Shown: in pieces, positions 1 to 64,000 of the stretch
Layout of the letters: the number at the start of each line of letters is the position of its first letter
How positions within the stretch are numbered: the stretch's first letter is position 1
DNA from: Aeropyrum camini SY1 = JCM 12091
GTDB taxonomy: Archaea; Thermoproteota; Thermoprotei_A; Sulfolobales; Acidilobaceae
Reading direction: 5' to 3'
NCBI RefSeq assembly: GCF_000591035.1
Contig: NC_022521.1
Span: forward strand, 1-64,000
Length of the DNA stretch: 64,000 nucleotides
Program-made: the position numbers and the translations under genes
Notes under the pieces: model-generated
Databases searched by the model: none
What the model was told of the DNA's origin: nothing
Seen by the model: only the letters and a program-made list of their open reading frames with translations

Positions 1-1542
1 ATGTTCCAGGGGCATATAGGATTGGGCCTCCTGCGGATACTCGGTGTCCTGCTGCTGGTTCTGTTAATAGTTGTTTCAGGGGTTATACTCGCCAGCGTTA
101 CCGGCCTTTTCGGCACCAGAGAGGAGTCTCGGGGTGTAGAGGAGGCCCAAACACCTTTCGGGGAGGATGTGGCTGGTGGTTCTACCGGTGGTACTGCGGC
201 TATAGAAACCCATGTTAGTTCGCTCTCTCTGGCATCCCGGCCCCTCAGCTTTGCTTTTGACGGCGGCAAGTTCATATACATAGCAGCTAGTGACGGGGTT
301 GGTAGAGGTGAGGATGCGGTTCAAAGGGTCTCACTGCATATTGTAGATCTCGGCAGCATGGAGGAGGAGTTTAGCGTCGTCCTAGAGGAGTATAGCTTGA
401 GCCCCCCCGAGGCTAGGCCGTGTGTTGTGGAGGGTGGAGGGGGCTCTGGTCTACCCGAGTATAGGGTCCTGGGGTTTGACGGTAGGTTTGCATATTATGC
501 TAGGAAGTGCCCCGACGTGCCTTACCTGTACGTGGTTGATGTTGTGGAGTCTAGGGTGGTCGCCACAGGCATAGACACCTCCTGGCTCGCCGCTGTTGAG
601 GATGGGGTTGCCTACATGTATCGGGACAACGCAGTAACGGCGGTGGACGTTTTGGAGGGCCGCGTCCTCTGGAGCTATAGTATCACCCCGAGCTACGTGT
701 TCCCCCAACCACCTGGGCCTGGGAGGGTGTTCAGCGGGGTGTTGAAGGGGGCCTGGGTTGACGGAGGGAAGCTCATTCTACTCCTCCAGGACTCGGACCA
801 GGCTACGGGCGAGCTGGTGTGGGTCTATGGCCTCATAGTAGCCTCGGAGGAGGGGGTTGGCGAGTCCTACCTCGAGGCCTTTAGGGTGAAGACAGACTTA
901 ACTCGCTACGATATCAGAGTAGGGTTTGACGGTGAAAGGGTTTATGTGTTCACAGGCCTCCTCTGGGGCTATCAGGGCGAGTACCATGGAGTGGTTGCCC
1001 TCGACTATCTAGGGCTGGACGGGAGAAAGGGGAGGCTTCTCTCGCGGGAGGTGGCTGTTCCGCCTAACGAGAACTACTTCCCTCTCTACCTGTTCGTGGG
1101 TGATGGAGGAATAGGCGTCGGCTACGTTGTGGAGAGGAGGATAGTGGAGGTCACAATGGGAGGTGCGGCTACCAGGCTAGAGTCGCCTATACTCGTATTC
1201 GAGGCTCTCACACCAGAAGGGGAGATATTGTGGTCTAGGGAGATCGCCACGGCGGTTGAGGGAGGAAAGCTCCTGGGGTTCAAGAGCGGTAGCCTCTACT
1301 TCACCGATGGAAGATACATCTACAAAACAAGCCCTAGTGGGACTGCTGAGATGCTAGCGGATCTCGGGCCCCAGGGCCTCCCTGCTGAGGCGGTGCTAGG
1401 AGCCATAATCGCGGCCCCAATCCTCTTCCCCTTCCTACCCTTCATAACTCCCGATACCACGACAGTTATGGTTATGGTTGACACAACACTGTACATCTAC
1501 AACGGGCCCGAGGCCCAACTAATCTCAGTGGCTCTAGGCTAG
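1..1542 (+). CDS. Secreted or membrane-anchored propeller-like protein
   Basis: The 513-residue product starts with a hydrophobic segment (about residues 8-34) that would act as a signal anchor, followed by a Gly/Thr/Glu-rich linker. The rest is rich in beta-strand text with repeated patterns of the type 'DGxxVYxxxG' and 'vvALD', which resemble PQQ/WD-type propeller blades. A second hydrophobic stretch (about 460-490, rich in Pro and Phe) lies near the C-terminus. I see no catalytic motif and do not recognise a named family. The ATG is the first base of the window, so an upstream start cannot be excluded. The likely role is an extracytoplasmic binding or sensing protein. Confidence 0.7.
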   Translation: MFQGHIGLGLLRILGVLLLVLLIVVSGVILASVTGLFGTREESRGVEEAQTPFGEDVAGGSTGGTAAIETHVSSLSLASRPLSFAFDGGKFIYIAASDGVGRGEDAVQRVSLHIVDLGSMEEEFSVVLEEYSLSPPEARPCVVEGGGGSGLPEYRVLGFDGRFAYYARKCPDVPYLYVVDVVESRVVATGIDTSWLAAVEDGVAYMYRDNAVTAVDVLEGRVLWSYSITPSYVFPQPPGPGRVFSGVLKGAWVDGGKLILLLQDSDQATGELVWVYGLIVASEEGVGESYLEAFRVKTDLTRYDIRVGFDGERVYVFTGLLWGYQGEYHGVVALDYLGLDGRKGRLLSREVAVPPNENYFPLYLFVGDGGIGVGYVVERRIVEVTMGGAATRLESPILVFEALTPEGEILWSREIATAVEGGKLLGFKSGSLYFTDGRYIYKTSPSGTAEMLADLGPQGLPAEAVLGAIIAAPILFPFLPFITPDTTTVMVMVDTTLYIYNGPEAQLISVALG

Positions 1543-1602
1543 GATTGAGTGGCCTATAGTGTCCAGCGCTCTACAACTTGCCTTCCTTTAGGGGTCTCCA
1601 GT

Positions 1603-1617
1603 TCACCCCCGGGGTGG
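1603..1617. repeat. Short GC hairpin between convergent genes
   Basis: CACCC and GGGTG arms around a short loop sit in the 200-base gap between two convergent genes. A run of five T on the minus strand lies about 10 bases beyond, so this could contribute to termination of the minus-strand gene. The rest of the gap (1543-1745) shows no gene. Confidence 0.25.
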
Positions 1618-1745
1618 GGGCTGTTAAAAATGAGGTTAAGAGGTGTCTCGCCTCTCTCGGGGTAGCTGGCCCATGTCTGGCCTTGGTGTAGGCGGGTTTT
1701 CAGCGCCTCCGCTAGGATGTTTCAACGCTTGCTGAGGGCTTCCTG

Positions 1746-2324
1746 CTACGTGGTGAGGTTTGTTAGGGTTTCCTCGTCGACGAAGTATATGTGAATGTCG
1801 AAGTGGGGCTGGTCAAAGCCTTCATGCCCGTGGGGTAGGTACTCGATGTTCATATGGTTCACTGCCGGCGTTATGCCTAGATCGGGTATGGTCACGGGGA
1901 GCCCCTCAAGCTCTAGTATGCTCTCTGGCCCGTTTGGAGTCATAACAGTCGCCTCTTCAAGCATGTCCAGGGTGAACATGTACTCCATCCCTATCAGCGA
2001 TCCGTCATTACCTAACAAGAGTATAGGGCCTAATGGCATGTTGCCATAGTTTACCACGTGCTGTCCCATCATAGGAATCACAGGACCCTCCCTAACCCAG
2101 TCTTTAGGCAGGCTCACGCTTCTCGGGTATGAGAACTGGCTTAGCGACGACTCGAGCTGCTCAACCCGCTCATTTGCCTTCGAAAGCCTCTCCTCAGCTT
2201 GGACTAGCTCGCCCCCTATGGTTGAGGATGCATAGAGATATCCAGATACGCCCCCAGCAAACAGCGCGACGGCAGCTATGGCCGCCAAAACCACTGGGGA
2301 TAAATTAAAACTATTCAAATACAT
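1746..2324 (-). CDS. Membrane-anchored protein with C-terminal His-rich DUF5602/TTHB210-like domain
   Basis: The 192-residue product has an N-terminal transmembrane anchor (about 10-33), a coiled-coil-like stretch (about 38-63, alternating Glu, Leu and Lys) and a C-terminal domain of about 115 residues. The end carries HMNIEYLPHGHEG followed by PHFDIHIYF, a cluster of at least five His that looks like a metal or catalytic site. This pattern resembles the poorly characterised DUF5602 (TTHB210-like) secreted proteins; I match it from memory of the motif only. It is predicted to face outside. ATG start at 2324 with GAGGT immediately upstream. Confidence 0.75.
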   Translation of the reverse strand: MYLNSFNLSPVVLAAIAAVALFAGGVSGYLYASSTIGGELVQAEERLSKANERVEQLESSLSQFSYPRSVSLPKDWVREGPVIPMMGQHVVNYGNMPLGPILLLGNDGSLIGMEYMFTLDMLEEATVMTPNGPESILELEGLPVTIPDLGITPAVNHMNIEYLPHGHEGFDQPHFDIHIYFVDEETLTNLTT

Positions 2325-2489
2325 AACCTCTTATCAGGATCATTAACAAAGTGGTATCGAAGACCCTTAACAACAAGTACATACTTGTGTCTGCTATGGG
2401 TCAGTAAGGAAATGTTAGTACTCTCACCTAGCTATGTTATAATTTCTTAGATGGTTCTCTTCGTGTAAATAAGGATGCGATGATGTAGT

Positions 2490-2723
2490 CTACTCTATTT
2501 TCAAAAGCTTAGCCTTATAGCTAGAATTCCCACTGAAAATGCTATTATTTAATATATCTTCAATTTTTGCATTGTTCTCATCATAAACTACGGCTGCGAT
2601 TCCCGTTGGATAGGTGATATCTACTTCTATGACGCCGTCTACCTCTTTGAGAAATCTCTCGATGGTGTACGCACATCCCTCACAGTACATGCCCTCAATT
2701 TTTAGGATAGCGCGTTTCACCAT
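2490..2723 (-). CDS. Heavy-metal-associated (HMA) domain protein
   Basis: A 77-residue single-domain protein beginning MVKRAILKIEG with the metal-binding loop GMYCEGCA (CxxC) near residues 11-18, as in copper chaperones of the CopZ/Atx1 type and mercuric MerP. The open frame runs 27 codons further upstream, but the ATG at 2723 fits the family length and lies about 36-40 bases from a shared AT-rich promoter element. It is divergent from the CcdA-like gene at 2807, suggesting a joint role in handling metal ions or thiols. Base composition is clearly more AT-rich than the surrounding genes. Confidence 0.85.
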   Translation of the reverse strand: MVKRAILKIEGMYCEGCAYTIERFLKEVDGVIEVDITYPTGIAAVVYDENNAKIEDILNNSIFSGNSSYKAKLLKIE

Positions 2724-2757
2724 ATTTAATAACCCATATTTGGTGGGAATGTTCTGT

Positions 2758-2772
2758 CTTAAAAAAATTTTA
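2758..2772. promoter_or_regulatory. Shared AT-rich promoter element of divergent HMA and CcdA-like genes
   Basis: A run of A followed by a run of T forms a TATA-like element usable in both directions. It is about 36 bases from the ATG at 2723 on the minus strand and about 40 bases from the GTG at 2807 on the plus strand, fitting leaderless or nearly leaderless archaeal transcripts. Confidence 0.45.
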
Positions 2773-2806
2773 GTTGCAAACACGTTAATATTATTGGGAA
2801 ACAAAG

Positions 2807-3580
2807 GTGAACGCCAGGCAAGCTATTCTATCGCTGGTTATTATAGTATCAATAACTATCTTTGTAGGTAGAGTCTTCTGGGCCTCATACAGCTCACCAG
2901 CAAGCTTAGCAGAACTCACCGCCTTTACAGCCGTATTCTCTGGGATAGCCGCCTTTTATAACCCATGTGCCTTACCCTTTCTCCCCCTAGTTATTGCTAG
3001 GGCGGCGAGAGAAGACTCCTTAGTGGGGGCATTAAAGGGTCCTATGGGTTTGATATTGTTCAATGCATTGGTTCTCCTTCCAGCACTTGCATTTAGCAGC
3101 GTTCTCCAACAAGTACTTGACCCTTGGTCTTATCCTATGAGGCTCTTCAAAATTTTACTAGGAGTCTTAGTCATGGTTGTAGCAGTTGATTCATTAAGGG
3201 GAAGAATGATCGCATCTAAAATTTCTAGAATCCTTTCAAGGCGAGTGGCTAAAATAAGCGGAGTAAAGCCATCATTATTTGCCTACGGATTCCTTTACAA
3301 TATAGTGGGAGGAGGCTGCGCTATACCAATTATAATAGGGTTACTCGCATCATCACTGCCATTAGGCCCTATAAATACTGCTTTCATAATTACGATTTTC
3401 ACAATCACTATGGCCGTGTTACTAGCAGTCCATGTATTAGTGCCTAACAGAATAACGGTATCCGTGGGCACGAGGTACTGGCCTAAAATCGTAATGGCGA
3501 CATATACACTCCAGGCCCTAGCAGGTCTAGCTATACTCCTTTCGGGAGTTTATCCTGCACTATTCATGACCTTTATCTAA
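2807..3580 (+). CDS. CcdA/DsbD-like membrane thiol-disulfide protein
   Basis: The 257-residue product has about six membrane segments. The family motif FYNPCALPFLP sits at about residues 50-60 and a second Cys in GGGCAIP at about 167-173, giving the Cys pair that DsbD/CcdA proteins use to pass electrons across the membrane. The start is GTG with no strong ribosome site, consistent with a leaderless transcript. It is divergent from an HMA protein 83 bases away, unlike the second ccdA-type gene at 15951 which sits with TlpA and thioredoxin. It may serve metal-linked thiol reduction; the substrate is unknown. AT-rich relative to the rest of the window. Confidence 0.8.
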   Translation: MNARQAILSLVIIVSITIFVGRVFWASYSSPASLAELTAFTAVFSGIAAFYNPCALPFLPLVIARAAREDSLVGALKGPMGLILFNALVLLPALAFSSVLQQVLDPWSYPMRLFKILLGVLVMVVAVDSLRGRMIASKISRILSRRVAKISGVKPSLFAYGFLYNIVGGGCAIPIIIGLLASSLPLGPINTAFIITIFTITMAVLLAVHVLVPNRITVSVGTRYWPKIVMATYTLQALAGLAILLSGVYPALFMTFI

Positions 3581-3936
3581 AGCCTAGAGTTAATACACCC
3601 AACTATAGCATACGAATTATAAAACTATAAAATGGAAGTTCAGTAATACAGAATCTCCATTGGGAACTTGCCAGAGACAAGATCCTATTATTATATTGTT
3701 GAGATTAGAGTCTGTACAGTCTGAGATTTATTAGACGGTTACTGCTATAGTGCATGATTTATTTCGCAAAATAAAATGGTATGTGAGTGACTTTAAAGAT
3801 CACAAATCACGCTGTAAAGAACTCAAGGCCTGCTCTAATAAATAAGTATTACAAATGTAGAAGATGAGGTTTCCATCGAAATGTGGTAATGTTTTAGTTG
3901 AACTCCTAAATGCTTGATCTGATTGTTTTTGATCGA
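3581..3936. other. AT-rich gap without a recognisable gene
   Basis: About 356 bases between convergent genes, AT-rich in the same way as the HMA/CcdA-like pair before it. I see no convincing reading frame or RNA gene. Near 3913-3942 there are TGATC/GATCA-type short inverted repeats next to the end of the permease gene. Confidence 0.4.
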
Positions 3937-5553
3937 TCAGCTCTTCTCCATCTCAATTTTTATCTTGTGTTTGAAGTTCTCTAGCCTGTCACGAGTCACT
4001 GCGTGTATGTGTAGGGGGTGGGAGGGAGGTAGGTTTAGTTCCTGCACCAGCTTCTCCTCTAACTGCTTAACCTCCTGAGGTGAGAGGGGCTCGGGTGTTG
4101 ATACGACTAAATCGATGTCCCCAGACCTCTCGTACTCCCCCCTCGCTAGGCTACCTGTCACGTAAACCTCTGCATCAGCTATCTCACGTTTGATGACCTC
4201 TGCTGCCCTAGCCACAAGGCTCCTCCACTCACCGATCAGGACCTCCCTGGCCTTTAGAGAGGGGTCTATTATCCGCGGCAGCCTCCTGTCTCTGAGCCCT
4301 CTGTATAGGGCTTCCACAGCCATACTTCCGACCAGGAGAACCGCTAGCACGGCGAGCTCCCTAGAGTTTATTGAGGCCATCTGGTAGACCAGGACGGCGA
4401 GTGCTGTGAGGCTTAGAGTGAAGCCAGCCAGCGTTATCAAGGGGTTTGCGCCCGTCTGCCTGCGAAGCCTGTATGCGGCCAGATTTACCGCTGTAAATAT
4501 GATTAGGAACCCGCCGCTCCCGGCAGTGCTAATCTGCTCCAGGCTCGCATAAAGGGCAAGTATGAGGCTTAGAGCGCCTATGACGAGCAGGCCCTCGTAA
4601 GCCCCCCTCCAGATACGCTTTCCCAAGAGTTGTGGTGCCTCTCCATACTTTGCTATAATGTAGCTGACACGGGCTGAGCCGTACAAGGTTGCGTTTATCG
4701 CACTGCTGGTCGAGGCCAGGGCTGCGGCTACTACGAGGGCGAAGCCTATCTTCCCCAGCACTGGCTCCACTAGCACGGCTAGAGCGTAGTCCCTAGCCTT
4801 TTGAACGGTCTCCGGGCTTAGAGTGCCTGCGGATACAAGAGCTATCAAAACGTAAATGGTGATTACTGTGATGACGCTGGCGTATAGTCCTTTCCTTAGT
4901 GTAGTGGTGTCTCTTACGTCCTTTGCCGTGTTGGCCACCAGCTCGAAGCCTTCATAAGCCAGAAATATTATCATCCCACCCGCTATAACCCTTACGATTG
5001 AGGGCCACTCTCTCGTGTCCAGCCTATTCCAGTCTACAAGCGGGATACTAACTACCGCCACCAGCAGGAGGACTAGGAGTTTGAAGACGACGAGCCCAAG
5101 CTCGACTCTCCCGCTCAATATAGCCCCTAGCATGTTAACAAGTGTGAGCCCAGAGATGACAAGGAGTACCAGGGCTATGTAGGCTCCTCTCTGGCAGCAG
5201 GGAATCATGCTAGCGCCGTAGCTGCCGAAGGCGTGGGCGTATAGAGATATCATGACAATGTAGGATGCAAGTAGCATGAGGTTTAACCCGCCGGTGAAAA
5301 CACTGTCACCATAGGCTCTAACAACAAACTCTATTGTGCCTCCCTCGCTAGGATACCTGGAACTCAGCTTAGCGTACGAGTAAGACGTTATAATAGCTAT
5401 GGAGCCTGCGAATAAGAACGCCAGCGGGGCGGCGGCGCCAGCCAGCTCAAGGCTTAAGCCTAGAGTAGCGAATATGCCACCCCCAATCATACCTCCAACT
5501 CCAATGCTAAACACCTCCCAGAAACCGAGCTTCTCCCCCCCTTTTCCTGCCAA
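3937..5553 (-). CDS. APC-family amino-acid permease fused to a C-terminal nucleotidyltransferase domain
   Basis: The 538-residue product opens with the APC transporter signature (GVGGMIGGGIFATLG, about residues 17-31) and carries about 12 membrane segments to about residue 415, including LAYEGFELVANTAKD typical of APC permeases. After a helical linker, residues about 440-538 form a soluble MNT-type nucleotidyltransferase domain with the motif GSLARGEYERSGDIDLVV at 467-484, which keeps the GS and the two metal-binding Asp (DxD). The frame is continuous through the junction, so the fusion is real in this sequence. The start is TTG with GGTGACC upstream. Transport substrate and target of the transferase are unknown; self-regulation by nucleotidylation is inference only. 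Confidence 0.88.
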   Translation of the reverse strand: MAGKGGEKLGFWEVFSIGVGGMIGGGIFATLGLSLELAGAAAPLAFLFAGSIAIITSYSYAKLSSRYPSEGGTIEFVVRAYGDSVFTGGLNLMLLASYIVMISLYAHAFGSYGASMIPCCQRGAYIALVLLVISGLTLVNMLGAILSGRVELGLVVFKLLVLLLVAVVSIPLVDWNRLDTREWPSIVRVIAGGMIIFLAYEGFELVANTAKDVRDTTTLRKGLYASVITVITIYVLIALVSAGTLSPETVQKARDYALAVLVEPVLGKIGFALVVAAALASTSSAINATLYGSARVSYIIAKYGEAPQLLGKRIWRGAYEGLLVIGALSLILALYASLEQISTAGSGGFLIIFTAVNLAAYRLRRQTGANPLITLAGFTLSLTALAVLVYQMASINSRELAVLAVLLVGSMAVEALYRGLRDRRLPRIIDPSLKAREVLIGEWRSLVARAAEVIKREIADAEVYVTGSLARGEYERSGDIDLVVSTPEPLSPQEVKQLEEKLVQELNLPPSHPLHIHAVTRDRLENFKHKIKIEMEKS

Positions 5554-5714
5554 CCGCTGGTCACCCGTTTCTCGGCGAACCCTTCAAGAGCACAGTTTAT
5601 ACCCCTCTGACTAGAGCCGGGTCATTATACATCGTTGAGGAGAATGTTTATTTTGAGTGTGAGAGGCAATTTGACGCTGGGTCTAGAGGCCAGCGAACCC
5701 TTGCCTTTAGAAAC

Positions 5715-5722
5715 TAATATTT
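5715..5722 (+). promoter_or_regulatory. TATA-like box of the aldolase-kinase operon
   Basis: TAATATTT lies about 28-35 bases before the ATG at 5750, the spacing expected if transcription starts at or just before the start codon (leaderless). Confidence 0.45.
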
Positions 5723-5749
5723 GACATTATGTCTTGATAATATATCTTG

Positions 5750-6604
5750 ATGTCAGCCGAGGGGTTTACGAGATTGATCTCCTCTCAGTATGCTGGCAAG
5801 CGTGTGAGACTCTCCAGAATACTTCCAGACGGTAAATCTGTCATCTTCGCCTTCGACCATGGAGTTGAACACGGGCCTGGCGAGATCTCGGAGGGGAGGC
5901 TGGATCCTAGGGTTTTGATTAGAGAGGTTGTCGAAGCGGGTGTCGACGCTATAATGACCACCCCTGGTATAGCCCGTATGACCTGGGATATCTGGGCTAA
6001 CAGAGTTGCAATGATTATTAAGGTGAGCGGGAAGACTAGCCTGAGGCCCGCTGAAGACCAACTCCTCCAGAGCATCATATCGAGCGTGGTTGAGGCCGTC
6101 GCGCTGGGCGGAGACGGGGTTGCGGCGACTGTCTACTGGGGGAGCCAGTATGAGGATAAGATGCTGGAGAGATGGACGCAGATACGCCTGAAAGCAGAAG
6201 AGCTCGGTGTCCCTGCCCTCCAGCTAGCATACCCCAGAGGACCTCACATCAAGAACAGGTACGCAGTCGATATAGTAGCTTATGGAGCCCGGGCGGCAAT
6301 GGAGACCGGAGCCGACCTTATAAAGACCTACTACACCGGCTCGACGGAAACCTTCAGGCAGGTGGTCAAAGCGGCTGGCGGGGTTCCCGTCCTTATGAGC
6401 GGCGGGGCCCGAACAGCTTCTCCCCAGGAATTCCTGCGTAAGGTTCACTCCGTGATGGAGGCTGGGGGTAGTGGGGTAGTTGTTGGGAGGAATGTTTTCC
6501 AGGCTGGTGATATCAGAGGGATGGTTAGGGCAATTAGGGCGGTAGTGCATGAGGGGGCCGATCCTGAGGAAGCAGCGAAGCTTTTAGACGGGAGCGGGGC
6601 TTAG
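5750..6604 (+). CDS. Class I fructose-1,6-bisphosphate aldolase, archaeal DhnA type
   Basis: The 284-residue product matches the DhnA/archaeal class I aldolase family: [12 protein letters not shown] near the N-terminus, the Schiff-base lysine in [11 protein letters not shown] (about residue 187), and the phosphate-binding loops VLMSGGAR and [10 protein letters not shown]. The reaction would be cleavage or formation of fructose 1,6-bisphosphate. A related enzyme of aromatic precursor synthesis (ADH synthase) has the same fold, but the neighbouring phosphofructokinase gene 6 bases downstream supports the glycolytic assignment. The ATG at 5750 is preferred over the TTG just before it; the transcript is probably leaderless. 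Confidence 0.85.
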
Positions 6605-6610
6605 ATAATA

Positions 6611-7543
6611 ATGCCGGAGGACCAGCTGCAGGCCGTCTCCGTAGGCCACGTCCTAGTCGATCTTAGGGTGCAGGTAGACAGGCTCCCAGGCGTGGATGAG
6701 GAGGCGGTGATAAGGGATGAAACGAGGGGTGTGGGGGGTTCTGCGGCTAACGTGGCCGTAGTTTTGAGGAGGCTGGGGATCCAATCAGGCGTCATCGGCA
6801 AGATAGGCCTGGACGACTTCGGGAGGATAGCGGTGGACAATCTTATGAGGGAGGGGGTGGTGATCTCCGGCCTTAGAGTATCTCTCCAAGATAGGACGGG
6901 GTTTTCTATAGTTGTGCGCGATAGGGAAGGGTCGATAACTATCTACAGCTATAAAGGGGCTGCCGAGACCCTCGAGCCGGCGGAGCTTGACGAAAATATA
7001 ATAGGTAAATCTAGGCATGTGCACGTTGCCAGCCTGAGGCCGGACACAACTCTCAGAACACTCGAGATCGCCAAGAAGCACTCCACAACCGTCTCGTGGG
7101 ATCCGGGAAGGGTCCTATCTAGAATGGGGGCCGAGAGGCTCGCCACCATAATATCTAGCGTTGACATAGTCTTTGTTAATAGGGAGGAGGCGAGGAATCT
7201 CACGGGGTCTCACGACTACAGGCAGGCTGCGAGGCAGCTCATAAAACTCGGCCCAAAAATCGTGGTCGTGAAGCTTGGAGCCAGCGGATCATACATCTTG
7301 TCTCAGGATGGCGAGGCGTATATACCAGCGTTAAAGCCCGAGAAGGTGGTGGACACCACAGGGGCTGGCGACTCTTACGCCGCTGGGTTTATAGCAGGCC
7401 TCCTTAGGGGCTACACTATAGAGAAGGCCTCCCTATACGCCACTATCGTAGCTTCGATCAAAGTATCTAGGCTCGGGTCAAACGCTGCGCCCACGCATGA
7501 GGAGGTGGTTGAAAGGGCGAGGGAAATCGGTCTTGAGTTGTAG
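6611..7543 (+). CDS. pfkB: PfkB-family sugar kinase, probable ATP-dependent 6-phosphofructokinase
   Basis: The 310-residue ribokinase-fold protein has the N-terminal GGSAANVAVVLRRLG signature (about 37-51) and the C-terminal DTTGAGDSYAAGF motif (about 249-261), whose Asp is the catalytic base. It follows the aldolase by 6 bases on the same strand, so the two would give consecutive glycolytic steps (fructose 6-phosphate to bisphosphate to triose phosphates). A non-allosteric PfkB-type phosphofructokinase is known from Aeropyrum pernix, and gene order here agrees with that. Family members also phosphorylate nucleosides or other sugars, so the exact substrate rests on context. Confidence 0.85.
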   Translation: MPEDQLQAVSVGHVLVDLRVQVDRLPGVDEEAVIRDETRGVGGSAANVAVVLRRLGIQSGVIGKIGLDDFGRIAVDNLMREGVVISGLRVSLQDRTGFSIVVRDREGSITIYSYKGAAETLEPAELDENIIGKSRHVHVASLRPDTTLRTLEIAKKHSTTVSWDPGRVLSRMGAERLATIISSVDIVFVNREEARNLTGSHDYRQAARQLIKLGPKIVVVKLGASGSYILSQDGEAYIPALKPEKVVDTTGAGDSYAAGFIAGLLRGYTIEKASLYATIVASIKVSRLGSNAAPTHEEVVERAREIGLEL

Positions 7544-7640
7544 GCCGACTACTGTGGATAGAAATTGTTTAGAATGCAGTTTCGCGTTGTTGTTAGCTAG
7601 CGGAGAGCAAGCCTGCACCTATCCTCGGCTATACTAGAAC

Positions 7641-7672
7641 TTTTTAATATCAGGCATTCTCCAATAGAGAAT
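7641..7672 (+). promoter_or_regulatory. ilvD promoter with a small inverted repeat at the start site
   Basis: TTTTTAATA (7641-7649) is a TATA-like box. Just downstream, ATTCTC (7656-7661) and GAGAAT (7667-7672) form a perfect 6-base inverted repeat with a 5-base spacer, overlapping the predicted transcription start before the ATG at 7685. An operator is possible but unproven. Confidence 0.4.
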
Positions 7673-7684
7673 TATAGTGTCCTT

Positions 7685-9358
7685 ATGGTGGGTGTTATGA
7701 GGAGGCCCAGGAGTAGGCTCTGGTATGAAGGTTTGGAGAACACACCACACAGGGTCTACCTGAGGGCTATAGGTTTTACGGGCGACGACTTCCAGAAGCC
7801 CCTTATTGCCGTGGTGGCAGCGTGGAGCGAGGCCGGGCCGTGCAACTTTAACGTGTTGCCGGGCAGCCTTCGAGTGAAGGAGGGTGTTAGATCCGCTGGC
7901 GGAGTCCCACTCACTGTCCCCACTATCGTTGTGAACGACGGAATTAACATGGGAACCCCGGGGATGCGCTACAGCCTCATAAGTAGGGAGCTCATTGCAG
8001 ACACTATAGAAGCCCAGGTTGCTAGCCACGGCTTCGACGGCTGGGTCGGCATCGGGGGCTGTGACAAGACCCAGCCGGGCATAATGATGGCTATGGCTAG
8101 GCTAGACCTGGCCAGCGTCTACATTTACGGTGGCACAGCGGAGCACGGGGAGGTTGATGGAGAGGCTGTCACTGTTCAGACCGCCTTCGAGGCAGTCGGC
8201 GCCTACCTCAGGGGGCTTATAAGCGAGAGGGAGCTAGCCCGGATTGAGAATGCTGCTATGCCCACTCCCGGCACGTGCCAGGGCCTCTTCACCGCCAATA
8301 CTATGGCCATATTAGCCGAGGCCCTAGGCCTCTCACCCCTCGGCTCCGCCAGCCCACCGGCGACAAGCTCTGAGAGGGCTAGGGAGCTGGCTAGGGCTGG
8401 CGCTCTTGTGGTGGGGCTTGTTGACTCCGGCCTCACCCCAAGAAAGATACTATCCTACGAGGCGTTCCATAACGCTATAGTGACGTTGATGGCCATATCC
8501 GGCTCCACAAACGCCGTTCTCCACCTCCTGGCTCTGGCCAGAGAGGCTGGCGTCAAGCTGACTCTCGACGATTTCGACGAGGCCAGCAGGAAGGTGCCCG
8601 TGATAGCGGCTTTAGCCCCAGCCGGAAAGTACACTATGGTGGATCTGCACAATGTGGGAGGCGCCCCCATTATCCTTAGGAAGCTTCTAGACCGGGGTTT
8701 GCTGTACGGTGAGGCTCTAACGGTTGAGGGAGTGGAGATAGGGAAACTGCTTAGCAGGTGGGAGCCTAGGACTGACTATAAGATACTCTATGATTTCTAT
8801 AAACCCTACAAGCCCTACGCTGGCATCAGGATACTCCGCGGCTCCCTGGCGCCGCGGGGTGCGGTGATGAAGATAGGGGCGAGCGGCATCTTGACGTTCA
8901 GGGGGTCCGCAAAAGTGTTCAACAGCGAGGAGGAAGCTTTCAAGGCGATAGAGAAGGGCAGCGTCGAGGAGGGGGATGTTGTTGTAGTCCGCTACGTAGG
9001 ACCAAAAGGCGCGCCCGGCATGCCTGAGATGCTCAAAATAACCGCGGCCATAGTGGGGGCAGGGCTGGGAGAGAAGGTCGCTCTCATAACAGACGGGAGG
9101 TTCAGCGGCGCTACAAGGGGGATTATGGTGGGCCATGTAGCGCCGGAGGCTGCCGTTGGAGGACCTATAGCTCTAGTCGAAGACGGTGACGAAATAGTCA
9201 TAGACGGTGAAAAGGGGAGGCTCGACGCGCTACTAGACGAGGATGAGCTGGCCGGGAGAAGGGATAAATGGTCGCCTCCACCCCTCCCCCCGAAGGGTCT
9301 CCTTCGAAAGTATGCAAAGCTTGTAACACAAGCTGACGAGGGAGCTGTTACCCAGTGA
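7685..9358 (+). CDS. ilvD: Dihydroxy-acid dehydratase
   Basis: The 557-residue product is full length for IlvD/Edd family dehydratases. The three iron-sulfur Cys are visible at GPCNF (C53), GGCDKTQPG (C126) and [13 protein letters not shown] (C198), and the C-terminal metal/substrate region contains [13 protein letters not shown] and VGHVAPEA. It makes 2-oxo acids in valine and isoleucine synthesis. Related sugar-acid dehydratases share these motifs, and there is no neighbouring ilv gene to confirm the pathway. ATG at 7685 is used here; the ATG four codons later is an alternative. It converges on the next gene. Confidence 0.88.
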
Positions 9359-9375
9359 CACCTCGCTATCAGAGG

Positions 9376-9939
9376 CTAGTCGACGGCCACTACATGCATA
9401 CCAGCGAGCAGTAGCAGTGCAATAGCTAGGAGTCTTTGCGCGTGTATAAGCCTAGCAATCCTTCCCCCCCTTCTGCCTCTCCCAAGATACAGTGTAGCCC
9501 CGCTTAACAGCAGGAGAGCTATCAGTACTCCTAGGGCGTATTCTAAGGGAGTGGCTCTACCTATGTTAGCAATGCCATGAAGCAGTGCCATAAACCCCAG
9601 GACTAAGGCTGAAATAATGTGAATGATTAGTATGGTATTGTAGCTGACAGGCCACTTCACACCTCTCCTAGCGCTCCAGATGTAGGCTTCCCTGGCAATG
9701 ACAAAAGCAAGAATAGCTGGAACACCTAGGTTCCAAGCTATTTCGCCTAACTCCTCTCCGGAGTCTTCACCAGGGAGGAATAATACGCCCCCCTCCCCAT
9801 TGTCCTCCTCATCACCATTTAGGTACAGAATGTTTGTCCTCTGTGCTGCCAAACCTGTGAAGAGGACAATTGATAGTAGCAAGGCTGAGATGACAACTAC
9901 TTTAAGAATCTTAAGGCTTGGAAGGATTTTCTGCGGCAT
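9376..9939 (-). CDS. Membrane protein with paired histidines, possible haem b carrier
   Basis: The 187-residue product has about five hydrophobic segments and an acidic loop (GDEEDNGEGGVLFLPGEDSG) after the first. Two helices carry His pairs: H-x13-H in the helix around residues 107-121 and H-x15-H in the last helix. Such spacing places two His on one helix face one haem-thickness apart, as in cytochrome b561 and ferric-reductase-like membrane domains. I do not recognise a named family. ATG start at 9939. It is convergent with ilvD and separated from it by 17 bases, with no operon partners. Confidence 0.7.
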   Translation of the reverse strand: MPQKILPSLKILKVVVISALLLSIVLFTGLAAQRTNILYLNGDEEDNGEGGVLFLPGEDSGEELGEIAWNLGVPAILAFVIAREAYIWSARRGVKWPVSYNTILIIHIISALVLGFMALLHGIANIGRATPLEYALGVLIALLLLSGATLYLGRGRRGGRIARLIHAQRLLAIALLLLAGMHVVAVD

Positions 9940-10066
9940 GCAGAGGCCACCAGCATATAATTGTATATATTACGGATATACAGCTATAAACATAACGGGG
10001 AGAAGAGCTTAATTATTGTTTAAGCAGATGCACAAGGGTGTTGGGAATAGCTCGAGCCTCCGAACC

Positions 10067-11587
10067 TTAGGAGAGCCGCCTAAACACGCTTTTCAACCGG
10101 CTGTATATCTCCCGGTATACTTGCAGGAGATCTCTATATACCCTGGAAGCATTGGAATCTGCTTCAGCTCTCCACGACACTGGTATTTTCCCCGCCTCCG
10201 ACTCTATGCTGCTCCCCTTTAGGGATGCGGCAGCCAGGGCTCCTGCGCCTCTAACCCCCGCCATCTCTGGCTGGCTGATGATCTCGATGGTGGTGTTGAG
10301 TGCGCTGGCTATAATCTTGGCCAGCGTTCTGAGCCTAAAACCTCCCCCAACGCCTCTCACCAGCTTCGGCTTGCCGGCGAGGCGCACCATATGCTCCATC
10401 GCCCAGGCGATGTTCAAAGCTACCCCCTCTACTGCCGCACTTACTAGGTGTTTCTTGGTGTGTCTAAGTGTGAGGCCGATGATCACCCCCTTGGCGTGGG
10501 GATCATCCACCGGTGTCCTCTCGCCGTATAGCCATGGAGTGGCGATTAACCCTTCAGAGCCTGGTGGTATCGAGTGGGCGTCCTCCACTGCGCTGTAGTC
10601 CATGCCAGTTGCATCCAGTATCCAGTCTATCATCCCGCCAGCTATCTCCTGCTCGCCTATCACGAGATACTCTCCTGGCTTGGCTGAGAGGAGGCTCCCT
10701 ATATAGTGTCGAACGTCTAGAAGCCTCCTGGTACTGTGCACCCCTATCCAGCTGCTGGTCCCCACGTATATGTGATACTCCCCGGCGGCAAGAGCCCCGG
10801 ATCCAACTGCTGCTGAGGCGATGTCGCCTGCCCCCACAATTACAGGTATACCCTCTGGAAGGCCAAGGTCTCTTGCCGCACCTGATTCCAGCTTACCAGC
10901 AGCGTCGGTCGGACTAGCTATCCTTGGAAGTTTTTCCAGGGGTATGCCGTAGCGCCTCGCCAGCCTGGGGCTCCAGACCGCCCTGCCCCCCCGGGTGTCG
11001 GCTAGCCATGTGAGATGGGCGTCGTCCGGGCTCACAATGCGTGCTCCGACTGCTTTTGCGAGGACCCAAGTCTTGAGCGTCCCTATAGTGTGGGCTTTGG
11101 CGAACAAGTCGGGCCTATTCTCCCGGAGCCACACCATCTTGGAAAGAGGGTCTTTACCCGTCTTGCTGGGTGCTCCTCCGGTGAGCCTTAGCAGGTCCAC
11201 TAAGTGGAGGATATTATATCCCGAAACCTTCAATACCCCGCTGAATAGCTCCCTGGGGAGGCCGTGGGCCCTCTCGTCCAGCCAGGTTATTATCGGTGTT
11301 AACTCGTAGTTGTCCCGGTCTAGAAGCACTACACCAGCTAGGTACGTAGAGAATATAACACCGGATACACGGCTCGCCTCAAACCCTTCTAAAGCCGCCG
11401 ATGCGGCCTGTACAATAGCCTTCCAAAGCTCCTCGGGATCCTGCTCCGACCATCCCTTCCTCGGGTAGCTAATAGGGGTGGAAACACTCCCCCCACCAGC
11501 TATCTCGAGTGTGTTGCAGTCGACCAAACCCGCCTTAATTCTCGTCGTACCTATGTCTATTGATAGTATGCTTTCGCAACCCCCCAC
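10067..11587 (-). CDS. FGGY-family carbohydrate kinase (xylulokinase-like)
   Basis: The 506-residue product has both ATPase-fold halves of the FGGY family: the phosphate-1 motif ILSIDIGTTRIKAGLVD at the N-terminus, IVGAGDIASAAVGSG in the middle, YGERTPVDDPHAKGVIIGL, and the C-terminal GVGGGFRLRTLAKIIA nucleotide motif. Closest in pattern to xylulokinase or gluconokinase types, but the sugar cannot be read from the sequence. The start is GTG behind a G-rich site. It lies 16 bases after the PLP decarboxylase gene and is probably cotranscribed with it. Confidence 0.85.
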   Translation of the reverse strand: MGGCESILSIDIGTTRIKAGLVDCNTLEIAGGGSVSTPISYPRKGWSEQDPEELWKAIVQAASAALEGFEASRVSGVIFSTYLAGVVLLDRDNYELTPIITWLDERAHGLPRELFSGVLKVSGYNILHLVDLLRLTGGAPSKTGKDPLSKMVWLRENRPDLFAKAHTIGTLKTWVLAKAVGARIVSPDDAHLTWLADTRGGRAVWSPRLARRYGIPLEKLPRIASPTDAAGKLESGAARDLGLPEGIPVIVGAGDIASAAVGSGALAAGEYHIYVGTSSWIGVHSTRRLLDVRHYIGSLLSAKPGEYLVIGEQEIAGGMIDWILDATGMDYSAVEDAHSIPPGSEGLIATPWLYGERTPVDDPHAKGVIIGLTLRHTKKHLVSAAVEGVALNIAWAMEHMVRLAGKPKLVRGVGGGFRLRTLAKIIASALNTTIEIISQPEMAGVRGAGALAAASLKGSSIESEAGKIPVSWRAEADSNASRVYRDLLQVYREIYSRLKSVFRRLS

Positions 11588-11603
11588 CGCCTACCCCCCG
11601 CCT

Positions 11604-13025
11604 TCACCAGTCTGGCCAGGTTGGCTTGAAGATCTCCAGCATCGCCTCCCTAATAAGCTCCACGACAACATCGGGCTCCAGCAGGTAAATCATCTCGTTC
11701 ACCGCCCTAACAACCTTGTCGTCGAACCCCACACTCTCTATCCTCCTCAAGAGGTCCTCCACAGCCTTGAAACCCTCCTCCATGAGGGCGGATTCAAACC
11801 TAGACTCAGGCTTTGGCGCCCCGCGGAGGGATTCCTCCACAGCAGCGAGGAAACCGTCCACGACTCTGGCGTGAATCGGGCTGATAGTCAGGTGTATGCT
11901 AGCGGGGAAGCCTAGGTGCTTGTTCCCAGGCTGAAGCTGCACAACCCATCCAGCCCTTCCCAGTCTTGAAGCTACTTCCACAACGTCGATGTCGCTACTC
12001 GCGAATGAGAGTATACCTGCTTTAGGCCTGCCCAGCACCTCCAGACCGAGAGATTCCAGCCCCTTCTGGATGCGCCTCCGTGCCTCAAACACCATCCTAG
12101 CCAGCTCTCGGTACCCCTTAACCCCTAACGTTCTTGCTACGGCCCATGATGCAGCCAGGGTGCCAGCACTCCTAGTCGACAGTATTGCCTGGTTTACCAG
12201 GGGATAGCCGGGCCATGAGGAGTCCACGAATATCGTGGGCTTCTTATCCTCGGCCCTTCTAAACAGAAGTATGGAGGACCCCTTCGGGGCGTATCCGTAC
12301 TTGTGCATATCAACGATGAAACTCCTAACCCCTTCAACCCTGAAGTCAAACATCTCCACACTCTCACCCGCCTCCCGGGCGAATGCTAGCACCATGCCCC
12401 CGATACAGGCGTCCACGTGGAGCCAGACGCCCTTCGCTACTGCAATATCGCCGAGGTCCTCAACGGGGTCGAGGGAGCCATAGGGATAGTCCACTGCTGA
12501 GGCTACCAACATGACCGTGTCTGCGCCAACCCTCTCCTCGATGATGCCTGGATCGGCCTGCATAGTCTCTCTATTCACAGGAACCCTCTCCAACCCTAGC
12601 CCCAGTAGGTACGCGGCCTTGGCGAAAGCGGGATGGGCCGTAGCAGGCATTACAACCTTCCCTACACCAGACCCCCCGGCCCTCTTCCACCTCTCTCTAG
12701 CGGCTAGGACGGCTAGTATGATGCTCTCTGTACCGCCGTAGGTGAATGTTCCTGTATACCCCTCAGGGGCGTGGAAGAGGCGTCCGGCGAATCCTAGGAG
12801 CTGTTTCTCCAGCTCTATGATGCTGGGGTAGACGGTGAAGTCTAGCATCGTCTTATCCCTGTAAAGCTCCATAGCCTTTGAAGCGGTCTCACGCACCTCA
12901 TCAATCCCTGGATCGTAGACGTGGGTGAAGACCCGGCCGGTCCAAGGGTCTATGTCCCTGCTTGCTAGATGGGCGAGCTCCCGGAGGGCTTGGGCCAGCC
13001 TAGATTTGATCTCCCCGGCTTCCAT
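11604..13025 (-). CDS. PLP-dependent decarboxylase/lyase, sphingosine-1-phosphate lyase-like
   Basis: The 473-residue product is a group II PLP decarboxylase-fold enzyme. Visible are TYGGTESIILAV (about 89-100), the cofactor Asp in HVDACIGGMVLAF (about 182-194) and the Schiff-base Lys in DMHKYGYAPKGSS (about 225-237). These words are nearer to S1P lyase-like proteins than to the tyrosine/aspartate decarboxylase MfnA, though glutamate or aspartate decarboxylase activity cannot be ruled out. There is no N-terminal membrane helix, so it should be soluble. ATG at 13025. It precedes the FGGY kinase in a two-gene unit whose common pathway is not obvious. Confidence 0.8.
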   Translation of the reverse strand: MEAGEIKSRLAQALRELAHLASRDIDPWTGRVFTHVYDPGIDEVRETASKAMELYRDKTMLDFTVYPSIIELEKQLLGFAGRLFHAPEGYTGTFTYGGTESIILAVLAARERWKRAGGSGVGKVVMPATAHPAFAKAAYLLGLGLERVPVNRETMQADPGIIEERVGADTVMLVASAVDYPYGSLDPVEDLGDIAVAKGVWLHVDACIGGMVLAFAREAGESVEMFDFRVEGVRSFIVDMHKYGYAPKGSSILLFRRAEDKKPTIFVDSSWPGYPLVNQAILSTRSAGTLAASWAVARTLGVKGYRELARMVFEARRRIQKGLESLGLEVLGRPKAGILSFASSDIDVVEVASRLGRAGWVVQLQPGNKHLGFPASIHLTISPIHARVVDGFLAAVEESLRGAPKPESRFESALMEEGFKAVEDLLRRIESVGFDDKVVRAVNEMIYLLEPDVVVELIREAMLEIFKPTWPDW

Positions 13026-13069
13026 GTCTCATGCCCACTAAAGTGGGTTTCCACGCCGGCTTATACCCT

Positions 13070-13600
13070 CTACCCCTCTCCGCCCGTCTTTAGGAGGGAT
13101 TGTACGAGGCGGGAGCACTCTCTTAGCCCCCTACAGCCCACATGGCTTTTGATATAGTTCACTTCCCCAACGCTCTCACGTATATCGTCGAGATGTATCT
13201 CCCTATCGTCGAAATAAACTATTCTGTCGGGCGTCAAGTAAAGCCTGCGCTCCACCCGCAGTAGCCTGAGAAGCTTAGCCAACATCCTACCCTTCCACGG
13301 GTGAGGCTCTATAACGTGATAGTGGAATATATGAGCCACGCCGAAAGCTCTCAAAGCCTCCAGAGCCTTGAAGGGGACGTTCCAGCTGAGAGACGAGACC
13401 ACACCACCAGTCCTCCTCGCCCACAAACCCAGGGCTATCATGTAGCTATATAGCCTGACCTCTACGCCGCTAGAGTCTACAATAATATCGTGGCAAACGC
13501 GGGAGAAGGGTGGATTGAGCGAGCTCACGTCTAGGTGATCCCAGAGAGTGCCGTCTAGATCGAGGAGAAGAAGCCACCTATTTCTCCACTTATTTTCCAT
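13070..13600 (-). CDS. HAD-family phosphatase, MDP-1-like
   Basis: The 176-residue product begins near the HAD motif I LLLDLDGTLWD (both Asp present) and contains a motif II-like SLSWN and the motif IV-like IVYFDDREIHLDDI. The layout matches magnesium-dependent phosphatase-1 (MDP-1) proteins, which remove phosphate from small substrates or glycated proteins. I chose the ATG at 13600 with GGTG a few bases upstream; a TTG at 13621 would add seven residues and overlap the upstream gene by 4 bases. Likely cotranscribed with that gene. Confidence 0.78.
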   Translation of the reverse strand: MENKWRNRWLLLLDLDGTLWDHLDVSSLNPPFSRVCHDIIVDSSGVEVRLYSYMIALGLWARRTGGVVSSLSWNVPFKALEALRAFGVAHIFHYHVIEPHPWKGRMLAKLLRLLRVERRLYLTPDRIVYFDDREIHLDDIRESVGEVNYIKSHVGCRGLRECSRLVQSLLKTGGEG

Positions 13601-13617
13601 TGGTAACACCAGTGGAG

Positions 13618-14235
13618 TCAAGAGCAGTAATCGGCTTCTATTTCAGATAATGTTCGGTAAGCCTTTTCCACCCCGTCAACTCCTATTACGAATACGCTTC
13701 CATCCGGCCTTTTAATATAGAGTGCACGACTAGACTTCTGAACAACTAGGACGTAGGCTTTGGTTCCATCGCGTGTTTCATACACGCCAATATAGACATC
13801 TCCAAGCGGATCGCTTATTCCAAGATCCCTCTTGGATAGCTCTCCAAGCACTTCATCCTTATCTCGCACCTCTATAATGGAGCCGCAGAGGGGTGAGGTC
13901 TCCCGCCAGCCAGCCATATACAGAAAAACCAGCCTAGGTTGTTTAGACTGGTCTATCACCTCCACATATAATCCATAATCGTACCAGGGCCTCACGCTAT
14001 AGAGTAAAACCGCTATCAGCAAAAGAATGGCGGCAACTGCTATGACCCCCCGGGCTTTTGCAAGCCTTGAAATCCACAAGCCCCCTTTCCTGCGCGAGAA
14101 AAATAATCCGGCAACACTCAATAAGAGCACCACCGCCACTACTCCAAGGAATATCGGGCTTGTGAGCAGTTGAAGAAGTATAATCGAGCCGCTAATCGTT
14201 AGAACGGGAGTGGCCCCCAAACCCTCTGCACCCAC
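13618..14235 (-). CDS. Membrane-anchored protein of unknown function
   Basis: The 205-residue product has two or three N-terminal hydrophobic segments (about 12-46 and 63-84, separated by a basic loop FFSRRKGG) and a soluble C-terminal domain of about 115 residues with beta-strand-like text, probably outside the cell. There are no catalytic motifs that I recognise. The start is GTG. It sits directly upstream of the HAD phosphatase gene on the same strand, so they may form a unit. Confidence 0.65.
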   Translation of the reverse strand: MGAEGLGATPVLTISGSIILLQLLTSPIFLGVVAVVLLLSVAGLFFSRRKGGLWISRLAKARGVIAVAAILLLIAVLLYSVRPWYDYGLYVEVIDQSKQPRLVFLYMAGWRETSPLCGSIIEVRDKDEVLGELSKRDLGISDPLGDVYIGVYETRDGTKAYVLVVQKSSRALYIKRPDGSVFVIGVDGVEKAYRTLSEIEADYCS

Positions 14236-14310
14236 AAGCTATGGAGTTGAAACACCATTACAGAGGCTTACGGTACAGTTGAGGAGTTGTAGATTCTAAC
14301 CCTAAATAGG

Positions 14311-14319
14311 TTTTATAAA
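14311..14319 (+). promoter_or_regulatory. TATA-like box of the CPBP protease gene
   Basis: TTTTATAAA lies about 35-40 bases upstream of the TTG at 14353, consistent with a very short leader. Confidence 0.5.
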
Positions 14320-14352
14320 CTGGCATCTATACATCTAACCAGGGCTGCCATC

Positions 14353-15231
14353 TTGATTAGAGGCCTCGCCACGTTCATGGCGGTGGCGTATCTGGGGGCT
14401 TATGTTCTAGACTATATCGCCATAATCCCTCTACTCTCAGCGGACAATCCTTACTACACGTCTCTAGCCCTACCGCTTCTCCTGGTAGTCAGGATGCTCT
14501 TACCGGGAGCTGGCGTCGCCGGAGCTCTTGTGGTAGAGGGGTCTAACCCGATAGAAGCATTCAGGTCTCTATCAATGGGAAGACCTTCGAAATGGCTTCC
14601 CTTTTCAGCAGGGCTTCCTCTTCTGGGATACCTGATAGCCGTGCCTTTTACAGTGTTGATGGGGGGTAGCCTGTCACCGTGCGGTCCCCTAGGAGCTTTC
14701 TTTGCATCATCTGGACCGATAATCTTCATGTTTGCAGTCATCGGGCTCTTCATACTAGCATTGATAGCCGGGTCTACTCTAAATGCTGTCGTAGCCCTTG
14801 GCGAGGAAATAGGCTGGAGATGGTATCTACTTAGTCGCTTCGAGAAACTTTTCGGATGGCGAGCCTCGGCATTGATCATAGGCGTTATTTGGGGCTTATG
14901 GCACGCTCCATTGATACTACATGGATACAACTATAGCTCACTACCCGGTGATTGCGGGGAGGCTGTACGGGGAATCTGGGCCCTCACCGCCTTCATAATT
15001 TACACCACGGCAACTAGTCTATTACTCACAGCGTTGGTGAAGCACTCCGGCACGGTGGCAGCGGCTGCCGTGGCCCATGGTGTGATAAACGCTGTGGGAG
15101 GGCTGTCGGCCCTTCTAGTGGAAGGCTCTAGGTTCATAGCGCCACCAGCCGGATTGTCTGCATCATTCGCCCTAGTCGTCACCTACCTAATTATAGAGAT
15201 GTATAGTGTTAGGGAAGGAAGAGTGGATTAG
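14353..15231 (+). CDS. CPBP (CAAX-type) intramembrane metalloprotease
   Basis: The 292-residue product has about eight membrane segments. The family motifs are present in order: GEEIGWRWYLLSR (EExxxR), IWGLWHAP (the xxxxH motif) and AHGVINA (HxxxN). These Glu and His residues coordinate the catalytic metal in Abi/CAAX-type proteases. Substrates of archaeal members are unknown. The start used is TTG at 14353; an ATG eight codons in is an alternative. The preceding minus-strand gene is divergent. Confidence 0.85.
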   Translation: MIRGLATFMAVAYLGAYVLDYIAIIPLLSADNPYYTSLALPLLLVVRMLLPGAGVAGALVVEGSNPIEAFRSLSMGRPSKWLPFSAGLPLLGYLIAVPFTVLMGGSLSPCGPLGAFFASSGPIIFMFAVIGLFILALIAGSTLNAVVALGEEIGWRWYLLSRFEKLFGWRASALIIGVIWGLWHAPLILHGYNYSSLPGDCGEAVRGIWALTAFIIYTTATSLLLTALVKHSGTVAAAAVAHGVINAVGGLSALLVEGSRFIAPPAGLSASFALVVTYLIIEMYSVREGRVD

Positions 15232-15299
15232 CTTCCAGTGGGTTATACTATCCGCTTGCATACTGTGGATCCATGTCATGTATATCTACGAAAAAATTT

Positions 15300-15308
15300 G
15301 TTTAAATA
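15300..15308 (+). promoter_or_regulatory. TATA-like box of the TlpA-CcdA-thioredoxin unit
   Basis: GTTTAAATA-type sequence in an AT-rich stretch after position 15290. It would start transcription around 15334, leaving a leader of about 38 bases that contains a GAGG ribosome site before the ATG at 15372. Confidence 0.4.
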
Positions 15309-15371
15309 GATACATAGACCACATTATACCCAACTGGATGAGTTTGAGTTATTACAGTGGGGTGCGAGGCA

Positions 15372-15938
15372 ATGAACATTAAGGCATTAACATTATTCGG
15401 GCTAGCCGCTATTATAGCAGCGGGTGTAGGGTTAGTACTGTTTCAGCTCGGAAACGGAATGGCAGACACTAGGGAGGGAATAAATGCTACGCAACAATAT
15501 TCAGAGGTATATACTACACAGAAATTCTCAGACTTCACTATCGAGACAATAGATGGGCAAACTATTGCCCTTAAGGACCTCCAGGGTAAATATGTGATAA
15601 TCTGGCTAATGCTCCCTGTAGGTTGCCCGACATGCGTTTACCAAGCTGGCGAGATAAAAGATTTTATAGAGGAGTACGGCGGCGATGAGGTAGTGGTCAT
15701 AGCAGTATCCGTGCTCAAATATCAGGGTGTTGAGGATAATATACGTGAGTTTCTCGAAAAGAATGGAATGCCAGGATGGATCGCAGCTATAGACAATCAA
15801 GGGCTAGGTGTTAAATTCGAGATCCCAGAAATGGGTGTTGTGGTTCTAGGGCCGGACGGCAGCGTAATATACAAGGGCGTGCCATCAGCTAGCAGCGAAG
15901 AGCTAGCCAGGGCCCTTGATATGAAGCCTCTAACATAG
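15372..15938 (+). CDS. Membrane-anchored thioredoxin-fold protein, TlpA/ResA or peroxiredoxin-like
   Basis: The 188-residue product has an N-terminal signal anchor (about 5-26) and an extracytoplasmic thioredoxin-fold domain with the motif VGCPTCVYQ (C85 and C88). The AhpC-TSA-like layout (DGQTIALKDLQGKYVIIW) fits TlpA/ResA proteins, which reduce disulfides such as those of apocytochrome c haem sites. ATG at 15372 has GAGG just upstream; a GTG at 15357 is an alternative. It is followed 12 bases later by ccdA and then thioredoxin, so the three would form an electron relay from cytoplasm to outside. Confidence 0.82.
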   Translation: MNIKALTLFGLAAIIAAGVGLVLFQLGNGMADTREGINATQQYSEVYTTQKFSDFTIETIDGQTIALKDLQGKYVIIWLMLPVGCPTCVYQAGEIKDFIEEYGGDEVVVIAVSVLKYQGVEDNIREFLEKNGMPGWIAAIDNQGLGVKFEIPEMGVVVLGPDGSVIYKGVPSASSEELARALDMKPLT

Positions 15939-15950
15939 GGTAGCACGAGG

Positions 15951-16667
15951 GTGCCTCCAGCATTGCAAGACGTATTAACTGTTTTATTAAGCCTGTCGTT
16001 CACTGCGGGACTCTTATCTTTCGTTAACCCGTGCGGTTTCGCCCTACTACCAGCCTACGCCGCCTTTTACCTTGGCTCAAGGCCTGGAAGCTTAGATGGT
16101 GGTATCAATATCGGACTGCTCATAAGAGGAACCTGGATTGGTGCTATGGCAACTCTGGGCTTTATCCTTGTTTTCATAAGCGCAGGGCTTATAATATCAA
16201 GCACGGGGGTCTGGATACTTAGGGCCGCCCCCTGGATCTCAGGCCTGATAGGTGCCGTGGTGCTGCTCCTCGGAATTCTGTTGGCTGCAGGGAAAAACCC
16301 TCTACCATCTCTAACTATAGACGTTTACAGGTTATCCGTAAAGTCCAGAAGGTATATTCCGATATTTGGAGCAGTCTACGCTGTAGCTTCTCTCAGCTGC
16401 ACCCTACCGGTTTTCATATATATCTCCCTCCAGGCCATATCCCTTGGCGGGATAATCAGCGCCCTCACGGTATTTGCATCATACTCCCTCGGAATGGGAG
16501 CAGCGATGACTGCGTTCATACTGGCACTCATTATAATGGGTCACACAACCCAAAGATACGTCTGGAGAATACTTCCCTACTCTATGAGACTCGCTGGTCT
16601 TGTGATGATAGCAGCAGGCTCCTACATAATCTACTGGCAGGTGATCGTGGGATGGATGGGCGGATGA
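15951..16667 (+). CDS. ccdA: CcdA cytochrome c biogenesis membrane protein
   Basis: The 238-residue product has six predicted membrane segments. The motif FVNPCGFALLPAY (C28) and a second Cys in SLSCTLPVF (about residue 145) form the redox pair of CcdA/DsbD core proteins, which carry electrons from thioredoxin across the membrane. Start is GTG with GAGG directly upstream. It lies between a TlpA-like thiol protein and a thioredoxin, with a 4-base ATGA overlap to the latter, which is the expected genetic setting for supply of reductant to cytochrome c maturation. Confidence 0.88.
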   Translation: MPPALQDVLTVLLSLSFTAGLLSFVNPCGFALLPAYAAFYLGSRPGSLDGGINIGLLIRGTWIGAMATLGFILVFISAGLIISSTGVWILRAAPWISGLIGAVVLLLGILLAAGKNPLPSLTIDVYRLSVKSRRYIPIFGAVYAVASLSCTLPVFIYISLQAISLGGIISALTVFASYSLGMGAAMTAFILALIIMGHTTQRYVWRILPYSMRLAGLVMIAAGSYIIYWQVIVGWMGG

Positions 16668-16984
16668 CAAAGATAGTTACTGCAAAAGATGTTAAGGATG
16701 TACTGAGGGAATTAGACTCTTCAAAGAAAGTTGTAATCGACTTCTGGAGCCCCTACTGCAAACCATGTGAAATCATAGACAAGATACTTCTCCAGCTAAT
16801 AGAAAGCGGGGAATGCAAGGATATGACAATCATAAAAGTAAATGCAGTGGAGACGCCAGAAGCAATTCTCACGTTTAGCGTGTTAGGATTACCTACACTC
16901 ATCTTATATGAAGATGGGAAAGAAAAGGCTAGGTTTTATGGTGCCAAGGATGTAGAAGAGATAAAGGAAATGCTAAAGTGTTGA
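16664..16984 (+). CDS. Thioredoxin
   Basis: The 106-residue product has the redox motif FWSPYCKPCEIID (CKPC) and the cis-Pro in LGLPTLILYEDG. It has no signal peptide and so is cytoplasmic. The ATG at 16664 overlaps the ccdA stop as ATGA; an in-frame ATG at 16652 is possible. Its position at the end of the TlpA-CcdA unit suggests that it reduces CcdA. Confidence 0.85.
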   Translation: MTKIVTAKDVKDVLRELDSSKKVVIDFWSPYCKPCEIIDKILLQLIESGECKDMTIIKVNAVETPEAILTFSVLGLPTLILYEDGKEKARFYGAKDVEEIKEMLKC

Positions 16985-17097
16985 TTGTGTATTTAGTTAT
17001 ATATTTTTAAACAAGGAGAGAAGATTCGCTAGAATAGATCTTGAGTAGAAAAATTATTAAATTGAAGAGGGAAAACAATTTTTATTGAAAACTTCTA
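16985..17097. terminator. AT-rich bidirectional termination region
   Basis: Between convergent operons. On the plus strand a run of five T (17004-17008) follows the thioredoxin gene; on the minus strand a run of five T (complement of 17049-17053) and further short T runs follow the blue copper protein gene. Oligo-T runs are the usual archaeal termination signal. Confidence 0.4.
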
Positions 17098-17670
17098 TTA
17101 GGGCTCTACAGTAAAAACTCCCCACATACCCTTTGGTCCATGATTTGATACTGGGCACTGATAATAGAACGTCCCAGCTTGTGAAGCAACGAAAATAACA
17201 GAACCCTCACTACCTGGTGGAATAGGGTTGTTTGGACTTCCTATAGCAGAGTTGAAAAGTATCTTTGGATTCGTCTTCGCCACTTCTTGTACAACAGCAA
17301 AAGCGTGTCTAACATTTCCTAGATTTATTAACCTTATTTCTACAACTTGCCCTTGTTTTACCCTTATCTCTGGGCCTGGGGATGTTATTTCGTCCGGTGA
17401 AAATCCGAAACCGAATTTTCCTCCTGGAAGTTCAGCTGCATACAGAGTGATGACTACTTCTGGCGGGCCAAGAGGGGTTGCCCCCCCTCCTCCAACAGCC
17501 TGGCCTAATTCTTCCTCCTGAACTTGGGGTAGCTGAACATTTGCCACTATAGCAGCTACTACCAGAATCCATAGTAAGAATGCTCCTAAAACTGTCGCTG
17601 CTAGATAGTACCTATCTATTAATGCCCACAACCTCTCTTTTAGAGGTAGATCGTCTCTTTCACCTGCCAT
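17098..17670 (-). CDS. Membrane-anchored blue copper protein (cupredoxin) of the oxidase cluster
   Basis: The 190-residue product has one N-terminal membrane helix (about 26-46) and a C-terminal cupredoxin domain. Type 1 copper ligands are readable as His in GNVRHAF, then Cys and His in YYQCPVSNH and Met in KGMWG. It would carry electrons outside the membrane to the terminal oxidase, in the manner of archaeal sulfocyanin-type proteins. I chose the ATG at 17670 because GAGGTGG lies 5 bases upstream; a GTG three codons earlier falls inside that ribosome site. It is the last gene of the minus-strand oxidase cluster. Confidence 0.85.
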   Translation of the reverse strand: MAGERDDLPLKERLWALIDRYYLAATVLGAFLLWILVVAAIVANVQLPQVQEEELGQAVGGGGATPLGPPEVVITLYAAELPGGKFGFGFSPDEITSPGPEIRVKQGQVVEIRLINLGNVRHAFAVVQEVAKTNPKILFNSAIGSPNNPIPPGSEGSVIFVASQAGTFYYQCPVSNHGPKGMWGVFTVEP

Positions 17671-17682
17671 ATACACCACCTC

Positions 17683-17982
17683 TTACGGCCCTAATGCTCT
17701 TCCGAAAATCATGTTGGCAAACATCATGAGAACTACAATAACAGTTATTAGCGCGAAGCCTTTCACAGCCCAGTTTTCCCAAGCTAGATCCATAAAGAAG
17801 AAAGTTGCGAATAAAGTTATGGCAAGGATGGATATGGCGAAGACTGGGCCTATAGGTAGTGCTCCTGTCAAGACTCCAATTGACAGTATTATTACTAAAC
17901 CTGAGGTTATGAAAGCTGCTGCTATAGCCCAATATATTTTAGTCCGTTCCAGCTTAGGAACATCCTCTTTTCTTGCCTCCAA
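17683..17982 (-). CDS. Small oxidase subunit, cytochrome c oxidase subunit IV-like
   Basis: The 99-residue product is almost entirely three membrane helices and lies directly after the fused oxidase subunit I/III gene, like the subunit IV (CyoD/CtaF-like) proteins of haem-copper oxidases. The TTG at 17982 is preferred: GAGGTGG lies 5 bases upstream, the same arrangement as in the next gene, and it starts 10 bases after the preceding stop. An ATG at 18015 would overlap subunit I/III by 23 bases and add a Cys-containing tail. Function is assigned mainly by context. Confidence 0.7.
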   Translation of the reverse strand: MEARKEDVPKLERTKIYWAIAAAFITSGLVIILSIGVLTGALPIGPVFAISILAITLFATFFFMDLAWENWAVKGFALITVIVVLMMFANMIFGRALGP

Positions 17983-17992
17983 TCCTCCCACC

Positions 17993-20368
17993 TCAGAACA
18001 AGTAAGACAAGCCATATATTGCTATTGTCACTATTGCTAAGAAGCCGAAGTATAATGCCATTGTGTCAATGGTTTCTTTAGTATGCCCGGTGAATCCTCG
18101 GATCCAGACTTTCATTAGTAGATAGAAGAGAACCAATACGCCCGCCAGGAGGTGCAGTGAATGTGATAATAGTACGGTGAATGTCGTGGCCACTAGGGGA
18201 TTCTCCAGGCCCTGGCCTAGACGCACTGTGGTTAGCCAGTCAAAGCCTGTTAGGGCAAGGAATCCGAGGGATAGTAGGATTCCAAGGGATAGACCTGCCA
18301 GGCTTAGACTCCTGTCACCAATCTTGGCGGCCCTCGCTGCTATGTATATAAATAGCCAGGACCATATCATTGTCAACACACCAAGTAGCCCTAGATATAT
18401 ATTATGCAGGAAGAGCCCGCCAGGCAGTGAGGGGTTTTCCAGTCTCATCAAAACATATGAGCCTAGGAGCCCTGCAAAGAAGACTGCATCGCCGAACAGG
18501 AAGAAGTACATTCCCAACTTGACTCTGTGGATCTTGGTGAAAGGCCACCTCTCCTTCGTCTCAGGTGGTTCTTCAAATTGGAACCTCTCGCTAAAGTCAT
18601 CCCTAAACCATCCATAGACTGAATATACTGATATTATAGCCCCAGCTATCATAATCGGTAGTGAAAAAGGTACTTGGGCTATCCACATTCCAAGGCCAAG
18701 TAAGAATAGGAAGGGCCCAAAACTTATTAGGAGTGGCCATGGGCTCAAATGGTTGCCATGGTGGCCGTTGCCTGAAGGTATCGCACCGTCTGTAGATACT
18801 ACCATAAGTCTACCGTTCTGGACAACAGGTATGCCATCAAAGTTAAACTCTGATGGCGGCGAGTCTATGAGCCATTCATAGCTCCAAGCTCTCCATGGAT
18901 TCTTCTCGGCGGGCTTCCCGTACTTTGCGGAGTAAATCAGGTTCGCGAACATTATCAAATGACTTAACCCGAATATGAAACCGCCGACAGTTGCAATAAA
19001 ATTCAGTGGTCCCCAATCAGTCCAAGCTGGGTATGTGAAGATACGTCTTGGCATTTCTATTAAGAGGAACATTGGGAAATAGAGAATATTGAACCCAATG
19101 AAAGATACGATGAAATGTATCTTGCCGAGACGCTCGTTATACATTCTTCCCGTCATTTTTGGGAACCAATAGTACAGGCCTCCGAACAAAGCGAATAGCG
19201 CTGCTCCTACCATGACATAGTGGAAGTGAGCGACGATCCAGTATGTTCCTCTGTTTCCTACGTCTAGAAGTGGGTTAGAGTTGAATACGCCGCTGAATCC
19301 TCCAATGATGAATACAGCTATTGAACCCAGAGCGAACAACATTGGAGTTGATAGCTTTATAGCTCCACCTAGTAGTGACAGAATGGCTAAGATCGTTATT
19401 ATTCCGAATGGAACTGATATGAGTTCGGTGTTGAACATGTGCAATTTTAGATACATAAGGTCGATGCCCGTCATGAACATGTGGTGTGCGTAGACGCCAA
19501 AACTCAGAATGGCAGCAGCTATTAGTGCTCCTATTATAACCTTCCTTCCTAATAGAGGTCGTCTACTGAAAACTATTATCATGTCTAGAGCTAGTGCGAG
19601 GCCTGGGAATAGTACTATATAGACTTCCGGATGTCCGAAAAACCAAAACAGGTGGTTCCATAATAGTGAACCCCCCTCTGGCCAGCTAAATATTGCTGCC
19701 TGGAATAGCCTGTCAACTCCTAGAAGAACTAGTGCAGCCTGCAGAGACGGGAAGGCCCATAACATCATTAGCACTGTTAGAAATATGCCCCATGTGAATA
19801 TCGGAAGCCCCATTAACTTGTAATTCTTCGCTCTATTTTGAAATATTGTAACAAGGAAGTTAACAGTCCCTACAGTAACAGATGCCACCATGAAGAGTAG
19901 CCCGAATGCAGTCAGGTTTGCACCATAATTGGGGGTGAATTCGTCCGTGTTTAAGGGGGCATATGCAGTCCACCCGAAGTCCGCGGCTCCTCCTGGCAAG
20001 AAAAGACCAGCAAGCATTAGGAGCCCTCCGAAGAGGAGTAGCCAATAGCTTAGGGCGTTCAGCCTGGGGAAGGCCATGTCTTTTGCTCCCAACTGTATAG
20101 GGACAAAGTAGTTAGCAAACGCAAATCCCAGGGGGCTGATGAACCAGAATACCATAAGGAGGCCATGATTCGTGACAGCTTGATTAAATTTTGCGGCATC
20201 AAGAAAAGTGTTTTCTGGAACACTAAGCTGAATCCTGAAGAGTAGTGCAAGTGTACCAGCCACTATGAAGAAATACAACGATGTAACTAGGTAAAGTATG
20301 CCAACGTCCTTATGGTTAGTTGTGAAGAGCCACCTCTTTATAGAGTATAATCTACCTTCACCACCCAA
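17993..20368 (-). CDS. coxA: Haem-copper oxidase, fused subunits I and III
   Basis: The 791-residue product joins subunit I (residues about 1-500) to subunit III (about 600-791). In subunit I are the low-spin haem His in VTNHGLLMVFW, FGHPEVYIVLFPG with the copper-B His, the proton-channel Glu and the cross-linked Tyr, HHMFMTG with two further copper-B His, and AHFHYVMVG with the haem ligands. The HPEVY word places it among A-type oxidases. Subunit III adds about five helices starting near IHRVKLGMYFFLFGD. It reduces oxygen to water and pumps protons. Start TTG with GAGGTAG upstream; subunit II ends 1 base before. Confidence 0.95.
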   Translation of the reverse strand: MGGEGRLYSIKRWLFTTNHKDVGILYLVTSLYFFIVAGTLALLFRIQLSVPENTFLDAAKFNQAVTNHGLLMVFWFISPLGFAFANYFVPIQLGAKDMAFPRLNALSYWLLLFGGLLMLAGLFLPGGAADFGWTAYAPLNTDEFTPNYGANLTAFGLLFMVASVTVGTVNFLVTIFQNRAKNYKLMGLPIFTWGIFLTVLMMLWAFPSLQAALVLLGVDRLFQAAIFSWPEGGSLLWNHLFWFFGHPEVYIVLFPGLALALDMIIVFSRRPLLGRKVIIGALIAAAILSFGVYAHHMFMTGIDLMYLKLHMFNTELISVPFGIITILAILSLLGGAIKLSTPMLFALGSIAVFIIGGFSGVFNSNPLLDVGNRGTYWIVAHFHYVMVGAALFALFGGLYYWFPKMTGRMYNERLGKIHFIVSFIGFNILYFPMFLLIEMPRRIFTYPAWTDWGPLNFIATVGGFIFGLSHLIMFANLIYSAKYGKPAEKNPWRAWSYEWLIDSPPSEFNFDGIPVVQNGRLMVVSTDGAIPSGNGHHGNHLSPWPLLISFGPFLFLLGLGMWIAQVPFSLPIMIAGAIISVYSVYGWFRDDFSERFQFEEPPETKERWPFTKIHRVKLGMYFFLFGDAVFFAGLLGSYVLMRLENPSLPGGLFLHNIYLGLLGVLTMIWSWLFIYIAARAAKIGDRSLSLAGLSLGILLSLGFLALTGFDWLTTVRLGQGLENPLVATTFTVLLSHSLHLLAGVLVLFYLLMKVWIRGFTGHTKETIDTMALYFGFLAIVTIAIYGLSYLF

Positions 20369-20369
20369 A

Positions 20370-21110
20370 CTACCTCACCTCCAAAGACTCTATAATAACT
20401 TCACCTAGGGAGTCGTACCAAAACTCAAACAGCTCGGGAGGCAGAACAACTGCTTTCGTTATCATCTCTGCATGGCCGACTCCACACAGCTCGTAACACT
20501 GTACTCTATATGTACCTGGTTTTTCAGGTAGGGTCCAAAATACGTTTACCTGTCCAGGTATCGCATCGATCTTAACCCGTAGATCTGGAATTGTGAATGT
20601 GTGGAAGACATCTTCGCTTACAACTCTAAACAAGACCAGTCTGTTCTGCGGTAAGTATAGCTTGTCCGTTTCTATACCGTTGGGATATCTGAAGGTCCAT
20701 CCCCATTGGAAGCCGACGACTTCTACAACAAGAATGTCATCGCGGCCGTCAAAAATTGATATGTCTTCAGCTTTCTTCACTTCATCAACTATCTCAAGCT
20801 CTTGTAGAGGCTCGGAAAGCTTGTTAACAGATATATAGCTCTCCACGAATACAGTTAGAAAAGATCCCAGTATTAGGAGCACTATCGCACCAACTATTAT
20901 CGTTCTTCCTCTCTCACCTGGGATAACGCCCGGCTGGATCTCGTCTACTCCACCTCCTCTGCGTCGAGCATAATATAGTGGTATAAAGATAAGGCCAGCG
21001 TAAACTAATGCTCCTATTATGATGGCAACTAGGAGATAGAAACCGAAAAGATTCCACCATAGTTCTGCAGTTTTAGAGAGTTCCGCTGGGTTAAAAGGGT
21101 AGTGGAACAT
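20370..21110 (-). CDS. coxB: Haem-copper oxidase subunit II
   Basis: The 246-residue product has two N-terminal membrane helices (about 17-45 and 70-92) and an outside cupredoxin domain. The binuclear CuA site is complete: His in DVFHTFTIPD and CYELCGVGHAEM with two Cys, His and Met. The aromatic patch VVGFQWGWTFRYP is the usual electron entry. It would accept electrons from the neighbouring blue copper proteins or a cytochrome c. ATG at 21110; 21 bases after the first cupredoxin gene and next to subunit I/III. Confidence 0.95.
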   Translation of the reverse strand: MFHYPFNPAELSKTAELWWNLFGFYLLVAIIIGALVYAGLIFIPLYYARRRGGGVDEIQPGVIPGERGRTIIVGAIVLLILGSFLTVFVESYISVNKLSEPLQELEIVDEVKKAEDISIFDGRDDILVVEVVGFQWGWTFRYPNGIETDKLYLPQNRLVLFRVVSEDVFHTFTIPDLRVKIDAIPGQVNVFWTLPEKPGTYRVQCYELCGVGHAEMITKAVVLPPELFEFWYDSLGEVIIESLEVR

Positions 21111-21131
21111 TCCGTTTTACACCCCCCCTTC

Positions 21132-21734
21132 CTATCCTTCAACTACGATTATCTGGTTAAACATGCCTGAGGATGCATGTGGTTTGGGGAACGTGCCTTC
21201 CATCTCGAAACACGCTACAACATATATTCCTGGTTCTCTAAAAGTCACTCGCAAAACTTCACTCTCTCCAGGTTCCAGCTCGACCATGTAAGTATCAGCT
21301 ATTATAACATTACCCAGTGTCTTCTCTATCATCTCTAACATGGCTTCATCATGAACCTCAAGTACCATCGTTATAATCTCCTCTTCACTTAGGTCGGGCC
21401 TCTCATTTGCGAGCCTTATTGCAGCCTTCTCTATCATGGAAGCCATTTGCTCTATGTCCATAACAAACATGAACTCATGCTCTACAGCACCCTCGTTAAC
21501 TAGTCTGAAAATGACAGGCTCTCCGACCCTCACAATTATTGGGTCAGGATTAGGCTCTATCTCGTATTCTCTGAGTGATATCGTGTAAACACTGCCAGGC
21601 TGGCCTGAAAGATTTTCCCCAAAGACCACTAGATATCCGAATGCAACTGATGAGGCTACGAAAAACAATACCGCTATTGCGACTACAGTTATGAGGAGCT
21701 TATCGCCAGACTCCTCTCTAACTACTTCCCCCAA
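21132..21734 (-). CDS. Membrane-anchored cupredoxin with a helical insertion, first gene of the oxidase cluster
   Basis: The 200-residue product has one N-terminal membrane helix (about 13-36). The copper ligands are split: His in GAVEHEFMF and then Cys, His and Met in VACFEMEG...PHASSGMF. Between the first His and the later strands sits an acidic, clearly helical insertion of about 50 residues (from DIEQMASM to about TLGNV), unlike small blue copper proteins and unlike the other cupredoxin of this cluster. TTG start at 21734 with GAGGTG 6 bases upstream. Likely an electron carrier to the oxidase; the insertion may dock a partner. Confidence 0.8.
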   Translation of the reverse strand: MGEVVREESGDKLLITVVAIAVLFFVASSVAFGYLVVFGENLSGQPGSVYTISLREYEIEPNPDPIIVRVGEPVIFRLVNEGAVEHEFMFVMDIEQMASMIEKAAIRLANERPDLSEEEIITMVLEVHDEAMLEMIEKTLGNVIIADTYMVELEPGESEVLRVTFREPGIYVVACFEMEGTFPKPHASSGMFNQIIVVEG

Positions 21735-21810
21735 ATACTACACCTCATAAAAGAATGGCCTGTTCTCACTAGTCACCAATAGTTTAATGCCGTTGATATT
21801 TACAAATAAA

Positions 21811-21820
21811 ATATTTTTAA
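21811..21820 (-). promoter_or_regulatory. Probable promoter of the oxidase cluster
   Basis: TTAAAAATAT on the minus strand in an AT-rich block; transcription would begin near 21785, leaving a leader of about 50 bases. A second weaker box near 21780-21787 is possible. Confidence 0.35.
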
Positions 21821-21934
21821 ATATTAACACACTTAAAATAGGTTTTGATAGTATCAAAGTTAAATGAGTGCCAATATATAAACCTATAAAATGTTCAACT
21901 ACCAAATACTGGCACCAGACCCTGAACAATTATC

Positions 21935-22470
21935 CCAATAGAAGGTGGCATATTATCAATGTAGGAGCTAAATAAAAATAGAAAGAAAATTTAAAACTAC
22001 TAGACGATTTTAGGAACGAACCCCAAATTCCCACGTTAATTTAGTATAATCATTATCGTTCCTGTAGCTAGTAGATACAAACATTTAACCATCAAAATCG
22101 ACAACCCTAAAAGGTAAAGGGAATTTGTAAAAAATTCTCTGCTATAACTACAGATCCTCCATTATAATTCATTTCTAATACCTTATATCTTTTTACCACA
22201 CAAGCATGTAGCACGTAAGTCCCATCTAATGACGAAGAATATGTACAATACAGGACCACGTTATTACATTACATTATGTAATAATATTAGTGTGCATTTC
22301 CTTTTCCCAGCTGCCTAGCGACCACTCTTACACTCTCAGTTTCATCTAGATTTATCTTATAATTACCTAATTACCTTATAACAAATCGACATCTTGCTGG
22401 TAACCTTTTTATAAGGAGAAGTATGAGGGTAATGGCCCACACGGGATCATTACTATAAGAAGACAGCTTC
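21935..22470. other. AT-rich gene-poor stretch
   Basis: No convincing gene in either strand. It contains a perfect palindrome at 22261-22284 and, near 22407-22423, a TATA-like word followed by AAGGAG and an ATG that opens only 11 codons. Composition matches the decayed gene that follows, so the whole stretch may be decayed accessory DNA. Confidence 0.4.
22261..22284. repeat. Perfect inverted repeat, 9-base arms
   Basis: TTATTACAT and ATGTAATAA separated by 6 bases (TACATT, itself echoing the arm). No gene starts close by; it could be a remnant operator or protein-binding site. Confidence 0.5.
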
Positions 22471-22894
22471 TTAGCGGCTGGAGTCAAGCCACTTAGGTCC
22501 TTTATGAAGGTACCTTTCTTTTCTTTTGGGTTTATAGACATGGCTCATATAAACAGCTTGCTTATCATCATAGCGGTTTTACTCTGCATATAAGTTATAC
22601 CTGTTTGTTACGACGAGCCTAAACACTCTCCTTAGTTCACTAGGCTCTGTATTAGAACCATCAACAGGTGGTCCTATATTCTTTCTTATATTCTTAATGT
22701 ACTCATACTTGCGTGATCAAAACCATTCAAATCACCAAATACTTCTACTTGGTCCTTAGGTCCTTTATATTGCAGTTTGGCTTCACAGTAGCATCATCTT
22801 AGTTTCCAATGATGCTGGCCACGGTATCGCTGGCTGTTGTATCCTTCCCTGCAAGGAATTGGTCGGCAACATGGTTATAGTTATAGATAGAGCG
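22471..22894 (-). pseudogene. Decayed gene of unknown family
   Basis: Reading the minus strand, protein-like text continues across three frames. From 22894 to 22802 there are 31 codons including NHVADQFLAGKDTTASDTVA, closed by TAA. A second frame gives EAKLQYKGPKDQVEVFGDLN and GFDHASMSTLRI. A third gives RKYEYIKNIRKNIGPPVDGS followed by NTEPSELRRVFRLVVTNRYN, one in-frame TAA, then DDKQAVYMSHVYKPKRKERY and an end at 22471. At least two frameshifts and two stops break it. I do not recognise the family. Composition is AT-rich, unlike the flanking housekeeping genes, so a mobile or viral origin is possible. Confidence 0.55.
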
Positions 22895-22940
22895 TCAAAG
22901 ATTATTCTAGAAGTTGAGAGGCTGGGGTGTGGCGAGGATA

Positions 22941-24410
22941 ATGAATGATGTTATAAAAGCCCTTACTAAGGAGGTTCTCTCTTCATCTGATATAGACTGG
23001 AATCCTCCGCCAGCGCTTCTGCGAGGAGAATCGAGGATGTATGCTCGGGCTACAAAAACTGGGTCGCTTGCCGTGGTGTCTAGTAAGGCCAGGGCCCGTA
23101 GGCCAGATAGGACGCGTGTCAAGTATGATAGTGATGGGGTTTTCGACCGTCTAGTTTCTGAGGCTTGGGGCTATGTTGTTAAGAGGAGTTACTATGCTGT
23201 GGAGCGCTGCGTAGGGTCGGGTGCCCGTAGGTTTCGTGTCTTGGCTTTGGTTGAGAGGTCCTATCCACATCTGGCACTCATGTCCCACCAGAACTTCTTC
23301 CCCTGTGGCTCCTCGGGCAGCTATGATATGGTAACTATAGATGTCCCCAGTTATGAGTACACGTGGATGCTGGTGGAGAGGAGGTCTAACTCCACCTTAG
23401 TCCTCGGTAGTGATTATTATGGCGAGCTTAAGATGAGCTTCCTAAGGCTGGCTATGAACGAGGCGAGGGACAGGCATCTAGGCCTGGGTCTGCATGCCGC
23501 GAGCAAGCTATACAGGGTTAGGATACGGGGGTCTTTGAGGGAGTTCGGCGTTCTCGTGTTCGGACTCAGCGGAACGGGGAAAACAACCCTAACAGTGGAA
23601 GACCACGGTCTCCGCCCTCCCGAGACCGTTAGGGTAATGCAGGACGACATAGTGATCCTAGACTGGGGGGGCACTGCCTATGGAACGGAGATGAACCTCT
23701 ATCCTAAGACGGATAGCGTGCCAGAGTTGAGACAGCTAGAGCCTGCGGTACTCCACCCCGACGCAGTGCTGGAAAATGTTGTGGTTAGAGAGGATGGAAC
23801 CCCGGATTTCCTGGATCTAAGCCTCACCAGAAATGCCCGCGCCCTGGCGATCAGAGAGGCCATACCAACAGCCAGCGGGACCGTGGATCTCGAGAAGACC
23901 GATGCCCTAGTCTTCCTTACGAGGAGGCCGGAGATGCCCCCGCTAGCCCGCCTCACAAGCCCCTACCAAGCGGTTGCATACTTCATGCTGGGAGAGAGCT
24001 TCAGGACGAGTGCTGAGGCGGGGAAGCCGGAGCCCGTCAGGGTCCCCGGCTTCGATCCCTTCATGCTGGAGCCCAAGTGGAGGACTGTCTACAGTCTCCT
24101 GGACATTGTTAAGAGTCTAGATATAAACGTTTACGTCATGAACACTGGACACGCGAAGAACAGGAAGATACCTCCTGAGCTTTCGAAACACCTTCTACTA
24201 TCCCTGGCAAGAGATACTGTAGAATGGGATGCTGACGATCATATGGGTTTCGAGGTTGCTGTTAACTCAGGGGGGCTTAGCCTCTCCGATTATAACCCTA
24301 GAGAACTATACGGGGAGAGATACAGTAGCGTCGCCGAATCCCTCCGGAGGGAGAGGATGCAATTCCTCAGCTCAATAGCCGGCCTAGAGTTTCTAGCCAG
24401 CTACGTCTAA
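22941..24410 (+). CDS. ATP-type phosphoenolpyruvate carboxykinase-like protein
   Basis: The 489-residue product has a P-loop FGLSGTGKTTLT (about residues 209-220) whose exact form is typical of ATP-dependent PEP carboxykinase, followed by an acidic metal-binding word MQDDIVILDWGG and, near the C-terminus, NVYVMNTGHAKN, echoing the family's WLVNTG. The kinase-2 region and active-site words otherwise diverge, and the N-terminal 200 residues are not clearly alignable by eye. If true, it would interconvert oxaloacetate and PEP. I chose the ATG at 22941 (GAGG 4 bases upstream) over a TTG at 22914. A run of six T follows the gene. Confidence 0.65.
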   Translation: MNDVIKALTKEVLSSSDIDWNPPPALLRGESRMYARATKTGSLAVVSSKARARRPDRTRVKYDSDGVFDRLVSEAWGYVVKRSYYAVERCVGSGARRFRVLALVERSYPHLALMSHQNFFPCGSSGSYDMVTIDVPSYEYTWMLVERRSNSTLVLGSDYYGELKMSFLRLAMNEARDRHLGLGLHAASKLYRVRIRGSLREFGVLVFGLSGTGKTTLTVEDHGLRPPETVRVMQDDIVILDWGGTAYGTEMNLYPKTDSVPELRQLEPAVLHPDAVLENVVVREDGTPDFLDLSLTRNARALAIREAIPTASGTVDLEKTDALVFLTRRPEMPPLARLTSPYQAVAYFMLGESFRTSAEAGKPEPVRVPGFDPFMLEPKWRTVYSLLDIVKSLDINVYVMNTGHAKNRKIPPELSKHLLLSLARDTVEWDADDHMGFEVAVNSGGLSLSDYNPRELYGERYSSVAESLRRERMQFLSSIAGLEFLASYV

Positions 24411-24472
24411 ACCTCCTACCCGATATTATACTGCAGCCCCTTACCCGTGGAGTCTTGGGGTTGAATATATTC

Positions 24473-24478
24473 TTTTTT
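24473..24478 (+). terminator. Oligo-T terminator after the PEPCK-like gene
   Basis: Six consecutive T about 60 bases after the stop at 24410 and before the next promoter. Confidence 0.4.
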
Positions 24479-24490
24479 CCATTTCAAGCA

Positions 24491-24499
24491 TATTATTTA
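24491..24499 (+). promoter_or_regulatory. TATA-like box of the sugar ABC transporter operon
   Basis: TATTATTTA, with expected transcription start near 24520 and a short leader holding GGTGGG before the TTG at 24539. Confidence 0.45.
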
Positions 24500-24538
24500 T
24501 GTTTACAGCAATAGATTATTTTTTATGATGGTGGGATA

Positions 24539-25945
24539 TTGGAGGCCTCTAGATCGATAGCCATAACCGCAGGCCTACTCATAGTTGTCATACTGATATC
24601 CCTCTTCTCCTACCTCTCTATAACATCCAGGATAGAGTCGATTGAGCAAAGTATTAGCAGCGTCCAAGAGGACATATCTGAGGTTCAACAGAAGATCTCC
24701 AATATAGAGCAGGAGGTCAGAGGGATTAAGGAGGCGGCTGGAGCCGAGACTACGACACCGACAATAGAGACCGAGACGAAGACAGAGACTGTTGTTGTGG
24801 AAAAAGTTACACTCACAGTCATAGGCCCCTGGTCTGGCAAGGAGCAGGAGTACTTCATGACAGTGCTGGAGAAGTTCATGGAGGAGAACCCCAACATAAC
24901 CATCAAGTACGTGCCGATGAGGGCTGAGGAGGTAGCAAGGACTCTCTCAGTCCAGTTCGAGGCTGGAGTCACCCCCGCAGACGTCGTGATAACCCCCTGG
25001 GCCTGGTGGATTGTTGAGATGGCTCAGAAGGGTCATGTAGTGGAGGTAACCGGTCTAATCAACGAGGACGAATATGTAGGCGGAATACTTGACAGTGTGA
25101 AATGGAATAACAAGCTATGGGGAGTCCCCTTCACAATGTGGCTTAAACCCGGGTTCTGGTATAAGAAGTCGTTCTTCGCCAAACACGGCCTATCAGAACC
25201 GAACAGTTGGGATGAGTTCCTACAGCTGCTCGACCAGATAAAGGGTATCGAGGGTATAAAGAACCCGATAGTCTCGGGAGACAGCGTGGGCTGGCCGCTC
25301 AGCGACGTTACCGAGCACTTTATCATAGCCTTCGGCGGCCCCGAGCTCCAGTACAAGCTGATAACGGGCGAGGTCTCCTTCACTGACCCGCAGGTAGTGG
25401 AGATCTTTGAAAGGCTTACAATGCTGATAGAGCAGGGATACTTTAGCGAGCCGATAGAGTGGACAGGCGCTGTGGAGAAGTGGTGGGCTGAAGAGTATGC
25501 ACTATACTTCATGGGCACATGGATAACTGGTATGGTTGAGGATCCCAACGACCTGGCGTTCTTCCCCCTACCCGGTGCTAGAGGGGTTGTCGGGGGTACG
25601 GACTACGCTTTCATACCCAAATACACTGAGAACCTGGATGCGGCGAAGCTGCTACTCCAGTACCTGGCAACCGAAGGGCAGGCAGTCCACGTGTCCACGC
25701 CCGCCGGGAAGGTGCCCACCTGGCTCGGTGTGGATACTGACCAGCTGTGGCCCCCGATGCAGGGCGTGTTCGCCAAGATTAAGGAGCTAAACATGACTAT
25801 AGTTCCAGATCTCGACGATACCATCGGTGGAGACTGGCAGGTCCTGTTCTGGGACCAGCTGAAGCTGCTGTGGGTCCAGCCTGACAGGCTGAACGAGGTC
25901 CTACAGACTCTCGCAAGCGAGCATCCCGCAGCCGGCGGCGGTTAA
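24539..25945 (+). CDS. ABC transporter substrate-binding protein, carbohydrate (family 1) type
   Basis: The 468-residue product has an N-terminal membrane anchor (about 7-25), a coiled-coil stalk of about 35 residues (heptads of Ile/Val with Glu, Gln and Ser), a Thr/Glu-rich linker and then a two-lobed binding domain of the maltose/glycerol-3-phosphate type (FMEENPNITIKYVPM, TPADVVITPWAWW, GTWITGMVEDP). It captures a sugar outside the cell. TTG start with GGTGGG 4 bases upstream. It heads a four-gene operon with two permeases and an ATPase. Confidence 0.9.
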   Translation: MEASRSIAITAGLLIVVILISLFSYLSITSRIESIEQSISSVQEDISEVQQKISNIEQEVRGIKEAAGAETTTPTIETETKTETVVVEKVTLTVIGPWSGKEQEYFMTVLEKFMEENPNITIKYVPMRAEEVARTLSVQFEAGVTPADVVITPWAWWIVEMAQKGHVVEVTGLINEDEYVGGILDSVKWNNKLWGVPFTMWLKPGFWYKKSFFAKHGLSEPNSWDEFLQLLDQIKGIEGIKNPIVSGDSVGWPLSDVTEHFIIAFGGPELQYKLITGEVSFTDPQVVEIFERLTMLIEQGYFSEPIEWTGAVEKWWAEEYALYFMGTWITGMVEDPNDLAFFPLPGARGVVGGTDYAFIPKYTENLDAAKLLLQYLATEGQAVHVSTPAGKVPTWLGVDTDQLWPPMQGVFAKIKELNMTIVPDLDDTIGGDWQVLFWDQLKLLWVQPDRLNEVLQTLASEHPAAGGG

Positions 25946-25959
25946 CCAGGTGTAGCCGC

Positions 25960-26856
25960 TTGTCCGGCCCTCCCCGAGGATATTTTAGATCACTCGTTTT
26001 TCTCCTACCAGCCCTCACTTTCATAACTGTATTCGTTATCGCCCCTTCCATAGCAACAGTGTTTCTTAGCCTCTACGTTGACGGGCAATTCAGCGTGGCG
26101 AAGTATGTGGAGGTTGTTAGCGAGAGGTCTCCCGACAAAGCTCTCATCATGATAACAAGTAGGCCGGAGTCCCCTCCCTGGGGAGCCCTAGTACACAATA
26201 TAATATGGATGGCCATACACATACCCCTTGTAACTCTACTAGGGCTCCTACTAGCCTACCTTCTCAAATACACCTTCGGCTCCTCGGTCGTTAAGACAAT
26301 AGTCTTCATAGGAATGGTCATACCCATGGTTGTGGGGGGCCTTATTATAAGGTTCATGTTCGACGAGCATGTTGGAGTGGTCCCCCTGGTCTTTAATGCA
26401 CTAGGAGTCGATTTCCTTGCTAAAACGTGGACAAACTACCCCCAACTATCCCTCCTGGCTCTGATTCTCGGGTCAGTCTGGCTCTGGACGGGCTTCAGCC
26501 TTACAGTCTATTCGGCCGCCCTTGGCTCTATACCCTCCAGCTTTATAGAGGCAGCCAGGATCGATGGGGCTGGCCACTGGCACATATTCTGGAAGATAGT
26601 GTTCCCACTGGTCAGACCAGCCACCATCATAGTTGTGGTTATGACTATGCTCTGGGACCTTAAGATATTTGACATAGTATATGTGGCTACTCTAGGCGGG
26701 CCCGGGGGCTCCTCAAACGTCCTCGCCCTAGTCATGTACCAGTATATGGCCAGGGCTCTCGACTACGAGGCCGCCTCGGCGGTTGCAGTCATACTAACCC
26801 TCCTAACACTCCCGCCCGGCCTCTGGCTAGCACTACGCCTTAGGAGAGGGGGGTGA
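25960..26856 (+). CDS. Sugar ABC transporter permease, MalF-like
   Basis: The 298-residue product has six membrane segments and the inner-membrane ATPase-docking loop EAARIDGAGHWHIFWKIVFP (about 205-224), the standard EAA motif. TTG start 14 bases after the binding-protein gene, with AGGTG upstream. It pairs with the next permease. Confidence 0.92.
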   Translation: MSGPPRGYFRSLVFLLPALTFITVFVIAPSIATVFLSLYVDGQFSVAKYVEVVSERSPDKALIMITSRPESPPWGALVHNIIWMAIHIPLVTLLGLLLAYLLKYTFGSSVVKTIVFIGMVIPMVVGGLIIRFMFDEHVGVVPLVFNALGVDFLAKTWTNYPQLSLLALILGSVWLWTGFSLTVYSAALGSIPSSFIEAARIDGAGHWHIFWKIVFPLVRPATIIVVVMTMLWDLKIFDIVYVATLGGPGGSSNVLALVMYQYMARALDYEAASAVAVILTLLTLPPGLWLALRLRRGG

Positions 26857-26862
26857 GAGGCT

Positions 26863-27732
26863 ATGCGCTTTAGGCTCCAGTCTAGAAGGCTGATGAGGCT
26901 CCTCAGGGTGGACATAATCCTCATAAACATCATTGCATGGTGCTTCGCTCTGGTGTGGCTGCTCCCATTCATAGGAGTGTTCATGGTGTCTGTACGGCCC
27001 TACGGAGAGGTTATTGTGAAGGGGTGGTGGAACATACTCGACGCCACGTTCACCATGGACAATTATATTAAAGCCTGGTCTTACGACCCGTACTCCGTCT
27101 CAGGCGGCTATATAAACTCCCTGATAGTAGCGCTACCTGCAACCATAGTACCCGTGGCCGCGGCGTCGCTAGCCGCCTACGGGTTCTCCAGATTCTCCTT
27201 CCCCCTGAGGAGCTACCTCTTCCTACTGATAATACTGCTGATGGCCCTCCCCCAGCAGATTGTAGTTGTACCCCTCTTCCTCCTACTCAAGGACCTCAGG
27301 CTAATCAACACCTTTCCAGGCATAATTCTCGTCCACAGCGCCTGGGGTATGGCGTGGATAACGTTCTTTATGAAGAACTTCTTCGACATACTCCCCCGGG
27401 AGGTAGAGGAGGCGGCGAGGGTCGACGGGGCCTCGGACTTCAAAATATTCTACAATATAGTGCTCCCCATGAGCCTCCCAGGAATCCTATCGGCATCAGT
27501 CCTCCAGTTCACATGGGTCTGGAGCAGCTTCTTCTTCGAGCTCATCTTCCTGATAGACCCTGAGAAGTGGGTCATAACCCAGAGGATAGCTAACATGAAG
27601 GGAACCTACTTTGTCGACTGGGGGCTGATAGCCGCTGGCTCCGTCTTCGCGATGGCGGTTCCCCTCGCGGTATACATGCTCCTCCAGAGATACTATATAC
27701 GGGGGTTCGTCGGATGGGCGGTAAAGGGGTGA
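26863..27732 (+). CDS. Sugar ABC transporter permease, MalG-like
   Basis: The 289-residue product has six membrane segments and the EAA loop EEAARVDGASDFKIFYNIVL (about 182-201). ATG at 26863 behind GGTGAGAGG. It starts 6 bases after the MalF-like gene and forms the second half of the membrane channel. Confidence 0.92.
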   Translation: MRFRLQSRRLMRLLRVDIILINIIAWCFALVWLLPFIGVFMVSVRPYGEVIVKGWWNILDATFTMDNYIKAWSYDPYSVSGGYINSLIVALPATIVPVAAASLAAYGFSRFSFPLRSYLFLLIILLMALPQQIVVVPLFLLLKDLRLINTFPGIILVHSAWGMAWITFFMKNFFDILPREVEEAARVDGASDFKIFYNIVLPMSLPGILSASVLQFTWVWSSFFFELIFLIDPEKWVITQRIANMKGTYFVDWGLIAAGSVFAMAVPLAVYMLLQRYYIRGFVGWAVKG

Positions 27733-27739
27733 CCTTGGA

Positions 27740-28846
27740 ATGGGAGAGATAGTGCTGGAGGGCGTGGTTAAAAGGTTCGGCAGGGTGGTCGCAGTAGACC
27801 ACGTAGACCTCAAGATAAGGGATGGGGAGTTCTTCGTCCTCCTAGGCCCGAGCGGCTGCGGGAAGACGACGACACTCAGGCTGATAGCGGGGCTCGAGTA
27901 CCCGGATGAGGGTAGGATACTGATTGACGGTGAGGACGTCACCTATAAGGATCCGAAGGATAGGAACGTGGCCATGGTCTTCCAGAACTACGCCCTCTAC
28001 CCTCACATGACAGTGTTTGACAACATAGCATTCACCCTATACCTGAGGAGGAAGGAGATGGGGCTGACGAAGGATGATATCAGGAGGAGGGTTCTAGAGG
28101 TGGCGAAGCTCCTCAGGATCGAGGATCTCCTAGACAGGAAGCCGGGCCAGCTAAGTGGGGGCCAGCAGCAGAGGGTGGCCCTGGCTAGAGCCCTGGTTAG
28201 GAGGCCGAAGGTCTGGCTTATGGATGAGCCCCTCAGCAACCTAGACGCCCTGCTGAGGCTTGCCATGAGGGCGGAGCTGAAGAAGCTTCAGAAGGACCTG
28301 GGCATAACCACTGTCTACGTTACACACGACCAGGCTGAGGCGTTAAGCATGGCGGACAGGATTGCCGTTATGAATAAGGGTAGGGTAGTCCAGGTCGGCA
28401 CGCCGGAGGAGGTCTACCTGAGGCCGAAGCACGTGTTCGTTGCAACATTCATCGGAGCGCCTCCAATGAACCTTATAGAGTGTACCATAGACGCTGTGGG
28501 CGAGGACCTCTGGATCTCGTGCCCAGGATTCTCGAGGAGGGTTCCGGATGAGGCCAGGAAGGCTATAGAGTCTGCTGGAGTGAAGAAAGTGTACCTGGGT
28601 ATAAGGCCCGAGTTTATCTCGGTGTCGAAGCATGAGGCCGAGGGCTCAATACAGGGCAGGGTCTATGTAGTCGAGCCCCTTGGCTCCGAGTATATTGTAA
28701 ACGTGGACATAGGGGACGGGCTGATCGTCAAGGCTAAGATCCTCGGCCCGAAGGAGAAGCTCTCCCCCGGCGAGAAGGTCTATCTCAACATGGATTGGAG
28801 CAAAATCAAGATATTCGACTACAAGACTGGGGAGGCGTTGGCGTGA
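27740..28846 (+). CDS. Sugar ABC transporter ATPase, MalK/UgpC family
   Basis: The 368-residue product has Walker A GPSGCGKTTTLR (about 36-47), the Q-loop MVFQNYALYPHMTVFDNIAF, signature LSGGQQQRVALARAL, Walker B VWLMDEPLSNLDA and the switch His in YVTHDQAEA, followed by a C-terminal TOBE regulatory domain of about 120 residues typical of sugar importers. ATG at 27740, 7 bases after the permease. It powers import of the still unknown sugar. Confidence 0.95.
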   Translation: MGEIVLEGVVKRFGRVVAVDHVDLKIRDGEFFVLLGPSGCGKTTTLRLIAGLEYPDEGRILIDGEDVTYKDPKDRNVAMVFQNYALYPHMTVFDNIAFTLYLRRKEMGLTKDDIRRRVLEVAKLLRIEDLLDRKPGQLSGGQQQRVALARALVRRPKVWLMDEPLSNLDALLRLAMRAELKKLQKDLGITTVYVTHDQAEALSMADRIAVMNKGRVVQVGTPEEVYLRPKHVFVATFIGAPPMNLIECTIDAVGEDLWISCPGFSRRVPDEARKAIESAGVKKVYLGIRPEFISVSKHEAEGSIQGRVYVVEPLGSEYIVNVDIGDGLIVKAKILGPKEKLSPGEKVYLNMDWSKIKIFDYKTGEALA

Positions 28847-28955
28847 GCCGCGGCAGCCGCTATTAGTGCGGTGATACAGCATCCCCCGCAAGCCGCAGCA
28901 TCCCAATACGCTTTAACACGCGAGGCAACCCAAAACTCATGGGAGCCGGGTCCAG

Positions 28956-29753
28956 GTGTGCCGGGCCTTGTGGAGCCTCGGGGAGGCTGTGAGAAGGGCG
29001 AGGGCTAGGAGCGAAGTCCTCGAGAGAATATATAGCTCGTTGGGTTGCAGATCGCAGGGAGGCTTTGTCCAAGCGCTATGGAGAGGCTGGGAGATGAGGG
29101 GGATTGCCCTCATATCGGAGTATAAAAGGTGTGCTCCGGGGCGGTTTGTAGCGTATATCGAGCCCTGGACCTACTCCAGCCTCGTCGCCGGGTTTTCCAC
29201 GGCCTTCTCGGTCTTGACCGAGCCATACTGGTTCTGCGGGTCACCCGATATAATACAAGTGTTCCTAGAGACAGGTCTGCCTGTGCTGCATAAGGACTTC
29301 GTCGTCGGCCGCGGCCAGCTCCTCCAGGCGGCCTGCCACGGAGCCTCAGCCGCCCTAGTGATTCTCGACACCGTCGGGTGGAGGAGTCTAGATAATATCT
29401 ACAGCCAGGCGAGGGATATGGGTTTGGACCTGCTGGTTGAGACTTTCAGAGGCGGAGATGCAGCAGCCGTGGCAGGCTCCTACCCGGGGGTGGCTGTGGG
29501 GATTAACTCCCGAGACCTCTCCACCCTAAAGGTAGATTATATGAGGATGCTGGTGGAGCTTGAGCTAGCCTCGTCTAAGGGGCCTGGAAGAGCTTTGTAT
29601 GTTGCTGAGAGTGGGATAGATGCTCCAGATAAGGCTGCGGAGGCTGTGGGGAGGGGTGCCAAAGCCGTGCTCGTGGGTACTGCGATGATGAAGAAGCCCG
29701 AGCTCGCCAGGGAGATTATAGAGGCCGTTAAAGGGCGGCTGAGCAGCGTCTAG
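28956..29753 (+). CDS. trpC: Indole-3-glycerol-phosphate synthase
   Basis: The 265-residue barrel enzyme shows the catalytic residues in order: ISEYKRCAPG (Glu and Lys), VLHKDFVV (second Lys), LLVETF (Glu), VGINSRDL (Asn) and VAESGI (Glu). It closes the indole ring in tryptophan synthesis. Start is GTG at 28956; no strong ribosome site, and a TTTAA word at about 28911 may be its promoter. It faces trpF tail to tail with a 26-base overlap, so it is separated from the other trp genes by strand. Confidence 0.92.
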   Translation: MCRALWSLGEAVRRARARSEVLERIYSSLGCRSQGGFVQALWRGWEMRGIALISEYKRCAPGRFVAYIEPWTYSSLVAGFSTAFSVLTEPYWFCGSPDIIQVFLETGLPVLHKDFVVGRGQLLQAACHGASAALVILDTVGWRSLDNIYSQARDMGLDLLVETFRGGDAAAVAGSYPGVAVGINSRDLSTLKVDYMRMLVELELASSKGPGRALYVAESGIDAPDKAAEAVGRGAKAVLVGTAMMKKPELAREIIEAVKGRLSSV

Positions 29754-30390
29754 CGCTGTATACAAACCAGGCCACAAGCCCAGGATCCTTAGCCCCAGGA
29801 ACACCGCTCTCCACACCCCTGCTTACATCCAGGAGGAAAGCGCCCGTCGAGGCGGCCTCACAGGCCGAGGCTGGTGTGAGCCCTCCCGCCAGCCCCAGCC
29901 TGGGAATGCAGCCAGCCGCCCTGGCGGCCATGCGGAGTGGGAGCGGGGCTCCCGAGCCCTTAGCGGCGTCCAGCAGGAGGTACTCCAGCCTAACCCCCTC
30001 ACTCTTCAATACTCTCCAGTACATGCAGGGGTCCATGGGTCTCCAAACCTTTTCCGTCCACTCGATAACAAGTGCTAGGGACAGGCCATACTGTTCGAGG
30101 ACCTGCGATAGCCTGACTGCCTCAAGCGGGTCTATTGGTGAGTGGTACTGGAGGACCTCGACTCCGGATGAGAACGCTACGCGGGCCGCCTCGCCCGGGC
30201 TATAACCGTGTAGCACAGCGACAGCAGCCGAGGTCCTCGCGTGAGATGCGAGGTCTCGTATGTGGCTTGGCGGTAAAACCCTGGGTGATGATACCCTCTT
30301 TGAAGACACGAACCCAATGTAGTCGACCAGGCCGTCTAGCATCGCCACGCTTTCAACCCTAGATACGCCGCAGACCTTAACCCTAACCAT
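29728..30390 (-). CDS. trpF: Phosphoribosylanthranilate isomerase
   Basis: The 220-residue product begins MVRVKVCGVSR, carrying the general-acid Cys of TrpF, and shows LLLDAAKGSGAP (catalytic Asp), RLGLAGGLTP and LDVSRGVESGVPGAKD at the phosphate-binding end. The ATG at 30390 overlaps the end of trpB by 8 bases and gives the normal N-terminus; the open frame upstream of it is trpB shadow. Last gene of the reverse trpA-trpB-trpF unit. Confidence 0.92.
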   Translation of the reverse strand: MVRVKVCGVSRVESVAMLDGLVDYIGFVSSKRVSSPRVLPPSHIRDLASHARTSAAVAVLHGYSPGEAARVAFSSGVEVLQYHSPIDPLEAVRLSQVLEQYGLSLALVIEWTEKVWRPMDPCMYWRVLKSEGVRLEYLLLDAAKGSGAPLPLRMAARAAGCIPRLGLAGGLTPASACEAASTGAFLLDVSRGVESGVPGAKDPGLVAWFVYSARRCSAAL

Positions 30391-31663
30391 CACCACCCCC
30401 CTCCACGAATCTTGTGTAGGCGTCAACGTCAAGCAGGCCGTGGCCGCTAAGATTGAAAACAATGGTGACCCCGCCGTTCCCAGCCTCTCTCCGGGCCACC
30501 ATAGCAGCAGCCGCTATTGCATGCGCGCTCTCTGGAGCCGGTATGATCCCCTCGCTCCTGGCGAATAGCATGGCGTGCCTGAGGACCTCGGACTCCCCTA
30601 GGGCGACCGCCTCGACTATACCCAGCTTCCTAAGCAGGCTGAGGCTAGGGGCAGCGGCGTGGTAGCGCAGCCCAGCCGAGTGGAGAGGCGGGGGGACATG
30701 GTCCTTGCCTAGACTGTACATCTTGGCTAATGGTAGAACAGTCCCGGCGTCGAGACCGTCGTACATGTACCTCCCGCCCGTAAGCTTGGGGGAGGCGGTG
30801 CTCTCGGCCGCTATGAAACGGGTCTTCTCGAAACCCTCGCCCCGCAGCCAAGCACCTATAGCAGGGTAAGTGAAGCCCGCGAAGTTGCTCCCTCCCCCGA
30901 CGCAGGCTATCATGTAGTCAGGCTCGTCCCTAAGCTGGGAGAGGACCTCGAGGCCTATTACCGTCTGGAGGATTAGAACGGCCTCCATCACAGAGCCAGG
31001 TAGATACCTTCTATCGGGGCTTGAGAGCGTGTATTCAACCGCCTCCGCTATTGCAAGACCCAGAGAGCCTGGGTGGGACTCCCCCATCTCCGCCAGAGCC
31101 TTCCGCCCGTTCTCGGTGACACTGCTTGGGCTCGAGTAGACGGTTGCGCCGAGGACCTCCATGAGCCTCCTCCTACCAGCCTTCGACCTGTAGCTAGACG
31201 CTGTCATGAATACAGTGGTCTTCAGGGCGAACATGGAGGCTGCAGTAGAAGCTGCAAGACCCCACTGGCCCGCCCCCGTCTCAGTTACAACCTCTGAGGC
31301 GCCATCGAGCCTCGCATAGTAGGCCTGCGGTATAGCGGTGTTTATCTTGTGGCTCCCCGTGGGTAGAACCCCCTCGAACTTGTAAAATATCTTCACTCCT
31401 CCACCAACGCCTAGAGCCTTCTCAAACCCCTTGGCCCTCGCGAGCGGCGTAGGCCTCCCTATCTTCATGTAGGCGTCGAGGACCTCGCCGGGTATATCGA
31501 TGTATTTGTCTAGAGTGTACTCCAGCTCTATCAGGCGGGAGGGGAGTATCTCCACGAGCCTGGCAATCCTGGAGCCCTCATCATCAAGCGGGTCTATCAT
31601 GGGTGGGAGGGGTTCGGGCAGGTCCGCTGCTATATTATACCACCGTGTAGGAAGCCTAGCCAA
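30383..31663 (-). CDS. trpB: Tryptophan synthase beta chain, TrpB2 type
   Basis: The 426-residue product has the N-terminal extension RWYNIAADLPEPLPPMIDP that marks TrpB2-type chains rather than classical TrpB, the PLP lysine in TGSHKINTAIPQ (about residue 109), and the phosphate-binding Gly-rich loop in CVGGGSNFAGF. It joins indole and serine to tryptophan. The TTG start at 31663 overlaps the end of trpA by 8 bases, and its own end overlaps trpF by 8 bases, so translation is probably coupled. Confidence 0.93.
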   Translation of the reverse strand: MARLPTRWYNIAADLPEPLPPMIDPLDDEGSRIARLVEILPSRLIELEYTLDKYIDIPGEVLDAYMKIGRPTPLARAKGFEKALGVGGGVKIFYKFEGVLPTGSHKINTAIPQAYYARLDGASEVVTETGAGQWGLAASTAASMFALKTTVFMTASSYRSKAGRRRLMEVLGATVYSSPSSVTENGRKALAEMGESHPGSLGLAIAEAVEYTLSSPDRRYLPGSVMEAVLILQTVIGLEVLSQLRDEPDYMIACVGGGSNFAGFTYPAIGAWLRGEGFEKTRFIAAESTASPKLTGGRYMYDGLDAGTVLPLAKMYSLGKDHVPPPLHSAGLRYHAAAPSLSLLRKLGIVEAVALGESEVLRHAMLFARSEGIIPAPESAHAIAAAAMVARREAGNGGVTIVFNLSGHGLLDVDAYTRFVEGGGDG

Positions 31664-32435
31664 CGCTCACCACCAAAGCCTTCCTAATAGAGCAGAGCAG
31701 GTTGGCAACGCTATCAAGCCCCCCAGACCTATACCTCCTAACAACCTCAGAGCCCACAACAACGGCGTCGGCTCCAGCCATAACAACGCTCTCCGCAGCC
31801 TCAGGCGTCCTTATAGAGAAGCCCGCTAGGAGATAGGTCCTAGGGCCTATGATGCTTCTAGCAAGCCTCAGGTTCCTGTATATAGCTACAGGCAGTTTAA
31901 CGCCCGTGGCCGGCTGGAGCCCAAGGTATATTAGGAGGGGGTTGGTGGATGCAAGCTTAGACAGTATTTTGTGGGGGAATTTGCTGCTCACAAAAAACGA
32001 AGGCTTCATCCCATACATCCTAATGACATCTATGTAATCGCCAATCCTGTCAAAATACTCGAAGAGGAGGTCGGGAGAGAGTACAGATATCGCCTCAGCC
32101 TGGGCAGCGGCCTCCACCAGAGCTTTCACATCCCCACCGAACTCTGAGAGGTACGACATCAAGATAACCGGCTTTCCAAGCCGGATACCAGCCTCCCTCG
32201 CCAAGGTAACAGCGCCTCTGAGACCACTGGCGAGACCCGAGGCTTCCCTGTGTGTAAGCCTTATAACCGGGCCGTCGTAGATCGGCCTCTTAGCTGGTAT
32301 ACCCAGCTCCATAAAGTCGATGCAGCCTCCTATACTAGATATTATCGAGAGGAACGTGTGGGGCGAAGGCCACCCTATAGTTAGATATGCTGACGAGCCG
32401 GGTCTAGGTAGGTCCATTGGCTCGGCAACGCTCAC
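31656..32435 (-). CDS. trpA: Tryptophan synthase alpha chain
   Basis: The 259-residue barrel protein keeps the catalytic Glu in FMELGIPAKRP (about residue 43) and the catalytic Asp in IYDGPVI, plus YLGLQPATGVKLP and the phosphate loop VVVGSEVVRRY. It splits indole-glycerol phosphate to indole for TrpB. It is slightly short against the usual 260-270 residues, mainly from compact loops. GTG at 32435, which sits about 30 bases after a TATA-like box, so the message may start almost at the codon. First gene of the reverse trp unit. Confidence 0.92.
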   Translation of the reverse strand: MSVAEPMDLPRPGSSAYLTIGWPSPHTFLSIISSIGGCIDFMELGIPAKRPIYDGPVIRLTHREASGLASGLRGAVTLAREAGIRLGKPVILMSYLSEFGGDVKALVEAAAQAEAISVLSPDLLFEYFDRIGDYIDVIRMYGMKPSFFVSSKFPHKILSKLASTNPLLIYLGLQPATGVKLPVAIYRNLRLARSIIGPRTYLLAGFSIRTPEAAESVVMAGADAVVVGSEVVRRYRSGGLDSVANLLCSIRKALVVSVG

Positions 32436-32738
32436 CCCGGCCTTTACTCTAGATAGGCAAGTCCCATTTAAACATTATGAATCGAATATCAGGCCGGAAG
32501 CTATATTAGCTCTCGCTCCATTCTACGTTGACCCCCGGTGCTCAAGATGAGCCAATGGTAATCCTCTCCTCAAACACCTCCTCGCCTCCCTCCTCCATGC
32601 ATAGCCCCAACACCGCCATCCCAGGCCGCCTGAGGCGTAGAGTCGATCAGGTAAAAGCCGCCAGTGGAAACCCAGAGCTTCACCACACTGTAGTCGAAGC
32701 GTGTCCACCATCGGACAGCGGAAAGGGGGTGCTGAGCA
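32436..32738. other. Divergent trpA/trpD control region
   Basis: On the minus strand a TTTAAAT box (about 32465-32473) suits trpA. On the plus strand the nearest good box is CTATATTA (about 32502-32509), which would leave a leader of about 200 bases before trpD. That leader can be read as a 73-codon frame (TTG 32528 to TGA 32749) overlapping the trpD start by 11 bases; its composition does not convince me that it is a gene. A small CGCC-TGA-GGCG hairpin lies near 32628-32638. Confidence 0.4.
32465..32473 (-). promoter_or_regulatory. TATA-like box of trpA-trpB-trpF
   Basis: GTTTAAATG on the minus strand, about 30-38 bases before the GTG of trpA. Confidence 0.5.
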
Positions 32739-33788
32739 TTGAGCCGTGATGCTGGTAGACTCTACAAGGAGATCCTGGAGAAACTAGCATCCGGCGAGGA
32801 CCTCAGCCTCTATGAGGCGTACAAAGTCGGGATCGGGCTTCTAACCTCGCCACCTCCCGAAGCTGTTGTGGGCGCTATACTCTTCGGGCTTAGGGTCAAA
32901 GGGGAGAGGCCGGATGAGATTGCTGGATTTGCAAGGGCGCTACGTGAAACTTGCATCCGGGTGGCTTTCGGCAAGCCCCTCCTGGATACTGCAGGGACCG
33001 GAGGAGATGGCAGCCACACTCTCAATGTCTCGACCGCCGCCTCTATAGTTGCGAGCGCGGCGGGAGCTTACGTTGCAAAACACGGTAACAGGGCCATAAC
33101 CAGCGCGTCGGGCAGTGCGGACGTCCTCGAGGCACTGGGATACAATGTATCCCACGGGCCAGAGGAGGCTAGATGCATGCTCGAGAAGGCCAGGTTCACC
33201 TTCCTGTTCGCGCCTCGCTACCACGGTTCTATGAGGAATGTCATGCCCGTGAGGAGGGCGCTCGGCGTTCGGACAGTGTTTAACCTAGTGGGCCCCCTGT
33301 CCAACCCCGCGGGGGCTTCGAGGCAGACTATCGGTGTGGCAACTGCCAAGCTAGCCCCCCTCATCGCCGAGGCAGCGTCTCACCTAGGGTATGAGAAGGC
33401 AGTGGTTGTCCACGGATCTCCAGGCATAGACGAGTTCAGCGTCTTCGGGGATACGCTAGTCTATGAAGTTGGAAGAGGTACGGAATCGTACCACGTATCG
33501 CCCGAGGACCTGGGACTCCGGAAACACCGGTTGTCAGACGTTAGAGTCTCAAGCGTTGAGGAGAGCGCCGCAAGGATAGTTAGGGTTCTCGAGGGGAGGG
33601 GGAGACCTGCCGATAGGGACTTTATACTCGCAAACGCTGCCGCAGCACTCTACGCTTACGGCATGGCAAGGGATCTCAAGGATGGAGTGGAGATTTCCCT
33701 CCAGGCTATAGAGGGCGGAGCGGCCAGGAGGCATCTAGACAATATAATAGAGGCTAACAAGCTTTGCACGGGTGAGGCGAGTGCCTAG
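32739..33788 (+). CDS. trpD: Anthranilate phosphoribosyltransferase
   Basis: The 349-residue product has the PRPP-binding word LDTAGTGGDGSHTLNVSTAA (about 86-105), the KHGNRAITSASGSADVLEAL anthranilate/PRPP region and FLFAPRYHGSM. It is the second step of the tryptophan branch. TTG start at 32739 with GGGGGTG about 9 bases upstream. It overlaps trpE by 8 bases and starts the forward trpD-trpE-trpG unit. Confidence 0.93.
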   Translation: MSRDAGRLYKEILEKLASGEDLSLYEAYKVGIGLLTSPPPEAVVGAILFGLRVKGERPDEIAGFARALRETCIRVAFGKPLLDTAGTGGDGSHTLNVSTAASIVASAAGAYVAKHGNRAITSASGSADVLEALGYNVSHGPEEARCMLEKARFTFLFAPRYHGSMRNVMPVRRALGVRTVFNLVGPLSNPAGASRQTIGVATAKLAPLIAEAASHLGYEKAVVVHGSPGIDEFSVFGDTLVYEVGRGTESYHVSPEDLGLRKHRLSDVRVSSVEESAARIVRVLEGRGRPADRDFILANAAAALYAYGMARDLKDGVEISLQAIEGGAARRHLDNIIEANKLCTGEASA

Positions 33789-35088
33789 CCCCCTCCTACA
33801 TTGGGACGGCTGCGTTAAAGAGTCGATCCATAGCATCCCCAGCCCCCGGGGACTCGCCGCCGCGGCAATATTGTCGGGGGAGGAGTATGTAGCTCTGTTA
33901 GAGAGCGGGGGAGGCCTGCAAAACAGGTCTAGGTTCACCTTCCTAGCCCTCGGTGCCAGGGACGCCTTCAGGCAGGAGGGCATCCCAGGCGTCTATAGGA
34001 ATCTCGGTAGGTTTCTAGAGGATAGGCGCTGCGACACAATACCCTGCAGAGATATGGCAGTATTCACCCTCAGCTACGATTCTGTCGGAGACAAGGAGGA
34101 TTGGCTGGCGCCACGGCTGGGCGGTCACCACTGGCCCATAGCCCTGGCTTTCGAGCCTGAGAAGCTCATGATTTATGACCACGCTGCGGAACGGGTCATA
34201 TCCTGCCCTAGATCGCCCACACTCTCACCAGCGAGAGGCCAAGGCGGTTTTAGGGTGGAGGGGAAGATCTACTCCACCACGAGGGAGGTCTTCGAGGATC
34301 GCGTGACGAAGGCCATCGGCGAGATAGAGAGGGGGGAGGCTTTCCAGATAGTTCTCTCCAGGGTTGAGAGGCTGTACTATAAGGGGAGCCTCTTCACGGC
34401 ATACCTAAGGCTGGCAGGCGTGAATCCCAGCCCCTACATGTATTATATGAAGGCTGAGGACCTTGAGATATTCGGCACAAGCCCGGAGCTCCTCATCAAG
34501 CTAGATAAGGGAAGGCTTGAGACACACCCCATAGCCGGTACAAGGCCTAGGGCCAGGGGCTCGTCGGACGTGTGCCTCGAGGAAGAGCTGTTGGGGGACG
34601 AGAAGGAGGTTGCAGAGCATATAATGCTGGTCGACCTCGCTAGAAACGATCTCGCATCAATAGCAGAACCCGGCACAGTGGAGGTCACAAGCTTCATGGA
34701 CATTGAGAAGTACAGCCATGTAATGCACATAGTGTCAAGGGTCGAGGCTAAGGCCAGAGCAGGCTTAGCCTTCTACGAAGCCGTCTCCCATACACTACCC
34801 GCCGGCACGGTGAGCGGGGCCCCAAAGCCGAGAGCCATGGAGATAATATCCAGGCTGGAGCCAGAGCCCCGCGGCCCCTATGCAGGGGCCGTCGGCATAG
34901 GGGGCTCCAACGCGGGGGAGGCAGCCATAATCATTAGGAGTGGATGGACTGTTGGAGAAGGAGTTCTCGAGATTAGGGCTGGCGCCGGGATTGTATACGA
35001 CTCCAAGCCTTCGAGAGAGTTCATGGAGACAGAGTACAAGCTCGCAGCGCTGAGAAGGATACTGAAGAACGGTTCGAACCAGGGGTAG
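33781..35088 (+). CDS. trpE: Anthranilate synthase component I
   Basis: The 435-residue product carries the chorismate-enzyme core: THPIAGTRPRARG, ELLGDEKEVAEHIMLVDLAR and HTLPAGTVSGAPKPRAMEII. The N-terminal word LLES (residues 39-42) is the known tryptophan feedback site, so end-product inhibition is expected. I chose the GTG at 33781, which overlaps the trpD stop by 8 bases and has GTGAGG upstream; a GTG three codons earlier is also open. It partners with TrpG, whose gene follows 6 bases later. Confidence 0.92.
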   Translation: MPSPLLHWDGCVKESIHSIPSPRGLAAAAILSGEEYVALLESGGGLQNRSRFTFLALGARDAFRQEGIPGVYRNLGRFLEDRRCDTIPCRDMAVFTLSYDSVGDKEDWLAPRLGGHHWPIALAFEPEKLMIYDHAAERVISCPRSPTLSPARGQGGFRVEGKIYSTTREVFEDRVTKAIGEIERGEAFQIVLSRVERLYYKGSLFTAYLRLAGVNPSPYMYYMKAEDLEIFGTSPELLIKLDKGRLETHPIAGTRPRARGSSDVCLEEELLGDEKEVAEHIMLVDLARNDLASIAEPGTVEVTSFMDIEKYSHVMHIVSRVEAKARAGLAFYEAVSHTLPAGTVSGAPKPRAMEIISRLEPEPRGPYAGAVGIGGSNAGEAAIIIRSGWTVGEGVLEIRAGAGIVYDSKPSREFMETEYKLAALRRILKNGSNQG

Positions 35089-35094
35089 CCCTCC

Positions 35095-35676
35095 GTGCTT
35101 GCTTTGGTTTTAGACAACTACGATAGCTTCGTTTACAACATAGTAGATTATCTAGCGAGGCTTGGCATAAAAAGCATAGTGGTTAGAAACGATGAGATAA
35201 AACCGAGGGCAGTGGAGAGGATAAGGCCTGACATGATAATAATATCGCCCGGCCCAGGAAACCCCCTCAACAGGCGTGACATAGGAGTCTCGGGAGAGGT
35301 TGTAAGAATCTATGGGCCCAAGACGCCGGTGCTAGGTGTTTGCCTCGGCCACCAAGTGATAGGGTTGGTGTTTGGAGCAAAGATAAGGAGGGCAAGGACT
35401 ATAAGACATGGCAAGCTATCGCCAGTGGAACACTATTCCGGCAACCTCTATAGAGGTATACCGAGGGTCTTCAGAGCCATGAGGTACCACAGCCTGGTGA
35501 TCGACGAGGTTCCCAGCGAGGCCCTGGAGGTCAACGCGGGTAGCCTTGATGATAGGAAGATCATGGGAGTGAGGCATGTGGAGCACCCCATACACGGCGT
35601 TCAATTCCACCCTGAAAGCATTGGAACCGGATATGGCCTAGACATCCTGAGGAACTTTGTGGACAACCCGTACTAG
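35095..35676 (+). CDS. trpG: Anthranilate synthase component II (glutamine amidotransferase)
   Basis: The 193-residue class I amidotransferase has the oxyanion word SPGPGNP, the nucleophile Cys in LGVCLGHQVIG (about residue 82) and the His-Glu pair in GVQFHPESIGT. It supplies ammonia to TrpE. GTG start with AGGGGT upstream. Its position next to trpE favours the tryptophan role over the para-aminobenzoate role. Confidence 0.93.
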   Translation: MLALVLDNYDSFVYNIVDYLARLGIKSIVVRNDEIKPRAVERIRPDMIIISPGPGNPLNRRDIGVSGEVVRIYGPKTPVLGVCLGHQVIGLVFGAKIRRARTIRHGKLSPVEHYSGNLYRGIPRVFRAMRYHSLVIDEVPSEALEVNAGSLDDRKIMGVRHVEHPIHGVQFHPESIGTGYGLDILRNFVDNPY

Positions 35677-35727
35677 TTTTCCCGCCTCACATATTGAGTT
35701 AAAGCAGCACGTATAGCAAGTAGGAGC

Positions 35728-35757
35728 AAATTCTGTATATAGCTCTATATAGAATTT
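35728..35757 (+). promoter_or_regulatory. Long imperfect palindrome over the pst operon promoter
   Basis: Arms AAATTC-TG-TATATAG and CTATATA-GAATTT are separated by CT: 13 paired bases with one 2-base bulge. The right arm contains a TATA-like word (CTATATA), so a protein bound here would block or alter promoter use. It lies about 75 bases before the pstS ATG. Confidence 0.6.
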
Positions 35758-35830
35758 TGGATGGTCTATGCGTTATTTATGGGGAGAATATAGCCACTAT
35801 AAAGAACCAATTACAACCGGAGGAGCGGAG

Positions 35831-36952
35831 ATGGATAAGAGGATCGTCATTCCAGCCGTCCTCATTATAATTATAATAGCCATAACCGGATTCGGCTTCG
35901 CCTCCGGATTGTTCAGCAGCCAGGGCGGTGAGAGCGGCGGGCCGGCTGGAGGGTCGAAGGTTGTTCTCCAGGGTGAAGGCTCCACGTTCATCTACCCCCA
36001 GATACAGGCTTGGAGCGAGGAGATAAGGAAGACGTACCCGTGGATGACGATAAACTACAACCCGACAGGCAGTGGAGCCGGCCAGAGCGCTTTCATAAAA
36101 GGTGTTGTCGACTTCGCAGGAAGCGACACGCCCCTCCCTTTAGAGGTGTGGGCTTCGCTGGAGGGCAACGTTATACAAATGCCAGTTATAATCGGAATGC
36201 TAGCTATAGTCTACAATATACCCGGGCTAGAGGACCTCAAGCTCAACGCCGAAGTCATAGCCTTAATATACAAGGGTGAGATAGAATTCTGGGACGACCC
36301 CCGGATAGCCTCTTTAAACCCGGGTGCCAGCCTCCCCCACGAGAAGATAGTTGCAGTCCACAGGAGCGACTCTAGCGGTACAACCCACGTCTTCACAATA
36401 TTCCTCCACAAGGCTGCCCCGAACGTCTGGACCGCGGACCTCGTGGGTAAGGCTATAAACTGGCCCGTAGACGGTACTGGAAGAGGTGTTGGAGGCAAGG
36501 GCAACCAGGGCGTCATGGAGGTTGTCAAGAATACTCCCTACAGCATCGGATATGTAGAGTACGCCTACGTCGCGAAGGCCGGAGGGGGTGTACAGGTCGC
36601 CATGATAGAGAACCGTGAGGGAGTCTTCCTGAAACCCACGCCGGAGGGTGCCCAGGCGGCGGCCTCAGGCGCGGCTTCAACGCTACCCGGCTCTCCGGAC
36701 GCCGACTGGAGCGAAGGCTTCGACTCTATAATATACGCTCCCGGGGAGAACAGCTACCCTATAACATCCTGGTCCTTCCTCCTATTCTATAAGCAGTACG
36801 ACGACAAGGAGAAAGCGGAGGCTATCAAGAAGCTGATAGAATGGATAAACACTGAAGGCCAGGAGAAGGTTGTTGAGGGTTACATACCAATACCCAACGA
36901 GATTAGACAGATAAACATGAAGGCTGTAGACATGATATACTACAGGGGCTAG
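35831..36952 (+). CDS. pstS: Phosphate ABC transporter substrate-binding protein
   Basis: The 373-residue product has an N-terminal anchor (about 5-25), a Gly/Ser linker, and the phosphate-binding words GEGSTFIYPQIQAW, YNPTGSGAGQ, DFAGSDTPL and VHRSDSSGTTHVF that place Thr, Ser, Asp and Arg around phosphate. The ATG at 35831 follows GGAGGAG; the frame is open 21 codons further up, but those codons cross the promoter region and are not family-like. First gene of pstS-pstC-pstA-pstB-phoU. Confidence 0.93.
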   Translation: MDKRIVIPAVLIIIIIAITGFGFASGLFSSQGGESGGPAGGSKVVLQGEGSTFIYPQIQAWSEEIRKTYPWMTINYNPTGSGAGQSAFIKGVVDFAGSDTPLPLEVWASLEGNVIQMPVIIGMLAIVYNIPGLEDLKLNAEVIALIYKGEIEFWDDPRIASLNPGASLPHEKIVAVHRSDSSGTTHVFTIFLHKAAPNVWTADLVGKAINWPVDGTGRGVGGKGNQGVMEVVKNTPYSIGYVEYAYVAKAGGGVQVAMIENREGVFLKPTPEGAQAAASGAASTLPGSPDADWSEGFDSIIYAPGENSYPITSWSFLLFYKQYDDKEKAEAIKKLIEWINTEGQEKVVEGYIPIPNEIRQINMKAVDMIYYRG

Positions 36953-36965
36953 CGGGGCCCCAGCC

Positions 36966-37898
36966 TTGGCCAGCATCTTATCCCGCGACAGGCCATTCTT
37001 CACCCTACTCTTCATAGCCTCCAGCATATCAGCCTCAATACTGGTTATCCTCTTTATAGTGTTAGCATACTACTCAATACCAGCCTTCCAGCAGTACGGC
37101 TTTGGAGTCTACATCCGCTCGGCGTGGAAATCTCTCGAGACAGGCCCCGGGGACTACGGCCTGCTGGTCCCAATAGCCGGGACCCTGGTCTCCGCCTCTC
37201 TCGCAGTAGCTATCGGGCTTCCGGCTTCTCTCTCAGCAGTGATTTTCGCGGAGGAGATAATACCCCCCTCCATGCACAGGGTTAGAGAGGCTTTCAACAC
37301 TATTGTGGACGTTATGACAGGGCTTCCGACAATCGTTTACGGCCTATGGGGTGTCACCTTCCTAGCCCCAACACTCAAGGACACGCTGCTGGAGTGGCTG
37401 TATACCTACCTCTCCTTCATACCCCTATTCTCATGCAAGCCATTAACTGGGACTACGATCCTGACAGCCAGCCTCTTACTCTCGCTCATGATAGTGCCCT
37501 TCATATACGCGGTGGTAAGGGAGTCCTACAGGCAGATACCCAGAACCTATAGAGAGGCTGCCCTATCCCTGGGGACGACGAAGTATGAATACACCAGGAT
37601 AATGCTTGGAATGGTGAAGCCCGCCATACTCGCCGGCGTGTTGATAGGTTTCGGCAGAGCTGCTGGCGAGACCGTGGCGGTAGCCCTTGTAGTGGGCAAC
37701 ACTTTCAACATGCCCACCTGCCTTCTAGCCCCATCCTACACGGTTTCATCCCTGATAGCCAACCAGTTTGCAAACGCCTCCCTCTACCCCTACATGACAA
37801 ATGTGCTGGTGGCGGGTGGACTCTTCCTCCTAGCCCTCGGTATAGTCACAAACATCCTCGGACTATCCTACCTGCGGAGGGTGAGGTTCCATGCTTGA
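36966..37898 (+). CDS. pstC: Phosphate ABC transporter permease PstC
   Basis: The 310-residue product has six membrane segments and the inner loop YREAALSLGTTKYEYTRIML (EAA-type), plus the PstC-like middle word GLPTIVYGLWG. TTG start 13 bases after pstS. Its last 8 bases overlap the pstA start. Confidence 0.92.
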   Translation: MASILSRDRPFFTLLFIASSISASILVILFIVLAYYSIPAFQQYGFGVYIRSAWKSLETGPGDYGLLVPIAGTLVSASLAVAIGLPASLSAVIFAEEIIPPSMHRVREAFNTIVDVMTGLPTIVYGLWGVTFLAPTLKDTLLEWLYTYLSFIPLFSCKPLTGTTILTASLLLSLMIVPFIYAVVRESYRQIPRTYREAALSLGTTKYEYTRIMLGMVKPAILAGVLIGFGRAAGETVAVALVVGNTFNMPTCLLAPSYTVSSLIANQFANASLYPYMTNVLVAGGLFLLALGIVTNILGLSYLRRVRFHA

Positions 37899-38745
37899 CT
37901 GGAGGCGCGTGAAGGAGAGGGTTTTCATAGTCACCGTCACCGCTGTAACCATACTCACCGTAGCACCGTTGTTCCACATAATAGGTATGGTAGCTCTAAA
38001 GGGCTCCAAAACCATAGTAAAGTCCGGGATAGAATTCTTTACTGCAACCCCTGGCCCCCCGGGCTCAGAGGTCCTTGGCGGAGTCGGCCCGGCCATACTA
38101 GGGAGCCTCTGGCTAGCGGTGACCACAGCAATTGTCGGAGTGCCCCTCTCCGTCCTGACGGCCATGTTCATAGTGGAGTATAAGAGCCACCCCCTCGCCA
38201 GAATAGCCATGGTCTTCTCCGGATCCCTCCTAGAAATACCCACGGTTCTTATAGGCATGCTGGTCTTCCTAGTGATAGTAGCGCCAATGGGCCACTACAG
38301 CCTCCTGGCGGGGAGTATAGCACTGGCCATAGTGATGCTCCCATACACTGTGTCGTATGTGGAGAGGGCTCTGGAGAACGTACCCCAAACCTACAGGGAG
38401 GCTGGCTACGCCCTTGGCATGACCAGGGCGCAGGTGGCGGTTAGAGTCGTAGCGGGAATAGCGAGGAGAGGCATGGTTGCGGGGGTGCTCATAGGCATTT
38501 CAAAGGTCGTCGCCGAGACGGCGCCACTCCTCTTCACAATAGGGAGCGCGAGGAGCAACTACCCCCTCACCCCCCTAGACCTCCTCAAGCCGGGAGACGC
38601 CCTCCCCCTCCTCATATTCCAGTTTGCTCAGACACCCTATGAGAACTGGCAGGAGCTCGCCTGGGGCTCCGCTTTCATCCTCACCGCCATAGTTCTCACA
38701 ACCTTCATAGCAATGAGGATTCTCGTTAGGGAGGTGAGGCTTTAG
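37891..38745 (+). CDS. pstA: Phosphate ABC transporter permease PstA
   Basis: The 284-residue product has six membrane segments, the word LEIPTVLIGMLVF and the docking loop YREAGYALGMTRAQVAVRVV. ATG at 37891 behind GGTGAGG, within the pstC end. The stop shares one base with the GTG of pstB. Confidence 0.92.
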   Translation: MLDWRRVKERVFIVTVTAVTILTVAPLFHIIGMVALKGSKTIVKSGIEFFTATPGPPGSEVLGGVGPAILGSLWLAVTTAIVGVPLSVLTAMFIVEYKSHPLARIAMVFSGSLLEIPTVLIGMLVFLVIVAPMGHYSLLAGSIALAIVMLPYTVSYVERALENVPQTYREAGYALGMTRAQVAVRVVAGIARRGMVAGVLIGISKVVAETAPLLFTIGSARSNYPLTPLDLLKPGDALPLLIFQFAQTPYENWQELAWGSAFILTAIVLTTFIAMRILVREVRL

Positions 38746-39506
38746 TGAAGCTCATGGATGTGAGGGTTACAGGCCTGAACGTCTGGATAGGGGATAAGCA
38801 CATACTAAAAGGTATCAGCTTCAAAGCACACCCGGGCACGGTAACAGCCATCATGGGGCCCTCAGGCAGCGGCAAGAGCACTCTAATAAGGGTGATAAAC
38901 AGGCTTATAGACCTAATTCCAGAGGCTCGGGTAACAGGGGAAGTGTGGATCAACAACATGAACGTTCTTAAAGAGGACCCGTATGTTATAAGGAGGTATA
39001 CGGGCATGGTCTTCCAGGAGCCAAATCCCTTCCCCCACATGACCATCTACGAAAACGTCGCCATAGGGCCTAGGCTACACGGGCTAGCTAAGAGCAAGAA
39101 GGAGCTGGACAAGATAGTTGAGTGGGCTCTCAAGATGGCCCACCTCTGGGACGAGGTTAAAGACAGGCTGAACGACTACCCCCACCAGCTCAGCGGGGGC
39201 CAGAGACAGAGGCTAAGCCTCGCCCGGGCCCTAGCCCTAAAGCCCAGGGTTCTACTCCTCGACGAGCCCACGGCAAACATTGACCCAGTGTCAACCGTCA
39301 AAATCGAGAAATCCATAGTTGAATATGCCTCAGAGGAGATGGCTACAGTGATCATAGTAACCCACACTCCACAGCAGGCTGCAAGGATATCCGACCAGAT
39401 ACTATTTATATATGAAGGCCGGGTAATCGAGTACGGTCCAACTAAGGAGATAGTGCTCAGGCCCCGGCATGAGCTGACGAAGAAGTTCCTGGGAGGTGAG
39501 GTGTAG
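38745..39506 (+). CDS. pstB: Phosphate ABC transporter ATPase PstB
   Basis: The 253-residue product has Walker A GPSGSGKSTLIRVINRL, the Q-loop MVFQEPNPFPHMTIYENV, signature LSGGQRQRLSLARAL, Walker B VLLLDEPTANIDP and the switch His in VTHTPQQA; the RxINR word after Walker A is typical of PstB. GTG start sharing one base with the pstA stop (TAGTG). Confidence 0.95.
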   Translation: MKLMDVRVTGLNVWIGDKHILKGISFKAHPGTVTAIMGPSGSGKSTLIRVINRLIDLIPEARVTGEVWINNMNVLKEDPYVIRRYTGMVFQEPNPFPHMTIYENVAIGPRLHGLAKSKKELDKIVEWALKMAHLWDEVKDRLNDYPHQLSGGQRQRLSLARALALKPRVLLLDEPTANIDPVSTVKIEKSIVEYASEEMATVIIVTHTPQQAARISDQILFIYEGRVIEYGPTKEIVLRPRHELTKKFLGGEV

Positions 39507-40117
39507 TGAGTGTAGATCCCGCTAGAAGGGACCTGGAGGCCATATACTCCAACCTAGACAGGATGTACAATGTAGTTGCAAAGGTCGTCGCAGACACTCT
39601 CAAAAGCCTGAGTGAATGGAGGGTGAACGAGTCGCTCGACGACCACCTCTACCTCGCTGAAAACCTCTCTGCAGTTGTCGAGGAGCAGGCTACATTCTTC
39701 ATAGCTAAGTACCAGCCCCTCGGCCCGGAGCTCCTAGAGGCCAAGTCGTTGATAAGAACCTCCTACGACTTATACAGGATTGCAAGATACTGCAGAGAGA
39801 TTAACAGGGTAATAGCATACACTAGCAGGGGAGGCCGGGTTCTAAAGCCGTCCCAGCAGGTGGAGAGGGCTGCAGAGATAGTTGCCTCCATGGTGGGCGA
39901 TGCCTACAAAGCCTTTAGAACTAGGGATAGCAGCCTACGGATGAAGGTGGAGGAGACCGACAACATGATGGATAATATATACGATAGCATGTTAGAGAAG
40001 ATCGGCAAGGTCGAGTCCCTGAGCCAGACCGAGGCTGTGGACCTCCTCGTAATAAGGCACCTTGAGAGGATTGCAGACCACGCAGTCTACATAGCCAGGC
40101 AGGCAGAACTAAGGTGA
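39506..40117 (+). CDS. phoU: PhoU-family phosphate transport regulator
   Basis: The 203-residue all-helical product has two PhoU repeats, with the metal-binding-type words EETDNMMDNIYDSM and LVIRHLERIADHAVYIARQ in the second repeat. It modulates PstSCAB and, in other organisms, phosphate signalling. GTG start sharing one base with the pstB stop (TAGTG). Last gene of the operon, convergent with the CcmE-like gene. Confidence 0.88.
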   Translation: MSVDPARRDLEAIYSNLDRMYNVVAKVVADTLKSLSEWRVNESLDDHLYLAENLSAVVEEQATFFIAKYQPLGPELLEAKSLIRTSYDLYRIARYCREINRVIAYTSRGGRVLKPSQQVERAAEIVASMVGDAYKAFRTRDSSLRMKVEETDNMMDNIYDSMLEKIGKVESLSQTEAVDLLVIRHLERIADHAVYIARQAELR

Positions 40118-40129
40118 GGAGAGCATAAC

Positions 40130-40175
40130 CCGCGGCAACCCTCTACACCAGGCGTGGTGCCTGGATACCCCGCGG
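40130..40175. repeat. Nested hairpin between phoU and the CcmE-like gene
   Basis: CCAGGC-GTGGT-GCCTGG (40148-40164) is a perfect 6-base stem, flanked by two copies of the self-complementary CCGCGG at 40130 and 40170. It sits in the 154-base gap between convergent genes. It could be a small RNA or an end-of-operon structure. Confidence 0.45.
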
Positions 40176-40271
40176 TGAGCCAGAGAGCTATATCGCTTCT
40201 GACACTTAGTGCATTAAAGTCGGCAAATAATGAGATGGGGCGTTTCAACATAGCACCTTGATAAACCCTCC

Positions 40272-40787
40272 TCACTGGCTGACTACAGCTTTCTCACCCT
40301 CATAGGCTGCGTGACATCCCTTAAGTATAGCGTTGACTGTAACAACTGGCAGAGACTCTTCGCCCACCGGTGTTATCAGCGTGAGCTCTTCTCCCGGCCT
40401 ATACACGCCGTCCACCACCACAGTGTCCTCGAAGACTGGGCTGCCTCCGTACCTAGAGGTGAACGACTCGAGCTTGTAAAGAGCTGCAGCCCTGAACCCG
40501 TCTTCTCCCTCCATTATGAAGAATGCATAGCTGTCCCCCGTGCCGTCGACCGTCTTGAGGATTCCGTATGCACCTCGGGAGTCGAGTATGTAAGTCTTAC
40601 CCCCATATACTACAGTGGCTGAACCATAGCCCAGATAGGCGACCCTAGCCTGAACCGTTACCCTTGAAGGCCTAGATAGGGATTCTAGTGTGGATACGTC
40701 ACTGTAGCCTGATGTGTATATAGCGTAGCCCCCTATAGCTAGGAAGACCCCTGCCAGAATAGCTGCGATTACAAGGGCTCTAAGCAT
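40272..40787 (-). CDS. ccmE: CcmE-like haem chaperone with archaeal CxxxY motif
   Basis: The 171-residue product has one N-terminal membrane helix (about 2-24) and an OB-fold-like beta-rich domain. Near the C-terminus LKGCHAAYEGEK gives C158 and Y162, matching the CxxxY haem-attachment motif that replaces HxxxY in archaeal-type CcmE proteins; the preceding DTVVVDGVYRPGEEL also fits CcmE. It would carry haem outside the membrane during cytochrome c maturation. ATG at 40787 is preferred (possibly leaderless); a TTG at 40814 is possible. A CcmC-like gene lies at 58289, and TlpA, CcdA and thioredoxin at 15372-16984. Confidence 0.68.
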   Translation of the reverse strand: MLRALVIAAILAGVFLAIGGYAIYTSGYSDVSTLESLSRPSRVTVQARVAYLGYGSATVVYGGKTYILDSRGAYGILKTVDGTGDSYAFFIMEGEDGFRAAALYKLESFTSRYGGSPVFEDTVVVDGVYRPGEELTLITPVGEESLPVVTVNAILKGCHAAYEGEKAVVSQ

Positions 40788-40900
40788 AGCCAAGGCTGGG
40801 CACCCAGCAGCCAACCTCTTGATATAGTTAGTTGTGTTAGAGCGCTAATTTCCGCTCTACAATATCTCTCCCTCAACTAAACCCAGCCACGACTATGCGG

Positions 40901-41758
40901 CTACAGGACGGCCTCAACAACATTCCTTAGAGAGGGTAGTCCGGAGACGGTCACCTTAACCTCGTCGCCATGTCTAAGATAGCGGGGTGGCCTCCTAGCG
41001 TGGCCGACGCCCGGCGGTGTCCCGGTGAAAACTATGTCGCTCGGTCTAAGCGTCACCAATGTTGATAGCCTGCTGATTATCTCCGGTATACTCGCTATCA
41101 TATCACTGGTACACCCCCTCTGCACCCTCTCCCCGTTGAGCCTTGTCTCGACACACAAGCCTTCAATATCCCCAGGCGAATCAGCTATGGCTACGACCGG
41201 CCCGACAGGACCATAGGTGTCTAGGCCCTTAGCCATGCTCCAGCTCATAGTCTCCTGGAGAAGCCTATCCGTTATGTCAGCCCCCGCGGTATACCCGGCG
41301 ATGGCATAGGCGGCTTCACGAGGAGAAGCATTCTTAATCCTCGAGCCTATGACCACGACTATCTCCCCCTCATAATCCGGCTTCTCCGACACCGGGGGGA
41401 CTATTATCCTGTTGAGATGGCCTGTAAGGCTAGATACGGGTTTAGCGAAAAAGGCGATCTGCTTCTCCATACCCATCTCCCTGGCGTGCTCGCCATAACT
41501 CCTTCCAACACCCCACGCCGACGATGGAGAGACAGGCGGGGCTAGAGGACTGCCGAGGGAAATACACTCGCCTGTGAGGCTTTTAGACAGCTTCTCATAG
41601 GCGGCATAGGGGTTATAGTAGAAGCCCCTCAGCCCGCCAACCGCCTCGTGTGCCCAACCCTCTACACTCTCTATACATTCCTTGCGAGCGTTGTACAAAC
41701 CTATCAAAGGCCCCAGGGGCGTGTGGACCGCCCCAACAAAGAATTTACTCAAACTCAC
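40901..41758 (-). CDS. Fumarylacetoacetate hydrolase-family protein
   Basis: The 285-residue product has the FAH C-terminal domain: KPDYEGEIVVVIG with metal-binding Glu, AYAIAGYTAGADITDRLLQ with Asp, SWSMAKGLDTYGPVGP with the family Lys, and FTGTPPGVGHARRP. Members cleave C-C bonds or decarboxylate/hydrate small oxo acids; the substrate here is not readable. GTG start at 41758 with GGGGTT upstream. No obvious partner gene. Confidence 0.85.
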   Translation of the reverse strand: MSLSKFFVGAVHTPLGPLIGLYNARKECIESVEGWAHEAVGGLRGFYYNPYAAYEKLSKSLTGECISLGSPLAPPVSPSSAWGVGRSYGEHAREMGMEKQIAFFAKPVSSLTGHLNRIIVPPVSEKPDYEGEIVVVIGSRIKNASPREAAYAIAGYTAGADITDRLLQETMSWSMAKGLDTYGPVGPVVAIADSPGDIEGLCVETRLNGERVQRGCTSDMIASIPEIISRLSTLVTLRPSDIVFTGTPPGVGHARRPPRYLRHGDEVKVTVSGLPSLRNVVEAVL

Positions 41759-42070
41759 AACCCCGATACTCTCATCTCAAGTTGAGGTAAGCATGACGCA
41801 GAGATTAGCTTTACCCAATATTCTAACCCATACTTCCACACGCTAACCTATAACGAATAGGGCCGTAGAGGATGCATCTCCACAATAGTCTCCCACGGGG
41901 ACTAGCTAAGGCCCTTTCTTGTCGCCTAGTTACCAAGAACTTAGAAGCCGGGGGCCCATTCGAGCTGGTGGGCATACACTATCACATGAATAGAAAGACG
42001 CGGACCAGCGGTTCCGCCCCAAACCAGAGTCTACAGGCTTCTAGCCTCCGGATGCCCACTTCACGATTAT
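41759..42070. other. Gap without a supported gene
   Basis: About 310 bases between two minus-strand genes. One open frame (41872-42090) has no family-like text and no ribosome site. A weak GCGGACC/GGTTCCGC inverted repeat lies near 41999-42016. I see nothing else. Confidence 0.4.
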
Positions 42071-42604
42071 CTACCACTGCCCTATTCTAAATAGCTTTGC
42101 GGCCGCCTCGATAACCACTCCTACCGAGCTCCAGGCTACAATTGAAGCTGGGAGGTATACCCAGGGAGTTCTAAGGGGGGGTGGTATGGTGTAGTGTGCG
42201 TAGGAGCTTGTAGGATCTCCAATAGTTGCTATAGAGAGTTCGTAGAGATAATCTCCCAGCAGCACCGCAGGTAGGTTGTAGTAGAAGGATAGATCGCTGC
42301 TGTCAAACCAGAATAACACGGTAACGAGTCCCGATACGATCCCAGCGATGAAGAACCCCCACAATATAGGCCAGCGCGTCATGTGCTCCAGCCGCGACGC
42401 TGCTAGAAAGCCTATGAGCGCGATTGAGGCCAAGGACGCTGGCACTATGGGGATGAGAGCCGATGGTAAGGTGAGGAGGAGTGCTAGAGACAGAATGCAG
42501 AGTGCTAGCTTCATTGAACCTTTCCGAAGATAGTATAGTGCTGATGCAATGTACGGGGTGTAAACAACTAACGCAAAGATTAATATAGCCTCAATGACTT
42601 CCAT
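42071..42604 (-). CDS. Integral membrane protein of unknown function
   Basis: The 177-residue product has four or five membrane segments (YTPYIASALYYLR, LALCILSLALLLTLPSAL, ALIGFLAASRL, LWGFFIAGIVSGLVTVLFWF and a C-terminal one). A loop of about 35 residues between the last two carries DSSDLSFYYN and GDPTSSYAHYT. I do not recognise the family. The ATG at 42604 has GGGTGGG 5 bases upstream and is preferred over the ATG at 42619. Confidence 0.65.
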   Translation of the reverse strand: MEVIEAILIFALVVYTPYIASALYYLRKGSMKLALCILSLALLLTLPSALIPIVPASLASIALIGFLAASRLEHMTRWPILWGFFIAGIVSGLVTVLFWFDSSDLSFYYNLPAVLLGDYLYELSIATIGDPTSSYAHYTIPPPLRTPWVYLPASIVAWSSVGVVIEAAAKLFRIGQW

Positions 42605-42722
42605 CAAAACCCACCCCATTAATACTTAAGTGAAATACAAAAAAATTCACGAAGCCATCACATATATGGTAACAAGTGTGTAACCTGTATCCCTCCTGCT
42701 AAATTCAAGGAATCCCCTCATC

Positions 42723-44015
42723 CTATACCCACAGCAGTATCGTTAATAGGTAGTGGATCAGCAGAGAGGATATAGCAAATGTAAGGCTGTATTTGAGGAA
42801 TTCTAGGGCCTTAACCCTGTATCCCTCCCTATCCGCCATAGCAACAGCAACGTAGAGAGCTGGCGCCGCCGCTGTTGTGGCGTTGCTGGCGAGGGTCGCA
42901 CTCCACGCCATCCCCCAGTAGATACTCCAAGGGTCAACTCCTGCTATGGTTGCCGCATCCCTAACTATGTAGAGGAATGTAAGCAGTAGAGCGTCGTGCT
43001 CTATCACGAGAGATAGTAGCCCCACCGCCCAGTACATTATCGAGTAGCCTATAAGCTCGCCAGCGGCTATGCTATCCACGATCCTCAGTGCTATCTCCTC
43101 TATAACCCCGCCTGACTCCAAACCACCGACAAGGGCGAAGAGGGCAGCGTAAAAGAGGAGAGCACGCCACTCTACATGCTTGAGAGCATCATCAAAGCCT
43201 CTCATACCGGCAACACCAATCCTCTTGAGGATCTCGACAGTTAGTGCTAGAGCAGAGGCGCCGGCCATTGTTATGAAGCCTAGAGGGAGCCCGATGAGAG
43301 GCCTGACAGCCATCGCCGCGACTGTGGCTGAGAAGAAGGCGAGGGAGACAAGGAGAAGCGTCCTCCTACTCTCTCCTGCCCCAGGAGTCTCAACAGACGA
43401 GAGCAGGGAGTCCGGCTCCCGCCTTATAAATAATATGTAGAAAACTGCTAGGGTTAGGATGAAGGTGACTGTTAGAAGCGGGAAGCTACCCGGCTTCCCC
43501 CGGGTCCATATAAAGTCTAGAAACTCAGCCCCCGCCACGCTGTGAAGCAGCTGGGGAGGTAGGTCTCCCATTAGCAGGGCGGTGCCCATGAAGTTTGCCG
43601 AGAATCCCACTAGAAGTATTGCCAGTACAGGGTTTCCTCCGGCTTTCTTTGCGGCTGCTATGGTCAGCGACCCTACCAGGAGTATTACGAGGACATTGTC
43701 GATGAACATTGAGATAAACCCGGATAGGAGAGCCATGTAAAGTAGAAACCTCCTGTAGGATCCTGCACCTCTAGACACAAGCCTTATAGTAGCCTCGGTA
43801 AAGCCCCCCTCAATCATGTAGCCCGCTATAATCCACATCCCCAGCAGGATGGCTATGACATTCCACTCTACGAAGTTGAAAGCCTCCTCGGGAGTGTAGG
43901 CCGTTAGAAGAACCATCGCCGTCACTCCAGCAAGCGAAGCGGCCACTTCGTCCACATACCTTGACACTATAAGAGCTATGGTGACCGCGAATACTGCAGC
44001 AGCCAGAACGTCCAT
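42723..44015 (-). CDS. ArsB/NhaD-family ion permease
   Basis: The 430-residue product has about eleven membrane segments with the ion-transporter superfamily words LLGMWIIAGYMIEGG, GFISMFIDNVLVILL and ILLVGFSANFMGTALLMGD, and the second half repeats the layout (EHDALLLTFL, SNATTAAAPALYV). The FIDNV word is typical of arsenite and Na/H antiporters of this group. Substrate cannot be decided: arsenite, sodium/proton exchange or dicarboxylate are all possible; there is no arsenic gene nearby. ATG at 44015. Confidence 0.82.
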   Translation of the reverse strand: MDVLAAAVFAVTIALIVSRYVDEVAASLAGVTAMVLLTAYTPEEAFNFVEWNVIAILLGMWIIAGYMIEGGFTEATIRLVSRGAGSYRRFLLYMALLSGFISMFIDNVLVILLVGSLTIAAAKKAGGNPVLAILLVGFSANFMGTALLMGDLPPQLLHSVAGAEFLDFIWTRGKPGSFPLLTVTFILTLAVFYILFIRREPDSLLSSVETPGAGESRRTLLLVSLAFFSATVAAMAVRPLIGLPLGFITMAGASALALTVEILKRIGVAGMRGFDDALKHVEWRALLFYAALFALVGGLESGGVIEEIALRIVDSIAAGELIGYSIMYWAVGLLSLVIEHDALLLTFLYIVRDAATIAGVDPWSIYWGMAWSATLASNATTAAAPALYVAVAMADREGYRVKALEFLKYSLTFAISSLLIHYLLTILLWV

Positions 44016-44062
44016 AGCAGCTCCCTGGGGGCGGTGATGGTGTCAAGCTATTTAAGTCTAAC

Positions 44063-44827
44063 CTATTGCTTTTTCCTGCGGCTCTCTATGAAAGCGGCCA
44101 TCCTCTCTTTAGCTTCTCTCGTCAGCACGAGCTCCGCCAGCTTCTCCACCATCTTCTCAAGCTCGACTCGGTAGTGTTCGAGAGTAGCCCTACGAATCTC
44201 TATTACCGACTGGTCGGGTATGCTTCCCAGCGATTCAGCCACGGCAAGCGCCCGGGATTCGAGGTCTTCCGGGTCTACTATATCGTCTATAAGACCTAGA
44301 GCCTTAGCCTCCTCAACATCGAGCCTTGCACCTGTTATACCTAGCATTCTAGCCTTCCTCTGGCCGAACACGCTTCTACCTATGGTTGAGAGGAGGGGCG
44401 GGATGAGGCCAATGTGAGATTCTGGGAACGCGAACCAAGCATTCCTCGATGCTATAACAACATCGGCCAGCAGGAGAATTTCGGCTCCTCCACCTACCGC
44501 CAGCCCGTTGACAGCCGCAACTATCGGCCTTCTACATGTTGCCATGGCTTCTAAGGCGGTGTAGAGTGTTTTGAAGAAGGAGACTGAGGAGGTTGGAGTG
44601 TCCAGAGCATGCATACTGTAGATATCGTCGCCAGAGCTGAATGCCCTCCCTCTCCCAGTCAGCACGATAGCCTTAATCCCGGTCCTGCACACCCGTCTAA
44701 AATACTCTCCAAGCAGCTTCCATGCCTCAGCATTCAAGGCGTTGAGCTTCTCAGGCCTATTAAACCGTATAAATGCAACATCGTTAACCTCCTCATAAAC
44801 AACAGGGGCCTGCTCCAAACAGAACAC
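44063..44827 (-). CDS. Enoyl-CoA hydratase/isomerase family protein
   Basis: The 254-residue product is a crotonase-fold enzyme: NRPEKLNALNAEAW, AIVLTGRGRAFSSGDDIYSM and RPIVAAVNGLAVGGGAEILL form the oxyanion hole. Of the hydratase catalytic Glu pair, the first (GGAEILLLADV) is present and the second position appears as ESHIGLIP, so hydratase activity is plausible. GTG start. No fatty-acid gene is adjacent. Confidence 0.88.
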   Translation of the reverse strand: MFCLEQAPVVYEEVNDVAFIRFNRPEKLNALNAEAWKLLGEYFRRVCRTGIKAIVLTGRGRAFSSGDDIYSMHALDTPTSSVSFFKTLYTALEAMATCRRPIVAAVNGLAVGGGAEILLLADVVIASRNAWFAFPESHIGLIPPLLSTIGRSVFGQRKARMLGITGARLDVEEAKALGLIDDIVDPEDLESRALAVAESLGSIPDQSVIEIRRATLEHYRVELEKMVEKLAELVLTREAKERMAAFIESRRKKQ

Positions 44828-44918
44828 CAGATGTTAGCTTAATAGTGCGACGGTGGATATGTTAATAAAGAGCTGTATACGTCTATACTATCCTGCTCTC
44901 CACTCCTTCATAAAGACT

Positions 44919-44924
44919 ATTTAG
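44919..44924 (+). promoter_or_regulatory. TATA-like box before the large surface protein gene
   Basis: CTATTTAGG-type word about 30-34 bases before the TTG at 44953, giving a very short leader with GGGGTG. Confidence 0.35.
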
Positions 44925-44952
44925 GCGACAATTTTTTCAGGGGTGCTTCTGT

Positions 44953-47900
44953 TTGGTTTTGGGTGCTAGAAGTTTTCACCTTGCAGTGGCACTCTCCGCC
45001 ATGATCCTAATCTCCCTGGCGGGCGCTGCATCGGCTGCAGCCTCTGAATCGGCGATACAGCTTGAGGACCTAGCCCAGCCCGGAGAACTGGTGGAGGCCT
45101 CTATAAGCAACCTGGAGCCTGGCTCTAGATACACTCTGCAAGTTGAGGGTAGTGAGGCCGTCGTCGCTGCCGTGGCTGGCAACGTTATTGTGGAGAGCTA
45201 TAGCGGAAAAACCGTCGAGTTCGTGGCTAGAGATGCCTCCGCAACTTTCTACATATACCCGGTCGAGGCCGGAGTTTATGCTGCCACCCTCTACCAAGGC
45301 TCTCAGACCGTTGCACAGGCACAGTTAGAAGTTCAACAGCCAAGCAGATCAGGTGATACGCCGTTAGGCTTGATTGTAGACGACTCCACGGAGCTGCTCA
45401 TAGCTATAGCTCTACTCACAGGCTCCCAGCAGCCTACGGGGGTCGAGGTCCTAACGACCTTGGCCCCGGCCTCCAACGGCCAGGCAATAGTTCTTTTGAA
45501 AACCAGCATTACCATAGAGGACAGCGTGATCATAAATGTAGACACAACAATCACCCGAGAAAGAGGTGTAGAGAAACTTATAATAATGGGCGCCTCCGGG
45601 GGAGTTCCAGCCGAGCGTGTAAACCTCATAATAAACGCGGGAGCGGTACTAAGGTTCGAAGGTGAGGGGGAGGCAGGCCTTGTAGTTAAGCTAGCAAGCC
45701 TAGACATAACACTAGATAGCAAACTCGGGATAAAGCTTGGAGCCATACAAGGCTTTGAGATACAGGATTCCTCAGTGCTCTCAGGCTCAAATGGCATTGT
45801 TGAAGCCTACCTACCCTCATACAGCTCGCTCTCAGAGGCTCTCTCAACAGGCATCTACATAAATCTTGATAGTGTCAATGGCCTAGTCAGAGTTAGGCAG
45901 ACTAACTCTGATTTGGGGAAGGTTCTGGCGGTTAGGCTTGGACTGTCGGGCCCTCCATGGCCGGGCCTCGAACTCGCCTCCACGCACCATAATGTCCCGG
46001 TGTATATTGTAGAAGGGCCCTATGCACGCCTACAACAGTTGAGCATAAGGGGTGTTGGAGTTCTTGCAGTCGAGCCCGGCTCTGTTCTCAGGGTTGACAC
46101 GCCGCTGAATGTCATACTAGAGGGCAGCTACCTAGTCTCGCAGCTCCCCGTAGCCGCAATAGTTCCGGCCTCAACATCAATACCCCAGGACCAGCCCCTA
46201 ATACTCACACCTGAGTTGGAAGTAGTTTCGAATAGCGGCACGGGCGGCAGCTTTTCCATTGCTGGCGTTAAGCTCGAGTCTGACTACGTGTCAATAGGGT
46301 CCCAGCAAAAGCTGTCTATAGCAGCGTTATCATACGTTAACCTAGATGCGGATAGCCTCGATGTTGGAGGCTCAAGAGTGATCATCGGAAAGCCCCCCGA
46401 GGGCCTTCTACCTGTCAAGCTCCCCGAGGGGCCTACGAGCATAAGAGTTGGCAGTCTACAAGTTGAAGCCGACGAGCTACTAGTAGACGATTCAAGCATA
46501 ATAACAGATCAGATCTTCGTTAACGCGGGGGCTGGTGGCGTAAAAATAACTGGGTCCTCAATAAAGGCTGGTGCACTCTCAGTTAGTAGGAAGACATATG
46601 AACTTGTAGTCAGCATCGGGGCATCAATACTGAGCATTAATGAGCTATACCTTCCCTCAAGCTCCACCACCTTCTTCTCGTCAGTAATGATAGCCCCATC
46701 GGCTATCGGTAGAATAGGCCTTGCGAGAGACGCCAATATAACCTTTATAGCAACAGTATCGCAGGCCCCGCTTGAAATCCACGGGAAATCCAACAGTTCC
46801 TCTGTAATCTCGGGAATTCTAAGTATAGCGGAAGAGCTCAAGCTCTACAGCCTTGACATTGAAAACCTAAACCTGGTAACCACTACAAGCAAGTTCAGGC
46901 TAGAAGCCTACGAAGCTAGAGGATCAATTACTATAGCGCGTGATGGCTGGGCTAACATGGAGGTTAGTGCTCCGGAGAGTAGACTAAACGTCAACATAAT
47001 CATCTGGGGCGGTTCACTATCGTTAGAAAAATCCTCCCTAACGAGTCTCACCATAAAGACAACGCGAGACGACCTAAGCCTTGAAATACTTGGCGATGTT
47101 TTAATATTAAAGGAAGCTGTAGTCGAGGCGTCCTACTGGTCCACACTGGAGATTATAGGAAACGGTAGCCGCCTCTCGGTTCCGAGCATTACACTCTCAG
47201 CTCCAGAGGGTCGAATAGCACTAGAGGAAGCCATGTTGGCAGGCATCCGTGAGCTTGTGGTAGACACTTCCGAAGATATTCCGGAGAAGTTTGAAGCATA
47301 CAACACTACAGTTTTGGGGGGCGAAAACTCGACTATAGCTGTTAATGGAGTCGAGGTAACGCTCTCTTCAACCACCCTCACGAGCACCCATATACAGATT
47401 GGAGGGCAGACAATCAGCCTTACGGGAGTGGCTATACAAGGTGGTATGCTAGAGGTAGACGCAGATCGGGGGTTATCATTAAAAGACGTCTCGATAGCTG
47501 ACGTCTCTGTAGCCGCCTTCAACGCCGGAGACGGCACCCTTGAAGCTAGGAGCCTTTACGTAGATGGCTGCACCACGATGGAGGCCAAGGCTGTTGAAGG
47601 GTATATAGATCTTAACGCGTCTTGTGGCGGTGAGGACGATGTAGTCTCGGCTATAATAACCGGGGCATTCACTATCGAAGGCCGTATAGAGGGCGGGTTC
47701 GAGGCAGAGCTTTCAGAGGCTTCACAACTTGATCTTGGATACCTTGAGGTCAACGGCAATAGCTTAAACATTTGGGGTAGCGGCAGCGCCACAGTCAACG
47801 GCGTTGTCAACCTATACATAAAAGGACCCTCTCCAGCGTCCGTTAAGGTGAGTGGCGTATATGTGTCTCTCTACATCAACGTCGATGGAAAGCTCGAAAC

Positions 47901-49407
47901 ACAGCACTTAACCATCGCATCAACTCCAGTCGAAGGCTTTCTACAGATCAGCTCTACAGGAGGGCTGGATGTAAACCTTAGCGACGTTTACAACGTATCT
48001 TTGTCTATTAACACCGGTGGAGACACGGTCATAACGCTCCCTCAAGACTCTTCAGCATCGCATGGCCTACAGCTTGAGGTGGTGAGCACTGGCTATTTAA
48101 CCGTGAGGGATGGCATTGTAACTTCTGATAGTATCAGGCTTCTCGGAGGAAAAGTATTTATCTATAACGCCAGTCTCAACGCGGGCGAACTCTGGATGGA
48201 GGGGGATGAGGTCTCAGTATCCTCCGGGGTGTTGAATGCTGAGACAGCAATTACAATAGCGTCGCCCCTGATTTATCTTGTAAGCTCCGATGTAAAGGCA
48301 GAAGAATTATACATACAGTATGATATAGAATATGGAGCTGGCCTCGTAGTGGCCGTTGATTCAAGCCTGGGCAGCCAGCCCGAGAGCCCTGGGATGATCC
48401 TTGACTTCAGGAGCGGTTTTACTACAATATCGGTAGAGTCGACGCTAAGCCTTTCCTCGATCCAGGTAGAAAGCGCCTCATATTCTATATTGAGCCTGGT
48501 GTCGTCGACTTTAGAGTCGAAGAGCCTTACAATCTCAGCCAGCCAGGAGGGGGCGCTGGATCTAGTATCACTCTCGTCCAGAGTAAACATAGACAATAAA
48601 CTCTCGATAGTCTCTGGAGGAGTGTCGCTAGAACTCTTATCAAGCACTTTCAATGCTGGGGAATGCGAGATAGCAGAAGGCTCTATCATCGAGTCTGTGG
48701 CATCCGATGTAAACAATGGCTGCAGCGTGAACGTTCCACTGGAGACTGTCGACTATACCGGATGGAGCGTGAGGCTGGGATCCAGCGAAGAAGCCTCGGG
48801 CGAGCTATTGTTAAGAATAGCTGAAGGGCCAGAATATATGGTATCTTATGTCGCTGTGGGAGGGTGGTATATATATGTCGCTCTAGTTTCAACCCCCAGC
48901 AGCAATGTGGTCCTCGAGCTTGAGATCCCATCGACGGATTGCAAAGATATACTTATAGCGGATCCTCTAAGCGGCAATGTGGTAGGAGTGGGTAAGGCTA
49001 TCGAAAAGGACGGTGGATGCCTGTTAACCTCAAGTCTAGTCTTGGAGACGCCGTCGAGGCTGTTCTTAGCCTTGGAATACCTCGAGCCAGACGTCGAGAA
49101 GGTTACCTACACAACTACAACCACAGTAACGACCACACAGACCTTAACCGAGACTATTAGTCATACTCAAACACTGGTGAGGACGACAACAACCTCCGAG
49201 TTCATATTGTCAACCACCACTGAGACTCTGGAAAGCACTATCGAAAAGACGGTTGAGAGGACTCTAGAGAGCACAGTCACATACACGCAGTGGGAGACTA
49301 GAACCGTAGAAGCCCGATCGACCGCACCATGGGCTGTCGCTGCTGCCTTAGCAGCCGTGATCGCCGGCCTCCTAGGGTACATGCTTCTCCGGGGACGTGT
49401 GTCTTGA
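44953..49407 (+). CDS. Giant beta-rich surface protein with Thr-rich stalk and C-terminal anchor
   Basis: The 1484-residue product starts with a signal peptide (hydrophobic about 8-30, ending AGAASAAAS). The body of about 1350 residues consists of short, irregular repeats of strand-like text with words such as SSTLESKSLTISAS and VEASYWSTLEI, which suggests a long beta-helix or stacked beta layers. From about residue 1380 comes a Thr/Glu/Ser stalk with dense potential O-glycosylation, then a membrane helix at about 1459-1479 and a short basic tail. Only a few Cys are scattered. No enzyme motif is visible. It looks like an S-layer-associated or adhesin-like cell-surface protein. TTG start with GGGGTG upstream. 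Confidence 0.85.
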   Translation: MVLGARSFHLAVALSAMILISLAGAASAAASESAIQLEDLAQPGELVEASISNLEPGSRYTLQVEGSEAVVAAVAGNVIVESYSGKTVEFVARDASATFYIYPVEAGVYAATLYQGSQTVAQAQLEVQQPSRSGDTPLGLIVDDSTELLIAIALLTGSQQPTGVEVLTTLAPASNGQAIVLLKTSITIEDSVIINVDTTITRERGVEKLIIMGASGGVPAERVNLIINAGAVLRFEGEGEAGLVVKLASLDITLDSKLGIKLGAIQGFEIQDSSVLSGSNGIVEAYLPSYSSLSEALSTGIYINLDSVNGLVRVRQTNSDLGKVLAVRLGLSGPPWPGLELASTHHNVPVYIVEGPYARLQQLSIRGVGVLAVEPGSVLRVDTPLNVILEGSYLVSQLPVAAIVPASTSIPQDQPLILTPELEVVSNSGTGGSFSIAGVKLESDYVSIGSQQKLSIAALSYVNLDADSLDVGGSRVIIGKPPEGLLPVKLPEGPTSIRVGSLQVEADELLVDDSSIITDQIFVNAGAGGVKITGSSIKAGALSVSRKTYELVVSIGASILSINELYLPSSSTTFFSSVMIAPSAIGRIGLARDANITFIATVSQAPLEIHGKSNSSSVISGILSIAEELKLYSLDIENLNLVTTTSKFRLEAYEARGSITIARDGWANMEVSAPESRLNVNIIIWGGSLSLEKSSLTSLTIKTTRDDLSLEILGDVLILKEAVVEASYWSTLEIIGNGSRLSVPSITLSAPEGRIALEEAMLAGIRELVVDTSEDIPEKFEAYNTTVLGGENSTIAVNGVEVTLSSTTLTSTHIQIGGQTISLTGVAIQGGMLEVDADRGLSLKDVSIADVSVAAFNAGDGTLEARSLYVDGCTTMEAKAVEGYIDLNASCGGEDDVVSAIITGAFTIEGRIEGGFEAELSEASQLDLGYLEVNGNSLNIWGSGSATVNGVVNLYIKGPSPASVKVSGVYVSLYINVDGKLETQHLTIASTPVEGFLQISSTGGLDVNLSDVYNVSLSINTGGDTVITLPQDSSASHGLQLEVVSTGYLTVRDGIVTSDSIRLLGGKVFIYNASLNAGELWMEGDEVSVSSGVLNAETAITIASPLIYLVSSDVKAEELYIQYDIEYGAGLVVAVDSSLGSQPESPGMILDFRSGFTTISVESTLSLSSIQVESASYSILSLVSSTLESKSLTISASQEGALDLVSLSSRVNIDNKLSIVSGGVSLELLSSTFNAGECEIAEGSIIESVASDVNNGCSVNVPLETVDYTGWSVRLGSSEEASGELLLRIAEGPEYMVSYVAVGGWYIYVALVSTPSSNVVLELEIPSTDCKDILIADPLSGNVVGVGKAIEKDGGCLLTSSLVLETPSRLFLALEYLEPDVEKVTYTTTTTVTTTQTLTETISHTQTLVRTTTTSEFILSTTTETLESTIEKTVERTLESTVTYTQWETRTVEARSTAPWAVAAALAAVIAGLLGYMLLRGRVS

Positions 49408-49432
49408 TGAGGGCTAGGAGGGGTGGGAGGGT

Positions 49433-50134
49433 TTGTACAGATACCGGGAGGAAGCGCTGAGGCTGATTGTTGTTGAAGCACTGAGGAGAGCAAGGTCACG
49501 TGGAGTCACTTATAGGGAGCTAGCGGATTCTACGGGTGTTGACGAGACGCTCCTAGCTAGGTATGTATCTGGGAAAGTAGTGCCCGGGGTTAGACAGGCG
49601 GAGAGGATTTGGAAAGGCCTCCTCGGAATAGTAGGTCCTGCCAGGCTCCTGGCGGAGAGTCTGGAAAAGGGGAAGCTCGACGTTGAAGCGGCCCTTGGAG
49701 ACCCCCTATTTATCCTCATGGCCCAGCTTTTCTTCCTGGATAGGATTAGGGAGAGGATAGACACTATTCTCGTGCCAGAAGCCGCTGGTATCGGGCTCGC
49801 CACGGCCTTGGGTCTGGCCTTCGGAGTCAATGTTGTAGTTGCTAGGAGAACCAAGGAGTATACGTGGGCAGAGTACGTTGAGGCTGGGTTCGAAGATCCC
49901 GCGAGCGGTAGGAGCATGATATTCTATGCCAGAAAGGACCTCCTTAAGGGGAGCAAAAGGATACTTATAGTAGACGATATAGTCCAGACTGGCAGGACAC
50001 TGCATGCTATGGAGAAGATCGTAGAGGCGGTTGGAGGGAGGGTTGCCGCTATAGCAGCGGTGGTTACCGTCGGCAGTGAGTGGAGGCGGTTCGTTAGAAG
50101 CAGGGTTGTACCTATCCTTGAGATAGCTCGTTAG
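49433..50134 (+). CDS. HTH-phosphoribosyltransferase transcription regulator (GfcR/PurR-like)
   Basis: The 233-residue product combines an N-terminal helix-turn-helix (about 25-50, TYRELADSTGVDETLLARYV) with a C-terminal phosphoribosyltransferase domain whose PRPP loop ILIVDDIVQTGRT (177-189) is intact. This architecture is that of archaeal regulators such as GfcR, where the transferase domain senses PRPP or a nucleotide. It lies 104 bases before a BMP-type nucleoside transporter operon with repeated TTTTACA sites in between, so it probably controls that operon. TTG start with GGTGGGAGG upstream. Confidence 0.82.
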   Translation: MYRYREEALRLIVVEALRRARSRGVTYRELADSTGVDETLLARYVSGKVVPGVRQAERIWKGLLGIVGPARLLAESLEKGKLDVEAALGDPLFILMAQLFFLDRIRERIDTILVPEAAGIGLATALGLAFGVNVVVARRTKEYTWAEYVEAGFEDPASGRSMIFYARKDLLKGSKRILIVDDIVQTGRTLHAMEKIVEAVGGRVAAIAAVVTVGSEWRRFVRSRVVPILEIAR

Positions 50135-50144
50135 CCAACCCTCC

Positions 50145-50163
50145 TTTTACAGAAAATGTAAAA
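50145..50163. promoter_or_regulatory. Inverted TTTTACA/TGTAAAA repeat, probable operator
   Basis: TTTTACA (50145-50151), five spacer bases and TGTAAAA (50157-50163) form a perfect 7-base inverted repeat between the PRTase regulator gene and the BMP transporter operon. A third copy of the half-site lies at 50199. Confidence 0.55.
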
Positions 50164-50198
50164 ATATTGGGCATCCAGTTGTAAGAAGACAATAAAGG

Positions 50199-50205
50199 TT
50201 TTACA
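50199..50205 (+). promoter_or_regulatory. Third TTTTACA half-site near the BMP operon promoter
   Basis: Direct copy of the half-site of the inverted repeat at 50145, placed next to a TATA-like AATAAAG (50191-50197) and 34 bases before the first gene of the transporter operon. Confidence 0.45.
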
Positions 50206-50238
50206 TACAATGCAGGTTATATTGGAGGGGGCCACCGT

Positions 50239-51528
50239 TTGAGCATGAACAGAAGGGATTTCCTTAAGCTAGCCGGCGCCGCGGGCGCTGGCCTGGTTGT
50301 CGGAGGCTTCGGGGGGTACCTGCTCTCCAATGCAGGGAGGCAGCAGGCAGAGGGTGCTGGAGGAGAGGGTATAAGGCTCAAAGCCCTCTGGATATACGTG
50401 GGCCCGGTGGAAGATTACGGGTGGACCCGCGCCCACCACGACGGTCATATGGGAGCTCGCGGCAAGCTCCCCTGGCTAGAATCCTCATACGTTGAGAGCG
50501 TGTCAGAGGACAAGGCCTACGACATTATCAAGGCGCAGCTTGATGCGGAGGGTTATAATGCCGTGTTCGCCACAAGCTACGGATACATGGATGCCCTTAA
50601 GAGGCTTGCCGCGGAGTATCCGGAGGTTAGGTTCTACCATTGCAGCGGGCCGTGGGAGGAGTTCAAGGATCTGCCCAATGTCTCGACATATTTCGCGGAG
50701 TTCTACCAGCTCTATTATCTCAACGGGCTCGCCGCCGCTGGAGCGACTGAGACTTGCAACCTAGGCTACATACCAGCCTTCCTCATCCCGGAGGTTGTTA
50801 GGCACATAAACGCCTACGTGATTGGCGCTGTTGAAGGTGCCCGCGTCATGGGCAAGTGTGACGGCGGGCGGAAGATAAGGGTTCTTGTGACGCCGCCCCT
50901 CAACAGCTGGTTCGCCCCTGATAAGGCTAGAGAAGCTGCCAGGCTCCTAGTGGAGACTTATGATGTAGACGTGATAGCCTACACCGAGGATACGACTGCA
51001 GTGCTAGAAACTGCAGAGTCATACTGGGATGAGGGGGTGAAGGTTTATAGTTTCAGCCACTACACGGACATGTACGCATACTTCAAGAGCCAGGGCAAGA
51101 CCCTTAGAAGCCACCTAACAGGCCAGATATCCAACTGGGCGCCCATCTACGTTGATCTGCTGGTCAAGCAAGCGGCGGGCGTGTATGAGAAGGTGGATGT
51201 GTGGGCCAGACTAGGCGACTACACGCCCATAAGGTGGGCGAGAAGCCCGAGCGAGAGCCGCGCAGGCTCTCCGGAGGGCGCTGTCTATCTGGCCCCGCTA
51301 AACACCGAAGCAATACCGCCGAGGATGCTGGAGCACATCAAACTCAGGTACGAGCAGATGAAGGAGCTTCTCTTCGAGCCCTTCACCGGGCCTATCAGAG
51401 GATATAAGATAGACGCCCAGGGAAGGCCGCAGGAGGAGGCTAGGATGAAGGTGAAGGAGGGCGAGAGGCTAGGGAGGAACCCATTGTGGACCATGGACTG
51501 GCTACACGAGAACGCCGAGACGCTTTAG
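50239..51528 (+). CDS. BMP-family (nucleoside-type) ABC transporter substrate-binding protein with Tat signal
   Basis: The 429-residue product starts with MNRRDFLKLAGAAGAG, a twin-arginine signal (RRxFLK) followed by a hydrophobic stretch; no lipobox Cys is visible. The mature part resembles Bmp/Med/PnrA proteins (WIYVGPVEDYGWTRAHHDGH, FATSYGYMDALKRLA), which bind nucleosides. TTG at 50239 follows GGAGGGGG. It heads a four-gene operon with an ATPase and two permeases; a Tat signal on a binding protein implies export in a folded state. Confidence 0.85.
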   Translation: MSMNRRDFLKLAGAAGAGLVVGGFGGYLLSNAGRQQAEGAGGEGIRLKALWIYVGPVEDYGWTRAHHDGHMGARGKLPWLESSYVESVSEDKAYDIIKAQLDAEGYNAVFATSYGYMDALKRLAAEYPEVRFYHCSGPWEEFKDLPNVSTYFAEFYQLYYLNGLAAAGATETCNLGYIPAFLIPEVVRHINAYVIGAVEGARVMGKCDGGRKIRVLVTPPLNSWFAPDKAREAARLLVETYDVDVIAYTEDTTAVLETAESYWDEGVKVYSFSHYTDMYAYFKSQGKTLRSHLTGQISNWAPIYVDLLVKQAAGVYEKVDVWARLGDYTPIRWARSPSESRAGSPEGAVYLAPLNTEAIPPRMLEHIKLRYEQMKELLFEPFTGPIRGYKIDAQGRPQEEARMKVKEGERLGRNPLWTMDWLHENAETL

Positions 51529-51622
51529 CCTCTCACAGGCTCCACCGTTTTATCCTCCAGCCCCAAACCACTTTGACTGTGTCTACACACTGAAGCGAGG
51601 AATGCTGGTCGGAGGCTAGGGT

Positions 51623-53110
51623 GTGAATAGGGTGTTGAAAGGCCTGGCTGTCGAGGACCTCCACGTAGTTTACCCTGGAGGAGTACAGGCCCTAAAGGGG
51701 GTAACGGCCAGCTTCCCAGCGGGCCTGGTGACCGCCCTTCTCGGCGAGAATGGAGCTGGAAAGACGACGCTACTCAAGACCATAATGGGTATCGTTAAAC
51801 CCCGAAGAGGCAGAATAATGCTTGACGGCTCGGAGCTACGTCCCAGGGGCCCGGCGGACTCCCTGAGAAACGGCATATACATGGCGAGCCAGAACCCACC
51901 AGTATACCCCGGTATAAAGGCTTACGAGGACCTCGCCGTAACCTCCATGGTAGCAGGAAGAAAGGTTGGCCTCAAGCAGGCTAGAGCCATGCTGGCTGAG
52001 GCCTCCGAGGCGCTGGGTCTCAGTATAGACCCCGACGGGTATCTGGGTGACATGGGATTCTCCGAGAGGCAGAGACTCGAGGTTATCAAGGCTCTAGCAC
52101 TAGGGTCAAAAGCTGTCCTAATGGACGAGCCCACCACGCATCTCACCCCTGATGAGGCCGCGCGGATGCTGTATGCTGCCAGGCGTCTGGCTTCAGCGGG
52201 GGCGGCTGTAGTCCTGGTTACCCACAGGATAGCCGAGGCTATGGTGCATGCAGACAGGCTTGTTGTGCTGAGGAAGGGCGTCAAGGTGTATGAAGGTCCT
52301 CCACCAAAGTCCACCGAGGAGGTTGCAAGGCTTATGTTCGGCGAGGTCCTCAAAGCCCGGCAACCTAGTGTACATAGGTCTGTTAGGGCCGGTGGGAGGC
52401 TTGTCCTCGGTGTTGAGGATATTTCGCTTCCGCCTAGGCTGAAGAGGGCTAGGCTGGAGGTTAGGCAGGGCGAGATAGTTGGAGTGGCCGGTGTTGCTGG
52501 AAACGGCCAGGAAGAGCTTTTCCAAGTAATAGTAGGCCTTAAGAAGCCTGTGAGCGGGAGGATAATTCTTTCCGGCGTCGACGTGACCCGGGCTTCATCC
52601 CTGGCCCGTAGGAGGATGGGAATGGGGGTTGTTCCGGAAGAGAGGCTTGGCCAGGCGCTCGTGCCGGGAGAGTCCATAGCATTCAATGTAGCCCTCTCAA
52701 TACACACAGCCCGGGACGGGTTCTTGGTTGATTGGGGATACTATGGGAGGCTTGCCGAAGTGTTGATAGAGAAGATGGGTATTAAGGCTGTTGGTCCGTG
52801 GCAGTTAGTGGACGAGTTAAGCGGGGGTAATATGCAGCGGCTCATAATAGCTAGGGAGCTGTGGCTGAGGCCCAGGCTACTGGTTGCTATGAACCCGGCT
52901 GCAGGTCTTGACCTCGAGGGGCAGCGGGCTGTGGCGAAGCTGCTTAGAGAGGCAGCGGGCAAGGGGGGCGTACTTGTTATCGACGAGGACTTAGATTTCC
53001 TACTCGGGTCCGCAGACAAGATATACGTGGCGAGCGGTGGAGTTGTTAAAGGGCCTTACATGCCGAGCGAAGAGAAAAGAATAATGACCGCTATGGGTGG
53101 GCTCGAGTGA
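51623..53110 (+). CDS. ABC transporter ATPase with two ABC domains, nucleoside/ribose type
   Basis: The 495-residue product has a full first domain (Walker A GENGAGKTTLLK, FSERQRLEVIKAL, VLMDEPTTHLTPDE, LVTHR) and a second domain with degenerate Walker A (GVAGNGQEELFQV, no Lys) but an intact signature LSGGNMQRLIIARE, as in RbsA/MglA-type and nucleoside transporter ATPases. GTG start 94 bases after the BMP gene behind GGAGG. Its stop overlaps the next gene by 4 bases. Confidence 0.9.
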   Translation: MNRVLKGLAVEDLHVVYPGGVQALKGVTASFPAGLVTALLGENGAGKTTLLKTIMGIVKPRRGRIMLDGSELRPRGPADSLRNGIYMASQNPPVYPGIKAYEDLAVTSMVAGRKVGLKQARAMLAEASEALGLSIDPDGYLGDMGFSERQRLEVIKALALGSKAVLMDEPTTHLTPDEAARMLYAARRLASAGAAVVLVTHRIAEAMVHADRLVVLRKGVKVYEGPPPKSTEEVARLMFGEVLKARQPSVHRSVRAGGRLVLGVEDISLPPRLKRARLEVRQGEIVGVAGVAGNGQEELFQVIVGLKKPVSGRIILSGVDVTRASSLARRRMGMGVVPEERLGQALVPGESIAFNVALSIHTARDGFLVDWGYYGRLAEVLIEKMGIKAVGPWQLVDELSGGNMQRLIIARELWLRPRLLVAMNPAAGLDLEGQRAVAKLLREAAGKGGVLVIDEDLDFLLGSADKIYVASGGVVKGPYMPSEEKRIMTAMGGLE

Positions 53111-54042
53111 ACAGGATAGCTAGTATTGCAGCTGCAGTAGCTGGCACAATAGCGGCTGGCGCCATATTCTCCATACTAGGGCCAGGTGCAGCAGCGTTTA
53201 TTGAGGGTCTCCTCAAGGCTGCAACCACCCCAAGCCTCATATCATACAGCGTAGTCTACGGTGCAATACTAGCTTCAGCCGCCTCTGGCCTAGTCCTCTC
53301 CTATAGGGCTGGCCTCATCACCATAGGTGTTGAGGCCCAGATCACAGCTTCTGCAGTAGCCGCCCTCTACGCGCTATCCTACGCGGGCCTAGGCATACCG
53401 GGCGCCCTACTGCTGGCCTCCGTTGTATCTCTAGCGATAGGCATTCTGGTCGCCGCACTTAGGATTTACCTGGGGGTCAATGAGATCCTCTCTAGCCTTA
53501 TGATAAACTATGTAGTTCTCTACACTGTAAACGGTCTTGTTTCAGGGCCGCTCCGTGAAGGCGCGTTCACGAAGACGAGGAGCATAGAGGCATTCATCAG
53601 CCCTTTTGAGGCCGGAGTTGCCGCCCTCGCCCTAGCCGCCCTATCATGGGCTCTGCTCGAGCGCACCAGCCTAGGCATATCACTTAGAGCCTCGGGCTCG
53701 GCGCCCTTAGCCGCTGATATCTATACCATGGGTAGGGCTAGGGCTATGCTGGTCTCAAGCCTGCCACAGAGCCTGGCGGCAGCCGCCGCAGGTCTGATCC
53801 TCCTGGGGGGCTTGCAGACTAGCTTCACCGCCCTCAAACAGCCTCAAGGTTATGGATATGCAGCCGTCCTCGTCTCTTGGATGGCGGAGCTCTCGCCAGC
53901 TACACTCATACCTGTCAGCCTCCTCTTCGCCTGGATAGCGGGAGCAGGTTTCCTCCTACAGGCTTACGGTATGCCCTCGAGTCTAGTCCTCCTGCTCCAG
54001 AGCGTAGCCCTAGCAGTCTACATGATAGCTAGGAGGGTGTAG
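53107..54042 (+). CDS. ABC transporter permease, BPD_transp_2 family
   Basis: The 311-residue product has eight to ten membrane segments with the family words GLITIGVEAQITASA and LGVNEILSSLMINYVVLY, as in nucleoside and ribose importers. GTG start in a GTGA overlap with the ATPase stop. Confidence 0.9.
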   Translation: MNRIASIAAAVAGTIAAGAIFSILGPGAAAFIEGLLKAATTPSLISYSVVYGAILASAASGLVLSYRAGLITIGVEAQITASAVAALYALSYAGLGIPGALLLASVVSLAIGILVAALRIYLGVNEILSSLMINYVVLYTVNGLVSGPLREGAFTKTRSIEAFISPFEAGVAALALAALSWALLERTSLGISLRASGSAPLAADIYTMGRARAMLVSSLPQSLAAAAAGLILLGGLQTSFTALKQPQGYGYAAVLVSWMAELSPATLIPVSLLFAWIAGAGFLLQAYGMPSSLVLLLQSVALAVYMIARRV

Positions 54043-54046
54043 GATA

Positions 54047-54892
54047 TTGGTGGAGATAGTCTTCTCAGCCGTGCTAACTACGCTTATACCCCTGAGCCTG
54101 GCTGCTATGGGTGAGGCTATCCTTGAGCGTACTGGCAGGGTAAACCTGGGAGTAGATGGTTTAATGGCTTTAGGAGCCGCGGCAGGGGCATTAGCGGGTG
54201 TGGAGACCGGAAGCCTAGCAGCGGGGCTAGCCGCCGGGGCAATTATCGGAGCTGTCGGGGGCCTTGCCTACATTTTATTGACGGATAGGCTGGGAGTGAA
54301 CATGATTGTGGCTGGCCTCCTGGTTTTCTTCGCCGGAGTTGGACTAGGCGATCTCATCGGTTCGAATATAGCAGGGCGGCCGGGACCTGTGCTCAGGAGC
54401 CTGGAGTCCGTTGCAGCGATAATAGGCATTGCTGCCCTAACCACCCATGTTATCCTCTATAACACGGTCATAGGGGCATCCCTTAGGATCGTGGGTGAGA
54501 ATCCTGCAGCAGCCGCTGAAAGAGGAGTACCAGTGGAGAGACTACGGGTTTCAGCGGCTATACTTCAAGGAGCGGCTGCTGGACTTGCCGGGTATATTAT
54601 GGTCTCCGGCCTTAGCTATGGTAAATGGTACAGCGGTGTAACTGCAGGCTTAGGCTGGGTGGCTCTCGGTATAGTCATCCTTGGCTACTGGACTCCACTA
54701 GGAGTCCTAGTGGCGTCGACCGCAGTCTCAGTGGTGTTCAGCATGAGGACTCAGATGGCCGCAGCCACAGGCATACCACCTCTCGCAGATGCCATTCCCT
54801 ACATTCTGGTGCTTATCCTTCTCGCAGTAGGAACCCCCCTTTATGAGAGGCTGGGCCTTCGTCCACCTGCATCTATATGGCGGAGAAAATAG
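54047..54892 (+). CDS. ABC transporter permease, BPD_transp_2 family
   Basis: The 281-residue product has about eight membrane segments with ILERTGRVNLGVDGLMALGA, RIVGENPAAAAERGVPVERL and LGYWTPLGVLVAS, the standard partner permease of BMP-type nucleoside importers. TTG start 4 bases after the first permease. Last gene of the operon. Confidence 0.9.
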   Translation: MVEIVFSAVLTTLIPLSLAAMGEAILERTGRVNLGVDGLMALGAAAGALAGVETGSLAAGLAAGAIIGAVGGLAYILLTDRLGVNMIVAGLLVFFAGVGLGDLIGSNIAGRPGPVLRSLESVAAIIGIAALTTHVILYNTVIGASLRIVGENPAAAAERGVPVERLRVSAAILQGAAAGLAGYIMVSGLSYGKWYSGVTAGLGWVALGIVILGYWTPLGVLVASTAVSVVFSMRTQMAAATGIPPLADAIPYILVLILLAVGTPLYERLGLRPPASIWRRK

Positions 54893-54982
54893 GCCAGATC
54901 CCCCCGTAGAAAAATTTTAACGGCCATATTTACCTGCGGAACCTGCACACTAGTAATTATAGCAGAAAGGAGGTTTGGCGGT

Positions 54983-55435
54983 TTGAAGATAGCGATAGCA
55001 TCGGAAAAAGCGGGGGAAACGGGATATAGGGTGGCGGGAGGACATTTCGCCCACGCCCCCCTGTTCCTCATATACAAGCTCGAAAAAGGCGCCCCAAAGC
55101 TTGAGGAAGTGAGGGAGAACCCTCTTGCCTTAATGCCGGATGAGGATGCAGGCGAGCACTCCCACCACCATCATGGAGGGTTTCATGGACCCAGTAAATA
55201 CAAGTTCCTAAGGGACAAAGTTCTTAGCGATATAAACCTAATAATAGCTGGCGGCGCATGCATGACTAGCATAGCATTCTTCCTGGGTGAAGGGGTTAGC
55301 TTAGCGTTTGCAGACCCCTCAACACCAGCGGAGGAGGTATTGAAAGCAGCCGTGGAAAAAGCTTCCGAGGGGAGGCTACCGGAGCTTTCGGTATACGCTT
55401 GGGGTAGGCTTGTAGATCCCGACGAGATTGAATAA
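54983..55435 (+). CDS. NifX/NifB-associated dinitrogenase Fe-Mo cofactor-like protein with His-rich loop
   Basis: The 150-residue product has the fold words MKIAIASE, GGHFAHAPLFLIY and LIIAGGACMTSIAFFLGEGV of the NifX/NafY-like family that binds iron-sulfur clusters or metal cofactors. An inserted loop EDAGEHSHHHHGGFHGP (about 52-68) adds six or seven His, likely metal-binding. There are no nitrogenase genes nearby, so a general metal-cofactor or storage role is more likely. TTG start with AAAGGAGG about 10 bases upstream. Confidence 0.82.
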   Translation: MKIAIASEKAGETGYRVAGGHFAHAPLFLIYKLEKGAPKLEEVRENPLALMPDEDAGEHSHHHHGGFHGPSKYKFLRDKVLSDINLIIAGGACMTSIAFFLGEGVSLAFADPSTPAEEVLKAAVEKASEGRLPELSVYAWGRLVDPDEIE

Positions 55436-55465
55436 CGCGAGAAAAACTCCATAATTGCGGGTCGC

Positions 55466-55516
55466 CGCCTTAACCAGCCTAGCCAGGTGGAGAACCTGAC
55501 GGTCTAGCCTGGGGCG
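55466..55516. ncRNA. Foldable GC-rich element between NifX-like and dUTPase genes
   Basis: Nested pairs CGCC/GGCG, CCAG/CTGG, CTAG/CTAG and CAGGT/ACCTG enclose a 5-base loop (GGAGA, 55489-55493), giving one extended hairpin with small bulges. It lies in a gap without an obvious gene, in a GC-rich island. Candidate small RNA or leader structure; also compatible with a binding site. Confidence 0.35.
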
Positions 55517-55658
55517 AGGCCAGCATCATATTGCTGCTTCCCCCATATTTTCCCTATATCGAACTTGATTGGTTTCACAGCCTGTAGCCGTAGATGGACC
55601 TGCTTTACACCCCTTAACAAGCATGGACATACCAGTTCACATGGGGTGTGCACTAGCT

Positions 55659-56138
55659 TTGTTCTTGAGGGGCTGGGATTTAATAATGCTAGGCGTCGTT
55701 ATGGGCCATGCTGAGAGGGCTGTTCAACCTGCAGGGGTCGATCTAAGCTTAGGCGAGATAGAGCGGCTCTCCGAACCGGGGTTTCTGGGCAGGGAGGCTA
55801 AGTCGGTGCCTGGAGGTGAGAATGTTTCCTGCAGCAATGGTGTTTGTGAACTCTCGCCAGGAGTGTACAGGGTGAGGTTTAATGAGGTAGTTTCGATACC
55901 GCAAGATAGTGTGGGATTCTGTTATCCTCGCAGCAGTCTCATAAGAATGGGGGGATATCTCGGCTGTGCAGTATGGGACCCGGGCTATATGGGGCGTGGT
56001 CAGGCCCTGCTTCTCGTGGCAAACCCTCACGGGCTGAGGATCGAGATAGGGGCCAGGGTAGCGCAACTAGTGGTGGCCAGGGTCGAAGGCCCCAACACCT
56101 GGATTTACTCCGGGGACTATCAGGGCGAGGGTTTGTAG
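55659..56138 (+). CDS. dut: dUTPase, archaeal dCTP deaminase-like type
   Basis: The 159-residue product has the archaeal dUTPase/DCD words VQPAGVDLSLGEIERL, YPRSSLIRMGGYLG (with the Ser and Arg of the phosphate site), VWDPGYMGRG (catalytic Asp) and IEIGARVAQLVVARV. It removes diphosphate from dUTP, keeping uracil out of DNA; deaminase activity is a less likely option. I chose the TTG at 55659 (GGGGTG upstream), which gives the N-terminus MFLRGWDLIMLGVV expected for the family; the frame is open 30 codons further up. Confidence 0.82.
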   Translation: MFLRGWDLIMLGVVMGHAERAVQPAGVDLSLGEIERLSEPGFLGREAKSVPGGENVSCSNGVCELSPGVYRVRFNEVVSIPQDSVGFCYPRSSLIRMGGYLGCAVWDPGYMGRGQALLLVANPHGLRIEIGARVAQLVVARVEGPNTWIYSGDYQGEGL

Positions 56139-56162
56139 AGTAGCGAGAGTGTTTCAGAAGAA

Positions 56163-56669
56163 TCATATCTTTAGAACGCTCTTTGGGACGGTGACAATTA
56201 GAACGTCTCCGGTAATGTTCGATAGATAGTTGGCTAGGGCTTTCAAACCCTTCACTGCAGCTCTCTTCTCGATGCTGGGATCGTTCATAAAGCTACCGAG
56301 CTCTTTGAGGCATAAACCGAGCCTTCTCTCACGGCGATCCAGAATAATATGTAGACGCTTGCCCGAGTCTCCGTTTACGACGATCAGGATGGCATTAGCT
56401 TCTCCAGACGGGTGTGATAGCTGTTTCTCCACTAGGGGTATCAGCGATGTTAGCGTCTTTCCCTTGACTCTAGCCACCACAGAGCCTTCGATCATTGACA
56501 AGGCCAGTATAATGGGGTTGCATGCTACTGCTGACAACTTTCTCGACAGCTTCAAATGGTCTAGGAGATAGCTTTCTTGAGCCGGATTCTCGAAGCCTAT
56601 AAATCCTGCTTTGTACACTGCTGGTTCCTCCGATCTTTCACCAGTGTGAGAGGGTGTTGGGCCTGTCAT
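56163..56669 (-). CDS. Soluble protein of unknown function
   Basis: The 168-residue product has no signal or membrane segment. It contains strand-helix text (VVARVKGKTLTSLIP, ANAILIVVNGDSGKRLHIIL, DVLIVTVPKSVL) suggesting an alpha/beta fold. No motif recognised. ATG at 56669 with GGGGTA upstream. It converges on the dUTPase gene. Confidence 0.6.
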   Translation of the reverse strand: MTGPTPSHTGERSEEPAVYKAGFIGFENPAQESYLLDHLKLSRKLSAVACNPIILALSMIEGSVVARVKGKTLTSLIPLVEKQLSHPSGEANAILIVVNGDSGKRLHIILDRRERRLGLCLKELGSFMNDPSIEKRAAVKGLKALANYLSNITGDVLIVTVPKSVLKI

Positions 56670-56948
56670 GGTAATATACCCCCTTAAGGAATAGCTGGCT
56701 CTGAGGCCGATGCTCCTCTGGGCTTCTTAACCTTTCCCTCCCAGTCTTTTGTAGTATCGAATTGAAGTTTAAAAGCAAATGGAGGCCCTGATAATACGGT
56801 ATTACTTATAAACCAGTTTTATTATTTAGTCTAGCATCCAATGTTGTCATAAACTCCGTGATACTAATTCATAGAATTTTTCACATTTTAAGTACAATTT
56901 CCTAACGCGTATACGATTCAATTGATTTCCTATACAATTAATATGGTG

Positions 56949-58010
56949 CTAATGTTTTAATGGCCTAGGCTTACCTAAGAGCCTGCCCTCCTGCGCTATT
57001 TCAACATTCCTAACCTTGAATCTCTCCTCAAGAATGGCGCTTCCCCTCTCATGGTAGGAAAGGGCCTCCCAGTAGCCGTCCACATATTTATCTAGCAAGA
57101 TTATCCTCTCAACCCATTTCGCATGCTTCCAGCCATAGAGCCACGGTAATAGTATTCTGGCGGGGTAGCCATTCTCCTTCGGCAGCGGCTTTCCATCTAA
57201 CAAGAGTGCAACCATGTTTCCATCCTCCATTACATCCTCTAGAGGAACTATTGTAGAGTAGCCTCCTGTCGATACAAATGCAGCCCACTTGGCACCAGGA
57301 TTCGGCCTCGCCATGTGTATCAGATGTTTAAGGCTAATGCCCTCCCAGAGCCTCCCCATGACGCTCCACCCGGTTACACAGTGGAAGTCGAACTGGCCCC
57401 TGTCAGAGGCTAGCTCCAGGAGGGCGACGTAAGTAAAATCTAGAGGTTTTTCAACGCTCCCTTCTATCCTCAGGCGCCAGCTACCCGCGTTAATCCTCTG
57501 CAGCCCCTCTGCAGCGTATATTATGAACTTGGGAACCGCCTTCTGGCCTGGAGGCATCGATTCTCTCCCAGGGTTTGAGGGGCGCTTAAGCATAACGAGA
57601 TCTAGAACCTCGCCCTCGCTATAGTATTCTCCGTCTCCTCTCAGCTCCTCGAGCAGAGGAACCTCTACCGAAGCCATGCCTAGTAGAGCACCCGTTATGT
57701 TTATTATGTAACCCCCACTCTCTACCACCCTTAGAATGCCTAGAGTTCGTCGGCTGCCCTCCAGTTCGAAGCTAAACAGGTTGAACCGGCCCCCAAGATA
57801 CTCCCACCCCCGAAAACCGGCGATAGTAGTTTTAACACCTAGAACTCCGGAGAGATATATCGAGGCCTCCCGAGCAGCCTTCTCAACATCTCTATAATCT
57901 TCGACATTACTCATGTCCGTGGTGCACTCAAACGGATAAGGGAGGCCTAGCATTGCAGATAGGCTGCTCTTCCTGACTAAACATCCCAATACCCCCCCTT
58001 TTAGTGCCAT
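56949..58010 (-). CDS. Molybdopterin-binding oxidoreductase (sulfite oxidase/YedY fold) with an extra N-terminal domain
   Basis: The 353-residue product has a C-terminal oxidoreductase molybdopterin domain (about 165-345): the Mo-ligating Cys in FDFHCVTGWSVMGRLWEG, then LMHMARPNP-type helix, ENGYPARILLPWLYGWKHAK and VERIILLD. The first 160 residues are a separate region with no signal peptide and several basic/acidic strands that I do not recognise. Lack of Tat or Sec signal suggests a cytoplasmic enzyme, unusual for the family. The ATG at 58010 has GGAG upstream; a GTG at 58022 is possible. moaB lies at 62256 and ccmC is divergent. Confidence 0.82.
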   Translation of the reverse strand: MALKGGVLGCLVRKSSLSAMLGLPYPFECTTDMSNVEDYRDVEKAAREASIYLSGVLGVKTTIAGFRGWEYLGGRFNLFSFELEGSRRTLGILRVVESGGYIINITGALLGMASVEVPLLEELRGDGEYYSEGEVLDLVMLKRPSNPGRESMPPGQKAVPKFIIYAAEGLQRINAGSWRLRIEGSVEKPLDFTYVALLELASDRGQFDFHCVTGWSVMGRLWEGISLKHLIHMARPNPGAKWAAFVSTGGYSTIVPLEDVMEDGNMVALLLDGKPLPKENGYPARILLPWLYGWKHAKWVERIILLDKYVDGYWEALSYHERGSAILEERFKVRNVEIAQEGRLLGKPRPLKH

Positions 58011-58127
58011 AACACTCCGCACCCCGGGTTATACACATGGGTAAAGCGATTTAAGAGGCCTCGTTAATACGGCTCTAGTATGCCGTTTTGATGTTGTTGC
58101 CGGAGTTGGACTAATGCTGTACTCAAG

Positions 58128-58134
58128 TTATTAA
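58128..58134 (+). promoter_or_regulatory. TATA-like box ahead of the structured ccmC leader
   Basis: TTATTAA with expected start near 58157, exactly at the 5' end of the foldable RNA. Confidence 0.45.
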
Positions 58135-58156
58135 GGATTTCCGGGTTTATAGGAGG

Positions 58157-58257
58157 CTGGGGAGGCGCGCTGTGGATGCCCCTACCCTGGGAGCCGATTC
58201 CCCGGGTCTGGGCCTCCGGGGTATGGTGACGTGGTCCTCTCCCGAAGCGCCTCCCCC
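58157..58257 (+). ncRNA. Candidate structured RNA or leader upstream of ccmC
   Basis: Four helices can be read by eye: GGGGAGGCGC (58159-58168) with GCGCCTCCCC (58247-58256), perfect over 10 bases; ATGCCCC (58176-58182) with GGGGTAT (58218-58224); ACCC (58184-58187) with GGGT (58204-58207); GGGA (58189-58192) with TCCC (58199-58202) around a 6-base loop. The outer helix begins where transcription from the TATA-like box at 58128 would start. It does not carry the conserved words of 5S, SRP or RNase P RNA. The ccmC GTG starts 32 bases after it. Confidence 0.5.
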
Positions 58258-58288
58258 CGGATATGATAGTGGGGAGTGGTGTTGAGAC

Positions 58289-59326
58289 GTGGCTATGCCA
58301 GGGCGACTCATCACGTTGCTCTTAGCTGTCGTCATTGTTGCTGACCTGGCCACGGCGGTGTATGCGGTGTTTGAAGGCCCGTTTCCAGCCGTTGTACCGC
58401 TCGGCTCACCCCTGGCCTATAAGAACATTTACATCCACCCGCCTACGGCAATCACTACCTACATAATATTTGGTGTAGCCAGCCTGGCAGGCGCTCTCTA
58501 CCTCTGGAGGAGGGACAGAAGGTTCTCCCGACTCGCCTTCTACGCGGTGGCACTAGGAGTTGTCTACGGTTTCACAACTCTAGCTACAGGCATAGCGTGG
58601 GCTAGCGAGTCGTGGGGCGAACCATGGAGCTGGGATCCTAAGCAGACGGCCGTTCTACTCATGGTGCTAGCCTACCTAGGCTACTTCCCGCTCAGGAGCA
58701 GTATAGGGGATCCGGAGAGGAGAGATCTCGTCTCGAGCGTCTATCTCCTAGCATCGTTGAGTATGATACTGCTAAGCATACTTGCAAACCGGTTGATAGA
58801 AAGCCTGCATCCCACGGGTGAAGCTATAAGAGATTTCTCAGCCGACTTCCAGGCAGGCTGGACGTTTAGCATTCGGGTGGTAATGGCTATTGCCACCGGG
58901 TTATCACTAATAGCTTTAGCCTACACGCGTGTTAACATCCCCAGGATCCTGCTACTCGGTGTCGGTGTTACGGCAGGCCTAGCCCTGGCGGCCTCAGCTT
59001 TAATGGCGTTGCCGCTTCTCGAGGGAGAGTATTATAGGGTTGTTAATGCCGATGTAGGCGACGATGGGTTGATATACTCGATAACCGTCGTCACGAGTGG
59101 CAGTAGCGAGGAGACGATAGTGTTCCCAACTCCGGTAGAATCCCCTATAAAGCCCGCTAAGACAGCGGACGACAGACCCACTATCACAGGCCATCTAGTC
59201 AGAATAGGTGAAGACGGTGGCCTCCAGGTCCTTCCACACTGGAGCACACCATTAAACCTAGCACTATACACCCTAGCCCTACTAGTGGGAGTAGCCTTAA
59301 CTATAACACTTGGTAGACGAGAGTAG
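58289..59326 (+). CDS. ccmC: CcmC-like haem export protein of cytochrome c maturation
   Basis: The 345-residue product has about eight membrane segments with the haem-handling features of CcmC: YIHPP with H50, the tryptophan-rich loop SWGEPWSWDPKQT (109-120) and ESLHPTG with H174; these two His flank the WWD-type loop as axial haem ligands. The order and spacing match CcmC rather than the much longer CcmF. An extra C-terminal outside domain of about 75 residues precedes a last helix. It would pass haem to CcmE. GTG start; an ATG two codons later is possible. Confidence 0.8.
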   Translation: MAMPGRLITLLLAVVIVADLATAVYAVFEGPFPAVVPLGSPLAYKNIYIHPPTAITTYIIFGVASLAGALYLWRRDRRFSRLAFYAVALGVVYGFTTLATGIAWASESWGEPWSWDPKQTAVLLMVLAYLGYFPLRSSIGDPERRDLVSSVYLLASLSMILLSILANRLIESLHPTGEAIRDFSADFQAGWTFSIRVVMAIATGLSLIALAYTRVNIPRILLLGVGVTAGLALAASALMALPLLEGEYYRVVNADVGDDGLIYSITVVTSGSSEETIVFPTPVESPIKPAKTADDRPTITGHLVRIGEDGGLQVLPHWSTPLNLALYTLALLVGVALTITLGRRE

Positions 59327-59372
59327 GGCGGGGATGGGTAAACCCCCATAGACCCCCTCCCACTAACAGGCC

Positions 59373-61175
59373 TTGGGAGTATCTTCGTTGGGGCTTGGTA
59401 TTTTGACCCCTGCTATAGAGAGGCTTGGTAAAGGGGAAATCATAGAGATTTCAGCCAAGTCTGCCGCCCTAGAGTGGGGTAGGAGGAGGCCGGAGTACAG
59501 TCTTTTCTGGTGGCCCGGACGCAGGCTTTTAGGGGGTGTTAGAGCTGTACTTGCCGCTCTCGCCGTGCCAGATCCTAGGGCTGCGATCGACTCCATAGAT
59601 GGTGTAGGAGTTGAGAAACTCCGCAAATTCACTGCTGGCCGGCTTGTTGTAGACCCCTTCTCCGGTGGCGGAACCATACCCCTTGAAGCATCTCGAATGG
59701 GCTATGAGGCCGTCGGCCTCGACTCTAACCCGTACGCTGTGAGTGTTTCCAGAGCTTCGAGAAGCCTGCTAAACGGGGAGTGCCGAACCAAGTCCGCCTG
59801 CCTAGTTGAGGCGGCCAGGAGGGTTTGGAGGAGTTTATATAACCTGTGGTGTGGAGAGGGTTTTTGCATTATTCATGTTCTCCTAGCTAGATGTCCTCCG
59901 TGCACAGCGCCAGCATGGGTGTCGAGGTTGAGGAACGGCATAAACCTCCTGCTAGACGGCAGGACGCTTAGACCAGCCTCCGGTATCAATGTATCGCCGA
60001 AGGAGCCCATGGTTAGCCTTCCCGAGGGTCTGCCGGAGGAAGCCCCAGGCTACGTTGCCTATGCAGCTGAGGTCCTCACGGCCGGGGGGAGGAGATGGGT
60101 TTACCTAGGGGACGATGGCCTTGGTGCTAGAGTAGCGTCTCACTTGAGGTCTACGCTCCCAAGAGCAGTAGAGCTTGTCAGCGGGCTGCCCGGGGTGCCT
60201 GTGCCCCCCGGTAAAGAGACGTCCAAGCTACTGGCTGCGGGTATACAAGATTTCAAGCACATCTATACCCCTAGACAGCTTGCCACAATATCGGACTTCG
60301 TAAACAACGCTTCGTCAATAGGCTGCAGATTAGAAGCATCATGCATAGCAGGCTCCTCCTCTAGAGCATCGAGCCTGCTAGCCATATACTACCAGCCAGC
60401 GCGGAGAGTCAACCCGGCTTTCATTGTGAAGACGTACTGGGTACCCGCTAACCCGGTGGAGCTGAACCCTCTCGCCTCTACATGCATGCCAGGACCTCCC
60501 AGCACAAGATGCAAACCCCTGGGCCGCGGGGGGCTGTGGAGCCTCGTAAAACGCTATAGCCGCGGCTGCAGCAGTGTTGGTGGGCGGCTAGAATTCAGGG
60601 TCTGGGATTCCTCTAGAGGTCTGCCGCCCGGCATGACTCCCTACGCCGTTGTGACGGATCCTCCCTATCCCGGAATGCAGAGCTACGGTCAGCTAAGCCT
60701 GGTATACAGTCTCCCACACAGGCTAGCCGGGCTGCCAGTGCCAAGTAGGTGGGTGGAGGTGGATAGCATGTCTAGAGGTTATGTCGACGCTATTACCCGC
60801 AGTCTACGGCTTGCGGGGATGCGTCTAGAGAAAGATGGTTACATGGCTATACTCCTCTCCTCGGGAACAGAGCGTGGTGCAGGTATCCTGGCTAAGGTGA
60901 TTCATGGTATTTTATATAGCGGGCTGAAACTCGCTATTATCCTCCCCCTTGCAGGAGAGTCTCCCGGTAGGCTTGGGAGGAGCTTCAACAAGCTGGTGTA
61001 CGTTGTCGTGTTTAAACGTGGAGCACCCACTACTCCCAACCCACTTAGGCCTCTAGAGTGGGCTGCTGATGTGGGTGAGGCAGCGGGATACAGGCCTGAC
61101 GAGGTCAGGGTATCTAGTAAGGTGGCAGAGGCTCTGGCCTCAGAGCTTGAGGACCTACTTAAAGCTGGCGGCTAG
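59373..61175 (+). CDS. DUF1156-like DNA methyltransferase
   Basis: The 600-residue product starts with KSAALEWGRRRPEYSLFWWP, a DUF1156-type N-terminus, followed by the SAM-binding motif VVDPFSGGGTIPLEASRMGY (about 91-110) and, much later, the catalytic motif VTDPPYPGMQSYGQL (about 427-441). A Cys-rich region (EGFC, ARCPPC) between them could be a zinc ribbon. DPPY points to an amino-methyltransferase acting on adenine or cytosine. Family members are usually longer; here parts of the middle appear compact. No restriction gene is adjacent. TTG start without a clear ribosome site. Overlaps the next, convergent gene by 21 bases. Confidence 0.75.
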   Translation: MGVSSLGLGILTPAIERLGKGEIIEISAKSAALEWGRRRPEYSLFWWPGRRLLGGVRAVLAALAVPDPRAAIDSIDGVGVEKLRKFTAGRLVVDPFSGGGTIPLEASRMGYEAVGLDSNPYAVSVSRASRSLLNGECRTKSACLVEAARRVWRSLYNLWCGEGFCIIHVLLARCPPCTAPAWVSRLRNGINLLLDGRTLRPASGINVSPKEPMVSLPEGLPEEAPGYVAYAAEVLTAGGRRWVYLGDDGLGARVASHLRSTLPRAVELVSGLPGVPVPPGKETSKLLAAGIQDFKHIYTPRQLATISDFVNNASSIGCRLEASCIAGSSSRASSLLAIYYQPARRVNPAFIVKTYWVPANPVELNPLASTCMPGPPSTRCKPLGRGGLWSLVKRYSRGCSSVGGRLEFRVWDSSRGLPPGMTPYAVVTDPPYPGMQSYGQLSLVYSLPHRLAGLPVPSRWVEVDSMSRGYVDAITRSLRLAGMRLEKDGYMAILLSSGTERGAGILAKVIHGILYSGLKLAIILPLAGESPGRLGRSFNKLVYVVVFKRGAPTTPNPLRPLEWAADVGEAAGYRPDEVRVSSKVAEALASELEDLLKAGG

Positions 61176-62006
61176 GGCTGCAGCTATTATAAGAGCCCCG
61201 CCCAGCGCCTGGAGTAGCGTGAGGTCCTCGCCCAGTACTATCGTGGCCAAGACCACAGCGGAAAGAGGCTCTACCAAGCTTACCACCGAGACCCTATGAG
61301 CCTCAATCCTCCTCAGGGCGTAAACGTTCAACATGTAGGGCGCCACCATGGTAAAGACCGCGAAGTACAGTGAGGCCGTAACCTCAACTGCGTTGGGAGG
61401 AAGGCTCGGCCGTATAGTTATGCCTAGGAGAGGTCCTGTAAGAGCGATTGGGGCCAGGCTGACCTCCATAACCCCGGCACCCCTGCTTTGGAAGAGTCTA
61501 GCCATGACTATGTACAGCGCGTAAAAGAATCCCGATGCTACCCCCAGTAGAAGGCCTGGAATACGTAGACCCCCTATACCCCCCTCACCGCCCAGCGACA
61601 CAAGGGCGGCTCCAGCGAGACCCAAAGCAATAGCACCTACCCCCTTAGATCCAGGTCTCTCTCCCAGCAGTAACATGCCGAGGAGGGCGACCCAGGCCGG
61701 TGCAGTGTAGAGGAGGAGGCTTGCCACTGCAGCGCCCACAATGCTGACAGACTTCATGTATGTATAGTAGAGGGGGGCTAAGCCCAGCATTGCTACAACA
61801 AGGCTCCTACGCGTTGGTCTAGCCCGGTAGAGCATGAGGAGGAGCCCTGCCAGAAGCGAGCCGCCAAGTGTCCTCCCAACTATGAGCATATCGGTGTCGG
61901 CGCCCATACTCTCGGCTAGTCTTTGGACTACGCCTATTGTACTCCACGATAGAGCAGCTGCCAGTGCAGCAGCCACACCGAGAAAGCCCGGCGATACCTT
62001 ATCCAA
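61155..62006 (-). CDS. EamA/DMT-family transporter
   Basis: The 283-residue product has ten membrane segments in two EamA repeats (LSWSTIGVVQRLAES in the first, ASGFFYALYIVMARLF in the second; RRIEAHRVSVVSLVEPLSAV near the end). Probable exporter of a metabolite; the substrate is unknown. TTG start at 62006. A minus-strand TATA-like box at 62067-62075 suits it. Confidence 0.85.
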   Translation of the reverse strand: MDKVSPGFLGVAAALAAALSWSTIGVVQRLAESMGADTDMLIVGRTLGGSLLAGLLLMLYRARPTRRSLVVAMLGLAPLYYTYMKSVSIVGAAVASLLLYTAPAWVALLGMLLLGERPGSKGVGAIALGLAGAALVSLGGEGGIGGLRIPGLLLGVASGFFYALYIVMARLFQSRGAGVMEVSLAPIALTGPLLGITIRPSLPPNAVEVTASLYFAVFTMVAPYMLNVYALRRIEAHRVSVVSLVEPLSAVVLATIVLGEDLTLLQALGGALIIAAALAASFK

Positions 62007-62066
62007 CCATCAAACACCCACATACCCGCCACAGCAAACAACCTGTCTTCAACGCTCCTGAGGTGT

Positions 62067-62075
62067 ATATTTAAA
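62067..62075 (-). promoter_or_regulatory. TATA-like box of the EamA transporter gene
   Basis: CTTTAAATATA-type word on the minus strand; transcription would start near 62041, about 35 bases before the TTG. Confidence 0.45.
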
Positions 62076-62255
62076 GCCAGCCAATGGGATAAAGCCTTGA
62101 CTTACAGAGTAAACATCCAACAACGATACTGCTGAGTGATAGGCGATCCATGGATTTTATAGACGCCGGCCGGACCTCCAGTCATGTAGAGATTAATTCA
62201 CGGAAATCATAATTTTGGCCTCGGCATCCCGATTTCCCTCTAATGGGTGGGATAT

Positions 62256-62741
62256 TTGGCCCTAAACTACTGCCTGGTAGTTACCAGCGATCGAGTCTAT
62301 GCAGGTCTGAAGAAGGACGAGATTACCCCTCTCGTGTCATCCACGCTGGAGTCTCGGGGTCGAAAGCTGGTTGCCTCGACAGTTGTGCGGAATTCCTTTG
62401 AGGATATTGTGGCGGCTGTAGCCTCTATGGCGGGGAGGCGGGATTGTGACGTCATACTTGTTACCGGGGGCACGGGGCCGGGGCCTCGGGATGTAACTAC
62501 CGAAGTCGTCTCAAGACTTGCAGTCTACATGCTCCCCGGTTATGGTGAAGAGTTCAGGCGGCTGAGCGCGGGCGAGGTCGGGCCCCGCGGCCTCCTAACA
62601 AGATCAGAAGCATATGTCCTACCAGGTGGAAAACCTGTTTTCACAACACCAGGCAACCCTGGAGCAGTGGCCACCGCCCTAAAGATAATACTCGGGCTGG
62701 ACACACATCTCGTAGAACAGCTTAGAGGTGTGGGCCACTAG
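62256..62741 (+). CDS. moaB: Molybdenum cofactor biosynthesis protein MoaB/MogA
   Basis: The 161-residue product has the MPT-binding words VILVTGGTGPGPRDVTTE (about 69-86), the helix GYGEEFRRLSAGEVGPRGLLTR and VFTTPGNPGAV. It adenylylates molybdopterin on the way to the molybdenum or tungsten cofactor. The TTG at 62256 has GGGTGGG 4 bases upstream, the same layout as the sugar-binding protein gene; a GTG three codons earlier is possible. It likely serves enzymes such as the molybdopterin oxidoreductase at 56949. Confidence 0.88.
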   Translation: MALNYCLVVTSDRVYAGLKKDEITPLVSSTLESRGRKLVASTVVRNSFEDIVAAVASMAGRRDCDVILVTGGTGPGPRDVTTEVVSRLAVYMLPGYGEEFRRLSAGEVGPRGLLTRSEAYVLPGGKPVFTTPGNPGAVATALKIILGLDTHLVEQLRGVGH

Positions 62742-62974
62742 AAGCGTCTCCCCCTCCTACTGGTCTCGGCGCGGTGCCTAGCATAGCTAGCCCTAATCTC
62801 TGCAATGAGGGCTAGCCATTCAGCAGCCTCAACATCCCCTTCCTCGAGGGCCTTTTCCGCTGCTCTCACAAGGGGCCACACATAGCCTGAGAATGGTTCA
62901 AGCCCCTTAAGCTCCTCTTTTATGCTCTGAAGCCTATCCGAGACAAGCCACTCCCCCGGCAAAGGGACGCTCAC
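62738..62974 (-). CDS. Small helical protein of unknown function
   Basis: The 78-residue product is mostly helix-forming (AAEKALEEGDVEAAEWLALI) with a basic C-terminal tail (RHRAETSRRGRRF), suggesting nucleic-acid or protein contact. GTG start with TAGGGTGA upstream. It converges on moaB with a 4-base overlap. No family recognised. Confidence 0.6.
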   Translation of the reverse strand: MSVPLPGEWLVSDRLQSIKEELKGLEPFSGYVWPLVRAAEKALEEGDVEAAEWLALIAEIRASYARHRAETSRRGRRF

Positions 62975-63087
62975 CCTAGCTTATACAACTGGCTGCCCCC
63001 TCGGCCCCGGGGGTGTGTGGATGTGGTCTTCAAAGCTGTGATAGATTATAAACCCTGGATCGTCTCCATCAATCCCCGGGATCTGTT

Positions 63088-63486
63088 ATGGAGAGGAGGG
63101 ATGAAATAATAGTTGGAAAACACGTATACGGCAGTCTCTATGGGGTTCCGCTGGAAAAAGCTACAGACGAGGAGTATTTAAGAGGGGTTGTCGTCAGGGC
63201 TGCAGAGGCTGCTGGTGCTACTGTGCACGCAGTGAATTCCTGGACAATACCCGGGGAGAAGGGAGGGGTCTCTGTGATAGTTCTTGTCCTGGAGAGCCAT
63301 CTAGCCCTACACACGTGGCCTGAGTATGACTATGCCACGTTCGACATTTATACCTGCGGAGAGCATACGGACCCGTGGAAGGCGTTCGAACTCCTACTCT
63401 CAGAGCTCAACCCTAAGAGGTATACCGTGCACTATGTGGACCGGAGTCAGGAGAAGGTTTTAGTGGAGCCTCAACCGCGGAGGTAG
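63088..63486 (+). CDS. Pyruvoyl-dependent decarboxylase proenzyme, arginine or S-adenosylmethionine type
   Basis: The 132-residue product is a self-cleaving proenzyme of the SpeH family: LESHLALHTWPEYDYATFD holds the Glu-Ser cleavage site whose Ser becomes the pyruvoyl group, and IYTCGEHTDPWKAF holds the conserved Cys. Bacterial and many archaeal members decarboxylate S-adenosylmethionine, but crenarchaeal paralogues decarboxylate arginine. The opening GKHVYGSLYG and the ending YTVHYVDRSQ remind me of the arginine group. Either way it feeds polyamine synthesis. ATG at 63088; the 3' end overlaps the convergent ATPase gene by 16 bases. Confidence 0.85.
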   Translation: MERRDEIIVGKHVYGSLYGVPLEKATDEEYLRGVVVRAAEAAGATVHAVNSWTIPGEKGGVSVIVLVLESHLALHTWPEYDYATFDIYTCGEHTDPWKAFELLLSELNPKRYTVHYVDRSQEKVLVEPQPRR

Positions 63487-64000
63487 GTTGAAGAGAAATC
63501 GGTGTGCATTGTAACAGGCCTGCTGGTGACGGAGAGCACGTATCCTCCCCTGAAGACGAAGCTTGTTATAACCATATACCTATCCATCAGGTAGGGGACA
63601 GCATCCTTCACCTCGGTCGGTATGCTCAGCTTCTCCAGATGAGCCCTCTCAGTCCTCAGAACTATCTTAGTGTTGGATAGCTGGATTATAATATCGTGCA
63701 GATCGCTGGGACTGTGAGTGCTAAACATGAAACCTATCCCCCTAGCCTTGCCGAGCCTCGCCATTGAAGATATCATGGAGGCTACCTGCCTACTCGCCTC
63801 CTGCTCCTCGTAACCGCCCTTCTCCTGCGGGAAGAACTGATGTGCCTCGTCAATCACTATAAGAAGCTGCCGGCCCACCCTCCTCCTAGCCCACTCTTCC
63901 TGCCTCATCCTAAGTATGCTCTGTAGCACCCTATATCCTAGGATCCTCGGGGCGAACACTGAGCTCCCAGATCGAGACGCAAGCCAAGCCAAGTCCACAA
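63471..64000 (-). CDS. HerA/DUF87-like hexameric ATPase, C-terminal part only
   Basis: The window ends inside this gene, so only the last 175 residues or so are visible. They contain Walker B LLIVIDEAHQFFPQEK, the arginine-rich MARLGKARGIGFMFSTHSPS and DIIIQLSNTKIVLRTE, as in HerA-type helicases that work with NurA in DNA end processing. The P-loop would lie beyond 64000. Gene end at 63471, overlapping the convergent decarboxylase gene by 16 bases. Confidence 0.8.
   Translation of the reverse strand, partial: VDLAWLASRSGSSVFAPRILGYRVLQSILRMRQEEWARRRVGRQLLIVIDEAHQFFPQEKGGYEEQEASRQVASMISSMARLGKARGIGFMFSTHSPSDLHDIIIQLSNTKIVLRTERAHLEKLSIPTEVKDAVPYLMDRYMVITSFVFRGGYVLSVTSRPVTMHTDFSSTYLRG

What the first reader, a model, noticed from the sequence alone, without database searches (positions are those of the whole stretch)
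3937..5553. Amino-acid permease covalently fused to a nucleotidyltransferase domain
A complete APC transporter runs without interruption into a soluble domain with an intact GSLARGEY...DIDLVV nucleotidyltransferase motif (residues 467-484). The motif is established for MNT/pol-beta-like transferases, including toxin-antitoxin antidotes that modify proteins. The fusion is seen; a role in controlling transport by nucleotidylation of the permease or a partner is inference.
Basis: partly seen in the sequence, partly recalled or inferred. Interest (0 to 1): 0.7.

Follow-up and report, generated by a model that had tools for sequence, protein, structure and literature searches.

The report
Amino-acid transporter fused to nucleotidyltransferase
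A heat-loving archaeon carries an amino-acid transporter with a small enzyme-like domain, of the kind normally used as a toxin's antidote, permanently attached to its inner face, and this fusion has been kept intact across many archaea, which hints at an unstudied way of controlling nutrient uptake by nucleotide chemistry.

Summary
Window 3937-5553 (-) is one 538-aa reading frame: an ApcT-like APC permease (residues 7-424) running into a minimal nucleotidyltransferase (MNT; residues ~430-538) with an exact GSX10DXD motif. It is not an artefact: 67 distinct fused homologues (Thermoproteota, Archaeoglobi, Hydrothermarchaeota, two DPANN-labelled bins) form one clade (100/99 support), so one ancient fusion is the simplest reading. 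G467 and D481 are 67/67, D479 66/67. New here: (i) the domain's nearest free relatives are MNTs of archaeal "Class II" HEPN/MNT modules, each next to a HEPN gene; (ii) the fused protein has lost that partner, and four near-complete genomes with the fusion have no PF05168 or PF01934 HEPN at all; (iii) the third metal-ligand position, Glu/Asp in 26 of 28 free relatives, flips repeatedly between Asp and His in the fused clade (His here), so catalytic competence is plausible but unproven. Best explanation: a captured antitoxin-type adenylyltransferase on the cytoplasmic face regulates its own transporter through Mg-ATP, most likely by adenylylation in cis, possibly by binding alone. No paper in the searched library describes this architecture. 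Transport and enzyme activities are inference.

The parts
3937..5553 (-). fused gene: APC permease + minimal nucleotidyltransferase, 538 aa, TTG start, TGA stop
   Evidence: the ORF listing; Pfam/NCBIfam; 67 distinct fused homologues
4282..5535 (-). ApcT-like APC permease domain, residues 7-424, 12 TM helices
   Evidence: phmmer to MJ0609/ApcT E 7e-60; Foldseek best hit 3gi9 TMt 0.90, 30% identity
5080..5082 (-). Lys158, aligned with ApcT Lys158 (proton-coupling lysine); K in 67/67 fused and at least 95% of standalone relatives
   Evidence: alignment, counts; role of ApcT Lys158 stated in PMC12764776
3940..4266 (-). minimal nucleotidyltransferase (MNT) domain, residues 430-538, predicted cytoplasmic
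   Evidence: PF01909; AF2 pLDDT 89.7; Foldseek hits 1ylq, 1no5, 2rff, MntA 7bxo
4111..4155 (-). GSX10DXD nucleotide/metal-binding motif, residues G467-D481
   Evidence: sequence; G467 67/67, D479 66/67, D481 67/67 in fused homologues
4003..4011 (-). third metal-ligand region, HxH here (H515, H517); column 515 is D 36 / H 30 / R 1 in fused, E 22 / D 4 / Q 1 / H 1 in free MNTs
4264..4290 (-). short linker between TM12 and MNT helix 1, residues 422-430, with near-invariant R423 and D430
   Evidence: AF2 secondary structure
5561..5565 (-). GGTGA, candidate archaeal ribosome-binding site upstream of the TTG start
   Evidence: sequence read; assignment is inference
5747..6604 (+). divergent neighbour: archaeal class I fructose-bisphosphate aldolase; neighbour of the fusion in several Acidilobaceae, either orientation
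   Evidence: NF040816 488 bits; neighbourhood table
6611..7543 (+). PfkB-family sugar kinase, travels with the aldolase
   Evidence: PF00294 E 1e-60

Best explanation
This is an amino-acid transporter of the ApcT group carrying, after TM12 on the cytoplasmic side, a captured MNT domain from an archaeal Class II HEPN/MNT module. The MNT domain binds Mg-ATP through GSX10DXD and regulates the attached transporter, most likely by transferring AMP to a residue on the transporter's own cytoplasmic face (in cis or between neighbouring copies), so that uptake is set by energy or nucleotide state. SHOWN: the fusion, its conservation, the single clade, the kinship to HEPN-linked MNTs, the absence of a HEPN partner, conservation of the nucleotide/metal motif. 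INFERRED: ATP binding, enzyme activity, the cis target and the regulatory output.
For: Architecture and fold. Fused permeases are one clade (100/99 support, 100% of bootstrap trees; SH-aLRT 98 on the larger set) and so are their MNT domains (SH-aLRT 99), so the two domains have stayed together. G467 and D481 67/67 and D479 66/67, although mean column identity of the MNT region is only 40%. MNT dN/dS about 0.01-0.15 in recent pairs with a defined value. The nearest free MNTs are HEPN-linked antitoxin-type proteins. MntA, with the same motif, adenylylates its partner using Mg-ATP, and motif mutants fail (PMC7641770). Permease positions conserved only in the fused clade are enriched at the predicted cytoplasmic face (7 of 14 against 18% background, p 0.007), as expected if the domain docks there. 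The third site is only D or H in 66 of 67, both metal ligands, which argues against simple decay.
Against: The third catalytic carboxylate is His in this protein, and D/H flips at least 8-10 times on the permease trees, so an ordinary pol-beta-type active site is not maintained throughout. No tyrosine or other obvious acceptor is conserved specifically in the fused clade. The cytoplasmic assignment comes from helix counting on a model without coordinates, and the face boundaries were set by hand after the positions were known. No regulation, ATP binding or transport has been measured. One divergent member (L034) has lost the first Asp.
Confidence: 0.42

Rival explanations
1. Nucleotide sensor without transfer: the MNT domain binds Mg-ATP (or another nucleotide) and changes the transporter's conformation allosterically, as cytoplasmic nucleotide-binding domains do in other LeuT-fold transporters (KimA with c-di-AMP). 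No covalent modification occurs.
For: The DxD that binds the nucleotide-side metal is invariant while the third, catalytic-side position flips D/H. No specific acceptor residue seen. KimA with c-di-AMP bound is among the Foldseek hits of the full-length model (8b70). Sulfolobales-type APC permeases carry a different ~350-aa C-terminal extension (L106-L111), so this fold accepts added domains.
Against: The third site is restricted to D or H rather than drifting freely (66/67), suggesting that two-metal chemistry is kept.
Confidence: 0.33
2. The MNT domain modifies a different cytoplasmic protein, for example a HEPN protein or a metabolic enzyme, and the permease serves as membrane anchor or as amino-acid sensor.
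For: MNT relatives modify partner proteins in trans (PMC7641770). LysP shows that an APC permease can double as a sensor for a partner protein (PMC12764776 abstract).
Against: A HEPN partner cannot be obligatory: four genomes at least 95% complete with the fusion (G286, G321, G337, G393) have neither PF05168 nor PF01934 HEPN. Only one fused locus has any HEPN nearby, and that one has its own MNT (L035). No neighbour gene is conserved across lineages.
Confidence: 0.15
3. Structural passenger: the MNT fold helps folding, oligomerisation or membrane stability and has no nucleotide role.
For: Free relatives with about 47-51% identical permease domains exist without it.
Against: Near-absolute conservation of the nucleotide/metal motif in a region that is otherwise only 40% conserved; purifying selection.
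Confidence: 0.08
4. Artefact: frameshift, assembly or annotation error joining two genes.
For: None found.
Against: 67 distinct fused homologues in independent assemblies, including single-contig genomes, with the same junction and fold; syntenic same-genus orthologue.
Confidence: 0.01

Closest known systems
ApcT (MJ0609), Na+-independent APC amino-acid transporter, PDB 3gi9/3gi8/3gia
   Same: Whole permease domain aligned, 30% identity, TMt 0.90; Lys158 at the same position
   Different: ApcT chain is 444 aa and has no MNT domain; substrate of the fused protein is untested
Free APC permeases of the same subfamily in bacteria and archaea (e.g. Mariprofundus, Archaeoglobi, Methanolobus)
   Same: About 47-51% identity over the permease
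   Different: End at about 420-450 aa, no MNT; all on the other side of one well-supported branch
Class II HEPN/MNT modules (PF05168/PF01909) of hyperthermophilic archaea
   Same: Nearest free relatives of the domain, homologous through the N-terminal WxxW helix, GSX10DXD and the HPxExH/HPxDxH strand
   Different: There MNT is a ~115-aa separate protein beside a HEPN gene; third ligand mostly Glu; function untested according to PMC7641770
MntA of the HepT/MntA type VII toxin-antitoxin system (Shewanella, 5yep/7bxo)
   Same: Same fold and GSX10DXD; adenylylates a protein with Mg-ATP
   Different: Separate protein with a HEPN toxin; third ligand Asp71; the fused protein scores 16.7 on the NCBIfam MntA model against a cut-off of 60
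AF0614 (1ylq) and Sulfolobus 2rff standalone archaeal NTases
   Same: Best sequence-profile matches and among the best fold matches in the PDB; AF0614 shares the xExH strand and KYRRL tail
   Different: Not membrane-linked; function unknown
APC transporters with a large C-terminal soluble extension (Sulfolobales type, ~780 aa) and KimA (cytoplasmic domain, c-di-AMP)
   Same: LeuT-fold transporter plus a cytoplasmic domain
   Different: Different C-terminal domain; here it is a nucleotidyltransferase (that the L106-L111 extension is USP-like is from general knowledge, not tested)

Membership tests
APC superfamily, ApcT-like amino-acid transporter | AA_permease_2 profile and LeuT/APC fold with 12 TM | tested here: met
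   PF13520 116 bits vs cut-off 27; Foldseek 3gi9 TMt 0.90
APC superfamily, ApcT-like amino-acid transporter | proton-coupling lysine in TM5 (ApcT Lys158) | tested here: met
   K158 67/67 fused; aligned to ApcT
APC superfamily, ApcT-like amino-acid transporter | amino-acid transport activity | not testable with these tools
   needs proteoliposome or uptake assay
Minimal nucleotidyltransferase (PF01909, pol-beta superfamily) | profile match and fold | tested here: met
   45.1 bits vs cut-off 21; all 44 aligned domains match; Foldseek 1ylq/1no5/MntA
Minimal nucleotidyltransferase (PF01909, pol-beta superfamily) | GSX10DXD | tested here: met
   exact in window; 66-67 of 67 for G and both D
Minimal nucleotidyltransferase (PF01909, pol-beta superfamily) | third catalytic carboxylate on the following beta strand (Asp71 in MntA) | tested here: not met
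   His515 in the window; D 36 / H 30 / R 1 in the clade. This lowers the claim of a conventional active site, not of the fold
Minimal nucleotidyltransferase (PF01909, pol-beta superfamily) | NTP binding and NMP transfer | not testable with these tools
   needs biochemistry
HEPN/MNT (type VII) toxin-antitoxin antitoxin | gene next to a HEPN toxin gene | tested here: not met
   no HEPN in the window locus; 1 of 87 fused locus records has one, with its own MNT; no PF05168/PF01934 in four genomes
HEPN/MNT (type VII) toxin-antitoxin antitoxin | small free-standing protein scoring above the MntA model cut-off | tested here: not met
   fused to permease; NF047752 16.7 vs cut-off 60
HEPN/MNT (type VII) toxin-antitoxin antitoxin | descent of the domain from Class II HEPN-linked MNTs | tested here: inconclusive
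   nearest free relatives are HEPN-linked and fused domains form one group, but the 111-column tree is unrooted and gives no direction

The most novel reading that the evidence does not exclude
A self-adenylylating secondary transporter: an antitoxin-type adenylyltransferase, domesticated after losing its HEPN toxin, covalently modifies its own transporter to switch amino-acid uptake, using an active site in which Asp and His are interchangeable as the third metal ligand.
Probability: 0.28. Interest if true: 0.85.

Novelty: new variant of a known kind. Interest (0 to 1): 0.6.

Why it matters
Both halves are known kinds, but I found no description of them joined in one chain (the library holds open-licence papers only, so this is weak evidence of absence). 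If the MNT domain is active, it would be a transporter controlled by a covalently attached adenylyltransferase and a clear case of a toxin-antitoxin part being domesticated into metabolism. It also makes a question testable: Class II MNTs were described in 2020 as having no biochemical studies (PMC7641770), and here one is tethered to a protein with a measurable activity.

Tried and rejected
Sequencing or assembly artefact: rejected by 67 distinct fused homologues. Loss of the motif in orthologues: rejected. An obligate HEPN partner in trans: rejected for at least four near-complete genomes (PF08780 was not searched). A conserved operon partner across lineages: none found; only local linkage to an FBP aldolase and PfkB kinase in Acidilobaceae, and to MFS-like genes in another Desulfurococcales lineage. 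A fusion-specific acceptor tyrosine: not found. Literature searches for the architecture: nothing relevant.

Full report
WHAT IS THERE. The minus-strand ORF at 3937-5553 is 538 codons from a TTG start to TGA, without interruption. A GGTGA stands 7 bases upstream of the start (sequence printed). Pfam gives AA_permease_2 at residues 9-398 and NTP_transf_2 at 450-536, both well above cut-off. The motif GSLARGEYERSGDID is an exact GSX10DXD. The window is the first 64 kb of a 1,595,994-base single-contig genome; the size fits Aeropyrum camini, and the same-genus genome G113 (1,669,696 bases) fits A. pernix, both from memory only. G113 carries an 83%-identical fused orthologue with the same neighbours.

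NOT AN ARTEFACT. A scan of GTDB genomes, a sample of 398 Thermoproteota genomes and 59 genomes of the class that holds an Archaeoglobales locus gave, after removal of duplicates, 67 distinct fused proteins. They come from Acidilobaceae, Pyrodictiaceae and other Desulfurococcales, Archaeoglobi, Hydrothermarchaeota bins, and two divergent DPANN-labelled bins. The closest non-fused relatives, in many bacterial and archaeal phyla, have permease domains 47-51% identical and stop at about 420-450 residues. On a careful mixture-model tree of 80 permease domains, fused and free proteins are separated by one branch (100/99 support; all 200 bootstrap trees); a larger quick tree agrees. The MNT domains also fall on one side of a branch from 28 free MNTs (SH-aLRT 99, only 111 columns). 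The simplest reading is one fusion, kept ever since. The trees are unrooted, so an older fusion followed by loss cannot be fully excluded.

PERMEASE HALF. ApcT (MJ0609) is the nearest solved structure by sequence (E 7e-60) and by fold (TMt 0.90). Lys158 aligns with ApcT Lys158, implicated in proton translocation (PMC12764776), and is K in 67 of 67 fused proteins. The substrate is unknown.

MNT HALF. AlphaFold2 on 44 aligned domains gives pLDDT 89.7. Foldseek finds AF0614 (1ylq), HI0073, a Sulfolobus NTase and MntA of HEPN/MNT systems. A profile of the domain, run over 60 related genomes, finds free MNT proteins of about 115 residues; the best are homologous along the whole domain, including the N-terminal helix with WxxW. 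Each of the 28 free MNTs used in the tree lies in a locus with a HEPN gene; four of these HEPNs were tested and are PF05168. In the terms of PMC7641770 these are Class II HEPN/MNT modules, whose HEPN lacks the RX4HXY RNase motif and for which no biochemical study was known to the authors. The fused genes have no such partner: of 87 fused locus records (redundant, 1.5-5 kb flanks) one has a HEPN nearby, with its own separate MNT (L035). The window's genome has one clear HEPN, far away and paired with another MNT. Of 23 genomes with the fusion, four at 95-99% completeness have neither PF05168 nor PF01934.

ACTIVE SITE. G467 and D481 are 67/67, D479 66/67, R471 62/67, in a region with only 40% mean column identity. 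dN/dS in recent pairs with a defined value is about 0.01-0.15 (an experimental NG86 routine, undefined for two saturated pairs). In MntA the two Asp of DXD and Asp71 hold two Mg ions (PMC7641770). The column that I match to Asp71 (by position on the next strand; not checked on coordinates) is Glu or Asp in 26 of 28 free MNTs but Asp 36, His 30, Arg 1 in the fused clade, His in this protein. D and H interchange at least 8 to 10 times on the permease trees. Restriction to two metal-binding residues argues against decay; the repeated exchange argues against a conventional fixed active site. H517, two residues on, is 64/67.

POSITION AND POSSIBLE CONTROL. The full-length model (pLDDT 89.9, pTM 0.89) ends TM12 at residue 421 and starts the first MNT helix at 431, so the linker is short. 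By helix counting, the domain is cytoplasmic. Fourteen permease positions are conserved in the fused clade but differ in free relatives; seven (13, 66, 78, 143, 318, 360, 364) lie at the predicted cytoplasmic face against 18% expected (p 0.007). I set the face boundaries by hand after seeing the positions, so this is suggestive only. None of the fourteen is a tyrosine, so a MntA-like acceptor tyrosine specific to the fused clade is not evident.

MECHANISM. Most likely, in my judgement: Mg-ATP is bound by the MNT domain and used to regulate the transporter in cis, by AMP transfer (0.42) or by binding alone (0.33). A separate protein target (0.15) and a purely structural role (0.08) are less likely. 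All of this is inference beyond the conserved motif.

CONTEXT. The gene is divergent from an archaeal class I fructose-bisphosphate aldolase and a PfkB kinase; the same pair neighbours the fusion in several Acidilobaceae in either orientation (L004, L005, L007, L042, L153). No neighbour is shared across lineages.

NOVELTY. Searches of open full texts for this architecture returned nothing relevant, and the two surveys of MNT and HEPN proteins that I searched do not mention permease fusions. I rate it a new variant of a known kind: known transporter family, known domain, new and conserved combination with the toxin partner lost.

Noticed in passing
L143:3546-8300 (G074:C1 ~424.8-429.6 kb): A HEPN-MNT pair that holds one of the closest free relatives of the fused MNT sits beside a long CRISPR-like array (the repeat shows as FNSFFVVS / LSIHSLLF in the reading frames).
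   Followed up: no
L147:3304-6050 (G400:C129): Another close HEPN-MNT pair with a short CRISPR-like repeat array about 1.7 kb away.
   Followed up: no
window 5747-7543 and L004, L005, L007, L042, L153: FBP aldolase plus PfkB kinase stay next to the fused permease in Acidilobaceae in either orientation, which suggests a functional link or chance retention.
   Followed up: partly
L106-L111: Sulfolobales-type APC permeases of about 780 aa carry a different large C-terminal soluble extension (looks USP-like), a parallel case of APC plus cytoplasmic domain.
   Followed up: no
window 17993-20368 (-): 791-aa protein matching cytochrome oxidase subunit I over residues 13-516 with about 270 further residues that look like subunit III: a CoxI-CoxIII fusion.
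   Followed up: partly
L034 and L046: The two fused genes in DPANN-labelled bins (Micrarchaeota, Aenigmatarchaeota) have altered active sites (first Asp to Ser; His517 to Lys), possibly decaying or mis-binned copies.
   Followed up: no
window 2490-2804 (-) and 2807-3580 (+): A small heavy-metal-associated (HMA) protein beside a divergent membrane protein that has no Pfam or NCBIfam match and reads like a cytochrome-biogenesis type protein.
   Followed up: no

Follow-up and report, generated by a model that had tools for sequence, protein, structure and literature searches.

The DNA at 58128–58288 of the window raises the question of which RNA it encodes, and of whether that RNA belongs to the adjacent ccmC-like gene or is a gene in its own right. 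The window is the stretch analysed here, positions 1–64000 of a genome totalling 1,595,994 bases. A preliminary description had seen a strongly structured RNA at this site and had offered two roles for it, a regulator of haem handling or an independent small RNA of about 100 bases; covariation supports the second. The locus is probably the separate gene of a dual-guide box C/D sRNA that would methylate G713 of 16S rRNA and hold helix 23 open.

Two elements are present as first described: a perfect 10-bp outer helix, in which GGGGAGGCGC (58159–58168) pairs with GCGCCUCCCC (58247–58256), and a TTATTAA at 58128–58134, ~25 nt 5′ of that helix. The GC content is 0.70 at 58150–58249, compared with 0.42–0.61 for most stretches nearby, and raised GC is a frequent sign of structured RNA in hyperthermophiles. 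The unusual strength attributed to the fold did not hold up. The stretch 58128–58288 gives z = −0.53, with 56 of 200 shuffles equally or more stable, and the shorter 58152–58260 gives z = −1.37 (15 of 200). Because these single-sequence energies are unexceptional, the observation of an RNA is weak without comparison, and single-sequence folding was dropped as evidence. Within 58152–58262, there is just one further perfect inverted repeat of 7 bases, joining 58215–58221 with 58255–58261, so that the outer helix would face competition.

A DNA search recovered the RNA core in four of the five other genomes of the genus, and a covariance model built from three of these genomes (R1) matched the fifth as well as 14 further genomes of the family. 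A second model (R2), whose seed left out both the window sequence and its nearest relative, detects the window copy at E = 1.9e-12. Of the order's 214 genomes, 75 contain a homologue found with R2, as do one more genome of the class and one elsewhere in the phylum; the weak matches L028–L033, L090, L091, L093 and L096 were regarded as doubtful or as chance. When named genomes were scanned with a pattern, 17 records matched: 14 archaeal ones (Acidilobaceae, Pyrodictiaceae, other Desulfurococcales and one Thermoproteota record) and three bacterial ones that are probably chance matches.

Covariation had been named as the check on the proposed RNA, and the RNA passes it. When 12 sequences are aligned with MAFFT, 81% of cells are paired in the terminal stem and a spacer hairpin, with two-sided changes in 10 of 14 pairs. 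None of 500 shuffles reached the covariation score, and every measure falls when the partner strand is slid by 1–3 columns. The inner helix and two-part apical hairpin drawn in the preliminary description fared less well, as comparison supports the terminal stem and one 6-bp hairpin. An initial comparative structure from R1, containing a GCCCC-UACCCU-GGGAGC hairpin, failed outside Aeropyrum and was dropped in R2. Covariation of box C position 5 with box D position 2, in the kink-turn, was inconsistent across the family and is not claimed. The predicted parts of the locus are as follows.

58128–58134, + strand: TATA-like TTATTAA, ~25 nt 5′ of the terminal stem; judged from its sequence, a probable promoter element of the RNA gene.
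58158–58258, + strand: RNA gene, box C/D-type sRNA (R2 covariance model, E = 1.9e-12); approximate ends, placed from the stem.
58159–58168, + strand: terminal stem 5′ strand, GGGGAGGCGC; perfect complement of 58247–58256, covarying in relatives.
58170–58176, + strand: box C position, degenerate CUGUGGA, aligned to RUGANGA of relatives.
58178–58193, + strand: guide 1 (D′ guide), GCCCCUACCCUGGGAG; pairs with 16S CUCCCGGGGUAGGGGC, E. coli 677–692.
58194–58197, + strand: box D′, CCGA, from position and alignment.
58200–58221, + strand: D′-C′ spacer hairpin, CCCCGG (58200–58205) with CCGGGG (58216–58221); two-sided changes in relatives.
58223–58229, + strand: box C′, AUGGUGA, one base off RUGANGA.
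58231–58241, + strand: guide 2 (D guide), GUGGUCCUCUC; pairs with 16S 709–719, the fifth base before box D lying opposite G713.
58242–58245, + strand: box D, CCGA, exactly 11 nt after the guide 2 start.
58247–58256, + strand: terminal stem 3′ strand, GCGCCUCCCC; complement of 58159–58168, covarying.
58289–59326, + strand: ccmC-like gene (Cytochrom_C_asm, PF01578; Pfam E = 5.6e-23); a neighbour, not part of the RNA's function.

The relatives are plain box C/D sRNAs with the order GUGAUGA-guide-UUGA-hairpin-AUGAUGA-guide-CUGA; the copy in genome G170, for example, reads GUGAUGA, guide UGCCCCUACACUUA, UUGA, hairpin, AUGAUGA, guide AGUGGUCCUUCG, CUGA. In the window copy, box D′ (CCGA, from 58194), box C′ (AUGGUGA, from 58223) and box D (CCGA, from 58242) stand in the same order, and the 10-bp terminal stem, which covaries in relatives, joins boxes C and D. 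Box C is CUGUGGA in the window, compared with RUGANGA in most relatives outside Aeropyrum (consensus RUGAUGA), and box C′ is mostly RUGANGA across the 88 copies. Three of the six Aeropyrum copies have AA in place of GA in box D. The C′-D spacing of the window copy is the canonical 12 nt, whereas its C-D′ spacing is 17 nt, outside the range of 10–12 nt. CCGA or CUGA lies exactly 11 nt past the guide 2 start in 58 of the 88 copies, and the +5 register on G713 is thereby kept. Membership of the family in the box C/D class is well supported, and its variant features are the D′-C′ spacer hairpin, a long GC-rich terminal stem, the degenerate Aeropyrum boxes and a 17-nt D′ guide.

Two classes can be distinguished by guide 1. 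Class A carries GCCCCUAC and usually has the hairpin spacer, class B carries UACCCCGGGA and usually has a short spacer, and the two are found together in 16 genomes. Guide 1 of Aeropyrum, GCCCCUACCCUGGGAG, spans the target stretches of both classes. In most class A relatives, the duplex adjoining box C stops short of box D′.

Both guides are complementary to the 16S rRNA of their own genome, which carries CUCCCGGGGUAGGGGC and GGGAGGACCAC within 43 nt, at helix 23. In E. coli numbering, transferred by way of ATTAGATACCC as an anchor at position 787, these sites are 677–692 and 709–719. Guide 1 forms 16–17 bp with its site, including one or two G-U pairs, and guide 2 forms 11 bp. Both runs, in the same order and neighbourhood, were matched by 2 of 1000 dinucleotide shuffles. 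The guide 1 pairing by itself is not significant, 10 of 100 shuffles being as good, and it was therefore not used as stand-alone evidence. Under the box D+5 rule for the target nucleotide (PMC7994747), box D points to G713 and box D′ would point to C681, and the complementarity of guide 2 runs across its +5 position. Furthermore, the class B guide 1 matches an overlapping 16S site, 678–687, and the model had been seeded without a class B guide.

Guide 2 and its target also change together in one clade. In G040 and G050, presumably Ignicoccus-like genomes, 16S A718 is replaced by G, and each of that family's five sRNAs carries GCGGUCC where GUGGUCC is found elsewhere. This joint change at 718, seen in the 16S of two genomes, may be a single evolutionary event; it makes an interaction with rRNA credible without experiments. 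For guide 1, the changed sequence in G092, UACCCCGGAAG, has no matching change in the 16S of that genome, which is standard. The 16S gene was sought in further relatives and was absent or not found in most draft genomes.

Two observations concern the 16S gene itself. The decamer GGGUAGGGGC occurs twice in it, once in helix 23 and once, ~340 bases further upstream, near helix 12, so that guide 1 could in principle bind both. Many class A guide 1 decamers also fit the helix 12 site, better there in 29 of 85, while Aeropyrum guide 1 pairs clearly better with helix 23 (15 versus 10–11 Watson–Crick pairs). The gene (C1:1165168–1166817, minus strand; L035) has 1650 bases compared with the 1478 positions of the model, and contains an AT-rich insertion that is probably an rRNA intron.

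In the proposed mechanism, the RNA would be transcribed from its own gene, its long terminal stem would close boxes C and D, and the hairpin would close the internal C′/D′ pair. The C′/D′ K-loop is without a stem I (PMC5389607); the spacer hairpin would provide one and could bring the K-loop closer to a full kink-turn. The single-stranded guides would pair with pre-16S rRNA at helix 23, where the D′ guide would take the 5′ strand (677–692) and the D guide the segment at and just 3′ of the other strand (709–719). Their joint effect would be an open helix 23 whose apex remains as a loop. L7Ae, Nop5 and fibrillarin would then methylate the 2′-OH of G713 from box D, the C′-D half, with its canonical spacing, being the one that should direct this modification. 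The long D′ duplex would mainly keep its helix 23 strand open until release. A guide spacing of 10–12 nt is said to be essential for methylation (PMC3608112), and a long duplex with 17 nt between C and D′ may therefore favour binding over methylation.

The rival that survives best takes this further and seems unlikely: an RNA derived from a box C/D sRNA, with boxes decaying in Aeropyrum, would no longer methylate at all, and its two antisense elements would serve as an rRNA chaperone that keeps helix 23 open during small-subunit assembly. The 17-nt C-D′ spacing, the degenerate boxes and the 16–17 bp D′ duplex of Aeropyrum would fit such a role, as would the duplex that misses box D′ in most class A relatives and the simultaneous binding of strands on both sides of helix 23. 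However, throughout the order the spacing of the C′-D half stays at the canonical 12 nt and its +5 register stays on G713. U14 and snR30 act on rRNA in a chaperone-like manner in eukaryotes. It is a tentative and on balance doubtful conjecture that hyperthermophilic Crenarchaeota have a counterpart, a 16S helix 23 chaperone on a C/D scaffold with a hairpin-stabilised internal kink-turn, kept mainly for 30S assembly rather than for methylation.

The degenerate boxes C and D of several Aeropyrum copies could also be read as decay without function, these copies being relics of a box C/D sRNA. This is very unlikely, as the stems and both guides are retained or compensated in all six Aeropyrum genomes.

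That the RNA regulates haem handling as a structured leader, or as a riboswitch, of the ccmC message is more improbable still. The RNA does lie close to ccmC, 36 nt upstream in the window genome and 39 nt in G004. These two closest Aeropyrum genomes are, however, the only ones with ccmC downstream among all the genomes examined, the conserved words are antisense to 16S rRNA, and the relatives show the box C/D order; the haem-handling role proposed in the preliminary description is therefore set aside. Downstream genes in other members of the genus are DUF973-like or encode L38e, and those in other genera and families look MoaB-like or TatD-like from their translations. These genes are unrelated to one another and to ccmC, which argues for a stand-alone RNA gene. 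Within 58259–58288, GATATGATA lies ~26 nt 5′ of the ccmC GTG start, and it is not evident in G004; in the window genome this suggests that ccmC may have a promoter of its own and a leaderless message.

An H/ACA guide RNA, in which the two conserved strands would be the sides of a pseudouridylation pocket, can hardly be right: a hairpin whose two antisense strands lie opposite one another recalls one, but here the 5′ element matches the 16S site that lies upstream and the 3′ element the one that lies downstream, the reverse of an H/ACA pocket, no conserved ACA lies 3′ of the stem, and C, D′, C′ and D boxes are clear in relatives. Searches of the whole window against Rfam gave no match at gathering thresholds and nothing relevant at relaxed ones (E up to 5), so that the RNA is not a recognisable 5S, SRP or RNase P RNA, as had been stated from the outset. 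A tRNA/tmRNA search gave nothing matching. The H/ACA, riboswitch and known-ncRNA readings were thus all rejected in favour of the dual-guide box C/D sRNA.

Archaeal dual-guide box C/D sRNAs have the same order of C, guide, D′, C′, guide and D within a terminal stem (PMC7994747, PMC4644070), and likewise direct two guides to nearby rRNA sites, with guide 2 in +5 register. They are 50–70 nt long, whereas the Aeropyrum RNA is ~100 nt and differs further in its D′-C′ hairpin, its degenerate boxes and its C-D′ spacing of 17 nt rather than 10–12 nt. A chaperone action on rRNA has been proposed for dual-guide sRNAs (PMC4644070). For sR15 and sR17 of Nanoarchaeum equitans, a role as 16S folding chaperones has been proposed, in which the two guides of each RNA sequester the strands around a single helix, as they would here (PMC4644070); their targets are helices 28 and 30, with sites that lie far apart, whereas the Aeropyrum RNA would target helix 23 within a 43-nt stretch. 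Methanopyrus kandleri sR41 is listed with 16S targets G660 and G687, in that paper's own alignment numbering (PMC4644070, Table 2). Its two guides are 27 nt apart, and its 16S region may match that of the Aeropyrum RNA, with numbering schemes that differ and a host lineage distant from Aeropyrum, the comparison being one of listed target positions. The eukaryotic H/ACA snoRNA snR30/U17 resembles the Aeropyrum RNA in its manner of working alone, with two short antisense elements that bind two small-subunit rRNA segments, the rRNA between these segments staying as a hairpin (PMC7601244). Compensatory guide and target changes across species are seen in snR30 (PMC7601244), as in the Aeropyrum RNA family; snR30 is nevertheless an H/ACA RNA directed at expansion segment 6 and essential for cleavage, whereas the Aeropyrum RNA is of box C/D type.

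No description of an Aeropyrum C/D sRNA was found in the literature searched. The locus adds an sRNA family that is unannotated, matches nothing in Rfam and has a specific 16S target open to testing. In this order, a D′-C′ spacer hairpin can occur in box C/D sRNAs, and their boxes may be so degenerate that annotation by consensus could overlook them. Should the long D′ duplex prove non-methylating, it would offer a clean test case for an rRNA-chaperone role of archaeal C/D sRNAs.

Several minor matches are of interest in themselves. L091 and L096 (in G167 and G168) are near-identical, GC-rich and structured (AGGGGGCCUGGGGGAUCCCCCUAGCC...), are without guide 2, and may represent some other conserved RNA. 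A weak model match, L149 (G067:C195:12700–12990), has the form AUGAGGA ... CGGA-CCCCGG..CCGGGG-GUGAAGU-AGCCUUUAAGUA-CUGA and reads as another box C/D sRNA, with a D′-C′ spacer hairpin and different guides; hairpin spacers may therefore be commoner in this group. L061, L058 and L063 (in G013, G023 and G007) form a third type of paralogue, characterised by GCCCCUGCCC as guide 1 and by a short spacer, which sits alongside the main copy in some Acidilobaceae genomes.
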